NCBI GenBank assembly: GCA_027082175.1
Contig: JALWIX010000072.1
Span: 1-44,090, forward strand
Direction of reading: 5' to 3'
From: Campylobacterales bacterium
GTDB taxonomy: Bacteria; Campylobacterota; Campylobacteria; Campylobacterales; Nitratiruptoraceae
Length of the DNA stretch: 44,090 nucleotides
Shown: positions 1 through 44,090 of the stretch, piece by piece
Layout of the letters: each line of letters starts with the position of its first letter
How positions within the stretch are numbered: position 1 is the first letter of the stretch
The notes under the pieces: generated by a model
Told to the model about the DNA's origin: nothing
The model's input: only the letters and a program-made list of their open reading frames with translations
Databases searched by the model: none
Translations under genes and position numbers: made by a program

Positions 1-65
1 TTACCACTTATCTTCTTCCCTGCAAGCAAATCTTTTACTGCTTTGTTAAAATCAAATTCTTCCAT
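1..65 (-). CDS. IS256-family transposase, N-terminal 21 residues (cut by window edge)
   Basis: Reading the minus strand from the ATG at 65 gives a peptide starting MEEFDFNKAVKDLLAGKKI, open to the window edge. This matches the usual opening of IS256-family transposases (an M-x-E-F-D-F start followed by a D-L-x-x-G-K stretch). Just upstream on that strand, at about 101-124, lies an inverted-repeat-like sequence containing AATTCCGTGTCA, also present at the end of the second IS256 copy near 7366. The catalytic DDE part lies outside the window, so whether this copy is intact cannot be judged. Confidence 0.75.
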   Translation of the reverse strand, partial: MEEFDFNKAVKDLLAGKKISG

Positions 66-127
66 GTCAGTCCTTTCTCTTTATTTTATCTAACTATCCA
101 ACTGACACGGAATTTATAACGCTCCCT
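1..127 (-). mobile_element. IS256-family insertion sequence, right-hand outer end (partial)
   Basis: The element enters from the left edge and appears to end near 124-127. Its terminal repeat, read inward on the minus strand, contains GTT, three bases, then AATTCCGTGTCA; the copy at 7368-7389 has the same pattern. The transposase start lies about 60 bases inside. The exact end and target-site duplication cannot be fixed because the other end is outside the window. Confidence 0.65.
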
Positions 128-179
128 CCTTAAAAATTTGGAGAGATTATAACTAAATATTATTTCTATTTAATTGATA

Positions 180-905
180 TTAGTTAAGCAGATACTCTTT
201 TATCAGTTCATAAAGTTCATCGGCGGCTTCTACGGCTCTTTTTTGGATAAAAATATCAAAATAGGTATCTATAAATCTACCATGGCTTCCAAATATAGTT
301 ATATACTCTTCACGATTAGGATTTATCAAAACTGTTTTTTTAAACTCTTTTGATAGATCAACTATATCTATAACTTTTCCGCTAGTTCCGATAGCCACAA
401 AAAAATCACACTCTTTTGAAAGGGTGTATAGATAGCGGTAATTTGGCGCTACTTCTCCAAACATTACCACATTGTGGCGTATATCTTTTGAGTCGCATTT
501 TGGGCACTTTTCGTCGCTTTTTTGTGCTCTATAGCCTATGTAAAATATATTTTGGCACTTATGGCATCTTAAGTGAGTCAATGTTCCGTGAAGATGGATG
601 ATTTTTTTACAACCGGCGCGTTCTAATAGATCGTCAACATTTTGTGTTAGATGGTAAATCTGATTTGGAAACTCGGATTCTAATTTTGCGAAAATTTTGT
701 GAGCTCTATTTGGCTTGTAGTTTTTAAGCTCAACCCTTCTTTCGTCATAAAATCTTTTTACATAATCCCTATCCTCTTCCCAACCTTTTAGTGAACAGAC
801 CTTTTGGATATCGTATTTTTGCCAAAGTCCCTCTTCTCCTCTAAAAACCGGAATACCGCTTTCTTGGCTGATTCCGGCGCCACTTAAGATATAGACTTTT
901 TTCAC
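180..905 (-). CDS. cobB: Sir2-family NAD-dependent protein deacylase (class III sirtuin)
   Basis: This 241-residue protein would remove acyl groups from lysines using NAD+, in the cytoplasm. Visible motifs are GAGIS (9-13), FRG (21-23), TQNVD (87-91), the catalytic His106 in HLHG, two zinc cysteine pairs (C114/C117 and C134/C137) and GTSG near 173. Y53 and R56 in FYDERR match the Tyr-x-x-Arg pair that class III sirtuins (SIRT5, E. coli CobB) use to bind succinyl or malonyl lysine, so desuccinylase activity is likely. The start is GTG, overlapping the stop of the upstream gene in GTGA, so the two are translationally coupled. Confidence 0.92.
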   Translation of the reverse strand: MKKVYILSGAGISQESGIPVFRGEEGLWQKYDIQKVCSLKGWEEDRDYVKRFYDERRVELKNYKPNRAHKIFAKLESEFPNQIYHLTQNVDDLLERAGCKKIIHLHGTLTHLRCHKCQNIFYIGYRAQKSDEKCPKCDSKDIRHNVVMFGEVAPNYRYLYTLSKECDFFVAIGTSGKVIDIVDLSKEFKKTVLINPNREEYITIFGSHGRFIDTYFDIFIQKRAVEAADELYELIKEYLLN

Positions 906-1426
906 TTTAATATCTCTTTTAGCTCCTTCTCATCCGCGGCATACTTTATGTCTTTGATTTTTTTATTGTCTAAAAATATTACGAAAATCTTATCGGTATT
1001 TTTATCATTGTGAAATTTTTTGCTTAAATTTTCATCGTATATTAAAAGTATGGTATAGTCGCTTTTTTGAAGATCAGGAAGAGCGAAAGTGTTTCTGATA
1101 ATTACCGGCATTTTACTTATATCTGCTATAAATTGAGCGTTTTTAGACTCTAGATACCCTTTTGGCTCCTTTTTTAAAAAGTCGATAACTTTATGCGCCG
1201 CATCTTTTGTAAATACCGCTATGATAACTTTAGTATCATCATCTAATGTATGTGTTTTGTCAAACTGGTCCGGAAGTTTTAGATCGATTTTAGCGCCCGG
1301 CTCCATTTTACCTTCTATTTCTACATAAAATTTACTAGGATCGTAAGTATCTTTTCCTTTTATAAATACAAATATACCTACCATAGTCATAAACACTAGA
1401 ATTGCTCCAACAATTATCTTTTTCAT
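902..1426 (-). CDS. Membrane-anchored periplasmic thioredoxin-fold (YtfJ-like) protein
   Basis: The product is 174 residues from the ATG at 1426. I prefer this start to the one at 1438, because the latter lies across the GGAG ribosome site at 1433-1436, which sits six bases before 1426. Residues 1-23 form one hydrophobic segment, either a membrane anchor or an uncleaved signal. The rest is a soluble alpha/beta domain with a pattern (GAKIDLKLPDQF, then a beta strand and helix) recalling YtfJ/thioredoxin-like folds, but with no CxxC pair, so no redox role can be claimed. It precedes and overlaps the sirtuin gene. Function unknown; the family call is tentative. Confidence 0.6.
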   Translation of the reverse strand: MKKIIVGAILVFMTMVGIFVFIKGKDTYDPSKFYVEIEGKMEPGAKIDLKLPDQFDKTHTLDDDTKVIIAVFTKDAAHKVIDFLKKEPKGYLESKNAQFIADISKMPVIIRNTFALPDLQKSDYTILLIYDENLSKKFHNDKNTDKIFVIFLDNKKIKDIKYAADEKELKEILK

Positions 1427-1612
1427 TTTTTTCTCCAATTTTTCTTTTATGATATCTAAAATATATTTTTCTAAACTTTGTTTTATAATCTAATATTCCA
1501 ATCATACGAGATATTAAAACATAAAAAATGAAGAAATTAAAAAATGTTCGTTTATATTTAAAGAGAGGGGAAAAGAGTGTTTTAGTGATTATTTTTTTTA
1601 GTTCTTCTTACT

Positions 1613-1649
1613 GTTTTTAAGTTTTTGGAAATTCCAAAAACTTAAAAAC
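1613..1649. terminator. Long perfect A/T-rich hairpin after the histone-fold gene
   Basis: GTTTTTAAGTTTTTGG (1613-1628) pairs perfectly with CCAAAAACTTAAAAAC (1634-1649), leaving a five-base loop. It lies 17 bases beyond the stop of the minus-strand gene at 1666, where a terminator belongs. The stem has few G/C pairs and no clean run of T follows it on the minus strand, so a role in protecting the 3' end of the mRNA is also possible. Confidence 0.5.
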
Positions 1650-1665
1650 GTTTATACTGCTGCTA

Positions 1666-2112
1666 TTATATCAATAAATCCATTATACTTTTTGCTCTTT
1701 TTATATACTCGTGATTAACAATATGATTTTCTTCGTCAAGACTTTTTATGGTTTTAGCTAATACTAAAACTAAACCTCCTACAATTTCCGGCAAACTTTT
1801 TTCCAACTCTATTTCCAATTCAATTAAAGGCGGATAAGTCGCCAATCTTTTTAAAATATCCTCTAACTCAATCTCTTGTTCCAATTTTTTAAATGATTGA
1901 ATACTCTCTTCTAAACCTTTTGTTATTGGTAGATCATATTTCCATATAATATCTCTACCGTTATATTTTGCCGATTTTTGTCCCATTAGTAATAGATCAT
2001 ATAATTTTTGCTCTATATATTCGGTAATCTCTTTTGCATGCCCTTTTTTAATATCTAAACTTGCCCCTTTTCTAAATAGCTTTTCCAAATGATGAAAACC
2101 CACTAAAGACAT
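1666..2112 (-). CDS. DUF1931-type bacterial histone-fold protein
   Basis: This 148-residue protein resembles the DUF1931 family, whose Aquifex member has a double histone fold in one chain. Residues about 25-65 read like a histone alpha2-loop-alpha3: a long helix (AKEITEYIEQKLYDLLLMGQ), then AKYNGRDI, then DLPITKGL, parallel to the archaeal A-x-x-x-GR-K/D-I and D-L signature. A second helical half follows (about 75-148) with a central long helix near 105-125. It probably binds DNA or acts as a small chromatin protein. A GGAG ribosome site lies six bases before the ATG. The gene is monocistronic with its own downstream hairpin. Family assignment is from remembered sequence pattern, not a search. 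Confidence 0.75.
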   Translation of the reverse strand: MSLVGFHHLEKLFRKGASLDIKKGHAKEITEYIEQKLYDLLLMGQKSAKYNGRDIIWKYDLPITKGLEESIQSFKKLEQEIELEDILKRLATYPPLIELEIELEKSLPEIVGGLVLVLAKTIKSLDEENHIVNHEYIKRAKSIMDLLI

Positions 2113-2381
2113 CTCAACTCCTTTGTAAATTTTAAGATTTATTAGATGAATTATAGCTTTATGGCTCTATATTTGTATGCAACCTAAGTCGCAAATACGC
2201 AAAAAATCTAAAATCACCTCAATTTTTTTTACATAAGCGTCTTTAAAAAAATTAATCGAAATCCATTTAAATTATTTATAATTGAAGACTCTAAATAGAC
2301 AGAAAACAGTTGAAAATTTTGTCGTTTTTGCTAAATCTTATAAGTAAAATTGAAAATTTTCCGAGCAAACCTCAAAAAATC

Positions 2382-2777
2382 TCAAAGTTTTTTTTCTATC
2401 AAAGGGAGTAGTGTTTTCTTTATAAGCTCTTTTGTTTTGACAAACTCTTCGTACTCTTTACCGTCCGGATCATCAAAAGGTATATGCAAAACTTTTGTTT
2501 TTTTTGGGAAAACGGGGCAGCTCTCTTTTGCGTTGTCGCAAACAGTCACAACAAGTTCAAAATCCTCTTTTATTACCTCATCGATACTTTTTGAGTAGTA
2601 TCCATCACTCCAAGCCCCCTCCTCTTTTAAGACTTTTATAGCGTTTTCGTTTACTTTGCCGCTTGGTCTGCTGCCGGCACTGTAGGCTTTTATGCCTTTT
2701 AGGTATCTGTTTATCAATGCTTCTGCGATTATTGATCTGCAGCTGTTACCCGTGCATAAAATCAAAACTTTTTTCAT
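2382..2777 (-). CDS. arsC: Thioredoxin-coupled arsenate reductase (low-molecular-weight phosphatase fold)
   Basis: The product is 131 residues, typical of the S. aureus pI258 ArsC class, and reduces arsenate to arsenite in the cytoplasm. The CX5R phosphatase loop is C8-TGNSC-R14, and the two further redox cysteines C80 and C87 sit in VCDNAKESCP, so the full three-cysteine relay is present. The general-acid region DDPDG lies near residue 101. No arsenite pump or ArsR lies nearby in the window. The gene is divergent from sufB, sharing a spacer of about 130 bases. A plain tyrosine phosphatase is less likely because C80/C87 are conserved. Confidence 0.88.
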   Translation of the reverse strand: MKKVLILCTGNSCRSIIAEALINRYLKGIKAYSAGSRPSGKVNENAIKVLKEEGAWSDGYYSKSIDEVIKEDFELVVTVCDNAKESCPVFPKKTKVLHIPFDDPDGKEYEEFVKTKELIKKTLLPLIEKKL

Positions 2778-2855
2778 AATTTACCCCTTAATTACCTTTA
2801 AAAATATTCTTTATTTAATTAAGATGTATTTTATCCTATTTGAGCTATATTTCTC

Positions 2856-2906
2856 TTAACGATTTCTTGTATTTGTATTATAATAAGAACAATATAGTTA
2901 AAGGAG
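2856..2906 (+). promoter_or_regulatory. Promoter and ribosome site of the suf operon
   Basis: A TATAAT box at 2879-2884 lies 17 bases after TTAACG (2856-2861), giving a sigma70-like promoter. An AAAGGAG ribosome site follows at 2900-2906, five bases before the TTG at 2912. Transcription would begin about 2890, so the upstream in-frame ATG at 2840 would not be transcribed. This decides the sufB start. Confidence 0.6.
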
Positions 2907-2911
2907 CTGTT

Positions 2912-4351
2912 TTGAACGAAGAGCAGAAAAAGATACAAGAGGTTGTATCGAGAGAGTATGAGCTGGGATTTAGCGTAGATATAGAAGAAGAAACGGCGCC
3001 TCCTGGACTAAATGAAGATATTATTAGATTTTTATCTAAAAAAAAGGGCGAACCGGAATGGATGACCAACATGAGAATCCAGGCTTTTCATATCTGGCAA
3101 AAGATGGAGGAGCCTAGATGGGCTCATTTAAAATATGATGTTATCGATTATCAATCTATATCCTATTATGCGGCGCCTAAGAAGAAGCCAAAAAGTTTAG
3201 ATGAAGTAGATCCTGAGATTTTAAGAGCCTATGAGAAATTGGGTATTCCTTTGGAGGAGCAAAAAGCTCTTGCCGGAGTAGCTGTTGATGCTGTTTTTGA
3301 TTCGGTAAGCATAGGAACTACTTTTAAAGAGAAACTAAAAGAGATGGGAATAATCTTTTGCTCTATATCTGAGGCGATCAAAGAGTATCCTGAACTTATA
3401 CAAAAATATATGTTTAGCGTAGTTCCTATGAGCGACAACTTTTTTGCGGCGCTAAATTCGGCTGTTTTTACAGACGGAACATTTGTTTATGTTCCTAAAG
3501 GCGTTAGATGTCCGCTAGAGCTTTCCACATATTTTAGGATAAACGCGCAAAATACGGGACAGTTTGAGAGAACTTTAATAATAGCTGATGAGGGAAGTTA
3601 CGTCTCTTACAACGAAGGGTGTTCTGCGCCAATGAGAGATGAAAATCAGCTTCACGCTGCCGTTGTGGAACTTATAGCTTTAAAAGATGCCGAGATAAAA
3701 TACTCCACAATCCAAAATTGGTATCCGGGAGACGAAGAGGGACGAGGAGGTATATACAACTTTGTAACCAAAAGAGGAGTTTGTGCAGGTGAGAACTCCA
3801 AAATATCCTGGACTCAGGTAGAGACAGGCTCAGCCATAACCTGGAAATATCCAAGCTGCGTCTTAAAAGGAGATAACTCCGTAGGAGAGTTTTACAGTGT
3901 GGCGATAACCACTAAAGCTCAGCAAGCGGACACGGGAACTAAGATGATACATATAGGAAAAAACACCTCTTCCACTATCATTTCAAAAGGTATTTCGGCT
4001 ATGAGGGGCCAAAATAGTTATAGAGGTTTGGTCAAGATTCAAGCGAGTGCCCAAAACGCTAGAAACTATAGTGAATGCGACTCTTTGTTAATAGGAGACA
4101 AATGCGGAGCCCACACTTTTCCTTATCTTGAATCCAAAAACGCATCCGCACAGATAGAACATGAAGCTACCACATCCAAAATAAGCGATGAACAGCTCTT
4201 TTATCTAAGACAAAGAGGAATCAACGAAGAGGATGCTGTAAGTATGATAGTTCACGGATTTTGTAAAGAGGTTTTGGCAAATCTTCCAATGGAGTTTGCC
4301 GCTGAAGCAAAAGATCTGTTAAATTTAACTTTAGAAGGAAGTGTAGGATGA
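2912..4351 (+). CDS. sufB: SUF scaffold protein SufB
   Basis: SufB is a core subunit of the SufBC2D scaffold on which iron-sulfur clusters are built in the cytoplasm. From the TTG at 2912 the protein is 479 residues, the usual family length; the frame is open back to an ATG at 2840 but promoter and ribosome-site positions argue against that. The body is the classic parallel beta-helix: [16 protein letters not shown] in the core, SYNEGCSAP with the conserved cysteine region, and the C-terminal FYLRQRGI(N/D)EEDA followed by an MIVHGF helix that binds SufC. It overlaps sufC by four bases. Confidence 0.96.
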
Positions 4352-5097
4352 TGTTAGAGATAAAAGATTTAAGAGCTAAAATCGGAGAAAAAGAGATCAT
4401 AAAAGGGCTTAACCTCAATCTTGAAAAAGGAAAAGTCCATGCCATTATGGGACCCAACGGTGCAGGAAAATCGACTCTTTCGAAAACTATTGTAGGTCAC
4501 TATGAAGTAGAGGTAACTGGCGGAGATATTTTGTTTAAGGGTGAAAGTATAGTAGATATGGAACCTGAAGAGAGAGCTTTGAAGGGGATATTTATGAGTT
4601 TTCAAAATCCGGTAGAGGTTCCGGGCGTTACTAATGCCTATTTTCTTAGAACAGCCGTTAACGCAAAAAGAGAGTATGAAGGCAAAGAGCCTCTAAACGC
4701 TGCAGAGTTTTTAAGAATGGCTAGAGAGTATGCCAAACTTTTGGGTATGAAACCCGAGATGTTAAATCGAAGTTTAAATGTAGGATTTAGCGGCGGTGAA
4801 AAAAAGAGAAACGAGATTCTTCAAATGCTTATGCTTGATCCAGATTTGATAATTTTGGACGAGATAGATTCCGGGCTTGATATAGACGCGCTTAAAGCGG
4901 TAAGTGAGGGGATAAACAAGATAAAGTCTCCGGAAAAGACTTTTTTGATAATCACTCACTACTCTAGAATTTTGGAGTATGTGAAGCCTGATTATATCCA
5001 TATCCTAAAAGATGGAAAAGTTGTAAAAACCGGAGGATACGAACTTGTTAAGAAACTTGAAGCTGAAGGTTATAAGGCTATAGAGGAAGAGCAATGA
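4348..5097 (+). CDS. sufC: SUF ATPase SufC
   Basis: SufC is the ABC-type ATPase that drives shape changes of the SufB-SufD scaffold; it is soluble, not a transporter. The protein is 249 residues. Walker A is GPNGAGKST (35-43), the family-typical [10 protein letters not shown] signature lies near 150, Walker B is [12 protein letters not shown] near 170, and the switch His is in LIITHY. The start overlaps the sufB stop and the stop overlaps the sufD start (ATGA), so B, C and D are translationally coupled. An adjacent second ATG at 4351 is an alternative start. Confidence 0.96.
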
Positions 5098-6281
5098 GAG
5101 AGTTGGTTTTATCCAAAATGGATCTAAACTCCATCTTGAATCTTTCAACGAAAGATAAAACAAAAGCTACTGCGGCGGTGGCGTTAAGCCATCTAGGGCT
5201 TCCTTCAAAAAAGACGGAGCATTACAGATATTTTGATATAACCCAGCTTTTGTCAAAAAATCTTAATCTATATCAGCCGGTAGCTCAAAAAGCTGATCAG
5301 AACGAAAAGTTGGTTATAGAAGATGGAGCAATAGCTAGTTTTCCATCGGATTTGAAAATCGATGTAAAAGATGAGATAGATATAGACAAAGAGCATTTTG
5401 ACCAGATATATTATATAAACCATATTATAACGCCAAATGTTATAACTATAGAGATTGATAAAGACATAGAGCTGGAAGTTGTCCACAGATTTTCTAAAGA
5501 TGGCGTTATTCTTCCTTATAGATTGGGAATTGCTGTTAAAAATGGCGCGAAAGTCACTCTTTATGAAGATTTTGAAGATAAAAATATAAAAGAGTCTCTT
5601 ATATTTTACGGATGGGACATATCTTTGGAAAAAGATTCCTATTTTGAACTTGTTAGGGTTCAAAACGAGTTGAAAAGAAGCTATTCAATGGTTGCTTCGC
5701 ATTTTGTAAAAGCTGATGAGTCTTCAGAGTTTAGTATAAAAAGTTTCGATATAGGCGAAGGGAAGATCTGCCATAACTTGAAAGTTGATCTTTTAAAAGA
5801 TGCAAAATGCGATGCGAAACATTTGGTTTATACCGATAAAGAGGCCGTTAGAGCAAATGTTATAAAAATAAACCATAAAGGTAAAAATGCTAAAACTGAG
5901 CAAAACGCCAGACATGTTTTAAAAGATAAAAGCAGAGCGATTTTCGATGCACTTATAAAAGTTGAACATAGCGGAATTGGCGCCAGCGCGCATCAAAACA
6001 ACAAATCGATACTTTTAAACGATAAAGCCTATATGATCTCAAAGCCCCAGTTGGAAATTTATATAGATGAGTTAGAAGCAAGTCACGGCTCTACTACAGG
6101 CCAAATCGATCCTGAAGAGGTTTTTTACTTAAGAACTAGAGGAATAAATGAAGAAGAAGCAAAAAAGATGATTGTTTTAGGATTTATGAGAGAGATTATT
6201 GAAGAAGTAAAAGATGAAGAGAAAAAAGATGAGATTATGAGAAGATTTGAGGAGATTTATAATATAGATTTGATTGAGTAG
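5094..6281 (+). CDS. sufD: SUF scaffold protein SufD
   Basis: SufD is the paralogue of SufB completing the SufBC2D scaffold, and is implicated in iron entry. The protein is 395 residues. The beta-helix core ends with the conserved segment DALIKVEHSGIGASAHQNNKS, then the family hallmark HGSTTGQIDPEEVFYLRTRGI and a C-terminal helix (MIVLGF) that docks SufC. The N-terminal YRYFDITQLL segment is also family-typical. It is coupled to sufC by an ATGA overlap. A 180-base spacer with a long hairpin separates it from sufE, where sufS often lies in other operons. Confidence 0.94.
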   Translation: MRELVLSKMDLNSILNLSTKDKTKATAAVALSHLGLPSKKTEHYRYFDITQLLSKNLNLYQPVAQKADQNEKLVIEDGAIASFPSDLKIDVKDEIDIDKEHFDQIYYINHIITPNVITIEIDKDIELEVVHRFSKDGVILPYRLGIAVKNGAKVTLYEDFEDKNIKESLIFYGWDISLEKDSYFELVRVQNELKRSYSMVASHFVKADESSEFSIKSFDIGEGKICHNLKVDLLKDAKCDAKHLVYTDKEAVRANVIKINHKGKNAKTEQNARHVLKDKSRAIFDALIKVEHSGIGASAHQNNKSILLNDKAYMISKPQLEIYIDELEASHGSTTGQIDPEEVFYLRTRGINEEEAKKMIVLGFMREIIEEVKDEEKKDEIMRRFEEIYNIDLIE

Positions 6282-6294
6282 TTAAGTAAGGATA

Positions 6295-6437
6295 GTTTGT
6301 TATTGGTATATTGTGAATTGGGTAAAGCAGAGAATCAAAGAAGCAGTAAAGCAGTGAAGATTTGAAAAAATTGAAACTCATTAGTCTCCTCTTCACGGCT
6401 TTCCTGCTTCAAACCCAAACTAACACCAACACTAAAC
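6295..6437. repeat. Long imperfect word hairpin between sufD and sufE
   Basis: The inner stem pairs 6340-6359 (GAAGCAGT-AAAGCAGT-GAAG) with 6391-6410, matching at about 18 of 20 positions. The outer arms 6295-6323 and 6413-6437 pair more loosely through GT-rich words such as TATTGGT and GTTAGTTTGGGT. Both arms show 7-8-base repeated words. No coding frame fits. It could act as an RNA processing or termination point, or be a small mobile hairpin. Confidence 0.75.
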
Positions 6438-6461
6438 ACTTAATACTAAAAAGGAATAAAA

Positions 6462-6893
6462 ATGAAAAGCATGGATGAAGTATTGGCCGAAATTAAAGAG
6501 GATTTCAAGCTTTTAGGCGACCCTGATGCGATAGTTGAGTATATTATCGAGCTTGGCAAACAAAATGATATGAGACTAAAACCCGAAGAAAAAAATGATA
6601 ATACATTAATAAAAGGGTGTTCTTCACCGGCTTGGATGATTGAAGAGTGTAAGGATGGAAAGGTATATTTTAGAGTAGAAGGTAGTTCATCAATGGCAAA
6701 AGGAATGATTCCTCTTTTGCTGAAGATTTTTAATGATAGAACACCGGACGAGATTTTAAACTTTGACCCTAAAAAACTTTATGAACTAGGGTTTGATAAG
6801 ATTTTAAGTCCTGTTAGACTACAGAGTATGGAGGCTTTTTTAAACAGAATCTATGCTTTTGCTAAAAAGTGTAAAGAAGATATTGGAGATTAG
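6462..6893 (+). CDS. sufE: Sulfur acceptor SufE
   Basis: SufE takes persulfide sulfur from a cysteine desulfurase and hands it to SufB. The protein is 143 residues, normal for the family. The active cysteine is C53 in IKGCSSPAW, matching the E. coli KGCQSQVW loop, followed by the expected beta strands (KVYFRVEGSSSMAKGMI) and the C-terminal LSPVRLQSMEAFLNRI helix. An AAGGA ribosome site precedes the ATG. Its partner SufS is not encoded in the window, so the desulfurase must come from elsewhere. Confidence 0.93.
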   Translation: MKSMDEVLAEIKEDFKLLGDPDAIVEYIIELGKQNDMRLKPEEKNDNTLIKGCSSPAWMIEECKDGKVYFRVEGSSSMAKGMIPLLLKIFNDRTPDEILNFDPKKLYELGFDKILSPVRLQSMEAFLNRIYAFAKKCKEDIGD

Positions 6894-6908
6894 ATGTAGT
6901 AATTTTGT

Positions 6909-7020
6909 AATTGGTGTATTATTAGTTCATTAGGAGTTTGGAATTAAATAATTAAATATATTATAGCTAAATGCTATATAATCTTTTTAATTTCTAAACA
7001 TATTTCCCATTTAGCTATTT
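6909..7020. repeat. Nested hairpin with repeated words between sufE and the DUF59 gene
   Basis: GTTTGGAATTAAA (6936-6948) pairs with TTTAATTTCTAAAC (6986-6999), and inside it TTATAGC (6961-6967) pairs with GCTATA at 6973-6978. Flanking words TAATTGGTGTATTA and ATTAGTTCATTAG echo the other intergenic hairpins. The inner stem also contains -10-like sequence, so it might carry a promoter for the downstream gene. Confidence 0.5.
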
Positions 7021-7042
7021 TAATTAAACTAAAGGAGTAGTT

Positions 7043-7363
7043 TTGGATTTAGAAAAGATTAAAGAGCAGATTATTGAGGAGTTAAAGAATATCTACGATC
7101 CTGAAATACCGGTAAATATCTATGATCTGGGACTCATTTACGATATAGATTGTAAAGAGGGGGAACAAGGGGCAAAATGCAAGATAGATATGACTTTGAC
7201 AAGCGCTTTTTGCCCTGCTGCAGAATCTATAGTAGAACTTGTTAAAAATATAAAAAATAAAGTCGAAGAAATAGAAGAGCTTGAGGTAAATCTAGTTTTT
7301 GATCCGCCTTGGGATAAATCTAAAATGAGTGATGAAGCAAAGCTTCATCTAGGAATGCTCTAA
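7043..7363 (+). CDS. DUF59/MIP18-family iron-sulfur maturation protein (SufT-like)
   Basis: The product is 106 residues. Members of this family (SufT, PaaD-like, eukaryotic MIP18/CIA2) help mature iron-sulfur proteins. The core DPEIPVNIYDLGLIY and the conserved C57 in TSAFCPAAESI are present, as is the C-terminal FDPPWDKSKMSDEA motif that marks the family. The start is TTG, seven bases after AAAGGAG. Being the last gene of the suf cluster supports the role. An IS256 end begins within a few bases of the stop codon, so the insertion sits right after the gene without harming it. Confidence 0.9.
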   Translation: MDLEKIKEQIIEELKNIYDPEIPVNIYDLGLIYDIDCKEGEQGAKCKIDMTLTSAFCPAAESIVELVKNIKNKVEEIEELEVNLVFDPPWDKSKMSDEAKLHLGML

Positions 7364-7365
7364 GA

Positions 7366-7800
7366 GAGACTGTTCACAATTCCGTGTCACCTTCAAATTA
7401 TATTATAAACTAGATATCCAGGGCTTTATCAAGCCTGCCTTCAAAGAAAATAGCCAATTGAGAAAGTGTAAGATTCCAATTTTTAATTGGCATTGTCCAT
7501 TTTTTCTGAACATTTTTCGTTTCACTTCGTTCAACATCACTGTAAGCAGAAGAATGCCTATATAAAGCAGTTTTAAAAGTGAGTTTTCATTTGGGAAAGC
7601 TCCTTTAGTTTTTGTTAGTTTTCTAAATTGTCTATGTACAGATTCGATGATATTGGTAGTATAGATGATTTTTCTAATTGGTTCAGGATATTTGAAATAG
7701 TTTGATAGATTCTCTCTCTTGTTTTCCCAGGAGTTAATTGCTATGGGATACTTTTTACCCCATTTTTCTTCAAGCTTATTTAATGTCAACAGCAACCCAA
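7366..7800 (-). mobile_element. Truncated IS256-family insertion sequence (3' end)
   Basis: The outer end near 7366-7390 carries GACTGTTCACAATTCCGTGTCA, matching the end of the element at 101-124. Only the C-terminal third of a transposase remains (next entry); the 5' part stops at a junction with IS1595-type sequence near 7790-7810. The element is oriented as the copy at the left edge, so the 130-7365 segment lies between two direct IS256 copies. Confidence 0.8.
7410..7800 (-). pseudogene. IS256-family transposase remnant, C-terminal part, frameshifted
   Basis: On the minus strand the peptide LEEKWGKKYP, then NWxN-like SWENKRENLSNYFKYP, IRKIIYTTNIIES, RKLTKTKGAFPNE and LLKLLYIGI is clear IS256 C-terminal sequence. 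After LLYIGI the frame is broken by an inserted stretch of about 35 bases; in another frame the match resumes as QKKWTMPIKNWNLTLSQLAIFFEGRLDKALDI, ending at 7410. The catalytic DDE residues before this region are missing. It is a dead copy. Confidence 0.85.
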
Positions 7801-8059
7801 AAATGTACCACTTCGGCAATGTTAGTTATGACAAGCATTTTAGAGTTAATCATAGTGACAAGAGTAAAGCAAATGGAAATCACATTAATGGCATAGAATC
7901 ATTTTGGATTATTTTAAGATAAGATTATATAAATTTAGAGAACTCTCTAAAGACAAATTCAATTTACACTTAAAAGAGTGTGGGTTTAGATTTAATAATA
8001 GTTATAATGATTTATCTAAAATTCTTATAAAAAACTTTAGAAAGGAATCTCTAAACTAA
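7800..8059 (+). pseudogene. IS1595-family (ISXO2-like) transposase remnant, C-terminal part, frameshifted
   Basis: On the plus strand from about 7800 a frame reads YDKHFRVNHSDKSKANGN, HINGIESFW, the hallmark end of ISXO2-like transposases (E-x-F/W with the H-I-N-G-I-E motif). It hits a stop at about 7920, but one base shift restores RLYKFRELSKDKFNLHLKE and FRFNNSYNDLSKILIK, ending in TAA at 8057-8059. The upstream two thirds are gone, replaced by IS256 sequence, so IS256 probably inserted into it and later loss removed the rest. Confidence 0.85.
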
Positions 8060-8081
8060 TCTTTAGCGTAATAGTAAAATG

Positions 8082-8129
8082 AGGCACAAAAGTGCCCCTC
8101 CCCCTATGTAGCAGCGGGGCAAAAGCCCC
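8082..8129. terminator. Two G/C-rich hairpins downstream of tpx
   Basis: GGGGC-AAAA-GCCCC occupies 8116-8129, just beyond the tpx stop (minus strand). A second hairpin GGCAC-AAAA-GTGCC lies near 8083-8096, and on the minus strand it is followed by a T-containing stretch. Together they form a likely terminator for tpx, and the second may stop read-through from the IS remnants in the other direction. Confidence 0.65.
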
Positions 8130-8135
8130 ATAAAA

Positions 8136-8651
8136 TTACGCGTTAGCAGCTTTTTTAGCAGCTTCCAACGCCTCTTCGTAATTAGGCTCTTCAGTAATCT
8201 CAGGAACTAGTTGCTTATAAACTACATTTCCATCTTTATCGATGATGAAAATCGCTCTTGCTAGGATTCCACTAAGCGGTCCCTCAGCGATTACTACGCC
8301 ATATTTCTCACCAAAATCTCTGTTTCTATAATCGCTTGCTACAGTTAAGTTTTCAACACCTTCAGTAGAGCAAAATCTTTTGCTTGCAAATGGAAGGTCC
8401 ATAGAAACCACAGTTACGTCAACACCCTCAATATTTGCAGCCTCTTCGTTAAACTTTCTTGTCTCAGTAGCGCATACAGGAGTATCAAGAGAAGGAACTA
8501 CTACGATCATTTGAACATTACCTTGAGCGCCTCCAACTTTTTTCTCCTGCAAGTCAGTAGTTACTACAGTAGCCTCTGGAGCTTTATCTCCAACATTTAC
8601 CTCGTTTCCGCTCAATTTTACTTCATTACCTTTCAACGTTACAGTTGCCAT
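8136..8651 (-). CDS. tpx: Thiol peroxidase (atypical 2-Cys peroxiredoxin)
   Basis: Tpx reduces hydrogen and lipid peroxides using thioredoxin. From the ATG at 8651, six bases after a GGAG site, the protein is 171 residues, the family length; the frame is open to 8705 but that stretch looks like leader. The peroxidatic Cys60 is in SLDTPVCATETRKF and the resolving Cys94 is in SKRFCSTEGV, spaced as in E. coli Tpx. The C-terminal YEEALEAAKKA is family-typical. It stands alone with its own terminator. Confidence 0.95.
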   Translation of the reverse strand: MATVTLKGNEVKLSGNEVNVGDKAPEATVVTTDLQEKKVGGAQGNVQMIVVVPSLDTPVCATETRKFNEEAANIEGVDVTVVSMDLPFASKRFCSTEGVENLTVASDYRNRDFGEKYGVVIAEGPLSGILARAIFIIDKDGNVVYKQLVPEITEEPNYEEALEAAKKAANA

Positions 8652-8787
8652 GTTTTCTCCTTTTTTGATTTTTAAATTGTTTAGTAATTTAATCTGTTTT
8701 TTCATTTACTAAACTTGTAACAAAATTATAACCAATTAGGATAAATTTTGTCTTAATTAAATTTCAAGCATTTTTTATAAGTTTTTT

Positions 8788-9786
8788 TTAAGTTATACTA
8801 GATTTTGGATTTACTTTTAATCCCAACGGATCACTAAACTCTCCTAGCTTATAAGCCTCTATAGCAGCTCGACCTATCATAGCCGCATTATCGCTACAAT
8901 ACTCCATTTTGGCAAAATCTACAAAAATTCCTCTCTTTTCACACTCCTTTTCAAACGCCCCTCTTAAAACTAAGTTTGCGCTAGCTCCTCCAACGATAGC
9001 AAAATTTTTAGGTTTAAAGATATCAAAAACCTTTTTCGTTTTTTGCAAAAGATGCTCTATAGCAGCCTTTTGAAAAGAGGCGGCTATATCGGCTCTATCT
9101 TGCTCGTTTAATTCTCCCAGCTCCTCTATGGCAACTCGAACCGCGTTTTTAAGGCCCGAGTAGCTAAAAGCGATTTTAGGGGAGTTTTTAAGAGGTATGG
9201 GAAAAGAGAATCTATTTGGGTCTCCTTTTTGCGCCAATTTTTCTATAATTGGACCTCCTGGATATCCGAGTCCAAGCATCTTCGCCACCTTGTCAAAACT
9301 CTCGCCAAAACTGTCATCTAAGCTTTTTGCTTCCACCCTCATAACCTTATAACTCTCAACCCGTATGATCATAGTATGTCCGCCAGAAACCAGAAGAACG
9401 CTCTTTGGAAAGAATGCCTCTTTTTCTATAAACAAAGAGTATATATGTCCTACTAAATGGTTTACCCCTATTAAAGGAAGATTTAAAGATAGGCTAAGAG
9501 CCTTTGCCATCATGACCCCTTCCATAAGAGTCACGGAAAGTCCCGGTTCATTCGTCACGGCTATTGCCTTTAAATTTGGGAAAAACTCTTTTGTCTGTTT
9601 CAAGATTTTTGGCAATGCCACTGCGTGGAGCCTACTAGCAAGTTCCGGAACAACTCCTCCATAAATTGAGTGCTCCCTCTCCTGAGAAATCTTTTTGTGA
9701 AAAATCAGTTTATAATCGTTAATATCTGTTATAGCTATAGAGCTATCATCACAGCTGCTCTCTATACTCAAAATCAGATTTTTCAT
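8788..9786 (-). CDS. tsaD: tRNA N6-threonylcarbamoyladenosine transferase subunit TsaD
   Basis: TsaD transfers threonylcarbamoyl from TC-AMP to A37 of ANN-decoding tRNAs. The protein is 332 residues. Visible marks are [10 protein letters not shown] at the N-terminus (ASKHA fold), the metal-binding H110 and H114 in [16 protein letters not shown] near 135, [17 protein letters not shown], and the C-terminal CSDNAAMIG with its metal Asp. The start overlaps the stop of the upstream hydrolase gene by four bases, so they form one operon. Partner genes tsaB/E/C are not in the window. Confidence 0.96.
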
Positions 9787-10328
9787 ACTACCTCGCTATC
9801 TCTTTTTGCCCACTTCAATACCCAAGGCCATGTTCCGTATCCACTTTTATCGTTAATATGTCCCGCATTTTCTAAAATAAGCATATCAACCCCTAACTCT
9901 TCTCCAAATCGATGAGCCTCCTCTAAACTTAAATAAGGATCATTGGTAGAGACTACCAGTTTTGCCTCTTTTGCAAAAAGATTATTTGGCAAAGATGAGG
10001 GGAAAAAAGATTTTAGAAGCTCTATATCGGTCTCAAGACCGGGAGGAGCTACCAAAAGCAGCCTCTCTACCTCATCTATTTCACCCTCTACACACAATGC
10101 AAACCAAACCGTACAAGCAAGAGAGTGACATATAACGGTAGTTGGTTTAAACTCATTTAGATGTTTTTTGAACTGGCTCATCCACTTTTTTCTGTTTGGA
10201 TGGTGAGGATGATATATCAATGGAAAAGAGACGGTTCCATAATCTTTGGCAAGTTCTGAAGCAAGCCAGCTTTGCCAATGGGGATAATCACTACCTCCCC
10301 ACCCATGAAAAAGAAGATATTTATCCAT
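9783..10328 (-). CDS. RBBP9/YdeN-family alpha/beta serine hydrolase
   Basis: This 181-residue protein has the compact RBBP9/YdeN-type alpha/beta hydrolase pattern. It begins [19 protein letters not shown], has the nucleophile Ser69 in [10 protein letters not shown], an Asp in STNDPYLS (near 131) and a His in NAGHIND (near 156), which together complete a catalytic triad. The substrate is unknown; members act on small esters. It overlaps tsaD by four bases and the upstream lipoprotein gene by eight, so three genes are coupled. Confidence 0.85.
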
Positions 10329-11055
10329 CTTTTTTATCCTCTTTATCTTCTAATTCGGCAACTATGGTCTCATTATCTTTTATATCTTTTGGAAGCTCTT
10401 TTTTATCTATATTTCCCGGAGATTTCAAAACGGATATCAATCTTTGTTCTTGTTCAGGAGATAGTTTGCCCGAAGCTATGGTATCTATGATTTTATTTGC
10501 AATCGCTATTTTGGATTCATTCTCCTTTAATCTAAAATATTTTTCAAGATTGTCATGGTAAGCCAGGATTTTATCTTTTCTCTTTTTATATACATACAAA
10601 ACTATTCCTATAAACATCAAAAGAATCAAAAAAGCTCCTATAAGTAACAGATACAACTGCTCTTTGGCTTTTAACTCCTCTTTCGCTATAAGTTTTTGGT
10701 TCTCCATCTCAAGGCGCATTCTCTCTTTTTGGATCTCTAACTCTTTTAGTTTTAACTCCTTTTGAATCTTTTGGATCTCAAGCTCTTTTTGCGCCTCTAT
10801 CTGTGCTAATCTTTGTTGAAGCTCGGCTTTTTTGATGTTTTGTTTAAGCGCTAGCTCCTCTAGCTCTTTTTTCATTTTAGTTAGAGCTAGCTCTCTTTTT
10901 TTATCAGCTTCTAGCCTAGCTTTTTGAATCTCTTCATCAAGCTTAGCCTTTTTTTCTTGTAAAATATTCTGCTCACTATTTTTGCTCTTTTGGCTATCAA
11001 AACATCCGGTAAAAAGAAAAATTGCAACGATCAACAAAACTCTTGCAAACAACAC
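10321..11055 (-). CDS. Coiled-coil lipoprotein with a transmembrane segment
   Basis: I do not recognise this 244-residue protein. Residues 1-17 are a signal peptide ending in the lipobox LFTGC, with Cys18 as the probable lipid site. Residues about 30-132 are an almost unbroken charged coiled coil (repeats such as ELEIQKIQKELKLKELEIQKE cut into heptads). Residues about 134-156 are a strong transmembrane helix (LYLLLIGAFLILLMFIGIVLYVY), followed by a charged cytoplasm-side tail. A lipid anchor plus one transmembrane helix would hold the coiled coil as a loop across the periplasm. It heads the operon with the hydrolase and tsaD. Confidence 0.7.
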   Translation of the reverse strand: MLFARVLLIVAIFLFTGCFDSQKSKNSEQNILQEKKAKLDEEIQKARLEADKKRELALTKMKKELEELALKQNIKKAELQQRLAQIEAQKELEIQKIQKELKLKELEIQKERMRLEMENQKLIAKEELKAKEQLYLLLIGAFLILLMFIGIVLYVYKKRKDKILAYHDNLEKYFRLKENESKIAIANKIIDTIASGKLSPEQEQRLISVLKSPGNIDKKELPKDIKDNETIVAELEDKEDKKDG

Positions 11056-11080
11056 TCGCCCTTTTTAAAGTATAATAGAC

Positions 11081-11204
11081 CTCTGAAAAATTATATATTT
11101 CACTTAATTGTGTGGGTTTGGGTATGAGTGATTGGAAAATGGTAATTTTACTCACACCCACACTCATACCGACACCCTCACTTTTTAATATTAATTTTTC
11201 AGAG
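11081..11204. repeat. Nested two-stage hairpin between dxr and the lipoprotein gene
   Basis: The outer stem is a perfect 13-bp repeat, CTCTGAAAAATTA (11081-11093) with TAATTTTTCAGAG (11192-11204). The inner stem pairs 11110-11130 with 11161-11181 at 18 of 21 positions, built from GTGTGGG-TTTGGG-TATGAGTG words. It carries no open frame and occupies the space between two minus-strand transcription units. Confidence 0.75.
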
Positions 11205-11293
11205 TGTTCGATTAATATTATATCCAATGGAAAAATTTTTTAAAACAGACACGATAAAAGAAAAAATAGATGATAGGAAATTTTGTCAAAAAA

Positions 11294-12427
11294 TCAAACT
11301 AAATTTTCGGCAAAGTTTCTTACCTCTTTGTCTGCAGTAAAAATATCGTCCAAATTTTTAAGCTCTATATTTTCAAACGCTGCAATAGAGTCCAATATGA
11401 TTTTAGAAATTTCTAAAAAAGAGATTTTTTTTCTCAAAAAGGCCTCAACAGCCACCTCATTGGCAGCATTTACCACGACTCCAAATTCGGGTCTATTTAA
11501 AAGCTTGTCTTTGATTTGCCATACCGGATATCTAGACTCGTCTATCTTTTTAAACTCCAAACTTTTAATATCCGTAAAATCAATCTTTTTAACTATCTCT
11601 TTTTCCACGTTTTTTAAAAGGGCAAAAGCTATAGGCAGTCTCATATCGGCATAAGCCGCGTGCAAAAGTGAAGTTCCGTCAACAAAATCTACAATAGCGT
11701 GAATAATCGATTTTGTCTCAATGATAGCGTCCAATCTTGTCGTATCAAAAAGCCATTTAGCCTCCAAAAGCTCAAAAAGTTTATTAACCATCGTCGCACT
11801 ATCTATCGTAATTTTCTTACCCATAGACCAGTTTGGATGATTAAGAGCATCTTCTACCGTTGCGTTTTTTAATCTTTCGATCGGCCAATCTCTGAAAGCT
11901 CCGCCGCTAGCAGTAATAATTAGGCGATCTATTGAAGAAGTTTGACTATATTCTTTTGTTCCATTTAAAAGATACCATAATCCAAAATGTTCGCTATCTA
12001 TAGGATGAATCTTTGAGATATCGATAAATTTACCGGCAACAACCAAAGACTCTTTATTTGCCAAAGCCACTTCTTTACCGCAATCTATCGCTTTTAAAGT
12101 GGGTTTTAGTCCCAAAAAACCGACAAGAGCGTTTACAACTGTTTGGGATTTGCTTCTCTCTATCGCCTCTAAAATACCTTCTTGGCCATATAACACGTTT
12201 TTATGAAGAATTTTTCTTGCAAGCTCTTTTTTACCGACAACAACTATTTCAGGTTTAAACTCATCTATCTGCTTTTGTAAAAGTTTAACGTTATTGCCGG
12301 CTACCAAAACCTCTATCCCTATACCAAACTCTCTAGCGATATTTAGCGTATTAACCCCAATAGAGCCGGTAGAGCCTAAAACAACAATCTTTTTTGAGAA
12401 GTTTTTAGTCCTTTTATCTAAACTCAC
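11294..12427 (-). CDS. dxr: 1-deoxy-D-xylulose 5-phosphate reductoisomerase
   Basis: Dxr makes 2-C-methyl-D-erythritol 4-phosphate, the second step of the MEP isoprenoid pathway, using NADPH. The protein is 377 residues, standard length. The NADPH loop VLGSTGSIGVNTL is near 13-25; the metal and substrate regions ANKESLVVAG, PIDSEHFGLWYLL, ITASGGAFRDWP and NHPNWSMGKKITIDSATMVNKLFE are all intact. It follows cdsA by 14 bases on the same strand, an arrangement found in many bacteria. Confidence 0.96.
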   Translation of the reverse strand: MSLDKRTKNFSKKIVVLGSTGSIGVNTLNIAREFGIGIEVLVAGNNVKLLQKQIDEFKPEIVVVGKKELARKILHKNVLYGQEGILEAIERSKSQTVVNALVGFLGLKPTLKAIDCGKEVALANKESLVVAGKFIDISKIHPIDSEHFGLWYLLNGTKEYSQTSSIDRLIITASGGAFRDWPIERLKNATVEDALNHPNWSMGKKITIDSATMVNKLFELLEAKWLFDTTRLDAIIETKSIIHAIVDFVDGTSLLHAAYADMRLPIAFALLKNVEKEIVKKIDFTDIKSLEFKKIDESRYPVWQIKDKLLNRPEFGVVVNAANEVAVEAFLRKKISFLEISKIILDSIAAFENIELKNLDDIFTADKEVRNFAENLV

Positions 12428-12441
12428 CTTTGCGCCTTAAT

Positions 12442-13203
12442 CTATAAAAGTCCTCTAAGAAGTACAACCATAGCAGGAGCAGCAAACAGATACCCATCCA
12501 CTCTATCTAGCACTCCGCCGTGGCCGGGTAAGATGTTTCCGCTATCTTTCACTTCTGCTCTTCTTTTTAGATAGCTCTCAAAAAGATCGCCAAACACACT
12601 GGCTACAGATGTCAAAAAAGAGATAATTAACGCATAGGGGATATCCACCAAAACCAAAGCGTAGTAACTCCCAAAAGAGGTTGCCAACACAACTCCTCCT
12701 ACGACACCCTCTAAAGTTTTATTTGGGGAAGTTTCGCAAAATTTAGTTTTACCAAACATCTTTCCTGTAAAAAAGGCTCCGATATCAGTGGAAGCCACCA
12801 CTATTAAAAGCCATATAAGAGCATTCATCCCAAAATCGTGATAGAGCGCTAAAAGAAAAAGAAAACTAGAAGCCGGATACAAAAACGGAATAAAATTTCT
12901 TGTATCGTAATCTTTATGATATGCCAAAAAAGATGCAAAAATTATTGCCACTATGAAAAAAAGATCATCTGGATTGGGATAAAAATAGGCCGTAAGCCAA
13001 AGCATCAACGCCCAAAAAAATAGGTTGTTATGACTATCCATCTTTAAAAGTTTCAATGTTTCATAAAAAGCAAACATAAAAACTATACCAAAAAATAGCC
13101 ACGTCAAAAAATAGTTGTCAATCAATCCCACAGCCAAAACGACTGCAAGTAAAATAGAGCCTGTTATAAATCTTTGAGAGTTGTCTTTTATAATATTAAA
13201 CAT
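12442..13203 (-). CDS. cdsA: Phosphatidate cytidylyltransferase
   Basis: CdsA makes CDP-diacylglycerol from phosphatidic acid and CTP in the inner membrane, the branch point for phospholipids. The protein is 253 residues with about seven or eight hydrophobic segments. The signature near the C-terminus, SYLKRRAEVKDSGNILPGHG followed by GVLDRVDGYLFAAP, carries the conserved KR, KD, PGHGG and DRxD residues that bind metal and CTP. DIGAFFTGKMFGKTK near residue 143 is also conserved. It is cotranscribed with dxr. Confidence 0.95.
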   Translation of the reverse strand: MFNIIKDNSQRFITGSILLAVVLAVGLIDNYFLTWLFFGIVFMFAFYETLKLLKMDSHNNLFFWALMLWLTAYFYPNPDDLFFIVAIIFASFLAYHKDYDTRNFIPFLYPASSFLFLLALYHDFGMNALIWLLIVVASTDIGAFFTGKMFGKTKFCETSPNKTLEGVVGGVVLATSFGSYYALVLVDIPYALIISFLTSVASVFGDLFESYLKRRAEVKDSGNILPGHGGVLDRVDGYLFAAPAMVVLLRGLL

Positions 13204-13216
13204 ATATATCCTTGAA

Positions 13217-13346
13217 ATTGGGTATTAGGAATTGGGAATTGGGAATTGGGAATTGAAAAAAAAAAGAGACTCTCTTTTAATCACTATTTTTAAAGGGCAC
13301 CTCTAAACTACAAAATTCCACTAATTCCTAATTCCCAATTCCTAAT
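13217..13346. repeat. Word hairpin with four GGAATTG-type tandem units
   Basis: The left arm (13217-13254) is a run of heptads, TTAGGAATTG then GGAATTG units. The right arm (13316-13346) is their complement, CTAATTCCTAATTCCCAATT followed by CCTAAT. The two enclose about 60 bases without an open frame. It separates cdsA from the NFACT gene, both on the minus strand. Confidence 0.8.
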
Positions 13347-13353
13347 TTTAAAA

Positions 13354-14682
13354 TTATACCTTCCTCACCTTTACAGTTTTATAATTTACGTAATTCACAA
13401 AAGCTCTATCTTTTATTTTTACATTTCTTCTTTGAGTATAATCAACCAAATAATCACCCGAACTATCTACGCTAAAATCAACGCAAAGTTTTGCCGCTTC
13501 GTTTAATACATGAGATGGGATATTTTGTTTGTTTGTCTGGATAATCAAGTGAGCCGAAGGAGTATCTTTTATATGCATCCATATATCGCTCGCTTTTGCC
13601 CTTTTTAAAAGCTCTTCATTCCCTTTTTCATTTTTCCCAACATATACATTAAAACCGTCAATTACAAACTTTTCAAAATTTTGCTGTTTTGCCCTTTTAG
13701 CTTTAAAACTCTCTTTTTTTGGAAACAAAATCTCTATCTCTTCTATATTTTTAGCTTTTTCAACTCTATTTGCCATTCTTTCTAAAAACTTTATTTTAGA
13801 GGCTAGGTTTTCTCTCTCAATATGTATGTTTTTAGCCTTTTGCCTAAATCTTTTAGCTTTCGAGAAAAAGATATCCGCCATATTGGATACGCTTTTAGCT
13901 TCTAAAGGTAACTCTACTTTTATACTCTTTCCTTCAAAATCTTTTAGCTCCACCTCTTTATCATAGGGCTTTATTTTATGTATGTTGGCTAAAATCAGGT
14001 TTGCTTTAAGCTCTTCTTGTGAAGCTTTTTTTAGGAGTTCATCCTCTTTTTCTAAAGAGCATAAAATCTCTTTTAACTTCTTGATTTGCTTATTTAAAGA
14101 GAAAATTTTAACAGATTTAAGCGAGCGAAGTTTCGCCTCTTTCTCTTTCTCATATACTTCGTAAAGGTACTTTTGGATATCTTCTATCTTGTTTCCCTCT
14201 TTTTTAATCTTTTTTAAAGGAGGAAGAGGTAAAAGTTTTTTGCCCGGTTTTACCTCTCTATAAGATGTAGATATGTCAATATGTCTCAAAGCTTCTAAAA
14301 CTATCCCTTTCTCATCTAAAATGATGGCATTCGTATTTCTTCCGGTAAATTCTAGTTGCAAAAAAGAAATATCTTTTTTATATGAAGAGCTGGTCTGCGC
14401 TTTTATCCTTAAAATTTTGTCGTTTGGAAGAAGATTGATATCTATGATTTTAGCTTTTTTAAATCTTTTTTGTAAAACTATGTCAAATGGAGCGCCATAT
14501 CTTTTTGTCTTTACGAAATCTTCTCTTTTGTATATTTTGGAGTTTCCTTTTGTTAGGTCAAAATATATCGGTTCTTTATCAAAAACTATCTTTATAATGT
14601 TGTCATCTACTCTGTATATATCATTAATTGTTTTAAATCTTTTTAGATAGTCTGTTATCTGTACAAGTTCAAAATATTTCAT
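13354..14682 (-). CDS. rqcH: NFACT-family ribosome quality-control protein (RqcH-like)
   Basis: RqcH/Rqc2 proteins bind stalled 50S subunits and add alanine tails to the nascent chain. This one is 442 residues, shorter than the roughly 570 of Bacillus, as is usual in Campylobacterota. Order: an N-terminal NFACT-N part with EFTGRNTNAIILDE (near 110), helical coiled-coil middle (about 180-330), then NFACT-R with FVIDGFNVYVGKN, ASDIWMHIKDTPSAHLII and the end VDYTQRRNVKI. The start lies 68 bases from leuC, which is divergent. RqcH versus a fibronectin-binding annotation is only a naming matter. Confidence 0.88.
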   Translation of the reverse strand: MKYFELVQITDYLKRFKTINDIYRVDDNIIKIVFDKEPIYFDLTKGNSKIYKREDFVKTKRYGAPFDIVLQKRFKKAKIIDINLLPNDKILRIKAQTSSSYKKDISFLQLEFTGRNTNAIILDEKGIVLEALRHIDISTSYREVKPGKKLLPLPPLKKIKKEGNKIEDIQKYLYEVYEKEKEAKLRSLKSVKIFSLNKQIKKLKEILCSLEKEDELLKKASQEELKANLILANIHKIKPYDKEVELKDFEGKSIKVELPLEAKSVSNMADIFFSKAKRFRQKAKNIHIERENLASKIKFLERMANRVEKAKNIEEIEILFPKKESFKAKRAKQQNFEKFVIDGFNVYVGKNEKGNEELLKRAKASDIWMHIKDTPSAHLIIQTNKQNIPSHVLNEAAKLCVDFSVDSSGDYLVDYTQRRNVKIKDRAFVNYVNYKTVKVRKV

Positions 14683-14750
14683 ACATATTTTCCTTATATG
14701 CTTTATACTAAATATGATAAAATACCAAGAAAATTTTTAAAAGGCAAATA

Positions 14751-16016
14751 ATGGGACAGACAATAACAGAAAAAATTTTTAGCGAACATGTAGGACGTGA
14801 AATAAAAGCCGGGGAGATAGTTAGATGCGAAATAGATATGATTATAGGAAACGATATCACAACTCCCATTTCTATAAAAGCATTCAGAGAATCGGGCGCT
14901 AAAAAACTTGCAAAGCCGGATAACTTCGCTATCGTTATGGATCACTTTATTCCGGCAAAAGATATAGCGAGCGCAAATCAAGCAAAAATCAGTAGAGAGT
15001 TTGCGTATGAACACGATTTGAAATATTTTTTCGACGAAAAAGATATGGGAATTGAGCATGCGCTTTTGCCTGAAAAAGGACTCGTTGTTCCTGGAGACGT
15101 GATAATTGGTGCGGACTCTCATACTTGTACGCACGGAGCCTTGGGAGCTTTTGCAACCGGAATGGGTTCAACTGACCTTGCGTTTGCCATGATCACCGGA
15201 ACAAACTGGTTTAAAGTTCCAGAGTCTATAAAAGTTATATTGAAAGGAAAGCCCGGTGATTTTATATACGGAAAAGATATTATTTTAGAACTTATTAGAA
15301 GAATAGGCGTTGACGGCGCATTATATAAAGCTTTGGAGTTTACGGGAGATACGATAGCCTATCTAAGTATGGATGATAGATTTAGTTTATGCAATATGGC
15401 TATAGAAGCTGGAGCTAAAAACGGAATTATAGCGGTTGATGAGGTAACAAAAGAGTTTCTAAAAGATAAAAACTTAAAACATGAACCAAAGTTCCACTAC
15501 TCAGATGAAGATGCAAATTATGTGCAAACAATAGAGATTGATGTGGAAAAATTAGAACCTGTTATAGCTTTCCCTCATCTTCCTAGCAACGGAAGACCTA
15601 TAAGCGAAGCGGCGAAAATGGATCTGAAAGTAGATCAAGTTTTTATTGGAAGCTGCACCAACGGAAGACTAAGCGACCTAGCTATCGCTGCCGAGATAGT
15701 AAAAGGCAAAAAAGTAGCGCGTCATACACGAATGATAGTTACCCCAGCAACTCAAAAAATATTAAAAGAGGCGGAAAAACTCGGGATTATTGACACTTTG
15801 ATAGATGCTGGCGCGGTTGTTAGCAATCCAACTTGCGGTGCATGTCTTGGAGGCTATATGGGGATATTGGCAGATAATGAAAGATGTGTTTCAACAACAA
15901 ATAGAAACTTTGTAGGAAGAATGGGCGCTAGAACCAGTGAAATTTACTTGGCGAACTCTGCCGTAGCAGCAGCAAGTGCCATAGCTGGAAAGATTGCAGA
16001 TCCAAGAGAGATTTAA
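14751..16016 (+). CDS. leuC: 3-isopropylmalate dehydratase large subunit
   Basis: LeuC carries the 4Fe-4S cluster of isopropylmalate isomerase in leucine synthesis. The protein is 421 residues, the shorter LeuC2/archaeal-type form. Cluster cysteines are in GSCTNG (near 300) and NPTCGACLGG (near 360); GADSHTCTHGALGAFATGMG and the C-terminal RNFVGRMGA are family hallmarks. A TATGAT box at 14713-14718 is a likely -10. The small subunit gene leuD is not in the window. Homoaconitase-like activity cannot be excluded from sequence alone. Its stop overlaps the next start (TAATG). Confidence 0.93.
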   Translation: MGQTITEKIFSEHVGREIKAGEIVRCEIDMIIGNDITTPISIKAFRESGAKKLAKPDNFAIVMDHFIPAKDIASANQAKISREFAYEHDLKYFFDEKDMGIEHALLPEKGLVVPGDVIIGADSHTCTHGALGAFATGMGSTDLAFAMITGTNWFKVPESIKVILKGKPGDFIYGKDIILELIRRIGVDGALYKALEFTGDTIAYLSMDDRFSLCNMAIEAGAKNGIIAVDEVTKEFLKDKNLKHEPKFHYSDEDANYVQTIEIDVEKLEPVIAFPHLPSNGRPISEAAKMDLKVDQVFIGSCTNGRLSDLAIAAEIVKGKKVARHTRMIVTPATQKILKEAEKLGIIDTLIDAGAVVSNPTCGACLGGYMGILADNERCVSTTNRNFVGRMGARTSEIYLANSAVAAASAIAGKIADPREI

Positions 16017-16264
16017 TGAAAATTGATTCGTTAAAAGAAAAACATAATAGATACAAAGAGCTTTTTAAAGCATTAATATATCTATTATTAGCCCTTCTAA
16101 CAGGGCTTTCCACAATTGTTTATCAAATTTTAACTCATAAGATTTTACCTCATATGATAGTATTGGTAGGTATTGGTTTAGTAATTGGTTTTTTATTACT
16201 TAGTTTTGGTAAAATTATTTGGATAAAAATGCAAGATATAGAAAAGGAAATGGAAAATGTTTGA
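16016..16264 (+). CDS. Small two-helix membrane protein
   Basis: I do not recognise this 82-residue protein. It has a charged N-terminus, two transmembrane segments (about 18-38 and 46-66), and a charged C-terminal tail. Its ATG overlaps the leuC stop in TAATG, and its own stop lies inside the start of the next small gene, so translation looks coupled all along. The layout suggests a minor inner-membrane protein rather than a stray frame. Confidence 0.7.
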   Translation: MKIDSLKEKHNRYKELFKALIYLLLALLTGLSTIVYQILTHKILPHMIVLVGIGLVIGFLLLSFGKIIWIKMQDIEKEMENV

Positions 16265-16358
16265 CTTAAATTTTATTATAGGTATAGGAGGAGCTATAGC
16301 TATTGCTGTATTTATAGTTTATTTTTTTTATCAGTTCATACCTAAAACAAAACATTGA
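16257..16358 (+). CDS. 33-residue single-span membrane peptide
   Basis: The ATG at 16257 opens a frame of 33 residues beginning MFDLNFIIGIGGAIAIAVF and ending TKH, stop at 16356-16358. Nearly the whole length is one transmembrane helix with a small cationic C-terminus. The start overlaps the stop of the two-helix protein by eight bases, and the stop overlaps the TTG start of sfsA. This tight packing in both directions is the main evidence that it is real. Function unknown. Confidence 0.6.
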   Translation: MFDLNFIIGIGGAIAIAVFIVYFFYQFIPKTKH

Positions 16359-17044
16359 TACTTTTTAACCTAAAAACCTTAGGAGAGCTAACAACTGGCT
16401 CTCTAATAAAACGGCATAACCGTTTCTTAGCTACAGCAAGCGTAAAAGACAAAATCAAAAAAGTTCATATAGCAGATACGGGAAGACTTGAAGAGATATT
16501 AACTCCAAATAGGGAACTTCTTTTACTAAAAAACAGAAACGAACTAAAAACGGACTATACGCTAATTGCTGCTAAAATGGAAGAAGGGTGGGTTTTGATA
16601 AACACAAAACTTCATCCGCAAATTACTCAAAAAGCTTTAGAAAATGGGATGCTAGGATTTAAACCTAAAAATATAAAAAGAGAAGTAAAGTTTTTAAACA
16701 GCAGGTTTGATTATAGAGTAGATGAAGCCTATATTGAGTTAAAAGGATGCTCTTTAGTTGAAGGTAATTTTTGTCTTTTTCCAAACGCGCCCACAAGTAG
16801 GGGCGTCAAACATATAAAAGAGTTGATAAAAGCTAAAAATATGGGTTTTGAAGCCTATATATTGATAATGGCGGTTAGACAATGCAACTGCTTTCAACCG
16901 CATCCATATCGCGACGAAAAGTTTAAAAAAGTTTTTTGGGAAGCTTTACGAAAAGGAATCGAGTTTAAAGGATTTTTTGTTAAAATAGATGAAAATCTAA
17001 ACGTAATTTATAATGGGGAGTTAAGTCTTTGCAAAAAATTTTAG
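16355..17044 (+). CDS. sfsA: SfsA family protein (DNA/RNA nuclease-like)
   Basis: SfsA was named for sugar fermentation stimulation; the family has a nucleic-acid-binding and PD-(D/E)xK nuclease-like fold. This protein is 229 residues, typical. Family segments are KRHNRFLATA near the N-terminus (an R-x-x-RF pattern), HIADTGRLEEILTP, KREVKFLNSRFDYRVD (a D/E-x-K-like core with SRFD) and the C-terminal IMAVRQCNCFQPH in place of the usual Q-x-x-D-x-x-x-F-x-P. The TTG start overlaps the preceding stop; its end overlaps mobA by 16 bases. Confidence 0.88.
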   Translation: MILFNLKTLGELTTGSLIKRHNRFLATASVKDKIKKVHIADTGRLEEILTPNRELLLLKNRNELKTDYTLIAAKMEEGWVLINTKLHPQITQKALENGMLGFKPKNIKREVKFLNSRFDYRVDEAYIELKGCSLVEGNFCLFPNAPTSRGVKHIKELIKAKNMGFEAYILIMAVRQCNCFQPHPYRDEKFKKVFWEALRKGIEFKGFFVKIDENLNVIYNGELSLCKKF

Positions 17045-17640
17045 ATATGCCTTGCGTAATTTTTGCCGGTGGCAAAAGTTCTCGAATGGGCAAAGATAAA
17101 TCTTTGCTTCCATTTGAAAATAGCTCCCTCGTAAAATTTCAATATGAAAGGCTAAAAGAGATTTTCAGTGAAGTTTGCATATCTACCAAAATAGACAAGT
17201 TTGATTTTAAAGCTCATATGATTTTTGACAAAAGTGATATTTTTGCTCCAACTGTCGCTTTCAAAGCGATATTTGAAAAGTTTGATAATTTTTTTGCAAT
17301 CAGCGTAGATACTCCTTTTGTAGACGAAGAAGTAATTAAAAAGTTAATAAACGTATATAAAAACAATAAAACTGTAGACGCCGTTATCGCTAAAACCAAG
17401 TTTCCTCATCCGCTTATCGGAATCTACCAAAAATCTATCTTGCCGACTATAGAAAGAGAGTTAGAAAAAGAAAACTACAAATTAGTCTATATTTTAAAGA
17501 ATTCAAACACTATTTTTGTTAAATTTGAAGAAGAGGAGAAGTTTTTCAATATAAACTATCCCGACGATTATAAAAACGCCCTGCTAAAATCTACTAAAAT
17601 ATCTAATAAATCAAATCTTAACTTTCCGTTTCATTCATAA
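17029..17640 (+). CDS. mobA: Molybdenum cofactor guanylyltransferase
   Basis: MobA attaches GMP to molybdopterin to form the guanine dinucleotide cofactor used by DMSO-reductase-family enzymes such as nitrate reductase. The protein is 203 residues. The nucleotide loop VIFAGGKSSRMGKDKSLLPF and the metal-binding SVDTPFVD are clear, followed by PLIGIYQKSILP. The TTG at 17029 places a GGGGAG site about 11 bases upstream and gives the usual short pre-strand; the ATG at 17047 is an alternative. Together with moaC nearby it points to molybdoenzyme respiration. Confidence 0.93.
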   Translation: MQKILDMPCVIFAGGKSSRMGKDKSLLPFENSSLVKFQYERLKEIFSEVCISTKIDKFDFKAHMIFDKSDIFAPTVAFKAIFEKFDNFFAISVDTPFVDEEVIKKLINVYKNNKTVDAVIAKTKFPHPLIGIYQKSILPTIERELEKENYKLVYILKNSNTIFVKFEEEEKFFNINYPDDYKNALLKSTKISNKSNLNFPFHS

Positions 17641-17766
17641 ATTTTCTTATATCCTCCCACTGTATTTCCAAATCCGGCTTTACTACATTTTTTGTCCACT
17701 ATCCAATCGCGCTAAAGATAAACATCATAAATCTTCATCGATATATTTTAAAATTTACACTCATAT

Positions 17767-18225
17767 CTAATCTTTTAAAAGTCTTTTAGCCTCTATTTCA
17801 TTAAACTCTTTATATATTTTATCTAAAACTTTGAAATTTCTATCTATAAAAAAATTAACATTTTTCACACTATTTTTAAATTTTTTGTAATACTCTTTAG
17901 CTTTTTGTTTATCGCCTTTTATAAGATATACGTCCGCAATATACTCATACGCATAATTTTCTTTCATCTTAACGGCTTTTTTGGCGGCTTCGAGGGACTT
18001 TTGCGGCTCTAAAGACAAAAGATAGTACCAAGCGGCTTTTCCGTAAACTTTTGTATCGTTAAGATAGTCCGCATAATCTTTACAATGCTCTTTTTTAGAA
18101 GTATCCCCTTTTTTGGCAACATAGTAGTTACACTGCATCTCCGCTCTATTTAGATCGCATTTTGTGCAAACTTTTGAAGAAGCTAATAAAATAAGTGGTA
18201 AAATAGCGATAAATATTTTTTTCAT
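17767..18225 (-). CDS. Secreted TPR-like protein
   Basis: I do not recognise a specific family. The product is 152 residues with a signal peptide (about 1-17). Then comes a cysteine-bearing segment with CTKCDL and a further two cysteines (near 32 and 48), possible disulfides. Residues about 60-130 form helical pairs of tetratricopeptide type (AAWYYLLSLEPQKSLEAAKK and YEYIADVYLIKGDKQKAKEY). It likely binds another envelope protein. It is divergent from the Dabb gene with only 22 bases between starts, so their promoters must overlap. Confidence 0.65.
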   Translation of the reverse strand: MKKIFIAILPLILLASSKVCTKCDLNRAEMQCNYYVAKKGDTSKKEHCKDYADYLNDTKVYGKAAWYYLLSLEPQKSLEAAKKAVKMKENYAYEYIADVYLIKGDKQKAKEYYKKFKNSVKNVNFFIDRNFKVLDKIYKEFNEIEAKRLLKD

Positions 18226-18247
18226 AAATTTCTCCTAAAGGGTAAAT

Positions 18248-18529
18248 ATGATTAAACATATCGTTTTTATGAAGTTTCCTGATTTTAGTTTAGCAAAAAT
18301 TGCTAAAGATAAACTTTTAAGTATGAAAGGAAATATCGAAGTTCTGAAAGATATTGAAGTGGGACTTGATTTTTCAAGAAGTGAGAGAAGTTACGATTTG
18401 GCTTTAGTTACGGTTTTTGAAAATAGAGATAATTTAGAAAAATATCGAATTCATCCGTATCATCAAGAAATAGTAAAATGGCTAAAAGAGAATAACGCTC
18501 AAACAAAGGTGGTTGATTATGAACTCTAA
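18248..18529 (+). CDS. Dabb (stress-responsive alpha/beta barrel) domain protein
   Basis: The product is 93 residues with the Dabb pattern: an opening IKHIVFMKF strand, a conserved V-G-x-x-x-S-x-R-S-x-D-x-A segment ([20 protein letters not shown]), then [11 protein letters not shown]. These proteins form dimeric barrels; the biochemical role of most bacterial ones is unknown. A run of AAAGGG lies before the ATG. Its end overlaps moaC, so the two are cotranscribed. Confidence 0.85.
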
Positions 18530-18998
18530 CTTAACTCATCTTGACGAAAAAAAACGGCCAAAAATGGTTGATGTCGGCGAAAAGAGCGAAACCGAAAGAG
18601 TAGCTATAGCAAGCGGCATCATCCAGATGAGCCTAGAGGCATATCAAGCTATTATAAACCAAACCACTAAAAAAGGCGCGGTTTTGCATACAGCTATCAT
18701 TGCGGCTATTATGGGCGCAAAAAAAACGCCCGATCTCATCCCTATGTGTCACCCTCTCCTTCTAACATCTATAAACTGTGATATTGAAGAACTTCCCGAA
18801 CTTCCCGGATTTAAACTATATGTAACCTGTAAACTCAAAGGAAAAACCGGCGTGGAAATGGAAGCTTTAACCGGCGTAAGTATTGGACTTTTAACTATTT
18901 ACGACATGGTTAAAGCTATAGATAAAGGAATGGTTATAAAAAATATCCAACTCGAAAAAAAGAGCGGTGGAAAAAGTGGAGATTTTGTAAGAAGTTAG
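18519..18998 (+). CDS. moaC: Cyclic pyranopterin monophosphate synthase
   Basis: MoaC acts with MoaA in the first step of molybdenum cofactor synthesis, making cyclic pyranopterin monophosphate. From the ATG at 18519 the protein is 159 residues. Conserved marks are [46 protein letters not shown] and [20 protein letters not shown] with the catalytic lysine region [10 protein letters not shown] at the end. A TTG six bases earlier is possible, but AGGTGG is better placed for the ATG. It overlaps the Dabb gene by 11 bases. Confidence 0.95.
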
Positions 18999-19002
18999 TT
19001 AT

Positions 19003-19044
19003 CGATATATTGGTTATTTGTATATAGGCAAAAATGCGATATGC
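19003..19044. repeat. Degenerate word repeat after moaC
   Basis: The spacer between moaC and the convergent DUF493 gene holds GATATATTGGTTATTTGTA and, near its end, GATATGCCAATCAC. ATTGG and CCAAT can pair, as can GGCA and TGCC inside. The words resemble those of the better hairpins (6909, 20976, 39525) but pairing is weak. It may be a decayed copy or a simple terminator. Confidence 0.35.
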
Positions 19045-19047
19045 CAA

Positions 19048-19317
19048 TCACAACACCATCTTAACATCTTTATGCTCTTTTAGTTCTTTGAAGAGCCTCT
19101 CCCTCTCCTCTTCGCTATGAACAAATATATCCGCATTAAAGCTTTGATATTTTCCTTTGTTGCTTATTTTTGAAAATGAGATAGTGCAAGTTAGTCCTTT
19201 TGCCACATTTGTTATCGCCTCTCTTGTTTTTTTAGCATCTTCTCCTATAACTTTATATCTCCAAATAGTCGGATACTCTATCTTCACCTTCTCTTTAAAA
19301 TCTTTTATCTCTTTCAT
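19048..19317 (-). CDS. DUF493 family protein (HP0495-like)
   Basis: The 89-residue product matches the DUF493 family, small ferredoxin-like alpha/beta proteins exemplified by H. pylori HP0495 and E. coli YbeD. Conserved features are the YPTIWRYKVIG strand, the KGKYQSFNADIFVHSEEER strand-turn and the terminal LKEHKDVKMVL. YbeD-type proteins have been linked to lipoate metabolism by gene neighbourhood, but no lip genes lie here. A GGAG site precedes the ATG. Confidence 0.82.
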   Translation of the reverse strand: MKEIKDFKEKVKIEYPTIWRYKVIGEDAKKTREAITNVAKGLTCTISFSKISNKGKYQSFNADIFVHSEEERERLFKELKEHKDVKMVL

Positions 19318-19365
19318 ATCTCCTCCTTTTTAATATATATATTTATATTATACCAAATTAGAAGG

Positions 19366-19391
19366 AAAAACTTAAGAGCATTTAAGTTTTT
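19366..19391. other. Perfect 10-bp hairpin in the leader of the DEAD-box helicase gene
   Basis: AAAAACTTAA (19366-19375) pairs with TTAAGTTTTT (19382-19391) around a six-base loop, followed on the plus strand by the long leader of the helicase gene. It lies about 170 bases before the helicase start. It could be a weak terminator for either strand or part of a structured leader. Confidence 0.4.
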
Positions 19392-19458
19392 GACGCTATA
19401 ATATCGCAATGCCTTTGATAGGCGCTTTGTTAAACGAATCAATCTCCCTATCACCTCT

Positions 19459-19563
19459 ATGGATACTGCCTCTTGGCAAAAACATTTGCTTTTAGATGTG
19501 ACTTTCGATTGGGCGTTTAATTTGTACATCGAAGGCAAATTTTTTTACAAAGAGACAAAATGA
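19459..19563 (+). CDS. Possible 34-residue leader ORF of the DEAD-box helicase
   Basis: A frame starting MDTASWQKHLLLDVTFDWAF ends in TGA at 19561-19563, which overlaps the helicase ATG at 19560 as ATGA. The frame is open further upstream, to a TAA at 19399-19401, without another standard start. No clear ribosome site precedes the ATG. The helicase itself has only a weak ribosome site, so coupled translation from this ORF would make sense. I do not recognise the peptide; it could also be the tail of a decayed gene. Confidence 0.3.
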   Translation: MDTASWQKHLLLDVTFDWAFNLYIEGKFFYKETK

Positions 19564-20966
19564 CTTTTCAAGATTTCAATCTTAAACCACAAATACAAAA
19601 AGCTATCGATCTAGCTGGATTCAAGGAACCAAGCCCTATACAAAAAGAATCGATTCCCCTAATCCTCACCGGACGCGATATAGTAGGACAAGCCCATACG
19701 GGCACCGGGAAAACTGCAGCGTTTGCTTTGCCTATGCTAAACATGTTAGAACTAAGCGGTGAAGTTGAAGGTTTGATAATCGTACCTACAAGAGAACTTG
19801 CAACTCAAGTCAGCGACGAAGTTTTTAGACTTGGCAAATTTTTAGGCATAAAAACGGCTACTGTTTATGGAGGAAGCTCTTATTCAAGACAGCTTCACCA
19901 CATAGAGAGCGCTTCTGTGGTAGTTGCGACTCCAGGAAGACTACTTGATCTTTTAAAAAGCGGTAAAATCGAGTTAAATCCAAGTTTTGTAGTTTTAGAT
20001 GAGGCTGACGAGATGTTAGATATGGGATTTTTGGACGATATCAAAGCGATTTTTGAATTTTTACCTTCAAATAGACAAACAATGCTGTTTAGCGCCACAA
20101 TGCCAAACGAAATAAAAGAACTAGCGTCCAAGATACTTTATAATCCGGCGTTTATCTCAATAACAAAAAATGAAGTGACAAACGAAAATATAAAACAGTA
20201 TTACTATGTCGTAGATGAAAAAGAGAGAGACGAAGCGCTCATAAGACTTTTAGACTATAAAGCCCCTTCAAAAGCTATTATCTTTTGCAGAATGAAAGTG
20301 GAAGTCGATAGACTTAGCGAATTTTTAAACGCTCAAGGGATAAATGCAAAAGGCCTGCACGGAGATATGCAGCAGCGCCAACGTGAAGAGGTTATACAAT
20401 CTTTTAAAAAAGGAAACACCGAAATACTTATAGCTACCGACGTAGCCGCTAGAGGTTTAGATATCAGCGATGTATCGCATGTTTTTAATTATCATATACC
20501 TTTTGACCCGCAAAGCTATGTCCATAGAATCGGTAGAACAGGAAGAGCCGGAAGGGAAGGGATTGCCGTATCTTTAGTTACTCCGCATGAATTTAAACAG
20601 CTTCTTCGCATACAAAAAGCTGTGGGTAGCTCTCTTATAAATCAAGAGATTCCAACAAGTAGCGAATTAAAAGAGAAAAAACAGAACTCTACCTTAGAAA
20701 GAGTTTTAGCGACGCAAATTTCTACCGAAGCCATAGAGCTTATAAATCTCCTTGAATCTCAAACAGATCTATCTACCATTGCGCTCAAGCTTGCCTCAAT
20801 GGTTATAGAAGATGAAAAAGTAGAGGGAAGAGAAAAAATCGGCAAAAGCAAAAAAGAGATAGAAAAACTCATAAGAGAGTTTGAAAATGAAAAAAGAAAA
20901 CCAAAAAGGGTAAGAAACTCATTTGCTAGAGGACAGAGAAGAAACTCTAGAACTAGAAGACACTAA
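19560..20966 (+). CDS. DEAD-box ATP-dependent RNA helicase
   Basis: The product is 468 residues. The Q motif (PSPIQKESIP), Walker A AHTGTGKT (45-52), PTRELA, DEAD followed by EMLDMGF, SAT, HGDMQQRQRE and HRIGRTGRAGR are all intact, giving a complete two-lobe RNA helicase. The C-terminal 110 residues are charged, ending in a basic RNA-binding tail (KRKPKRVRNSFARGQRRNS). It resembles the single cold-stress or ribosome-biogenesis helicase of Campylobacterota (DeaD/RhlE group); I cannot assign it more closely. Confidence 0.93.
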   Translation: MTFQDFNLKPQIQKAIDLAGFKEPSPIQKESIPLILTGRDIVGQAHTGTGKTAAFALPMLNMLELSGEVEGLIIVPTRELATQVSDEVFRLGKFLGIKTATVYGGSSYSRQLHHIESASVVVATPGRLLDLLKSGKIELNPSFVVLDEADEMLDMGFLDDIKAIFEFLPSNRQTMLFSATMPNEIKELASKILYNPAFISITKNEVTNENIKQYYYVVDEKERDEALIRLLDYKAPSKAIIFCRMKVEVDRLSEFLNAQGINAKGLHGDMQQRQREEVIQSFKKGNTEILIATDVAARGLDISDVSHVFNYHIPFDPQSYVHRIGRTGRAGREGIAVSLVTPHEFKQLLRIQKAVGSSLINQEIPTSSELKEKKQNSTLERVLATQISTEAIELINLLESQTDLSTIALKLASMVIEDEKVEGREKIGKSKKEIEKLIREFENEKRKPKRVRNSFARGQRRNSRTRRH

Positions 20967-20975
20967 AAAAAATAT

Positions 20976-21029
20976 ATAGTATATTGGTCTATTCGCATAT
21001 CTAGGATACATCAACGACCAATATACTAT
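20976..21029. repeat. Perfect 14-bp word hairpin after the helicase gene
   Basis: ATAGTATATTGGTC (20976-20989) pairs perfectly with GACCAATATACTAT (21016-21029). The words match the TATATTGGT series of the hairpins at 37951 and 39525. By position it could serve as the helicase terminator; A/T-rich sequence follows it. Confidence 0.7.
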
Positions 21030-21094
21030 TTTATTAATATCTCCATCAACCAATAAAATGTTATAATATCCAAAATCTCAAATAAAGGTTTCTT

Positions 21095-22057
21095 ATGCGT
21101 GAAAAATTTGAAGACGTATTAAAAAGAGAGGATATAAAAGAGGCAGTATCTATCTTGATAGAAGAGATCAAAAAAGAGAAAGAAAAACATATACAAGAAC
21201 TTATTTTAGAGATAGATAGATTAAATAGAGAAATAGAGCAAGAAAAAGAGGAACTAAAACATAAACTTAGCGAAGCCTTTGAACTTTTGGAAGATTTAGC
21301 TAATGAACTTGAGGGAGAAAAAAGAGAAGAGCTCATAAAAACTATAGAAGAAAACAAACTAAAAACTTTAGAGTTTTTGGGAATACTAAAAGAGACTACG
21401 GAAGCCGCCATTATTACAGCTTTGGAAAAAAACGAAGATATAAAAGAGACCGTAAAAGAGATAACTAAAAATTTAGCATTTGAAACTATTGATACAAAAG
21501 TTGACGCCGCGCACATAAAAGACGTATCAATAACTATTTTATCTGTTTCGGCGGAAATTGCAAGCGTATCGGTAAACTATAGCGACGAAATTTTAATCGG
21601 CGCTATACAAGGAGTTAAAACAGGTATCTTAAAATCCATAGAAAAATTTAAAGAGTCTATAGAATTTACGCCTCTTGAAGCTAGAGAGTTAATCATAGAA
21701 AATTACGATAAAATTATAAAAGATTTAGAAAATGTAGACGATCTTTACATATCTTGCATTAAAGAGGTTGCTAATAACAGCGAAGCTGGGATAAAAGAAA
21801 AACTGCTAAAACTTGCCGAAGAGCTTCAAAGCACTATGTATAAATTAAAAAACGCGGCGCAAGAGACTATAGAGATTTTCAAGACAAAATTTAGCGATCT
21901 TGCCAAGGAAGCCGCTTCTACAACATCTATTTTCAAGGAGAAAGCAGAAGAGGCGAAAAAACTTGGAGTTAGAGCTTTTATGATTGCAAAAGCGGCTATA
22001 GACGGAGCTATAAAGGGAGCAAAAGAGGCTATAACAAAGGAAAAAGATGAAAAATAA
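21095..22057 (+). CDS. Long helical protein, possibly DUF6781-type
   Basis: This 320-residue protein is almost wholly helical. Residues about 20-100 are a charged coiled coil (IEEIKKEKEKHIQELI and REIEQEKEELKHKL). The middle (about 120-200) is more hydrophobic with small residues (ETIDTKVDAAHIKDVSITIL, then AEIASVSVNYSDEI), and the C-terminal part has alternating K/E and A-rich helices (AAIDGAIKGAKEAITKEKDE). There is no signal peptide. The pattern recalls phasin-like or DUF6781 proteins, but I am not sure. It overlaps the BON gene by 11 bases and probably works with it and the patatin downstream. Confidence 0.6.
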   Translation: MREKFEDVLKREDIKEAVSILIEEIKKEKEKHIQELILEIDRLNREIEQEKEELKHKLSEAFELLEDLANELEGEKREELIKTIEENKLKTLEFLGILKETTEAAIITALEKNEDIKETVKEITKNLAFETIDTKVDAAHIKDVSITILSVSAEIASVSVNYSDEILIGAIQGVKTGILKSIEKFKESIEFTPLEARELIIENYDKIIKDLENVDDLYISCIKEVANNSEAGIKEKLLKLAEELQSTMYKLKNAAQETIEIFKTKFSDLAKEAASTTSIFKEKAEEAKKLGVRAFMIAKAAIDGAIKGAKEAITKEKDEK

Positions 22058-22520
22058 TCTTTTGTTATTAACTATTTTTGCTATTTTTAGCATTAACTTA
22101 ATAGCCAAAGACTCTTATGATTTAAATAAAACGGCAAAAGAGATATTGGACGAAGCCTATAAAATGTTTGAGGAGTCCAAGAAGATAATAGAGTCTTACG
22201 CACATCCGACTCAAGAGACTATACCTCAAACGGAAAAATGTTTTTCGCTTTACTATAAAGTTGTAAAAAATAGCGCAAAGGTTGAAGAAAGAAGCGATTT
22301 TTTAATCATGTCGCAGATCAAATATAAAATAGGCATTGAAAAAGGACTCTCTTTGGGAGATATTTTAGTAAAATCTAAGGGCGGCGTCGTTGAACTTTAC
22401 GGTAAAATAGATTCTAAAGAAAAGGCGGATAAAATTATTGATATCGCTTTAAAAACAAAAGGCGTTAAAGAGGTGGCGTCTTATCTGATAATTTTTCAAC
22501 GGAAGGTAATTTCTCTATAG
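22047..22520 (+). CDS. Periplasmic BON-domain protein
   Basis: The product is 157 residues, with a signal peptide (about 1-20) and a helical linker. The C-terminal BON domain (about 90-155) shows the pattern KYKIGIEKGLSLGDILVKSK, then GGVVELYGKIDSKEKADKII and GVKEVASYLIIF. BON domains bind phospholipid surfaces and occur in OsmY and secretins. It overlaps the helical gene upstream and lies 52 bases before the patatin gene, suggesting a shared envelope or lipid role. Confidence 0.82.
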   Translation: MKNNLLLLTIFAIFSINLIAKDSYDLNKTAKEILDEAYKMFEESKKIIESYAHPTQETIPQTEKCFSLYYKVVKNSAKVEERSDFLIMSQIKYKIGIEKGLSLGDILVKSKGGVVELYGKIDSKEKADKIIDIALKTKGVKEVASYLIIFQRKVISL

Positions 22521-22572
22521 GCAAAGGTTTTTTTATGCAAATTCGGACTATTTTTATTTCCGAGGATACTTT

Positions 22573-23454
22573 ATGAAAAAAACTGTCTCTTTAGCTCTCG
22601 GTAGCGGTGGCGCTAGAGGATATGCTCATATAGGAGCCATTGAAGAGATAGTAAAAAGAGGATACAAGATCGAAGCAGTAAGCGGCTCGTCTATGGGAGC
22701 TTTAGTCGGGGGTTTGTATGCAAGTGGGAAACTTGACGAATATAAAGAGTGGGTTTTAACTTTAGATTTTTTAGACGTTATAAAACTTCTTGATATCTCA
22801 TTTGCGCCCTCTGGACTTATAAAAGGCGACAAAGTATTCGAAAAACTTGAATCCATAATAGGCGATACTTTGATAGAGGAGCTTCATATACCATATACCG
22901 CTGTTGCGACCGAACTTTTAACTCAAAAAGAGGTGTGGTTTCAAAAAGGAAAACTGATAGATGCCATAAGAGCGTCCATAGCCATACCTACTTTTTTTAC
23001 TCCTCATAAAGTAGATAAAAGAGTATATGTAGACGGCGGTATAGTAAATCCATTGCCTATAGCCCCTATAATGAGTCACATTAGCGATATAACGATAGCT
23101 ATCAATCTAAACAGCAATAAACCGTCAGTAAAAAATATAGAAATTTCCGTTAAAGAAAAAAAAGAGACTGAAGAAGCAAAAAATTTTTTTCAACAACTTC
23201 TAAAAAATGCCGAAGCGAAATTTTCTCAATCAAACAAAACTGAAGAAGAAATAAATTATCTATCCATAATTTCTCGTTCAATCGATACTATGCAAAATAT
23301 ATTAACCAATTATAAAATCGCAGGATATAGACCAGATATACTCATAGAAATTCCCAAAGATTGCGCAATGTTTTACGAGTTTCATAGAGCGAAAGAGCTT
23401 ATAAGATTGGGACAAAAACTTGCAAAAGAGGCCTTAGACGAATATGAATCATAA
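22573..23454 (+). CDS. Patatin-like phospholipase (RssA/NTE-type)
   Basis: The product is 293 residues. The oxyanion loop GSGGARGYAHIG is at about 10-21, the nucleophile Ser is in GSSMG (near 39-43), and the catalytic Asp is in VDGGIVNPLPI (near 156), giving the Ser-Asp dyad of patatins. There is no signal peptide, so it acts in the cytoplasm or at the inner membrane. The C-terminal 90 residues are helical. Short hydrolases of this type (RssA, YlbK) are widespread with unclear natural substrates. It is the last gene of the run starting at 21095. Confidence 0.92.
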   Translation: MKKTVSLALGSGGARGYAHIGAIEEIVKRGYKIEAVSGSSMGALVGGLYASGKLDEYKEWVLTLDFLDVIKLLDISFAPSGLIKGDKVFEKLESIIGDTLIEELHIPYTAVATELLTQKEVWFQKGKLIDAIRASIAIPTFFTPHKVDKRVYVDGGIVNPLPIAPIMSHISDITIAINLNSNKPSVKNIEISVKEKKETEEAKNFFQQLLKNAEAKFSQSNKTEEEINYLSIISRSIDTMQNILTNYKIAGYRPDILIEIPKDCAMFYEFHRAKELIRLGQKLAKEALDEYES

Positions 23455-23486
23455 AACGTTTTAGAAAATATCATATCGATATAATT

Positions 23487-24254
23487 TTAATATTCATGCA
23501 TACTGTTTATAAGTTCATTGTGTATTTTGCCATTTGAAGCGACTATAATATCTCCAAACTTATACTCTTTTCCTAAATGGTTTGTTACTTTTCCTCCGGC
23601 TTCGGTAACTATCAAAATACCTGCGGCTACATCCCAGGGCTTAAGACCAATCTCATAAAAACCGCTAAATCTCCCGCAAGCGGTATAACAAAGATCAATA
23701 GCGGCAGAACCTAATCTTCTTATATCTCTCGTTTTTGGAAGAAGCTCTGAGAAAGTCTTTATAACCCATCTGTAATCTTTTCCCATCTTAATTTTTGTGT
23801 AGGGAAAACCTGTAGCGATCAAAGATGAGGTAAGATTATCCTCTTTGTTTACTTTTATATTTTTACCGTTAAGATATGCCCCCTCTCCTTTTTTTGCCCA
23901 AAAAAGCTCATCTAAAATAGGATTGTACACTATCCCCTCCTTTGGCTCTCCCTCTTCCCAAATAGCGATAGATATGGATACGTATACAATAGAGTGGACA
24001 AAGTTGGTAGTGCCGTCAATCGGATCTATAAAAATCGCTTTTTGTGGAATGGAGCCCGCTTTAAAACTCTCTTCGGCGACAATCTCAAAATCAAGATATT
24101 TTTTAGATATCTTCTCTTTTAAAAAGTTTTCTATCTTTACGTCATACTCAGTAACAAGATCGATTTCACTCTTAAAATCTATCCTCTTTGGGTGATAATA
24201 ACCATATTTTAAAATATTGCCCGCCTCTTTTACAATCTCAACGAGTTTTGACAT
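23487..24254 (-). CDS. Inositol-monophosphatase family phosphatase (SuhB-like)
   Basis: The product is 255 residues. Metal-binding motifs are all present: VAEESF (motif A glutamates), DPIDGTTNFVHS (motif B) and KPWDVAAGILIVTEAGG (motif C). Family members hydrolyse inositol phosphates, fructose bisphosphate or PAP, and E. coli SuhB also aids rRNA transcription; sequence alone does not decide. It converges on the patatin gene with 32 bases between stops, where AAAACGTTTT is a small palindrome. Confidence 0.9.
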   Translation of the reverse strand: MSKLVEIVKEAGNILKYGYYHPKRIDFKSEIDLVTEYDVKIENFLKEKISKKYLDFEIVAEESFKAGSIPQKAIFIDPIDGTTNFVHSIVYVSISIAIWEEGEPKEGIVYNPILDELFWAKKGEGAYLNGKNIKVNKEDNLTSSLIATGFPYTKIKMGKDYRWVIKTFSELLPKTRDIRRLGSAAIDLCYTACGRFSGFYEIGLKPWDVAAGILIVTEAGGKVTNHLGKEYKFGDIIVASNGKIHNELINSMHEY

Positions 24255-24290
24255 AAATAACCTTTCTTAATTCATAATTCGTGATTGCTC

Positions 24291-24349
24291 GATAGTTTAT
24301 GGTTGATAGTATTTAATTTTTTTCTGCCAACTATCTATCATAAACTATC
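24291..24349. repeat. Word hairpin upstream of the inositol-phosphatase gene
   Basis: GATAGTT-TATGGTT-GATAGT (24291-24310) pairs with 24330-24349 at 18 of 20 positions around a 19-base A/T-rich loop. The arm is made of heptad words. It sits in the 630-base gap before htrA, just outside the start of the minus-strand gene. Confidence 0.75.
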
Positions 24350-24404
24350 CGCTATCAACTAAAATATCGCTAGGGACTATCTTACAACACTCACCTAAAC
24401 ATTT

Positions 24405-24752
24405 TAACCGCAAATCTTCCTCGCATTCGCTCGCTAAGATTTGCTTCACGGTAAACCAGCCGTTCATATGCTCGTCACTAAGCATAGCTTAGGACTCGCA
24501 TAAATTCACAGCTTGCACTCGGACACAAACGATAAGCAGTTATCGTTCTAAGCCTTCGGCTTGTCCTCGTTAATTTTCCTTAAACTAACCGCAAATCTTC
24601 CTCGCATTCGCTCGCTAAGATTTGCTTCACGGTAAACCAGCCGTTCATATGCTCGTCACTAAGCATAGCTTAGGACTCGCATAAATTCACAGCTTGCACT
24701 CGGACACAAACGATAAGCAGTTATCGTTCTAAGCCTTCGGCTTGTCCTCGTT
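24405..24752. repeat. Perfect 167-bp tandem duplication made of hairpins
   Basis: 24405-24571 and 24586-24752 are identical over 167 bases and separated by 14. Each copy holds four hairpins in a row; in copy one they are GCAAATCTT/AAGATTTGC (24410-24418 with 24436-24444), CTAAGC-ATA-GCTTAG (24478-24492), AACGATAA-GCAG-TTATCGTT (24528-24547) and AAGCC-TTC-GGCTT (24550-24562). The unit is visibly richer in G/C than the surroundings. No credible protein is encoded. It may be a structured RNA, a protein-binding site array or a repeat unit found elsewhere. The rest of the 24255-24885 gap holds the hairpin at 24291 and an A/T-rich htrA promoter region. Confidence 0.9.
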
Positions 24753-24885
24753 TACTTTTTATTTACTTTTTATTAAATCTCGTTTGTAATTTTTATATTA
24801 TCATTTTATTACTAAAAAATAGGAAGCTGAGTATTAGCTTACTCATCTTCATTTTTAATTTTCATTATACGAAGGAGGAGAAAAA

Positions 24886-26292
24886 ATGAAAAAAGTTTTG
24901 TTTATATCAACAGTTGCGGCTTTGATGCTTTCAGCCGCCACTATACATTTTGAAGAAGCGCCTAAAGACTTCAAAAGAGTAATGCCTCAAGAGGATAAAA
25001 ACGTAGTACTCTCTTTTTATGACGCTATTAAGGAAGCAAAACAGAGCGTTGTCAACATCTCTACCAAAAAAAAGATAAAAACGCCAAACTTTGCAAATTC
25101 TCCCTTTTTTAGCGATCCTTTCTTTAAACAGTTCTTCGGTCCTATGTTTAAAGATAGATTACCAAAAGAGAGAGTTCAAAGATCACTGGGCTCAGGGGTA
25201 ATCATAAGCAAAGAGGGATATATAGTGACAAACAACCATGTCATAAACGATGCGGATGAGATAACTATAACGCTGCCAAACAGCGATAAAGAGTATAAGG
25301 CTAAGATTATAGGCAAAGACCCGTTGACAGATTTAGCGGTTATTAAAATAGACGCAAAAAATCTAAAACCTATAAAGTTAGGTGACTCTTCTAAACTTAA
25401 AACCGGAGATATAGTATTTGCCATAGGAAATCCTTTTGCAGTAGGAGAAACGGTGACGCAAGGCATTGTTTCCGGTCTTAACAGAAGCAACGTAGGAATC
25501 AACACATACGAAAACTTCATTCAAACCGACGCGGCTATCAACCCAGGAAATTCCGGAGGAGCATTGGTTGACAGCAGAGGAGCGCTTGTCGGGATAAATA
25601 GCGCTATCATAACAAGAAGCGGCGGAAATAACGGTATAGGTTTTGCAATACCCGTCAACATGATGAAAGATGTGGTCAAAAAGCTTGTTGAAAAAGGTAA
25701 AATCGAAAGAGGGTATCTAGGAGTTATTATAGAAGACATAAAAGGTCCTTTAAAAGAGGTATATAAACATAACTACGGCGCTATCATAGTCGACGTTGCC
25801 AAAGATTCAGCCGCTGCCGAAGCAGGTCTTAAAAGAGGAGATCTGATCATAGAAGTTAACGGAGAAAAGATTGACGACGCAAATAAACTAAAAACCGTAA
25901 TAGGCTCTAAAGCTCCCGGAGAAAAAGTTAAAATAAAGTATGAAAGAAACAAAAAAGTTTACACAACAACAGTAAAATTAAAAGAGAGACCAGAAAGTAC
26001 AAGTGTTGGCTCTGAAAAAGAGTTCCTAGGTCTTGGTCTAAAAGAGCTTGATGACAAAACAAGAAGAATGTATAATATCCCTAAAAATGTTGAAGGGTTA
26101 TTGGTTACGGAAGTTGAACCGGACAGCAAAGCTGAAAAGGCTGGGTTTAAAAGAGGAGATATTATCGAAGCAGTTGAGGATATAGATATTAAAAATATAG
26201 AAGATTTCAAAAAAGCGATCAAAAAATATAAAGGACCAAAAAGAGTATACGTAAGAAGACAAGGATATCCTCTTATTTTAGTGCTAAAATAA
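24886..26292 (+). CDS. htrA: Periplasmic serine protease/chaperone HtrA (DegP)
   Basis: HtrA degrades or refolds damaged envelope proteins. The protein is 468 residues: signal peptide (about 1-18), trypsin-like domain with the triad H118 (TNNHV), D149 (LTDLAV) and S223 (GNSGGAL), then two PDZ domains (about 285-370 and 380-468) with the GYLGV and FLGLGL openings. An AAGGAGGAG ribosome site precedes the ATG. TATATTAT near 24794-24801 is a likely -10. The two-component genes follow on the same strand, as in Campylobacter, where CprRS lies next to htrA. Confidence 0.96.
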   Translation: MKKVLFISTVAALMLSAATIHFEEAPKDFKRVMPQEDKNVVLSFYDAIKEAKQSVVNISTKKKIKTPNFANSPFFSDPFFKQFFGPMFKDRLPKERVQRSLGSGVIISKEGYIVTNNHVINDADEITITLPNSDKEYKAKIIGKDPLTDLAVIKIDAKNLKPIKLGDSSKLKTGDIVFAIGNPFAVGETVTQGIVSGLNRSNVGINTYENFIQTDAAINPGNSGGALVDSRGALVGINSAIITRSGGNNGIGFAIPVNMMKDVVKKLVEKGKIERGYLGVIIEDIKGPLKEVYKHNYGAIIVDVAKDSAAAEAGLKRGDLIIEVNGEKIDDANKLKTVIGSKAPGEKVKIKYERNKKVYTTTVKLKERPESTSVGSEKEFLGLGLKELDDKTRRMYNIPKNVEGLLVTEVEPDSKAEKAGFKRGDIIEAVEDIDIKNIEDFKKAIKKYKGPKRVYVRRQGYPLILVLK

Positions 26293-26314
26293 AGTTTTTA
26301 TTAAGAAAAATTCA

Positions 26315-26364
26315 AAGTTGGAAGTTTGAAATCTTAAAACTTATAATACTCAAACTTCCAACTT
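26315..26364. repeat. Perfect 15-bp word hairpin between htrA and the response regulator gene
   Basis: AAGTTGGAAGTTTGA (26315-26329) pairs perfectly with TCAAACTTCCAACTT (26350-26364) over a 20-base loop. The arm consists of AGTTGGA-AGTTTGA heptads, and AAACTTATA/AAGTTTTTA words surround it. It lies 23 bases after the htrA stop, so it could end or attenuate transcription and set the ratio between htrA and the regulators. Confidence 0.75.
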
Positions 26365-26395
26365 AAACGCTAAAACTTAAAAAGAGGAAAAGCCC

Positions 26396-27049
26396 TTGAG
26401 AGTCGCTATGATAGAAGACGATATAGAACTTGCCGAGATTCTCTCCGAATTTTTGGAGGCTCACAATATAAAGGTGGTAAATTTTGACGATCCTTTTGTC
26501 GCCCTCTCAACTATTAAAAACGAAGACTTTGACGCTCTGATTTTGGATCTGACTCTTCCTGATATAGACGGTTTGGAAATTTTGAAAAAGATAAGGGAGT
26601 TTAGCGATATTCCCATAATTATCTCTAGCGCAAGAAGCGATATAACAGATAAAGTTATAGGACTAGAGCTAGGCGCCGACGACTATTTGCCAAAGCCTTA
26701 CAACCCAAGAGAGCTTGAAGCTAGACTAAAAGCTATTTTAAGAAGAAAAATACCCAAAAAAGATAATAAAGAGTTTTTTTTGGATGAAAAAGCAAGAGAG
26801 ATCAGATATAAAAACAAAATCTTGGATTTGACGCCGGCAGAGTACGAAATACTATCTTATCTCATCAAAAATCGGGGAAAAGCTATCTCAAGAGACGAAC
26901 TTTTAAATAATATAGACTCAATAAACCCTTATTCGAACGAAAAAAGCATAGACGTCATAATCAGTAGAATAAGACAGAAATTGGGTGAAGATAGGAAACA
27001 TCCAAAATATATATTATCGGTTAGAGGAATCGGATATAAATTCGTATAA
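26396..27049 (+). CDS. OmpR-family response regulator (CprR-like)
   Basis: The product is 217 residues: receiver domain (1-115) with acidic pocket D8/D9, phospho-acceptor D51 (LILDLTLPD), Ser/Thr switch in IIISSA and Lys in LPKPYNP; then a winged-helix DNA-binding domain (about 125-217) ending VRGIGYKFV. The start is TTG, ten bases after AAGAGGA. Lying between htrA and a histidine kinase it matches the order htrA-cprR-cprS of Campylobacter jejuni, where CprR regulates envelope genes including htrA; orthology here is inferred from order and family only. Confidence 0.92.
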   Translation: MRVAMIEDDIELAEILSEFLEAHNIKVVNFDDPFVALSTIKNEDFDALILDLTLPDIDGLEILKKIREFSDIPIIISSARSDITDKVIGLELGADDYLPKPYNPRELEARLKAILRRKIPKKDNKEFFLDEKAREIRYKNKILDLTPAEYEILSYLIKNRGKAISRDELLNNIDSINPYSNEKSIDVIISRIRQKLGEDRKHPKYILSVRGIGYKFV

Positions 27050-27055
27050 AGCAAG

Positions 27056-28267
27056 ATGAAAAAATCAATATTTATTTCGATAACTTTCATATTTTTAATA
27101 GCCTTCACGGGGATGGCCGCATCTTTTTATCTTTTTATAACATATGAAAAAAAGAGTTCTTTATACTCTATAGAAAAAAGATTCGATTTTGTTTCGCAAA
27201 CCCTTCTTTGGCGGCTAAAAACCACTCAAAATCCTATTAAACTTATCAAAGAGCTCAAATCTATCGAGCTAGAGCCTATAACGTATCCGAAAGAGGCTAT
27301 AAAAATATTAAAAAATTCCAAAAAAATACAAAAAAGAGTAACGCCTTTTGGTCAAATATGGCTTTTGAACTATAAAGGCGACTACTACATATTTATACAG
27401 AGTTTTGGAAACTCTCTTTTAGTAAAAGATATCTCTCAAAAAGATACAAAATATACTTTATATCTAATAATCTTTGGATTTATAGCGGCTCTTTTGCTTT
27501 TTGCCTATATAGCGATTATTATAAAACTAAGACCGCTAAAAACAATCCAAAAAGAGCTTAAAAAGTTTTCAAAAGGGGAGCTAGAGCTAAATCTGGACAT
27601 TAAAGGTAGTAGTGAAATAGCTGAAGTAGCTCAAACTTTAAAAAACGCTATAGATTCGCTAAAAAATATAATGAACTCTAGAAAATTGCTTCTTAGAAAC
27701 ATTATGCATGAACTTAAAACCCCGATAACCAAAGGTCGAATTACCGTTGAGATGATTGATGATGAGAAACAGAAAAAAAGACTAATAAATATTTTTGAGA
27801 GGTTAAACTCTCTCATCAACGAACTCGCCGCGATTGAAGCTATGGACTCAGGCATAAAACCCGACTTAAAACTTCTAAAAGCTAGTCAATTGATAGAAGA
27901 AGCGATTAATCTTGGTATGTTCGACAAAAGCGCTATTGAAATAACCTATCATCAAAATCCAAAAATTAAGGCTGATTATAAACTTTTAAGTATAGCTATA
28001 AAAAATCTTATAGAAAACGGCGTAAAATATTCGCAAGAGGAAAAGATAAAAATAGAAGTCTTTGAAAATAGAATAAGTTTTATAAACAGAGGCAATAAAC
28101 TAAAAAAAGATTTTCGTTTTTATTTAGAACCTTTCACAAAAGAGAGACAAAATAGCGGCTTTGGATTGGGGCTTTATCTTGTCAATTCAATTTTAAATCT
28201 CCATCATTTTAAACTATCGTATACGCATAAAGAGGATTTAAATATTTTTACAATTTTTTTCTCTTAA
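27056..28267 (+). CDS. Membrane sensor histidine kinase (CprS-like)
   Basis: The product is 403 residues: transmembrane helix (about 7-30), a periplasmic sensor domain of about 105 residues, a second helix (about 138-160), HAMP-like linker, dimerisation helix with phospho-His218 (RNIMHELKTPI), N box NLIENGVKYS and a G2-like GFGLGLYL. The D/F boxes are short, as in Epsilonproteobacterial ArsS/CprS kinases. It begins six bases after the response regulator. Its 3' end overlaps the convergent Nudix gene by 30 bases. Confidence 0.92.
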   Translation: MKKSIFISITFIFLIAFTGMAASFYLFITYEKKSSLYSIEKRFDFVSQTLLWRLKTTQNPIKLIKELKSIELEPITYPKEAIKILKNSKKIQKRVTPFGQIWLLNYKGDYYIFIQSFGNSLLVKDISQKDTKYTLYLIIFGFIAALLLFAYIAIIIKLRPLKTIQKELKKFSKGELELNLDIKGSSEIAEVAQTLKNAIDSLKNIMNSRKLLLRNIMHELKTPITKGRITVEMIDDEKQKKRLINIFERLNSLINELAAIEAMDSGIKPDLKLLKASQLIEEAINLGMFDKSAIEITYHQNPKIKADYKLLSIAIKNLIENGVKYSQEEKIKIEVFENRISFINRGNKLKKDFRFYLEPFTKERQNSGFGLGLYLVNSILNLHHFKLSYTHKEDLNIFTIFFS

Positions 28268-28696
28268 TCTCTTCAAAAATATCTTCTGAGACTTTACAAT
28301 CTTCCTCTCCGCTTCATCGATATCAAACCATTTTGCTCTATCTGCTTCGGGGAATTTTTGAATTTTTCCCGACTTGGGAGGCCACTCTAACTCAAAGCAG
28401 TTGGACTTTATATCGGTATCTAAATCTTTGTTTATCGCAAAAATATGAATGATCTTATTTGAAGATTTGAATTCTCCCAAATCGATAAAGTCTCCCTCGA
28501 TTTTTTTCCCTGTCTCTTCAAAAAACTCTCTTTTGGCGGCATCTAAAATACTTTCTCCCTCTTTAACTTCACCTTTTGCTATACTCCAAGCTCCATCGTC
28601 TCTATTTTTCCAAAAAGGTCCGCCCATATGGATCAAAAAAACTTTTAAATCCCCTTTATAGCATTTAAATGGTAAAATACCGGCGCTTATTTTCAT
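28238..28696 (-). CDS. Nudix hydrolase
   Basis: The product is 152 residues. The Nudix box is complete: GEVKEGESILDAAKREFFEETG fits GX5EX7REUXEEXG within residues about 42-63. The N-terminal SAGILPFKCY and WSIAKG, and a C-terminal WFDIDEAERKI, resemble the Ap4A/NTP-type subgroup often annotated as NTP pyrophosphohydrolases including oxidative-damage responses. Substrate unknown. It converges with the kinase gene and overlaps its 3' end by 30 bases, so the two mRNAs are antisense there. Confidence 0.9.
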   Translation of the reverse strand: MKISAGILPFKCYKGDLKVFLIHMGGPFWKNRDDGAWSIAKGEVKEGESILDAAKREFFEETGKKIEGDFIDLGEFKSSNKIIHIFAINKDLDTDIKSNCFELEWPPKSGKIQKFPEADRAKWFDIDEAERKIVKSQKIFLKRLREKNCKNI

Positions 28697-28710
28697 TTTT
28701 AACCTTTATT

Positions 28711-28767
28711 GCGATTAGTAATCGGTCATCCCTGTTTACTGACTGCTGATCGCTGATTAATGGTCGC
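28711..28767. repeat. Heptad-word hairpin upstream of uppP
   Basis: The left arm GCGATTAGTAATCGGTCA (28711-28728) pairs imperfectly with the right arm 28741-28767, which is the heptad series GACTGCT-GATCGCT-GATTAAT-GGTCGC. It fills most of the 88-base divergent spacer between the Nudix and uppP genes, leaving little room for ordinary promoters outside it. Confidence 0.55.
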
Positions 28768-28784
28768 TTTTCAAAAGGAAACCA

Positions 28785-29549
28785 ATGGATATTATACAAG
28801 CTATTATCTTTGGAGTAGTAGAAGGAGTTACAGAATTTTTACCTATCTCCTCTACAGGACACCTAATACTTACCGCAAAACTGATGGGACTTGAGCAGAA
28901 CGCTTTTCAAAAAAGTTTTGAAGTTATCATACAACTTGGCTCAATTTTAGCTGTGGTTTTTGTTTTTAAAGATAAAATTTTTAAAGATATTAATTTATGG
29001 AAAAAACTGATAATCGCCTTTTTGCCCACGGCTGTTTTGGGTTTTACCCTATATAAACTCATCAAATCGCTTTTTTTGCCACAAACAGTCGCTTATATGC
29101 TCATCATAGGAGGCGTGATTTTTTTGATCGTGGAGTATTTTTACAAAGAAAAAGATCATCATATCGATGATGTTAAAGATATAAGTTACAAGCAGGCTTT
29201 TTTAATAGGTCTATTTCAATCTTTAGCCATGATACCAGGTACTTCTAGAAGTGGTGCCACGATCATAGGCGGACTTTTGATAGGTCTTAAAAGAAAAAGT
29301 GCGGCAGAATTTAGCTTTTTATTGGCGGTGCCTACTATGCTCGCGGCTACCGGATACGATATATTGAAAAATTACCGAGAGTTTGACAGCTCCAATATTT
29401 TGCCTTTGATAGTCGGCTTTTTAACCGCTTTCATAGTTGCTCTTTTTGTTATTAAATGGTTTTTAGGATTTATCAAAAAACACTCCTTTATCGCTTTTGG
29501 GATTTATAGAATCCTTATAGGAGTTGTTTTTTTAATTTTTATATATTAA
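28785..29549 (+). CDS. uppP: Undecaprenyl-diphosphatase
   Basis: UppP (BacA) dephosphorylates undecaprenyl diphosphate to recycle the lipid carrier for peptidoglycan. The protein is 254 residues with about seven transmembrane segments. Both catalytic stretches are intact: EGVTEFLPISSTGHLIL (near 14-30) and PGTSRSGATIIGGLL (near 157-171). The charge-flanked C-terminal helices fit the family. An AAAAGGAAA ribosome site precedes the ATG. Confidence 0.95.
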   Translation: MDIIQAIIFGVVEGVTEFLPISSTGHLILTAKLMGLEQNAFQKSFEVIIQLGSILAVVFVFKDKIFKDINLWKKLIIAFLPTAVLGFTLYKLIKSLFLPQTVAYMLIIGGVIFLIVEYFYKEKDHHIDDVKDISYKQAFLIGLFQSLAMIPGTSRSGATIIGGLLIGLKRKSAAEFSFLLAVPTMLAATGYDILKNYREFDSSNILPLIVGFLTAFIVALFVIKWFLGFIKKHSFIAFGIYRILIGVVFLIFIY

Positions 29550-29636
29550 TAAACGTAAAACTCTTTTATTTAATTTTTAGTAAAATTTGCCAATAATATA
29601 AATAAATAAAGATAGATAAAGATAAAGTAGGTAAAT

Positions 29637-31484
29637 ATGAAAAAGCCACTATCTCTGATTTTTACGGTTTTGTCTCTTTTTGCGCAAGATTTGGATATGC
29701 TTCTTGAAAAGTACAAAAAAGAGTCAGAGCTTTCTAAAATTACAAAAAGAGATAGTGCGGGCTTTGTATATGTTTACACAAGAGAAGATTTAGAAAGGAT
29801 GCAAGCTTATTCTCTAAAAGATATTTTAAAAACTATTCCTGGGCTAAACTATACTATAGCCCCAAACGGACTCTATCTTTTTACAACCGCTTCAACTAGC
29901 CATATCCCTCCGGCTTCCGTTAGACTTTATATAAATGATCACGATCTATCTAGCACCTCTTTTGGAAGCGCGCTTTTAGTATGGGGAGATATGCCCGTAG
30001 AGTATATTGATCATATAGAGGTATATAAAAACTCATCATCAATCGAGTTTGGCAACGAGCCGGGAATAATAACCATAAAAGTATACACAAAACTTCCCGA
30101 AAGGGAAGAGGGGAAAAAACTAAGGGTCGTAAAAGATACTCGAGGCAGTACGGGAGTTGATACTTATATCGCCAAAACTTTCTCTGATTGCTCCTCTTTG
30201 TTTTTTTATCTTCATGCTTACAACTATAACAGCAAAGTGTATGAAAACGACGGATACCCTATAAAAAAAGATAAAAAAGATTTTACATTCTACGCAAAAT
30301 ATAGAGTAGATGATTTTTCGCTGGAAGCATCCTCTTATAAGCTAAATAGAGATCCGTTTTTAGGAAACGGAACCCTCTATCATCCCACGGGCGGAGGGCT
30401 TAACGCAATTCACTCCTATATAAAAATGGATAAAATCTTTAAAGGGATTCTTTTTACCGTCAGTTACGACGATTTAGACTACAATAGAGTATATGAGGAC
30501 GACAGTCTAGTCTATACCTCTTTAGGTTACGTAAATACGTACAAAATAGAGTTTAAAGATAAAATCTTTTCACTTGGAGCCAAAAAAAGATTTGACTTTG
30601 GTAGAAACCATCTTTTGATAGGAAGCTTTTATAAATATAAAGGTTTCGAAGCTGATGGCTGGTTTGACGCAAATCAAACTAGATATAACAACCATCTAAA
30701 TCTATATTCAGTTTATGCGGAAGATAGTTTTAAATTTAACGAGAACACACTAGCGATTTTATCTTTAAAAGGCGACTTTTACAGATACCATAAAGAGGTG
30801 GAGTCTAAAAACAAACTAGTATCAAGATTCGGTATTATAAAAAGAGTAAACGATATAAAGATTAAAGCTTTTTACTATCAAACCTACATTGCGCCACAAT
30901 TTTATACGCTTTATTCTAAAAACGACTATCCGCTAAAAACCGATCCAAATTTAAAATATCCAAAAATAACTATTGCGACCGTAGGTTTTACTAAAAAAAA
31001 AAGAAACTATAAAGTTAGTCTAAAATTTGGTATAAAGAGCGGCAAAGATAAGATTGTTTATAGCTATACTCAAGGATTCGTCAATCTTAGCGACAAATAC
31101 AATTTTAAGTTTGTAGAATTAAACTATAAATACTATTTAGATATGTATAACAAACTTTTTATAGATATTGAAAAAGGAGAAAACTCTAAAGGTAATTTTT
31201 CTCCAGATTTATATGTCAATCTTAGAATGTTTAATAAACTAGGCAATTTTAACATATATAACGAACTACTTTATAAAAACTCATACGAATACTACGGTGT
31301 AGAAGTAGAAAGCTCGATAGATTATAATGCGGCGATCAAGTACCGAATAAACAAAGATTTTTCTATAGGATTAAGAGGAGAAAATATATTAAACAGCGGT
31401 TTTAAACAAGCGTATACAAAAACGGACAATACTTTTGTAGTGACGGATAGAAGATTTATTATCAATTTGGAGTATCTATTTTGA
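29637..31484 (+). CDS. TonB-dependent outer-membrane receptor
   Basis: The product is 615 residues: signal peptide (about 1-16), a plug domain (about 45-150: VYVYTREDLERMQAYSLKDILKTIPGLNY and VEYIDHIEVYKN), then a beta barrel of alternating aromatic strands ending in a terminal phenylalanine (FIINLEYLF), as needed for BAM insertion. No clear TonB box is visible. The ligand is unknown; the barrel has no obvious iron-siderophore marker. Its stop overlaps the TTG start of the next gene, linking it to a periplasmic protein and a c-di-GMP enzyme, so it may be a signal receptor as well as a transporter. Confidence 0.88.
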   Translation: MKKPLSLIFTVLSLFAQDLDMLLEKYKKESELSKITKRDSAGFVYVYTREDLERMQAYSLKDILKTIPGLNYTIAPNGLYLFTTASTSHIPPASVRLYINDHDLSSTSFGSALLVWGDMPVEYIDHIEVYKNSSSIEFGNEPGIITIKVYTKLPEREEGKKLRVVKDTRGSTGVDTYIAKTFSDCSSLFFYLHAYNYNSKVYENDGYPIKKDKKDFTFYAKYRVDDFSLEASSYKLNRDPFLGNGTLYHPTGGGLNAIHSYIKMDKIFKGILFTVSYDDLDYNRVYEDDSLVYTSLGYVNTYKIEFKDKIFSLGAKKRFDFGRNHLLIGSFYKYKGFEADGWFDANQTRYNNHLNLYSVYAEDSFKFNENTLAILSLKGDFYRYHKEVESKNKLVSRFGIIKRVNDIKIKAFYYQTYIAPQFYTLYSKNDYPLKTDPNLKYPKITIATVGFTKKKRNYKVSLKFGIKSGKDKIVYSYTQGFVNLSDKYNFKFVELNYKYYLDMYNKLFIDIEKGENSKGNFSPDLYVNLRMFNKLGNFNIYNELLYKNSYEYYGVEVESSIDYNAAIKYRINKDFSIGLRGENILNSGFKQAYTKTDNTFVVTDRRFIINLEYLF

Positions 31485-31912
31485 AAAAATTTATAATATT
31501 TTTGGCTTTTGCAGTTAGCCTAATAGCATCGGCGACAAAAATAGAAAAAGAGATTTACAGTACTATACTAAAGGGGATTTTTCCTCAAAAAAAAGTTGTT
31601 AAAGTTTGGGTGGATAAAGACAGTAAAAGAAAAATTTTCCGAAAAATACCCTTTATAAAACTAATAAAAGATTATAAAAACGCCGATATTGTTTTTATAT
31701 ATAAAGCAAAAACTTTAAAAAATAGAAAAATCGACAATAAAATAATATTTGTCGGAAAATATAGACTCTTAAAAGAGTTTCAAGATATGGTTATAGGGGG
31801 GTTTTTTTGGCAAAAAGGAAGACCAAATATAATATTTTTAAGAAAAAATCTAAAAAAACACAAAATTACTCTTCCATCCGACTTTGAAAAATATATAGAG
31901 GATAGAGTTTGA
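31481..31912 (+). CDS. Small periplasmic protein, YfiR/DUF4154-like by position and pattern
   Basis: The product is 143 residues with a signal peptide (about 1-17). The rest is alpha/beta: VVKVWVDKD, ADIVFIYKAKTL, KIIFVGKYRLL, then a glycine-bearing turn and PNIIFLRKNLKKHKITLPSDFEKYI. This order of strands and a final L-P-S-D/x-L-like tail recalls YfiR/DUF4154 proteins, which bind and restrain a membrane diguanylate cyclase, but the resemblance is weak. Start (TTG) and stop overlap the receptor upstream and the GGDEF-EAL gene downstream, so it is well placed to relay between them. Confidence 0.6.
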   Translation: MKKFIIFLAFAVSLIASATKIEKEIYSTILKGIFPQKKVVKVWVDKDSKRKIFRKIPFIKLIKDYKNADIVFIYKAKTLKNRKIDNKIIFVGKYRLLKEFQDMVIGGFFWQKGRPNIIFLRKNLKKHKITLPSDFEKYIEDRV

Positions 31913-33771
31913 AGTATATAAACAAAGTAGCGGCACTTCTTGTTTTGACTATTTTGATTTTGATCTCATACCTTTTTATATCTACCCACGCTATCGAGCA
32001 GAAAATAAGCCAAAATATAAACAGACTATTTGTACATCACGTAAAAGAGATTTCTATAAATATAGATAAGCTTATTAAAAAATATTGTAAAAAAGAGTTG
32101 TATCAAACGTTAAAAAACGATGAAAAGTTGAGAGAGTTTTTGCAAGATTCTCTTTCACTAGTAGCCTCATCTCCTCATAAATACGTATATGTTTTGTATA
32201 GGGACAAAAAAGGAAAGTACAGATATCTGCTTGACGGCAGCAAGGAAGATAGAGGCGAATTTGATCAAAAATTGGACGTGGATCAAAAAAGATGGGATGA
32301 GGTCTTTTTTACAAAAAAAGATAAAATCATCATTCACAAAGACTCCGAACTTCTCTATATAACATACTTAAAACCTATCATAATAGACTCTAGAGTTGAA
32401 GGAATAATAGCAATAGATTTTACCAGTGAGTTGCCGGTGACGATTTCAAAAATCTTAGACTCCGTCAAATCCATATTTAACTACATTTTCTTATCTTTTC
32501 TTGCACTCTTTTTAATCTTGCTATATCAATATATGCTGTATTTAAAAACGAAAAGATACGCCATAACCGACTCATTAACCCAAGTTTACAATAGAGTATA
32601 TCTTAGAAACTTCTTAGAAAATATCGATCCTAGCAATTATGCCATTTTGATGTTGGACATAGACCATTTCAAAAATATAAACGATACCTATGGACATAAA
32701 ATAGGAGATTTTATCTTAAGAGAGTTCGCAAGCACTCTTAAAAATATTTTAAGAGAAGATGACATCATAGTAAGATATGGAGGGGAAGAGTTCATAATAT
32801 TTTTAAAAAAACCCGGAAGCGATAAGGAGATATTAAATATAGCCGAAAGAATAAGAAAGCAAGTTGAAAAAAACGCATATATATACGAAAACTACAATTT
32901 AAACATAACCGTCTCTATAGGTATCATACTTCATCCAGAAAGATTTAGAACGATCAAAGAAGCTATAAAAAACGCAGATGAACTTCTTTACAGAGCAAAA
33001 AGAGAAGGAAGAAACAAAATAGTCTGGAATAAAGAAGAAAACTATATAACGATAACGCAAAAAGATATAGATTTTGTTAAAGAGGCGATAGAAGAGGATA
33101 GGATAGTTTGCTATTATCAGCCAATATACGATATTGAAAAAAACAAAATCGTAAAATATGAAGCTTTAGTGCGATTGATAGATAAAAAAGGCAATCTTAT
33201 CTATCCTGGCTCTTTTATAGATAAAATCGCTTATACTACGATATACAACTCTTTAACAAAAAAAGTGTTAACCATAGTATTTAAAACGATACAAAAAAAG
33301 CGAATCGGCATAAGCGTTAATCTCAAATTTTCGGATATAACCGATAATACTGTTTTTTCAATTATTGTTAAAGAGATAGAAAAAAACCTTGCTCTTTCAA
33401 AATATCTAACCATAGAACTATTAGAAAACGAGCCCCTTTCAAATTCAAAGGAGTTGGGCGATAGACTAAACCGTCTTAAAGAGTACGGAGTAAGTATCGC
33501 TATCGACGATTTTGGCAGCGGGTATTCAAATTTTGAAATATTTAGATATCTGCCTATAGATATCTTAAAAATAGACGGCTCATTGATAAAAGAGATAGAA
33601 AAATCAAAAACTTCGTATACGATAGTAAAAACAATTGCTCTTTTTGCAAAAGATTTAAATATTGATATAGTGGCGGAGTTTATAGAAAATGACAAAATAT
33701 TAAAAATTTTGAAAGAACTCAAAATAATCTATGGTCAGGGATATTTCTTAGGAAAGCCCAGAAAGTTGTAA
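31909..33771 (+). CDS. Membrane-bound GGDEF-EAL c-di-GMP enzyme
   Basis: The product is 620 residues. Transmembrane helix 1 (about 8-26), a periplasmic sensor of about 165 residues, helix 2 (about 195-215), then GGDEF and EAL domains. The cyclase site is GGEEF (291-295) with an intact inhibitory RxxD (R282-D285) five residues ahead. The EAL site is intact: EALVR (418-422), SVNLKF, IELLENE, AIDDFGSGYSN, LKIDGS, VAEFIE and GQGYFLG. Both synthesis and breakdown of c-di-GMP look possible. The TTG start overlaps the stop of the small periplasmic gene. Confidence 0.93.
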   Translation: MKYINKVAALLVLTILILISYLFISTHAIEQKISQNINRLFVHHVKEISINIDKLIKKYCKKELYQTLKNDEKLREFLQDSLSLVASSPHKYVYVLYRDKKGKYRYLLDGSKEDRGEFDQKLDVDQKRWDEVFFTKKDKIIIHKDSELLYITYLKPIIIDSRVEGIIAIDFTSELPVTISKILDSVKSIFNYIFLSFLALFLILLYQYMLYLKTKRYAITDSLTQVYNRVYLRNFLENIDPSNYAILMLDIDHFKNINDTYGHKIGDFILREFASTLKNILREDDIIVRYGGEEFIIFLKKPGSDKEILNIAERIRKQVEKNAYIYENYNLNITVSIGIILHPERFRTIKEAIKNADELLYRAKREGRNKIVWNKEENYITITQKDIDFVKEAIEEDRIVCYYQPIYDIEKNKIVKYEALVRLIDKKGNLIYPGSFIDKIAYTTIYNSLTKKVLTIVFKTIQKKRIGISVNLKFSDITDNTVFSIIVKEIEKNLALSKYLTIELLENEPLSNSKELGDRLNRLKEYGVSIAIDDFGSGYSNFEIFRYLPIDILKIDGSLIKEIEKSKTSYTIVKTIALFAKDLNIDIVAEFIENDKILKILKELKIIYGQGYFLGKPRKL

Positions 33772-34080
33772 AACACAATATTAAATAACGCTCCAAGCAA
33801 ATAAAATTTCGCTCAAGCTAGTTTAATTTTCACTTATGGCAACGATTGAAAATTTTATTAAAAAGCGCGAACGATAGGAGCGTTAAGCCAACACAAACCG
33901 TTTTGTTTTGGCGGCTCCGCGCGGCGGGGAGTTTATGAAAACTTATATAGCCTACGCCAAAGTAGCGCGCCTTAGGGCTCAAGCGCACTTTTTGCTCTTA
34001 TAAACAATAAAATCTTAAGCTTTCGCTCAATTTCTATCTATTTAGAGGGCTCAAGATAAAATTTTGTGTAGAGTATGTTT
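33772..34080. other. Structured non-coding region with several hairpins
   Basis: The 309-base gap holds no convincing ORF but several stems: TAACGCTCC (33786-33794) with GGAGCGTTA (33877-33885); inside it AATAAAATTT with AAATTTTATT; GCCAACACAAA with TTTTGTTTTGGC (about 33886-33912); CTCC...GGAG around a G/C-rich core near 33914-33931; and AAAATCTTAAGC with GCTCAAGATAAAAT (about 34009-34060). GCTCAAG-type words recur four times. The core GGCGGCTCCGCGCGGCGGGG is very unlike the local base composition. It could be a small RNA, a repeat unit or a strong bidirectional terminator between convergent operons. Confidence 0.6.
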
Positions 34081-35145
34081 TTATCTTGTAAACATAACTC
34101 CAAATCCGATCTTGTTAACGTTATTGTTATAATCTATCAAACTCTCTCCATATCCGTTAAAATACTGTATATATCCAAAAGTTCTTTTAAAGAAAAAAAA
34201 AGGAAACGACCAATCTACCTGAATCGAGCCTCTATTATCATCGGTGCGCAAATTGTTTCTAAACTTTATCTTTACAAAATGATCTTTTATAGGAATCCCT
34301 AAACTAAACTGACCATAGCCTAGATAAGAAAGAATATCGGGATTGTCGTCACTATCTTTGGGCTCCGGTATTCTATACCAACCTTGCAAAGAGAACATTA
34401 AGCTTTTATATTTGAAAATTCCCTCTAATATTAGTCTGTTCCAAGACCTTGAAGGGCCTTCTGGTTGTCCGTTCGATTGATGATTTAAAATAATTTTGTA
34501 GCCTACCAAAGGAAGATTTTTCAGATAAAATGTAGGCACCATAACAAAAATTTCGGGCTCATAGTTTGTCTCTCTAAAAGGAGAAGAGTTTGAGTATATT
34601 TGCCAATTTGACTGTTGAGTATATCCAAAAGCATATATCTCGTCCGCTCCTAAAAGATTATAAAAAAAAGGTTTCATTACGCTAAACTGAAATTTTGCCT
34701 CTTTTTGGTTTCTATCTTTTTTCTTATCGAAATCATACGTAATAGGCAAAAGATAGTTTTCTTTATATGGATACAATCCAAGCTTATCGGAAAACTTTCT
34801 TTTAAGAAGAGCTCTTTTGTTTTTATCGTATCTATTGATCAAAGAGTTTATTACAGTTTGAAAATCCTCCACCTCTTTAGCTTTAAGCTCTTTTTCTGAA
34901 ATTTTTTTAGATTTTTGTAAGATTTTTAGTTTTATCTTTGCCTCCAAATCTCCCTTTTGGGCTGCTTTTTTATAAAAATCGATCGCTTTTTGCGCGCTTT
35001 TTTCAACGCCTATCCCCTCTTCATAAAATAATCCCATGAGTCTTAAAGCTTCAGCGTCGCCGACTTTTGCCCTATCTTTTATCTTTGATATATCGATTGC
35101 CAACAGTAAAAGAGGTAAAAGAAGTATAAAAAGTTTTTTATTCAT
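34081..35145 (-). CDS. pldA: Outer-membrane phospholipase A with N-terminal Sel1 repeat
   Basis: The product is 354 residues: signal peptide (about 1-16), one Sel1-type repeat (about 27-72: AEALRLMGLFYEEGIGVEKS), a helical linker, then an OMPLA barrel (about 120-354). The catalytic set H222, S224 and N236 (LNHQSNGQ and SRSWNR) has the same spacing as E. coli OMPLA H142, S144, N156. It would hydrolyse outer-leaflet phospholipids when the membrane is disturbed. The barrel ends in VMFTR rather than a terminal phenylalanine. The start overlaps the tolC stop by eight bases. Confidence 0.9.
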   Translation of the reverse strand: MNKKLFILLLPLLLLAIDISKIKDRAKVGDAEALRLMGLFYEEGIGVEKSAQKAIDFYKKAAQKGDLEAKIKLKILQKSKKISEKELKAKEVEDFQTVINSLINRYDKNKRALLKRKFSDKLGLYPYKENYLLPITYDFDKKKDRNQKEAKFQFSVMKPFFYNLLGADEIYAFGYTQQSNWQIYSNSSPFRETNYEPEIFVMVPTFYLKNLPLVGYKIILNHQSNGQPEGPSRSWNRLILEGIFKYKSLMFSLQGWYRIPEPKDSDDNPDILSYLGYGQFSLGIPIKDHFVKIKFRNNLRTDDNRGSIQVDWSFPFFFFKRTFGYIQYFNGYGESLIDYNNNVNKIGFGVMFTR

Positions 35146-36424
35146 TTTTAAAAGCCTTTTTAAACGTACTTAGCGAGGCTTCAAGCAAAATTTTACATTT
35201 TTGGTTAAAGATTGCCGACTTTATCCTAGCCGCTTCCGCTTTGGCTTTTGCTAAATCCGCAATAGCTCTGCTAAGTTCATCCGCGCTAGATAGTTGATTT
35301 TGAAATCGACCCTCTATCAACTTATAATAACTCTTTGCCGCTTTAACTCTTTTTTTTGCCGAAACAAGAGTAGTTTTTAAAGAGTCCAAAACCTTAAAGT
35401 CGCTTTTCAAAGAGCTTTTGATCTTGCTTTTATAGTCCCTTAAATACGCTATTCTAGCCAACTTTTTATATTTTGCCGCCTCTAAAGCCTTTTTATCGCT
35501 AAGGCCGTTGAAAATATTTTGAGAAATCTCAAAAGCCACGTAACTCTCATTTGCATTTTTATATCCGTCCCCGTTTAGTTCAAGATTACTGCCATATTTT
35601 CTCAAAGCCCCTTTAAAAAAAAGTTTAGGATAGAAACTGCTTTTAGCCAAAGCTATATCTTTTTCATCGATCATTAAAGCTTTTTTTATAGCCAAAACAT
35701 CTTCTCTAGACTCTATCGCCTTTTTTATAGCCGCTCTGTTCAACTTAATATCTCTTAATCCTTCCACGTCTTCTATCTTGCTGCTTGTTAAATATTCAAG
35801 AAGATAGAGCATAGACTCTTTTTTGCTTCTATACTCGCTCAAAATAGACTCTATCTCATACTTTTTTGCTTCTATATTGTATATTTCGCTTGGCGGAATC
35901 AAGCCTTGTTCATAAAAACCTTTTGCTTTCTTATAAGCTAGCTCTATCGCTTTCAAAGCCTCTTTAGTAGCCTCAATAGCGTAGTTTAAAGAGTATATCA
36001 CACTGTAGGTTTTGGCACTTTTTATATAAAGATTTCTTTTTAGATCGCTTTTTTCTAACGCACTTTTTTGTATGTCAAGTCTAGATTTCTCTACAATATT
36101 CTCAATGGCAAAACCGGTAAAAATAGGGTATGTCAAAGATATTTCTCCTATATATTGATTTATAGATGCCGCCTGAAAATATTCAGGTAGCCCCGGAAAT
36201 TTCAAATCCACGTAAAGTTTCGGTTCCTCCTGAAGATATATAGCTTGAAACGAGGCATCTATAGAAGGAAACATTTTACCCCTATTAGAGAGATACATCT
36301 CTTTTTTAGCTTTTATTTCGTAACTTTTAGATTTCAATAGATAATTGTTTTCAACCTTTTTTAAAATCTCTTCAAAATTTTCGGCCAACAAAATAAGAGG
36401 GAAAAATATCAAAATAAATCTCAT
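35138..36424 (-). CDS. TolC-family outer-membrane efflux protein (with the EmrAB-like pump)
   Basis: The product is 428 residues with a signal peptide (about 1-14), then two repeated halves of long helices and short barrel strands, as in TolC/OprM: ENFEEILKKVENNYLLKSKS, the F-x-G-F-A-I-like turn YPIFTGFAIENIVEKS and its partner QNIFNGLSDKKALEAAK. It forms the outer-membrane duct for the pump encoded just upstream; its start coincides with the MFS gene stop at 36424 and its end overlaps pldA. Confidence 0.9.
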   Translation of the reverse strand: MRFILIFFPLILLAENFEEILKKVENNYLLKSKSYEIKAKKEMYLSNRGKMFPSIDASFQAIYLQEEPKLYVDLKFPGLPEYFQAASINQYIGEISLTYPIFTGFAIENIVEKSRLDIQKSALEKSDLKRNLYIKSAKTYSVIYSLNYAIEATKEALKAIELAYKKAKGFYEQGLIPPSEIYNIEAKKYEIESILSEYRSKKESMLYLLEYLTSSKIEDVEGLRDIKLNRAAIKKAIESREDVLAIKKALMIDEKDIALAKSSFYPKLFFKGALRKYGSNLELNGDGYKNANESYVAFEISQNIFNGLSDKKALEAAKYKKLARIAYLRDYKSKIKSSLKSDFKVLDSLKTTLVSAKKRVKAAKSYYKLIEGRFQNQLSSADELSRAIADLAKAKAEAARIKSAIFNQKCKILLEASLSTFKKAFKNE

Positions 36425-37998
36425 TATCCTTCCTTTTTAATCTTCGATCTTTTCTGAAAAAAAAGAGATATTACGAAAATAGTTCCAAACAGTCCCCAAT
36501 AAGCTGCATGTAAAAAAGTGTTATAAAAACCGTAGTTATAACTCATAAAAAGTTCGTAGTTCCTAAAAACCTCTTCTACCAACTCTTTGGAAACTCCTAA
36601 AAATTCTTTAACCTTTTCAAGAAAAAAATAAACGTATTCTAGGTTCTGTATCTGTGTCATTCTATCGAAATTTAAAGATTTAAAGAACTCCATATTGTTT
36701 GTAGCAAGAGCCGTTCCAAAACTTCCGCCTACAAACCTTACGTAATCCATAAGCACAATTGCCAATTCGCTTTTATTTTGAGGCGCGCTTTGTAAAACAA
36801 GGACGGTAACGGGAGCAAAAAACATACCCATACCGATCCCAAAAGGGATTGTAAGCGCTATTGCTTGCATTAAAGGCGTATAATAATTAAGTTTAGGAAG
36901 CAGAAAAAAGGAAGTAAAAAGATAGATAAAAGCCGCTATGGCCAATGTTTTTTTAGCTCCTATCTTATCACTCATAATACCGGCTATAGGCGAAAAAATT
37001 CCTATAAAAAGCGCAAATGCAAATATAGCTATGCCGGCGTTTAACGTTGGAAGCATCTTTATGTGTTCGTAATATACCGGCAAAAGATAAAAATATTGAT
37101 ACATACTAAATCCGAGTATAAAAAAATATATAAGTATTCCGTTCGTAAAGTCAGCGTTTTTAAATAGAGAAAAATCTATCAAACTCTTTTTTGAATGCAT
37201 CTCGGCCAAAATATATAAAATATACCCCGTAATCGAAATATATAGCAAAACTCCTATCTCCACAGAACTAAACCAGCCAAGTTGCTGTCCCCGACTTAAC
37301 ATAATAAGAAGAGATACCGTTGCTATAGATATCAAAACAAAACTTTTAAAATTAAAACTCATCTTCTCAAAAAACCTATCTTTGGGTAGATAGATTAACC
37401 CCGCAACCACTAAAATAACTCCTATGGGAACATTTATAAAAAACACCATTCTCCAGTTATAATACTCCGTAAGATACCCTCCTACAGTCGGTCCAAGAGC
37501 CGGAGCAAAACTTACTCCCAAAGCAAAAATACCCATTGCCAACCCCTTCATTTTAGGAGGGAAATATGAAAAGATCATTACATGACTAGTAACCATAATT
37601 AGAGCTTCTCCAACTCCTTGCACTACTCTTGCTACGATTATAGTCTCAAGGGTATTGGAAAGCCCGCAAAACATAGAGGCTATGCTAAACATAGCAACAC
37701 CGGTCAAATAAACTTTTTTTGAACCAAACTTTTTTATAAGATATTCGCATATTAATAGACCGACGGCCGCAGCCACCATATAGCTAGTTATAATCCACTG
37801 CACTCCATACATATCCGTAGAAAGAGGCCCCGTGAGCTTTGGAACTATAACGTCTACCACAGTAGTATCGAGTATAGCCATAAAAGCGCCAACCATAACG
37901 ATAATGGTATAGACTATCCTCTCTTTTGTAGTGATGTCCCATGGATTTTTGTTATTAGTATATTGGTTTATTGGTGTATTAGGACTATTTTTTTGCAT
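36424..37998 (-). CDS. DHA2-family MFS drug efflux transporter (EmrB-like)
   Basis: The product is 524 residues with about 14 transmembrane helices, the DHA2/EmrB type. Motifs include AILDTTVVDVIVPKL in helix 1, MYGVQWIITSYMVAAAVGLL, the motif-C-like ALGVSFAPALGPTVGGYL and FINVPIGV. It exports hydrophobic compounds via the HlyD-type adaptor upstream and TolC downstream. The first 19 residues (QKNSPNTPINQYTNNKN) are encoded by the left arm of a hairpin element at 37951-37983; no ordinary ribosome site precedes the ATG, but the start overlaps the end of the four-helix gene, so coupling is likely. Confidence 0.93.
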   Translation of the reverse strand: MQKNSPNTPINQYTNNKNPWDITTKERIVYTIIVMVGAFMAILDTTVVDVIVPKLTGPLSTDMYGVQWIITSYMVAAAVGLLICEYLIKKFGSKKVYLTGVAMFSIASMFCGLSNTLETIIVARVVQGVGEALIMVTSHVMIFSYFPPKMKGLAMGIFALGVSFAPALGPTVGGYLTEYYNWRMVFFINVPIGVILVVAGLIYLPKDRFFEKMSFNFKSFVLISIATVSLLIMLSRGQQLGWFSSVEIGVLLYISITGYILYILAEMHSKKSLIDFSLFKNADFTNGILIYFFILGFSMYQYFYLLPVYYEHIKMLPTLNAGIAIFAFALFIGIFSPIAGIMSDKIGAKKTLAIAAFIYLFTSFFLLPKLNYYTPLMQAIALTIPFGIGMGMFFAPVTVLVLQSAPQNKSELAIVLMDYVRFVGGSFGTALATNNMEFFKSLNFDRMTQIQNLEYVYFFLEKVKEFLGVSKELVEEVFRNYELFMSYNYGFYNTFLHAAYWGLFGTIFVISLFFQKRSKIKKEG

Positions 37999-38387
37999 TT
38001 TTTAGCCTATTTATAAAATTATTCAATTTTTTACCCAAAACCTCCAATTCATTTATAAATCCATCAAACTCCTCTTTTGATATAAACTCTCTTTTATATA
38101 TTAAGATCAGCCAATATTTTGCTTCCCATAGAGAGCCTCTGCTGTTGTAATAAAATTTTAAACTATCTTTATAGTGAAATCTCCCATATCCTTCTGCAAT
38201 ATTAGCTCCTATAGAATCAACGGAACTTAAAAATTGAGATGATATTTCAAATCTAAATTCTTTTGGAATTTTTTTATAAATATGCCAAGCCTTTTCAGAT
38301 AATTTTAAAGAACACCTATAGATTTCTAAATCTCCCAATCTTTTCATCTTATCTCCCAATATACAAATACACCAATTAACTAATAAC
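37951..38387 (-). mobile_element. Candidate hairpin element carrying a four-helix-bundle gene
   Basis: Two 33-bp arms, 37951-37983 and 38355-38387, are inverted copies identical at 27 of 33 positions. The left arm is the octad series GTTATTAG-TATATTGG-TTTATTGG-TGTATTAG. The 363-base gene between them begins 8 bases from one arm and stops 1 base from the other. The unit separates emrA-like and emrB-like genes that are adjacent in other genomes. Arms plus a four-helix-bundle ORF is also the plan of 23S rRNA intervening sequences. Mobility is inferred; no target duplication was identified. Confidence 0.6.
37985..38347 (-). CDS. Four-helix-bundle protein of the 23S rRNA intervening-sequence (S23/IVP) family
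   Basis: From the ATG at 38347 the protein is 120 residues, the family norm. The hallmark stretch SSQFLSSVDSIGANIAEGYG followed by R (about 36-56) and FYYNSRGSLWEAKYWLIL match the S23/IVP family closely. The fold is a four-helix bundle forming a pentameric ring; the molecular role is unknown, with relatives including the Avd accessory protein of diversity-generating retroelements. The GGGAG ribosome site (38353-38357) belongs to the right hairpin arm. A frame open to 38389 would translate that arm and is rejected. No rRNA or reverse transcriptase gene lies nearby. Confidence 0.9.
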   Translation of the reverse strand: MKRLGDLEIYRCSLKLSEKAWHIYKKIPKEFRFEISSQFLSSVDSIGANIAEGYGRFHYKDSLKFYYNSRGSLWEAKYWLILIYKREFISKEEFDGFINELEVLGKKLNNFINRLKNAKK

Positions 38388-38390
38388 AAA

Positions 38391-39506
38391 CTACTGCCGA
38401 CTAATAGCGACAGTAGCTCCCATCCCCACTCTTAAATCTTCAGTGGGATTTAAAATTTTTATACGAATGGTAAATCTTTGATCAAGTTTTGTAAATTCAC
38501 CGCTGGCTATATCTCTTGGAACTAAGCTGAAGGTTGCGGCTGAGGCCGGAAGTATTTTTTGCACTACTCCTTTAAACTCTTTGTTTGGATATGCGTCGAC
38601 TTTGATTTTAACGCTATTACCCTCTTTTACCCCTTTTAATTTCTTCTCGCTAAGCAGTACCTCAACATGTAAATCTTTAGGGTTGACAACGGAGTATACT
38701 GGGTAACCGCTCTCTATAACGCTGGATATATTTATAAATTTTTTCGCTACGACCGCATCTACTGGAGAATAAAGTTTACAATATTGTATTTTATTATTTA
38801 ACTCTTTAGCTCTCTTTTTTAAAGCCTCAATCTTGTTTTTTAAAGACTCTTTATCTTTTTGTAATTCTAAAAGCAATCTCTTTTGCACCGCTACCAATTT
38901 GGCCTCTTTTTTTGCGCTTTCAAGTTCAACATACAAAGAGTTTAGCTCCTTTTTTTGAGCCTCAATTAAATCTTTTAAAGAGTCGAGTTTTGTTTTTATC
39001 TTTTCGTAATCATTTTGTGAGATAAGTTTTTGTTCAAATAGATTTTTGTATCTCTTCTCATCTTTTTGTAGTTTATTAAGGTTTTGTCTATCCGCAGAAA
39101 TTTTTAAGTTATAAGCTTCTATTTTTGTATGAATATACTCTATTTTGTTTTTAGCCAATTTTTCAGATATATCAAGCTCTCTTTTTGTTCTTTCGATCTT
39201 TAACTCAAGAGCTTCTTTCTTCTTTTTTAACGATTCTATCTCTTTTTCAACTCTCTCTAACGCGACTCTATAATCTTTGTCCTCTATAAGAGCCAAAAGC
39301 TCTCCCTTTTTAACGCGATCTCCCTCTTTTTTAAACATATCCGCCACTTTGCCGTCCACTTTGAAAGAGAGGGTCAAAAGCGTATCCGTTTTTATAAACG
39401 CAGCATCGCTTACCGCATTTTTAGTTCTGTAACTTATATAATCGTAGGCTATATAACTAAATATTAAAATCAACATTATGAGTAAAATTGAGCCTATTTT
39501 TTTCAT
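38391..39506 (-). CDS. HlyD/EmrA-type membrane fusion adaptor
   Basis: The product is 371 residues: one N-terminal membrane helix (about 4-24), a biotinyl-lipoyl half (DTLLTLSFKVDGKVADMFKKEGDRV), a long coiled-coil hairpin (about 75-230) that docks to TolC, the second lipoyl half (YSPVDAVVAKKFINISSVIESG), and a beta-barrel C-terminal part with GSVVAI-like GMGATVAISRQ. It links the MFS pump to the TolC channel encoded downstream. It is first in the operon and the hairpin element lies immediately after its stop. Confidence 0.92.
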   Translation of the reverse strand: MKKIGSILLIMLILIFSYIAYDYISYRTKNAVSDAAFIKTDTLLTLSFKVDGKVADMFKKEGDRVKKGELLALIEDKDYRVALERVEKEIESLKKKKEALELKIERTKRELDISEKLAKNKIEYIHTKIEAYNLKISADRQNLNKLQKDEKRYKNLFEQKLISQNDYEKIKTKLDSLKDLIEAQKKELNSLYVELESAKKEAKLVAVQKRLLLELQKDKESLKNKIEALKKRAKELNNKIQYCKLYSPVDAVVAKKFINISSVIESGYPVYSVVNPKDLHVEVLLSEKKLKGVKEGNSVKIKVDAYPNKEFKGVVQKILPASAATFSLVPRDIASGEFTKLDQRFTIRIKILNPTEDLRVGMGATVAISRQ

Positions 39507-39524
39507 AGTATTCCTTTGATATTT

Positions 39525-39653
39525 GTTATTGGTATATTTGGTTATTGGTGTATTGGTTAGTTAATAATTTTTAATATGTTTGTTTTCAATATACTCATTA
39601 CACTAATATAGCAATATACCAATATACTAATACACCAATCACCAATATATGAA
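39525..39653. repeat. ORF-less word hairpin in the divergent efflux spacer
   Basis: The left arm (39525-39560) is the series GTTATTGG-TATATTTGG-TTATTGG-TGTATTGG; the right arm (39601-39653) carries AATACACCAATCACCAATAT and related words, its complement. The left arm is nearly the same as the left arm of the element at 37951. About 40 A/T-rich bases separate the arms. It lies in the 241-base spacer between two efflux operons, close to the start of the HlyD gene. Confidence 0.75.
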
Positions 39654-39663
39654 TTATATTCAT
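39649..39663. promoter_or_regulatory. Operator-like palindrome before the RND efflux operon
   Basis: ATGAAT-TAT-ATTCAT is a perfect 6+3+6 palindrome in the spacer between the two efflux operons, about 85 bases before the tolC-like start. A smaller palindrome TCATATGA lies nearer the gene. Either could bind a TetR- or MarR-like repressor, but no regulator gene is next to the operons and A/T-rich palindromes arise by chance. Confidence 0.3.
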
Positions 39664-39747
39664 TTTTTTATTAGTTTATTCTTATTTAAGGAATACTGTT
39701 TTATCATATGAACTGAAATTATAAATATATTTAAAATAGGCAGGCAT

Positions 39748-40983
39748 ATGCGCAAACTGTTGTTTATTATCTTTATGTTAAACTCTATTTGGGCGCTAAC
39801 GTTAGAGGAAGCGATAGAGATTGCCTTAAAAAAGAGTCCGCTATACCAAATACAAAAAGAAAAAGTGACTCAAGCCGAGTTTGAAAAAAAATCTAAAAAA
39901 TCAAAAAATCTAGGAAAAATATCTTTTGTGGGAAGTTATACTCACTACAATATTCCAAGAACATTGACCCCTATAGTTCCGCCTATTACGCCCGGTATAG
40001 TTACAAGCAACGATATAACTAGCGCGGGCACGGTATATGAAGTGATGTTATTTAACGGGTTTGCGGACGTAAGCTCGATAAAAATTGCCGAAATTAACAA
40101 AAATCTATCTCAAACCGAGCTAAAACTTACAAAAGAGCAGCTTGTCTACAACATTAAATCGCTATATTATAAAACCTTGTCGCTACAAGAACAGCTAAAA
40201 AGCGCTATAAGTTATAAAGAAGCTCTCGAAAAACTTTATAAAGATACCGAAACCGGTGTTAAAATCGGCAAATACGCAAAGATTGACCTATTAAAAGTCT
40301 CTTCTGATCTTCAAAACAGTATTTATTCTATAGAAAATTTAGAAAAAAATATCAAAATTTTAAAATCTAAACTTGCATATACGATGGGAGTTGAAAGTAT
40401 CGATGAGCTGATTGAAACTAAAGAGACTCTTATAAACACGGATTTAGACACAAAAGATATGTATATATACAAAAAACCGCTTTTTGAAACTCAAAAAGCA
40501 AAAAAAGCTATAAAACAAGCCTCTTCTCTCTATTATCCCAAAATATCGCTAAATTTATACTACGGAAAAAATATGGCAAAAGATAGCGAAGAGGAGCTAT
40601 GGCAAGGAGGTATTAACGTAAATTGGAATATTTTAGATTTCGGATATAAAAATTCCCAACTACAAAAAGCGAAAATCTCATATATGATCTCTAAACTAAA
40701 ATTAAAAGATACCGCTCTTAAGCTAAAAAAAGATTTACAAGAGGCCAAAAATCGTATCTCAATAGCAAAAGCAAAAATTGTTTCAACAAAAAAACAGTTA
40801 AAGCTTTTAAAAAAGATAAAAGAGGTAGAAAAGATAAAATATGAAAAAGGGGCATCGGATATGTATGATCTGCTTTACGCTATCGCCAAATATGAAAAAG
40901 CAAAAAGCGAGCTTTATGAGGCCAAATATGACTTAAGCATACAAAAAGCTTATTACAATTATTTAACGGCAGGTGAAAAATGA
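39748..40983 (+). CDS. TolC-family outer-membrane efflux protein (with the RND pump)
   Basis: The product is 411 residues: signal peptide (about 1-16), then the paired TolC repeats. The first half has LTLEEAIEIALKKSPLYQIQ and VMLFNGFADVSSIKIAE; the second has VNWNILDFGYKNSQLQKAK and long periplasmic helices ending near AYYNYLTAGEK. It provides the exit duct for the adaptor and RND pump encoded next, overlapping the adaptor start by four bases (ATGA). It differs clearly from the TolC homologue at 35138, so each pump has its own channel. Confidence 0.92.
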   Translation: MRKLLFIIFMLNSIWALTLEEAIEIALKKSPLYQIQKEKVTQAEFEKKSKKSKNLGKISFVGSYTHYNIPRTLTPIVPPITPGIVTSNDITSAGTVYEVMLFNGFADVSSIKIAEINKNLSQTELKLTKEQLVYNIKSLYYKTLSLQEQLKSAISYKEALEKLYKDTETGVKIGKYAKIDLLKVSSDLQNSIYSIENLEKNIKILKSKLAYTMGVESIDELIETKETLINTDLDTKDMYIYKKPLFETQKAKKAIKQASSLYYPKISLNLYYGKNMAKDSEEELWQGGINVNWNILDFGYKNSQLQKAKISYMISKLKLKDTALKLKKDLQEAKNRISIAKAKIVSTKKQLKLLKKIKEVEKIKYEKGASDMYDLLYAIAKYEKAKSELYEAKYDLSIQKAYYNYLTAGEK

Positions 40984-42116
40984 AAAAGATATTTACCGTT
41001 TTAACTCTTCTATTATTGATAGGCGCCGGAATAGTCATAATCAACAAGAAAAAAGCCGAACTTGAGTCCCTACCGACTACTAAAGCCAAACTTGTTAGCG
41101 TAGAAGTTGCCGACCCTAAAGAGAGGCTAGTTGAACAAAGAAGAGTATTTGTAGGAAGATATTACTCCGATTTGCATCCCAAAATCTCTTCTAAACTAAG
41201 CGGCTTCGTAAAAAAACTTTTTGTAACCGAAGGAGCAAGTATAAAAAAGGGCGAGCCTTTAGTAGAGATAGACGATAGGGAACTTAAAGAGGCTATAAAA
41301 TCGCAAGAAGCTTCCATAAAAGCTCTGCAATACTCTCTTGAATCGATTAAAGATACGCTTTTTGCCTTAAAAAGCGACTATCTTTACGCCAAAGAGGTTT
41401 ATGAAAGAAACAGAGCGCTTTACGAGGCTGGAGCGCTGCCAAAAGAAAAGCTAGATCAATCAAAAGTTATAGTCGACTCCAAACTAGCAAAGTTAAAATC
41501 AACCAAAAAAAATATAGAAGCTAAAACAAAAGAGATCGAAGCTATGAGAGCCGCTTTAAGATCAAAAAAAGAGCAATTAAGATATACCCTCATCACGGCT
41601 CCTATTAACGGCATTGTAGGCAAACTATATCTCAAAGAGGGCGATCTAGCCGTGCCTGGTAAGCCAATTTTAGAGCTTTTAGGCGATAAAAAAAAGGTAG
41701 AGTTTGTATTTGAGCCTACTTTAGAAATAAAACAAGGAATGAAAGCTTATGTTGAAGGTAAAGAGAGTTTTATATCTAAAATTCTTCCGGATTCACAAAA
41801 CTCTTTAAGTGTTGCGAGAATAGAACTTAAACCTTTAAATCTTCCGGAAAATGCCAACGTTAAAGTCGAAGTTGTCCAAAAGAGCGTAAAAGGAGTAAGC
41901 GTTCCCGTTAATGCGATACTAGAAAAGTATGACGAAAACTACGTTTTCATATATAGAAACGGCCGCTTCCATCCAAAAAAGATAAAAATCTTGGCTAAAA
42001 ACGAAAGTTATGCCGTTATATCTTCCGATATCAAAGAACCGGTCGCCATAGGAAGCAACGATAAATTATCTAGACTATTTTTTCTTAATGAGGTAAAGGC
42101 TATCCGCAATGAATAG
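40980..42116 (+). CDS. RND efflux periplasmic adaptor (membrane fusion protein)
   Basis: The product is 378 residues: N-terminal membrane anchor (about 4-22), lipoyl half (HPKISSKLSGFVKKLFVTEG followed by ASIKKGEPLVEID), coiled-coil hairpin (about 100-195), second lipoyl half (ITAPINGIVGKLYLKEGDLA), and a beta-barrel/proximal domain. It couples the inner-membrane RND pump to TolC. It overlaps the tolC gene by four bases and the RND gene by eight. Confidence 0.92.
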   Translation: MKKIFTVLTLLLLIGAGIVIINKKKAELESLPTTKAKLVSVEVADPKERLVEQRRVFVGRYYSDLHPKISSKLSGFVKKLFVTEGASIKKGEPLVEIDDRELKEAIKSQEASIKALQYSLESIKDTLFALKSDYLYAKEVYERNRALYEAGALPKEKLDQSKVIVDSKLAKLKSTKKNIEAKTKEIEAMRAALRSKKEQLRYTLITAPINGIVGKLYLKEGDLAVPGKPILELLGDKKKVEFVFEPTLEIKQGMKAYVEGKESFISKILPDSQNSLSVARIELKPLNLPENANVKVEVVQKSVKGVSVPVNAILEKYDENYVFIYRNGRFHPKKIKILAKNESYAVISSDIKEPVAIGSNDKLSRLFFLNEVKAIRNE

Positions 42117-44090
42117 TAACTGGATTGAAAAAATATTAAAAAAACCATACTTTACTATCTCTTTTTTAGGACTATTTCTTTTCTTAGGGATATACGGCTA
42201 CAACTCTATAGATAGAAAGTTATTTCCCGATTCAAATAGACCCGAAATAGCCACCGTTATCATTTGGCCCGGCGCAAGCGCAAAAGATTTAGCTTCCAAT
42301 GTGGCCGTCCCCGTAGAAAAAGAGCTTTATACTCTCGACAAGATAAGGAGAGTCTACTCTACCACTATAGACGAAGTAAGCGTTATTAGGGCTGAATTTG
42401 AGTATGAAAAAGATATCGAAAGCGCGGCGAGCGACGTAGCTAACGCTATTTCTAAAATACGCTCTTCGCTTCCGGAAGACATAAAAGAACCCCAGATACA
42501 TAAAATAACCGCGGCTACCGCGCCGGTAATTACTATAGGAGTGTCATCAAAAAACGGAACCTTAATAGAAGTTCGGGAGATTTGCGAAAATAAGATAAAA
42601 AATGAACTTTTAAAAGTTAAAGGAGTCTCCAACGTTGATATATTCGGCGGATATAAAAAAGAGATTTTAGTAGAGATAAATAAAAACCTGCTTGATAGAT
42701 ATTTTTTAAATTTTGATAAGGTTTTAGCCGCTCTTTCCAAAAATGATAAAGATTATGCGATAGGTTTTTTAGATATACCTAGAGGCAGATTTTTGCTTAA
42801 ATCAAACGGAAAACGAGACACATTAGAAAAGATAAAAAAACTTTATATTACCGATAATCTTACTCTAGAAGATATAGCGAAAGTATATTACGGTCATTAC
42901 GACAATACTGCGCTGTATTATGGAAACGGCAAACCTTCTATCGCTTTGGCTGTACAACGCTCTATAGATGCGGACGTTATAAAAACTATCAATAAAGTAG
43001 AGGAAAAACTACAATCTTTAAAAGAGAGTTACCCGCAACTCACTTTTGAGATAACAGATACGCAAAAAGACACCATAGAGCAAAGTATTACCAATATGTT
43101 CGAATCTCTAAGAGACGCGATTGTGATGTCGACGATAGTAGCGTTCTTTTTCCTTGCGTCTTTAAGGCAGGTTTTAGTTGTGCTTTTTACCATACCGTTG
43201 GTATATGCGGCAACCGTGGCAATGATGTATCTTTTCGGGATCGAGTTTAGCGTAGTCACGCTAACGGCGATTATTTTGGCGTTAGGTTTATTACTCGATG
43301 ATGCGGTAGTGGTAATGGAAAATATTGAGCGCCACTACAAAGAGCTCAAAAAACCCATACAAAAAGCGGTAATTGAAGGGACTAAGGAGATAATGTTCGC
43401 AGATTTAAGCGGTACTATAACCACAATGGCCGCTCTTTTTCCGATAATGTTTGTAGGAGACTATCCTCAAACCATATTTAGACCGCTTGTTTCCACCCTC
43501 CTTATCGCATTGGCCGCTTCATATATCATATCTATAACGACGGTGCCTCTTTTAAGTTTAAAATTTTTAGCCATTAAATCGCCTTGGATTCTCAAAGCCG
43601 AAACTCTTTTTGCAAAAATAACGGATAGCTTTAACAGCGCCGCGAGAAGTTTTTTTATCGCTCTGGCTAAAAAAGCTATGGAGAGCAAGGCGGTATCCGT
43701 TTTATATTTCGTAACCCTATTTATCCTTTTTGCCATAAGCGCAAGAGTGGTTATGCCGATAGTGGGGCAAGAGCTTATGCCGCCTATGGATACCGGGATA
43801 GTTATGATAAACGTTACGATGGATCCAAATCTACCTATAAAAAAGAGCGAAGAGACGCTTAAGAAGATTAATCAAGCTATCTATGAGAGCGGTAAAGTGC
43901 TTAGAGTCTCAGCAAGTATTGGAAGCGAAGCGGGCGTTTTGAGTATTGGCAGCGGAAGCGGCATAGATCAGATTTCTATAACTGCGGCTTACGTTAACAG
44001 ATTTGAGAGAGAAGAATCGATTTGGGATATTGAAAGAAAATTGAGGCAAAAGCTTCAAAACATACCTAATATCAAATATTTTACGGTTTT
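42109..44090 (+). CDS. RND-family efflux transporter, truncated by window end
   Basis: The ATG at 42109 opens a frame running off the right edge; about 660 residues are visible of an expected 1000 or so. Residues about 12-30 are the first membrane helix; the porter domain follows with DRKLFPDSNRPEIATVIIWP, GASAKDLASNVAVPVEKEL, VKGVSNVDIFGGYKKEILVEI. Helices 2-6 follow, with the proton-relay pair in LGLLLDDAVVVMENIERHY. The second large loop begins QELMPPMDTGIVMINVTMDP. It is an AcrB/MdtB-like or CusA-like pump; substrate unknown. Start overlaps the adaptor stop. Confidence 0.92.
   Translation, partial: MNSNWIEKILKKPYFTISFLGLFLFLGIYGYNSIDRKLFPDSNRPEIATVIIWPGASAKDLASNVAVPVEKELYTLDKIRRVYSTTIDEVSVIRAEFEYEKDIESAASDVANAISKIRSSLPEDIKEPQIHKITAATAPVITIGVSSKNGTLIEVREICENKIKNELLKVKGVSNVDIFGGYKKEILVEINKNLLDRYFLNFDKVLAALSKNDKDYAIGFLDIPRGRFLLKSNGKRDTLEKIKKLYITDNLTLEDIAKVYYGHYDNTALYYGNGKPSIALAVQRSIDADVIKTINKVEEKLQSLKESYPQLTFEITDTQKDTIEQSITNMFESLRDAIVMSTIVAFFFLASLRQVLVVLFTIPLVYAATVAMMYLFGIEFSVVTLTAIILALGLLLDDAVVVMENIERHYKELKKPIQKAVIEGTKEIMFADLSGTITTMAALFPIMFVGDYPQTIFRPLVSTLLIALAASYIISITTVPLLSLKFLAIKSPWILKAETLFAKITDSFNSAARSFFIALAKKAMESKAVSVLYFVTLFILFAISARVVMPIVGQELMPPMDTGIVMINVTMDPNLPIKKSEETLKKINQAIYESGKVLRVSASIGSEAGVLSIGSGSGIDQISITAAYVNRFEREESIWDIERKLRQKLQNIPNIKYFTV

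Follow-up and report, generated by a model that had tools for sequence, protein, structure and literature searches.

S23 genes in hairpins with word-array stems: a widespread, probably mobile family that appears to include the 23S rRNA intervening sequences

Described systems and the unit between emrA and emrB

Genes for S23, also annotated as 'four helix bundle protein', are widespread among bacteria, and no function is known for them. Avd, the accessory protein of diversity-generating retroelements, is an S23-related four-helix-bundle pentamer, and solved structures exist among the S23 relatives (2rld, XCC0516). Cyanobacterial STRRs are intergenic heptamer repeats. The TAACTGA heptamer repeats of Beggiatoaceae are direct repeats, with one inverted repeat in 170 sets and no S23 reported (PMC4679880). 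A closely similar described system is the 23S rRNA intervening sequence (IVS), in which an S23p ORF is accompanied by a terminal stem that is cut by RNase III (PMC4990558).

The window, i.e. the whole stretch of 44,090 nt of contig JALWIX010000072.1 (Campylobacterales, Nitratiruptoraceae) that was analysed, holds an S23 unit within an efflux operon. In the order of transcription, the unit and its neighbours are:

38391..39506, minus strand: emrA (HlyD family), transcribed ahead of the unit
38354..38390, minus strand: 5' arm, a run of an 8-nt word (TATTGGTG type) that begins at the emrA stop codon (arm alignment, word scan)
37985..38347, minus strand: S23/23S-IVP four-helix-bundle gene, 120 aa (PF05635, TIGR02436)
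37948..37984, minus strand: 3' arm, the same word run inverted, within the emrB frame (arm alignment, word scan)
36424..37998, minus strand: emrB (MFS efflux), downstream of the unit

In searches with Pfam and NCBIfam profiles, the S23 protein scored 99.6 bits against PF05635 (cut-off 33.8) and 100.8 bits against TIGR02436. This copy has a charge of +8; the S23 domain has a near-neutral mean charge. The gene starts with the ATG at 38347. Its stop codon (37985-37987) abuts the left arm and its ribosome site, GGGAGA, is located within the right (5') arm, much as the first-pass annotation of this DNA had described. The same annotation had placed the gene between inverted arms of 33 bp, and this is confirmed, the 33 bp being the core of arms of 37 nt (37948-37984 and 38354-38390) that are 84% complementary and separated by 369 nt. 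The word period is 8, with TATTGGTG and variants. The arms score 44 when aligned with each other, compared with 22 for the best mismatched partner from 20 other S23 loci and a mean of 17 (sd 5) for all mismatched arm pairs; the inverted arms are not a product of chance. The element had also been called intergenic, between two efflux genes. The flanks are indeed emrA and emrB, but the left arm lies inside the emrB frame, where it encodes an N-terminal extension of EmrB, MQKNSPNTPINQYTNNKNPWD, which the empty junctions of relatives do not have, and the unit is part of the operon. Given that the outer edge of the right arm directly meets the emrA stop codon (38391), the unit extends from the stop codon of emrA to the start of emrB. 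The predicted transcript of the unit folds with a terminal stem (z = -2.6), and no Rfam family was found on the element in window positions 36000-40500.

Like the 23S rRNA IVS of Coxiella, Leptospira and Campylobacter, S23 units have an ORF of ~120 aa, a length of 400-450 nt and a terminal inverted stem, and they lie sense in the host transcript (PMC4990558). The window unit possesses the S23p frame and the terminal stem that encloses it; since it is located between emrA and emrB, and not in a 23S or 16S rRNA gene, it is not a strict rRNA IVS, though the build is the same. The units described here differ further from rRNA IVS in lying between protein genes of operons, in occurring several times in a genome, with a separate word for every copy, and in having S23-less relatives scattered around them. 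One S23 locus of the phylum (L066) lies within the 23S rRNA (RF02541) of G043, a genome with three S23 hits of identical score, and here too the stem consists of word runs, CGGAATACAGATTACAGAATACAGATTACAG vs CGGAATACAGATGACAGAATACGGATTACGG. Judged from this one rRNA case, the IVS build appears to be a particular instance of the word-arm unit, and the plan that the first-pass annotation saw as shared with known IVS is a stronger parallel than it had claimed.

Like STRRs and the Beggiatoaceae TAACTGA repeats (the latter in PMC4679880), S23-linked runs are tandem 7-nt runs, mostly intergenic, with many copies per genome and rare word variants. Whereas those repeats use one or few words in direct orientation, S23-linked runs pair as stems and their words vary by site. 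REP/REPIN-RAYT systems and MITEs are likewise short, dispersed intergenic hairpins beside fewer, longer coding copies. Unlike them, the S23 genomes of the window's taxonomic family have no HUH transposase, and the ends of the units share form and not sequence. By eye, no target duplication stood out among the divergent relatives compared. The units also differ from diversity-generating retroelements, as no RVT_1 reverse transcriptase was found in G000 (the window genome), G001 or G017; G002 gave one weak match.

Our results indicate that the window unit is a member of a widespread hairpin family with an S23 gene in the loop and a stem of inverted 7- or 8-nt word runs. We give a probability of roughly 0.8 to the reading that this is one mobile family, rRNA IVS included. 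A search of open full-text literature, which covers few subscription journals and preprints, turned up no earlier account of S23 genes with word arms, and the comparisons below point to a kind of element that would be both widespread and so far unrecognised.

Inverted word arms at S23 loci

Arms were sought by local alignment of the upstream flank to the reverse-complemented downstream flank, and a score of at least 25 was taken as positive; the thresholds were picked by eye on the same data, with shifted positions and mismatched pairs as controls. The S23 family occurs in 38 of the 298 genomes of the window's phylum, in up to nine copies per genome. Inverted arms are present at 70 of the 85 S23 loci in the phylum, compared with 2.7% of 338 tests at shifted positions and 5.3% of mismatched locus pairs. 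A second set, from Bacteroidota, CPR groups, Nitrospirae, Acidobacteria, Firmicutes, Spirochaetes, Proteobacteria, Planctomycetes and others, gave arms at 65 of 79 loci vs 2.7% in shifted controls, the loci being related and the counts thus not those of independent events. The expectation that other S23 genes of this genome and its relatives would be armed is borne out for most of them. Arm quality ranges from perfect (L088, L090, L099) to degenerate, and a minority of S23 genes have no clear arms, e.g. L063, L082, L087 and L098. At two loci (L002, L010), the 3'-arm word array encodes the C-terminal tail of S23, THPHSHSHSH.

Different sites have different words. The six S23 genes of the window genome all have inverted word arrays, each with a different word (AGGTAGA, GTGTGGG, TTAGTCA, GGTTGAT, TATTGGTG and GTGATCA). 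The best arm period is 7 at 59 and 8 at 7 of the 70 armed phylum loci, and the 83 loci of both sets with 7-nt arms have 69 different words, i.e. they do not share the conserved palindrome sequence that characterises a REPIN family. The words fit a loose profile, D-R-G-W-N-N-W, with one G nearly constant, and the 5' arm is C-poor. At the emrA-emrB locus of G024 (L062), the word of one arm is not that of the other, which may represent an intermediate in the exchange of words.

When word patterns taken from S23 arms were searched in whole genomes, ATTRGTC gave 48 hits in G001 and 21 in G017, AATTRGG 39 in G002 and 32 in G000, and TATTRGTR 24 in G000, 18 in G001 and 15 in G002, hits that overlap inside arrays and do not count separate arrays. 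A backward control pattern gave zero hits, and in S23-negative genomes the patterns were absent or occurred as single hits. Tandem word runs at many intergenic places, as in heptamer repeats, are thus a feature of these genomes (48, 39 and 24 hits per genome), 8-nt words included. In G000, G001, G002 and G017, the emr arms are built from a word that is common in the genome concerned; for word D, the corresponding prediction is weakly borne out in G010, with two arrays beyond its own arms, and G011 has no word-D arrays beyond its own. By these comparisons, the words of a site tend to come from a set that the genome also contains as scattered short hairpins without S23. Contig C76 of G017 has very long, perfect runs of ATTGGAC / ATTGGTC with at least 10 copies (3455-3583 and 17321-17620).

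S23 units are oriented with host transcription. Where both neighbours agree in strand, S23 lies on their strand in 95 of 96 cases (46/47 in the phylum, 49/49 in other phyla). A codirectional upstream stop codon is close to the start of the 5' arm in 63 of 65 units, at a median of 5 nt ahead of the arm, and the downstream frame runs through the 3' arm without a stop in 47 of 64. An inverted-repeat stem is symmetric and only the gene orients the unit; the sense bias therefore suggests that S23 requires transcription by the host or persists only where it is present.

Empty, filled and replaced junctions

Twenty emrA-emrB junctions were compared within the taxonomic family. Six are filled with S23 and arms, and measure 471-506 nt from the emrA stop to a landmark in emrB. 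In 11 empty junctions, emrA and emrB are directly joined, without words, over 61-106 nt. The G021 junction (L029) is a relic of 201 nt that keeps both arms around an internally deleted S23 frame, and the last two, in G008 and G009, have other sequence before emrB. In G008 (L034) another gene lies between emrA and emrB, and in G009 (L027) the frame directly before emrB has the same ending as in G008 (RGALKLVG). Because the empty sites have no words, gene and arms arrive or leave together. Empty sites in relatives, which the first-pass annotation had put forward as a check, were thus found, 11 of them clean and wordless in addition to the deleted relic; the target duplication that it expected alongside was not seen by eye between filled and empty junctions, the relatives compared being divergent.

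Replacement was also observed. The emr S23 proteins of G000 and G002 are 56% identical and the arm words differ as well, whereas four other S23 loci of these two genomes have 96-99% protein identity and the DNA that flanks the emr unit is ~90% identical. By this comparison, the emr gene and arms have evidently been replaced together, in an element-sized exchange. The emrA DNA farther out is more divergent, in a few tracts, so an old recombination there may lie behind the exchange. The emr S23 proteins of the taxonomic family form one clade. In a phylum tree of 83 S23 proteins, whose single forks are weak because few alignment columns are available, the emr junction is occupied by at least two distant lineages, and the rho-murI, rfaE and epimerase junctions have likewise been refilled by unrelated S23 lineages. 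Comparison of sequences gives good support to the view that S23 units are gained, lost and replaced with gene and arms together, and hence to their mobility. The suggestion of the first-pass annotation that this gene family also rides on a mobile element outside rRNA is supported by the general presence of arms, the empty sites, the relic and the replacement.

Hairpins without S23, alternatives and a possible route of movement

Several hairpins of the same form in the window have no S23 gene:

39521..39646, no strand assigned: arms 39521-39555 and 39612-39646, loop of 56 nt, same word as the window S23 unit
13224..13346, no strand assigned: arms 13224-13254 and 13314-13346, loop of 59 nt, word AATTGGG
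24282..24357, no strand assigned: GTTTATGGTTGATA-type words, loop of 19 nt, a different word at the same place in G002
26315..26364, no strand assigned: word AAGTTGG, loop of 20 nt, same in G002
6340..6410, no strand assigned: short hairpin, word GAAGCAGT, loop of 29 nt

A word-agnostic scan that covered 375 kb of G000, G001 and G002 found 14 word hairpins, of which 13 lack S23. The same scan found none in 305 kb of two S23-negative genomes of the same genus (G003, G004) and none in 400 kb from nine other S23-negative genomes. In S23-positive genomes of other families, one S23-less hairpin was found in the 360 kb scanned, so that it is mainly a single genus that ties word hairpins to S23. The G-rich word is on the 5' arm in 24 of 26 short-loop hairpins. 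S23-less hairpins share words with S23 units, and the relic of G021 is an internally deleted unit; a MITE-like descent from S23 units is a candidate origin of these hairpins. In one orthologous S23-less spacer (window 24254-24886; G002 1930065-1930528), the hairpin words differ between G000 and G002, and the G002 hairpin is apparently nested within an older one. A stretch of ~200 nt after the hairpin of this spacer is present twice in G000 and once in G002. A hairpin of G001 with a 416-nt loop was considered as a cargo element and rejected, as it is a word array in frame within a priA-like gene, beside an array mosaic; there, an AGGTTGA run (L220:12327-12360) is in frame in the gene and four different arrays form the mosaic next to it.

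It could be that the word hairpins are a selfish repeat in their own right, propagated by some process of the host or of an element, and that S23 only lands in their loops or is favoured there, without driving them. S23-less hairpins do outnumber S23 units in the window's genus, the word change in the G000/G002 spacer took place without any S23, and heptamer repeats of other bacteria have been described with no mention of S23 (PMC4679880). Nevertheless, the empty emrA-emrB sites are wordless and gene and arms come or go together, S23-negative genomes of the same genus are free of word hairpins in 305 kb, and S23 genes of many phyla lie mostly in such hairpins (65/79). We regard an independent repeat as unlikely, with perhaps a quarter of the weight.

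Template switching at quasi-palindromes is generally established, and the arms might be a by-product of copying, in which a switch between imperfect inverted repeats turned one word array beside the gene into a matched pair that has been kept alike with neither selection nor a dedicated element. The range from perfect to degenerate arms would fit such an origin; wordless empty sites, sense orientation, refilled junctions and genome-wide word sets are left unexplained by it. As the whole explanation it is improbable, and it could operate as an additional process. Slightly less probable again is that S23 is an ordinary operon resident whose arms are a conserved structure for RNA processing or translation coupling. 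The sense placement of S23 in the operon, the single clade of emr S23 proteins and the predicted terminal stem of the transcript speak for this, and the joint replacement of gene and arms in close relatives whose flanks are conserved, the empty junctions, their refilling by unrelated lineages and the dispersed S23-less hairpins speak against it. Selection for sense-RNA pairing was looked for with a G-U test and rejected, as the result was the opposite, with 46 wobble-compatible mismatches vs 85 incompatible transitions. The operon-resident reading is largely refuted by the empty junctions, the replacement and the refilling. Finally, although a pattern of small hairpins scattered around few coding copies is reminiscent of REPINs and RAYTs, it is very improbable that the hairpins are REP-like and moved by a HUH (Y1, RAYT) transposase with S23 as passenger, given that Y1_Tnp had no match in seven S23-bearing genomes (G000, G001, G002, G010, G011, G017, G021), that the genomes of the taxonomic family with Y1_Tnp are all without S23, and that 0 of 156 S23 proteins have the HUH motif.

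For the mobile hairpin family that we favour, S23 is the only candidate protein seen in common in searches that covered HUH and RVT_1, with HUH absent from the S23-bearing genomes of the taxonomic family and RVT_1 from G000, G001 and G017, and carriage by phages, which was considered and set aside, is rare (only 14 S23 relatives among 2.9 million viral contigs). A HEPN-like motif is present in 10 of the 156 S23 proteins. We propose that the element may rely on host transcription and that its sense transcript would fold, a step supported by the structure prediction and for which the G-U test shows no trace of selection. By analogy with published work on rRNA IVS, RNase III could then cut the stem, which would free the S23 message and limit damage to the operon. 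We infer that a pentameric S23 may bind the stem once it has folded, in the form of RNA or of single-stranded DNA, and so take part in movement by helping new copies to establish themselves between cistrons of operons and inside the loops of older hairpins. The near-neutral mean charge of the S23 domain and the S23 genes with no clear arms weigh against this picture. S23-less hairpins would be deletion products or passengers. We put the mobile family combined with these transcription, RNase III and S23-binding steps at even odds; that movement takes an RNA-level route is a doubtful part of the picture, at somewhat under one chance in three.

A broader proposal is more tentative and, in our judgement, has about one chance in three or slightly better: a pan-bacterial mobile class with neither transposase nor reverse transcriptase, whose sole protein would be the four-helix-bundle S23, whose ends could be any inverted run of a 7-8-nt word of roughly the DRGWNNW form, with the word exchangeable in place, and which would be the source of rRNA IVS, intergenic S23 genes and dispersed heptamer repeats. 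Ends with a common form but no common sequence would be a new principle for mobile elements. The S23 gene, so far a hypothetical one, would come to mark a class of mobile elements, S23 hairpin elements would offer a source for intergenic heptamer repeats, and the spread of rRNA IVS would become testable in culture. Elsewhere in the window, a frame at 7403-7819 resembles, by eye, the end of a mutator-type (IS256-like) transposase.
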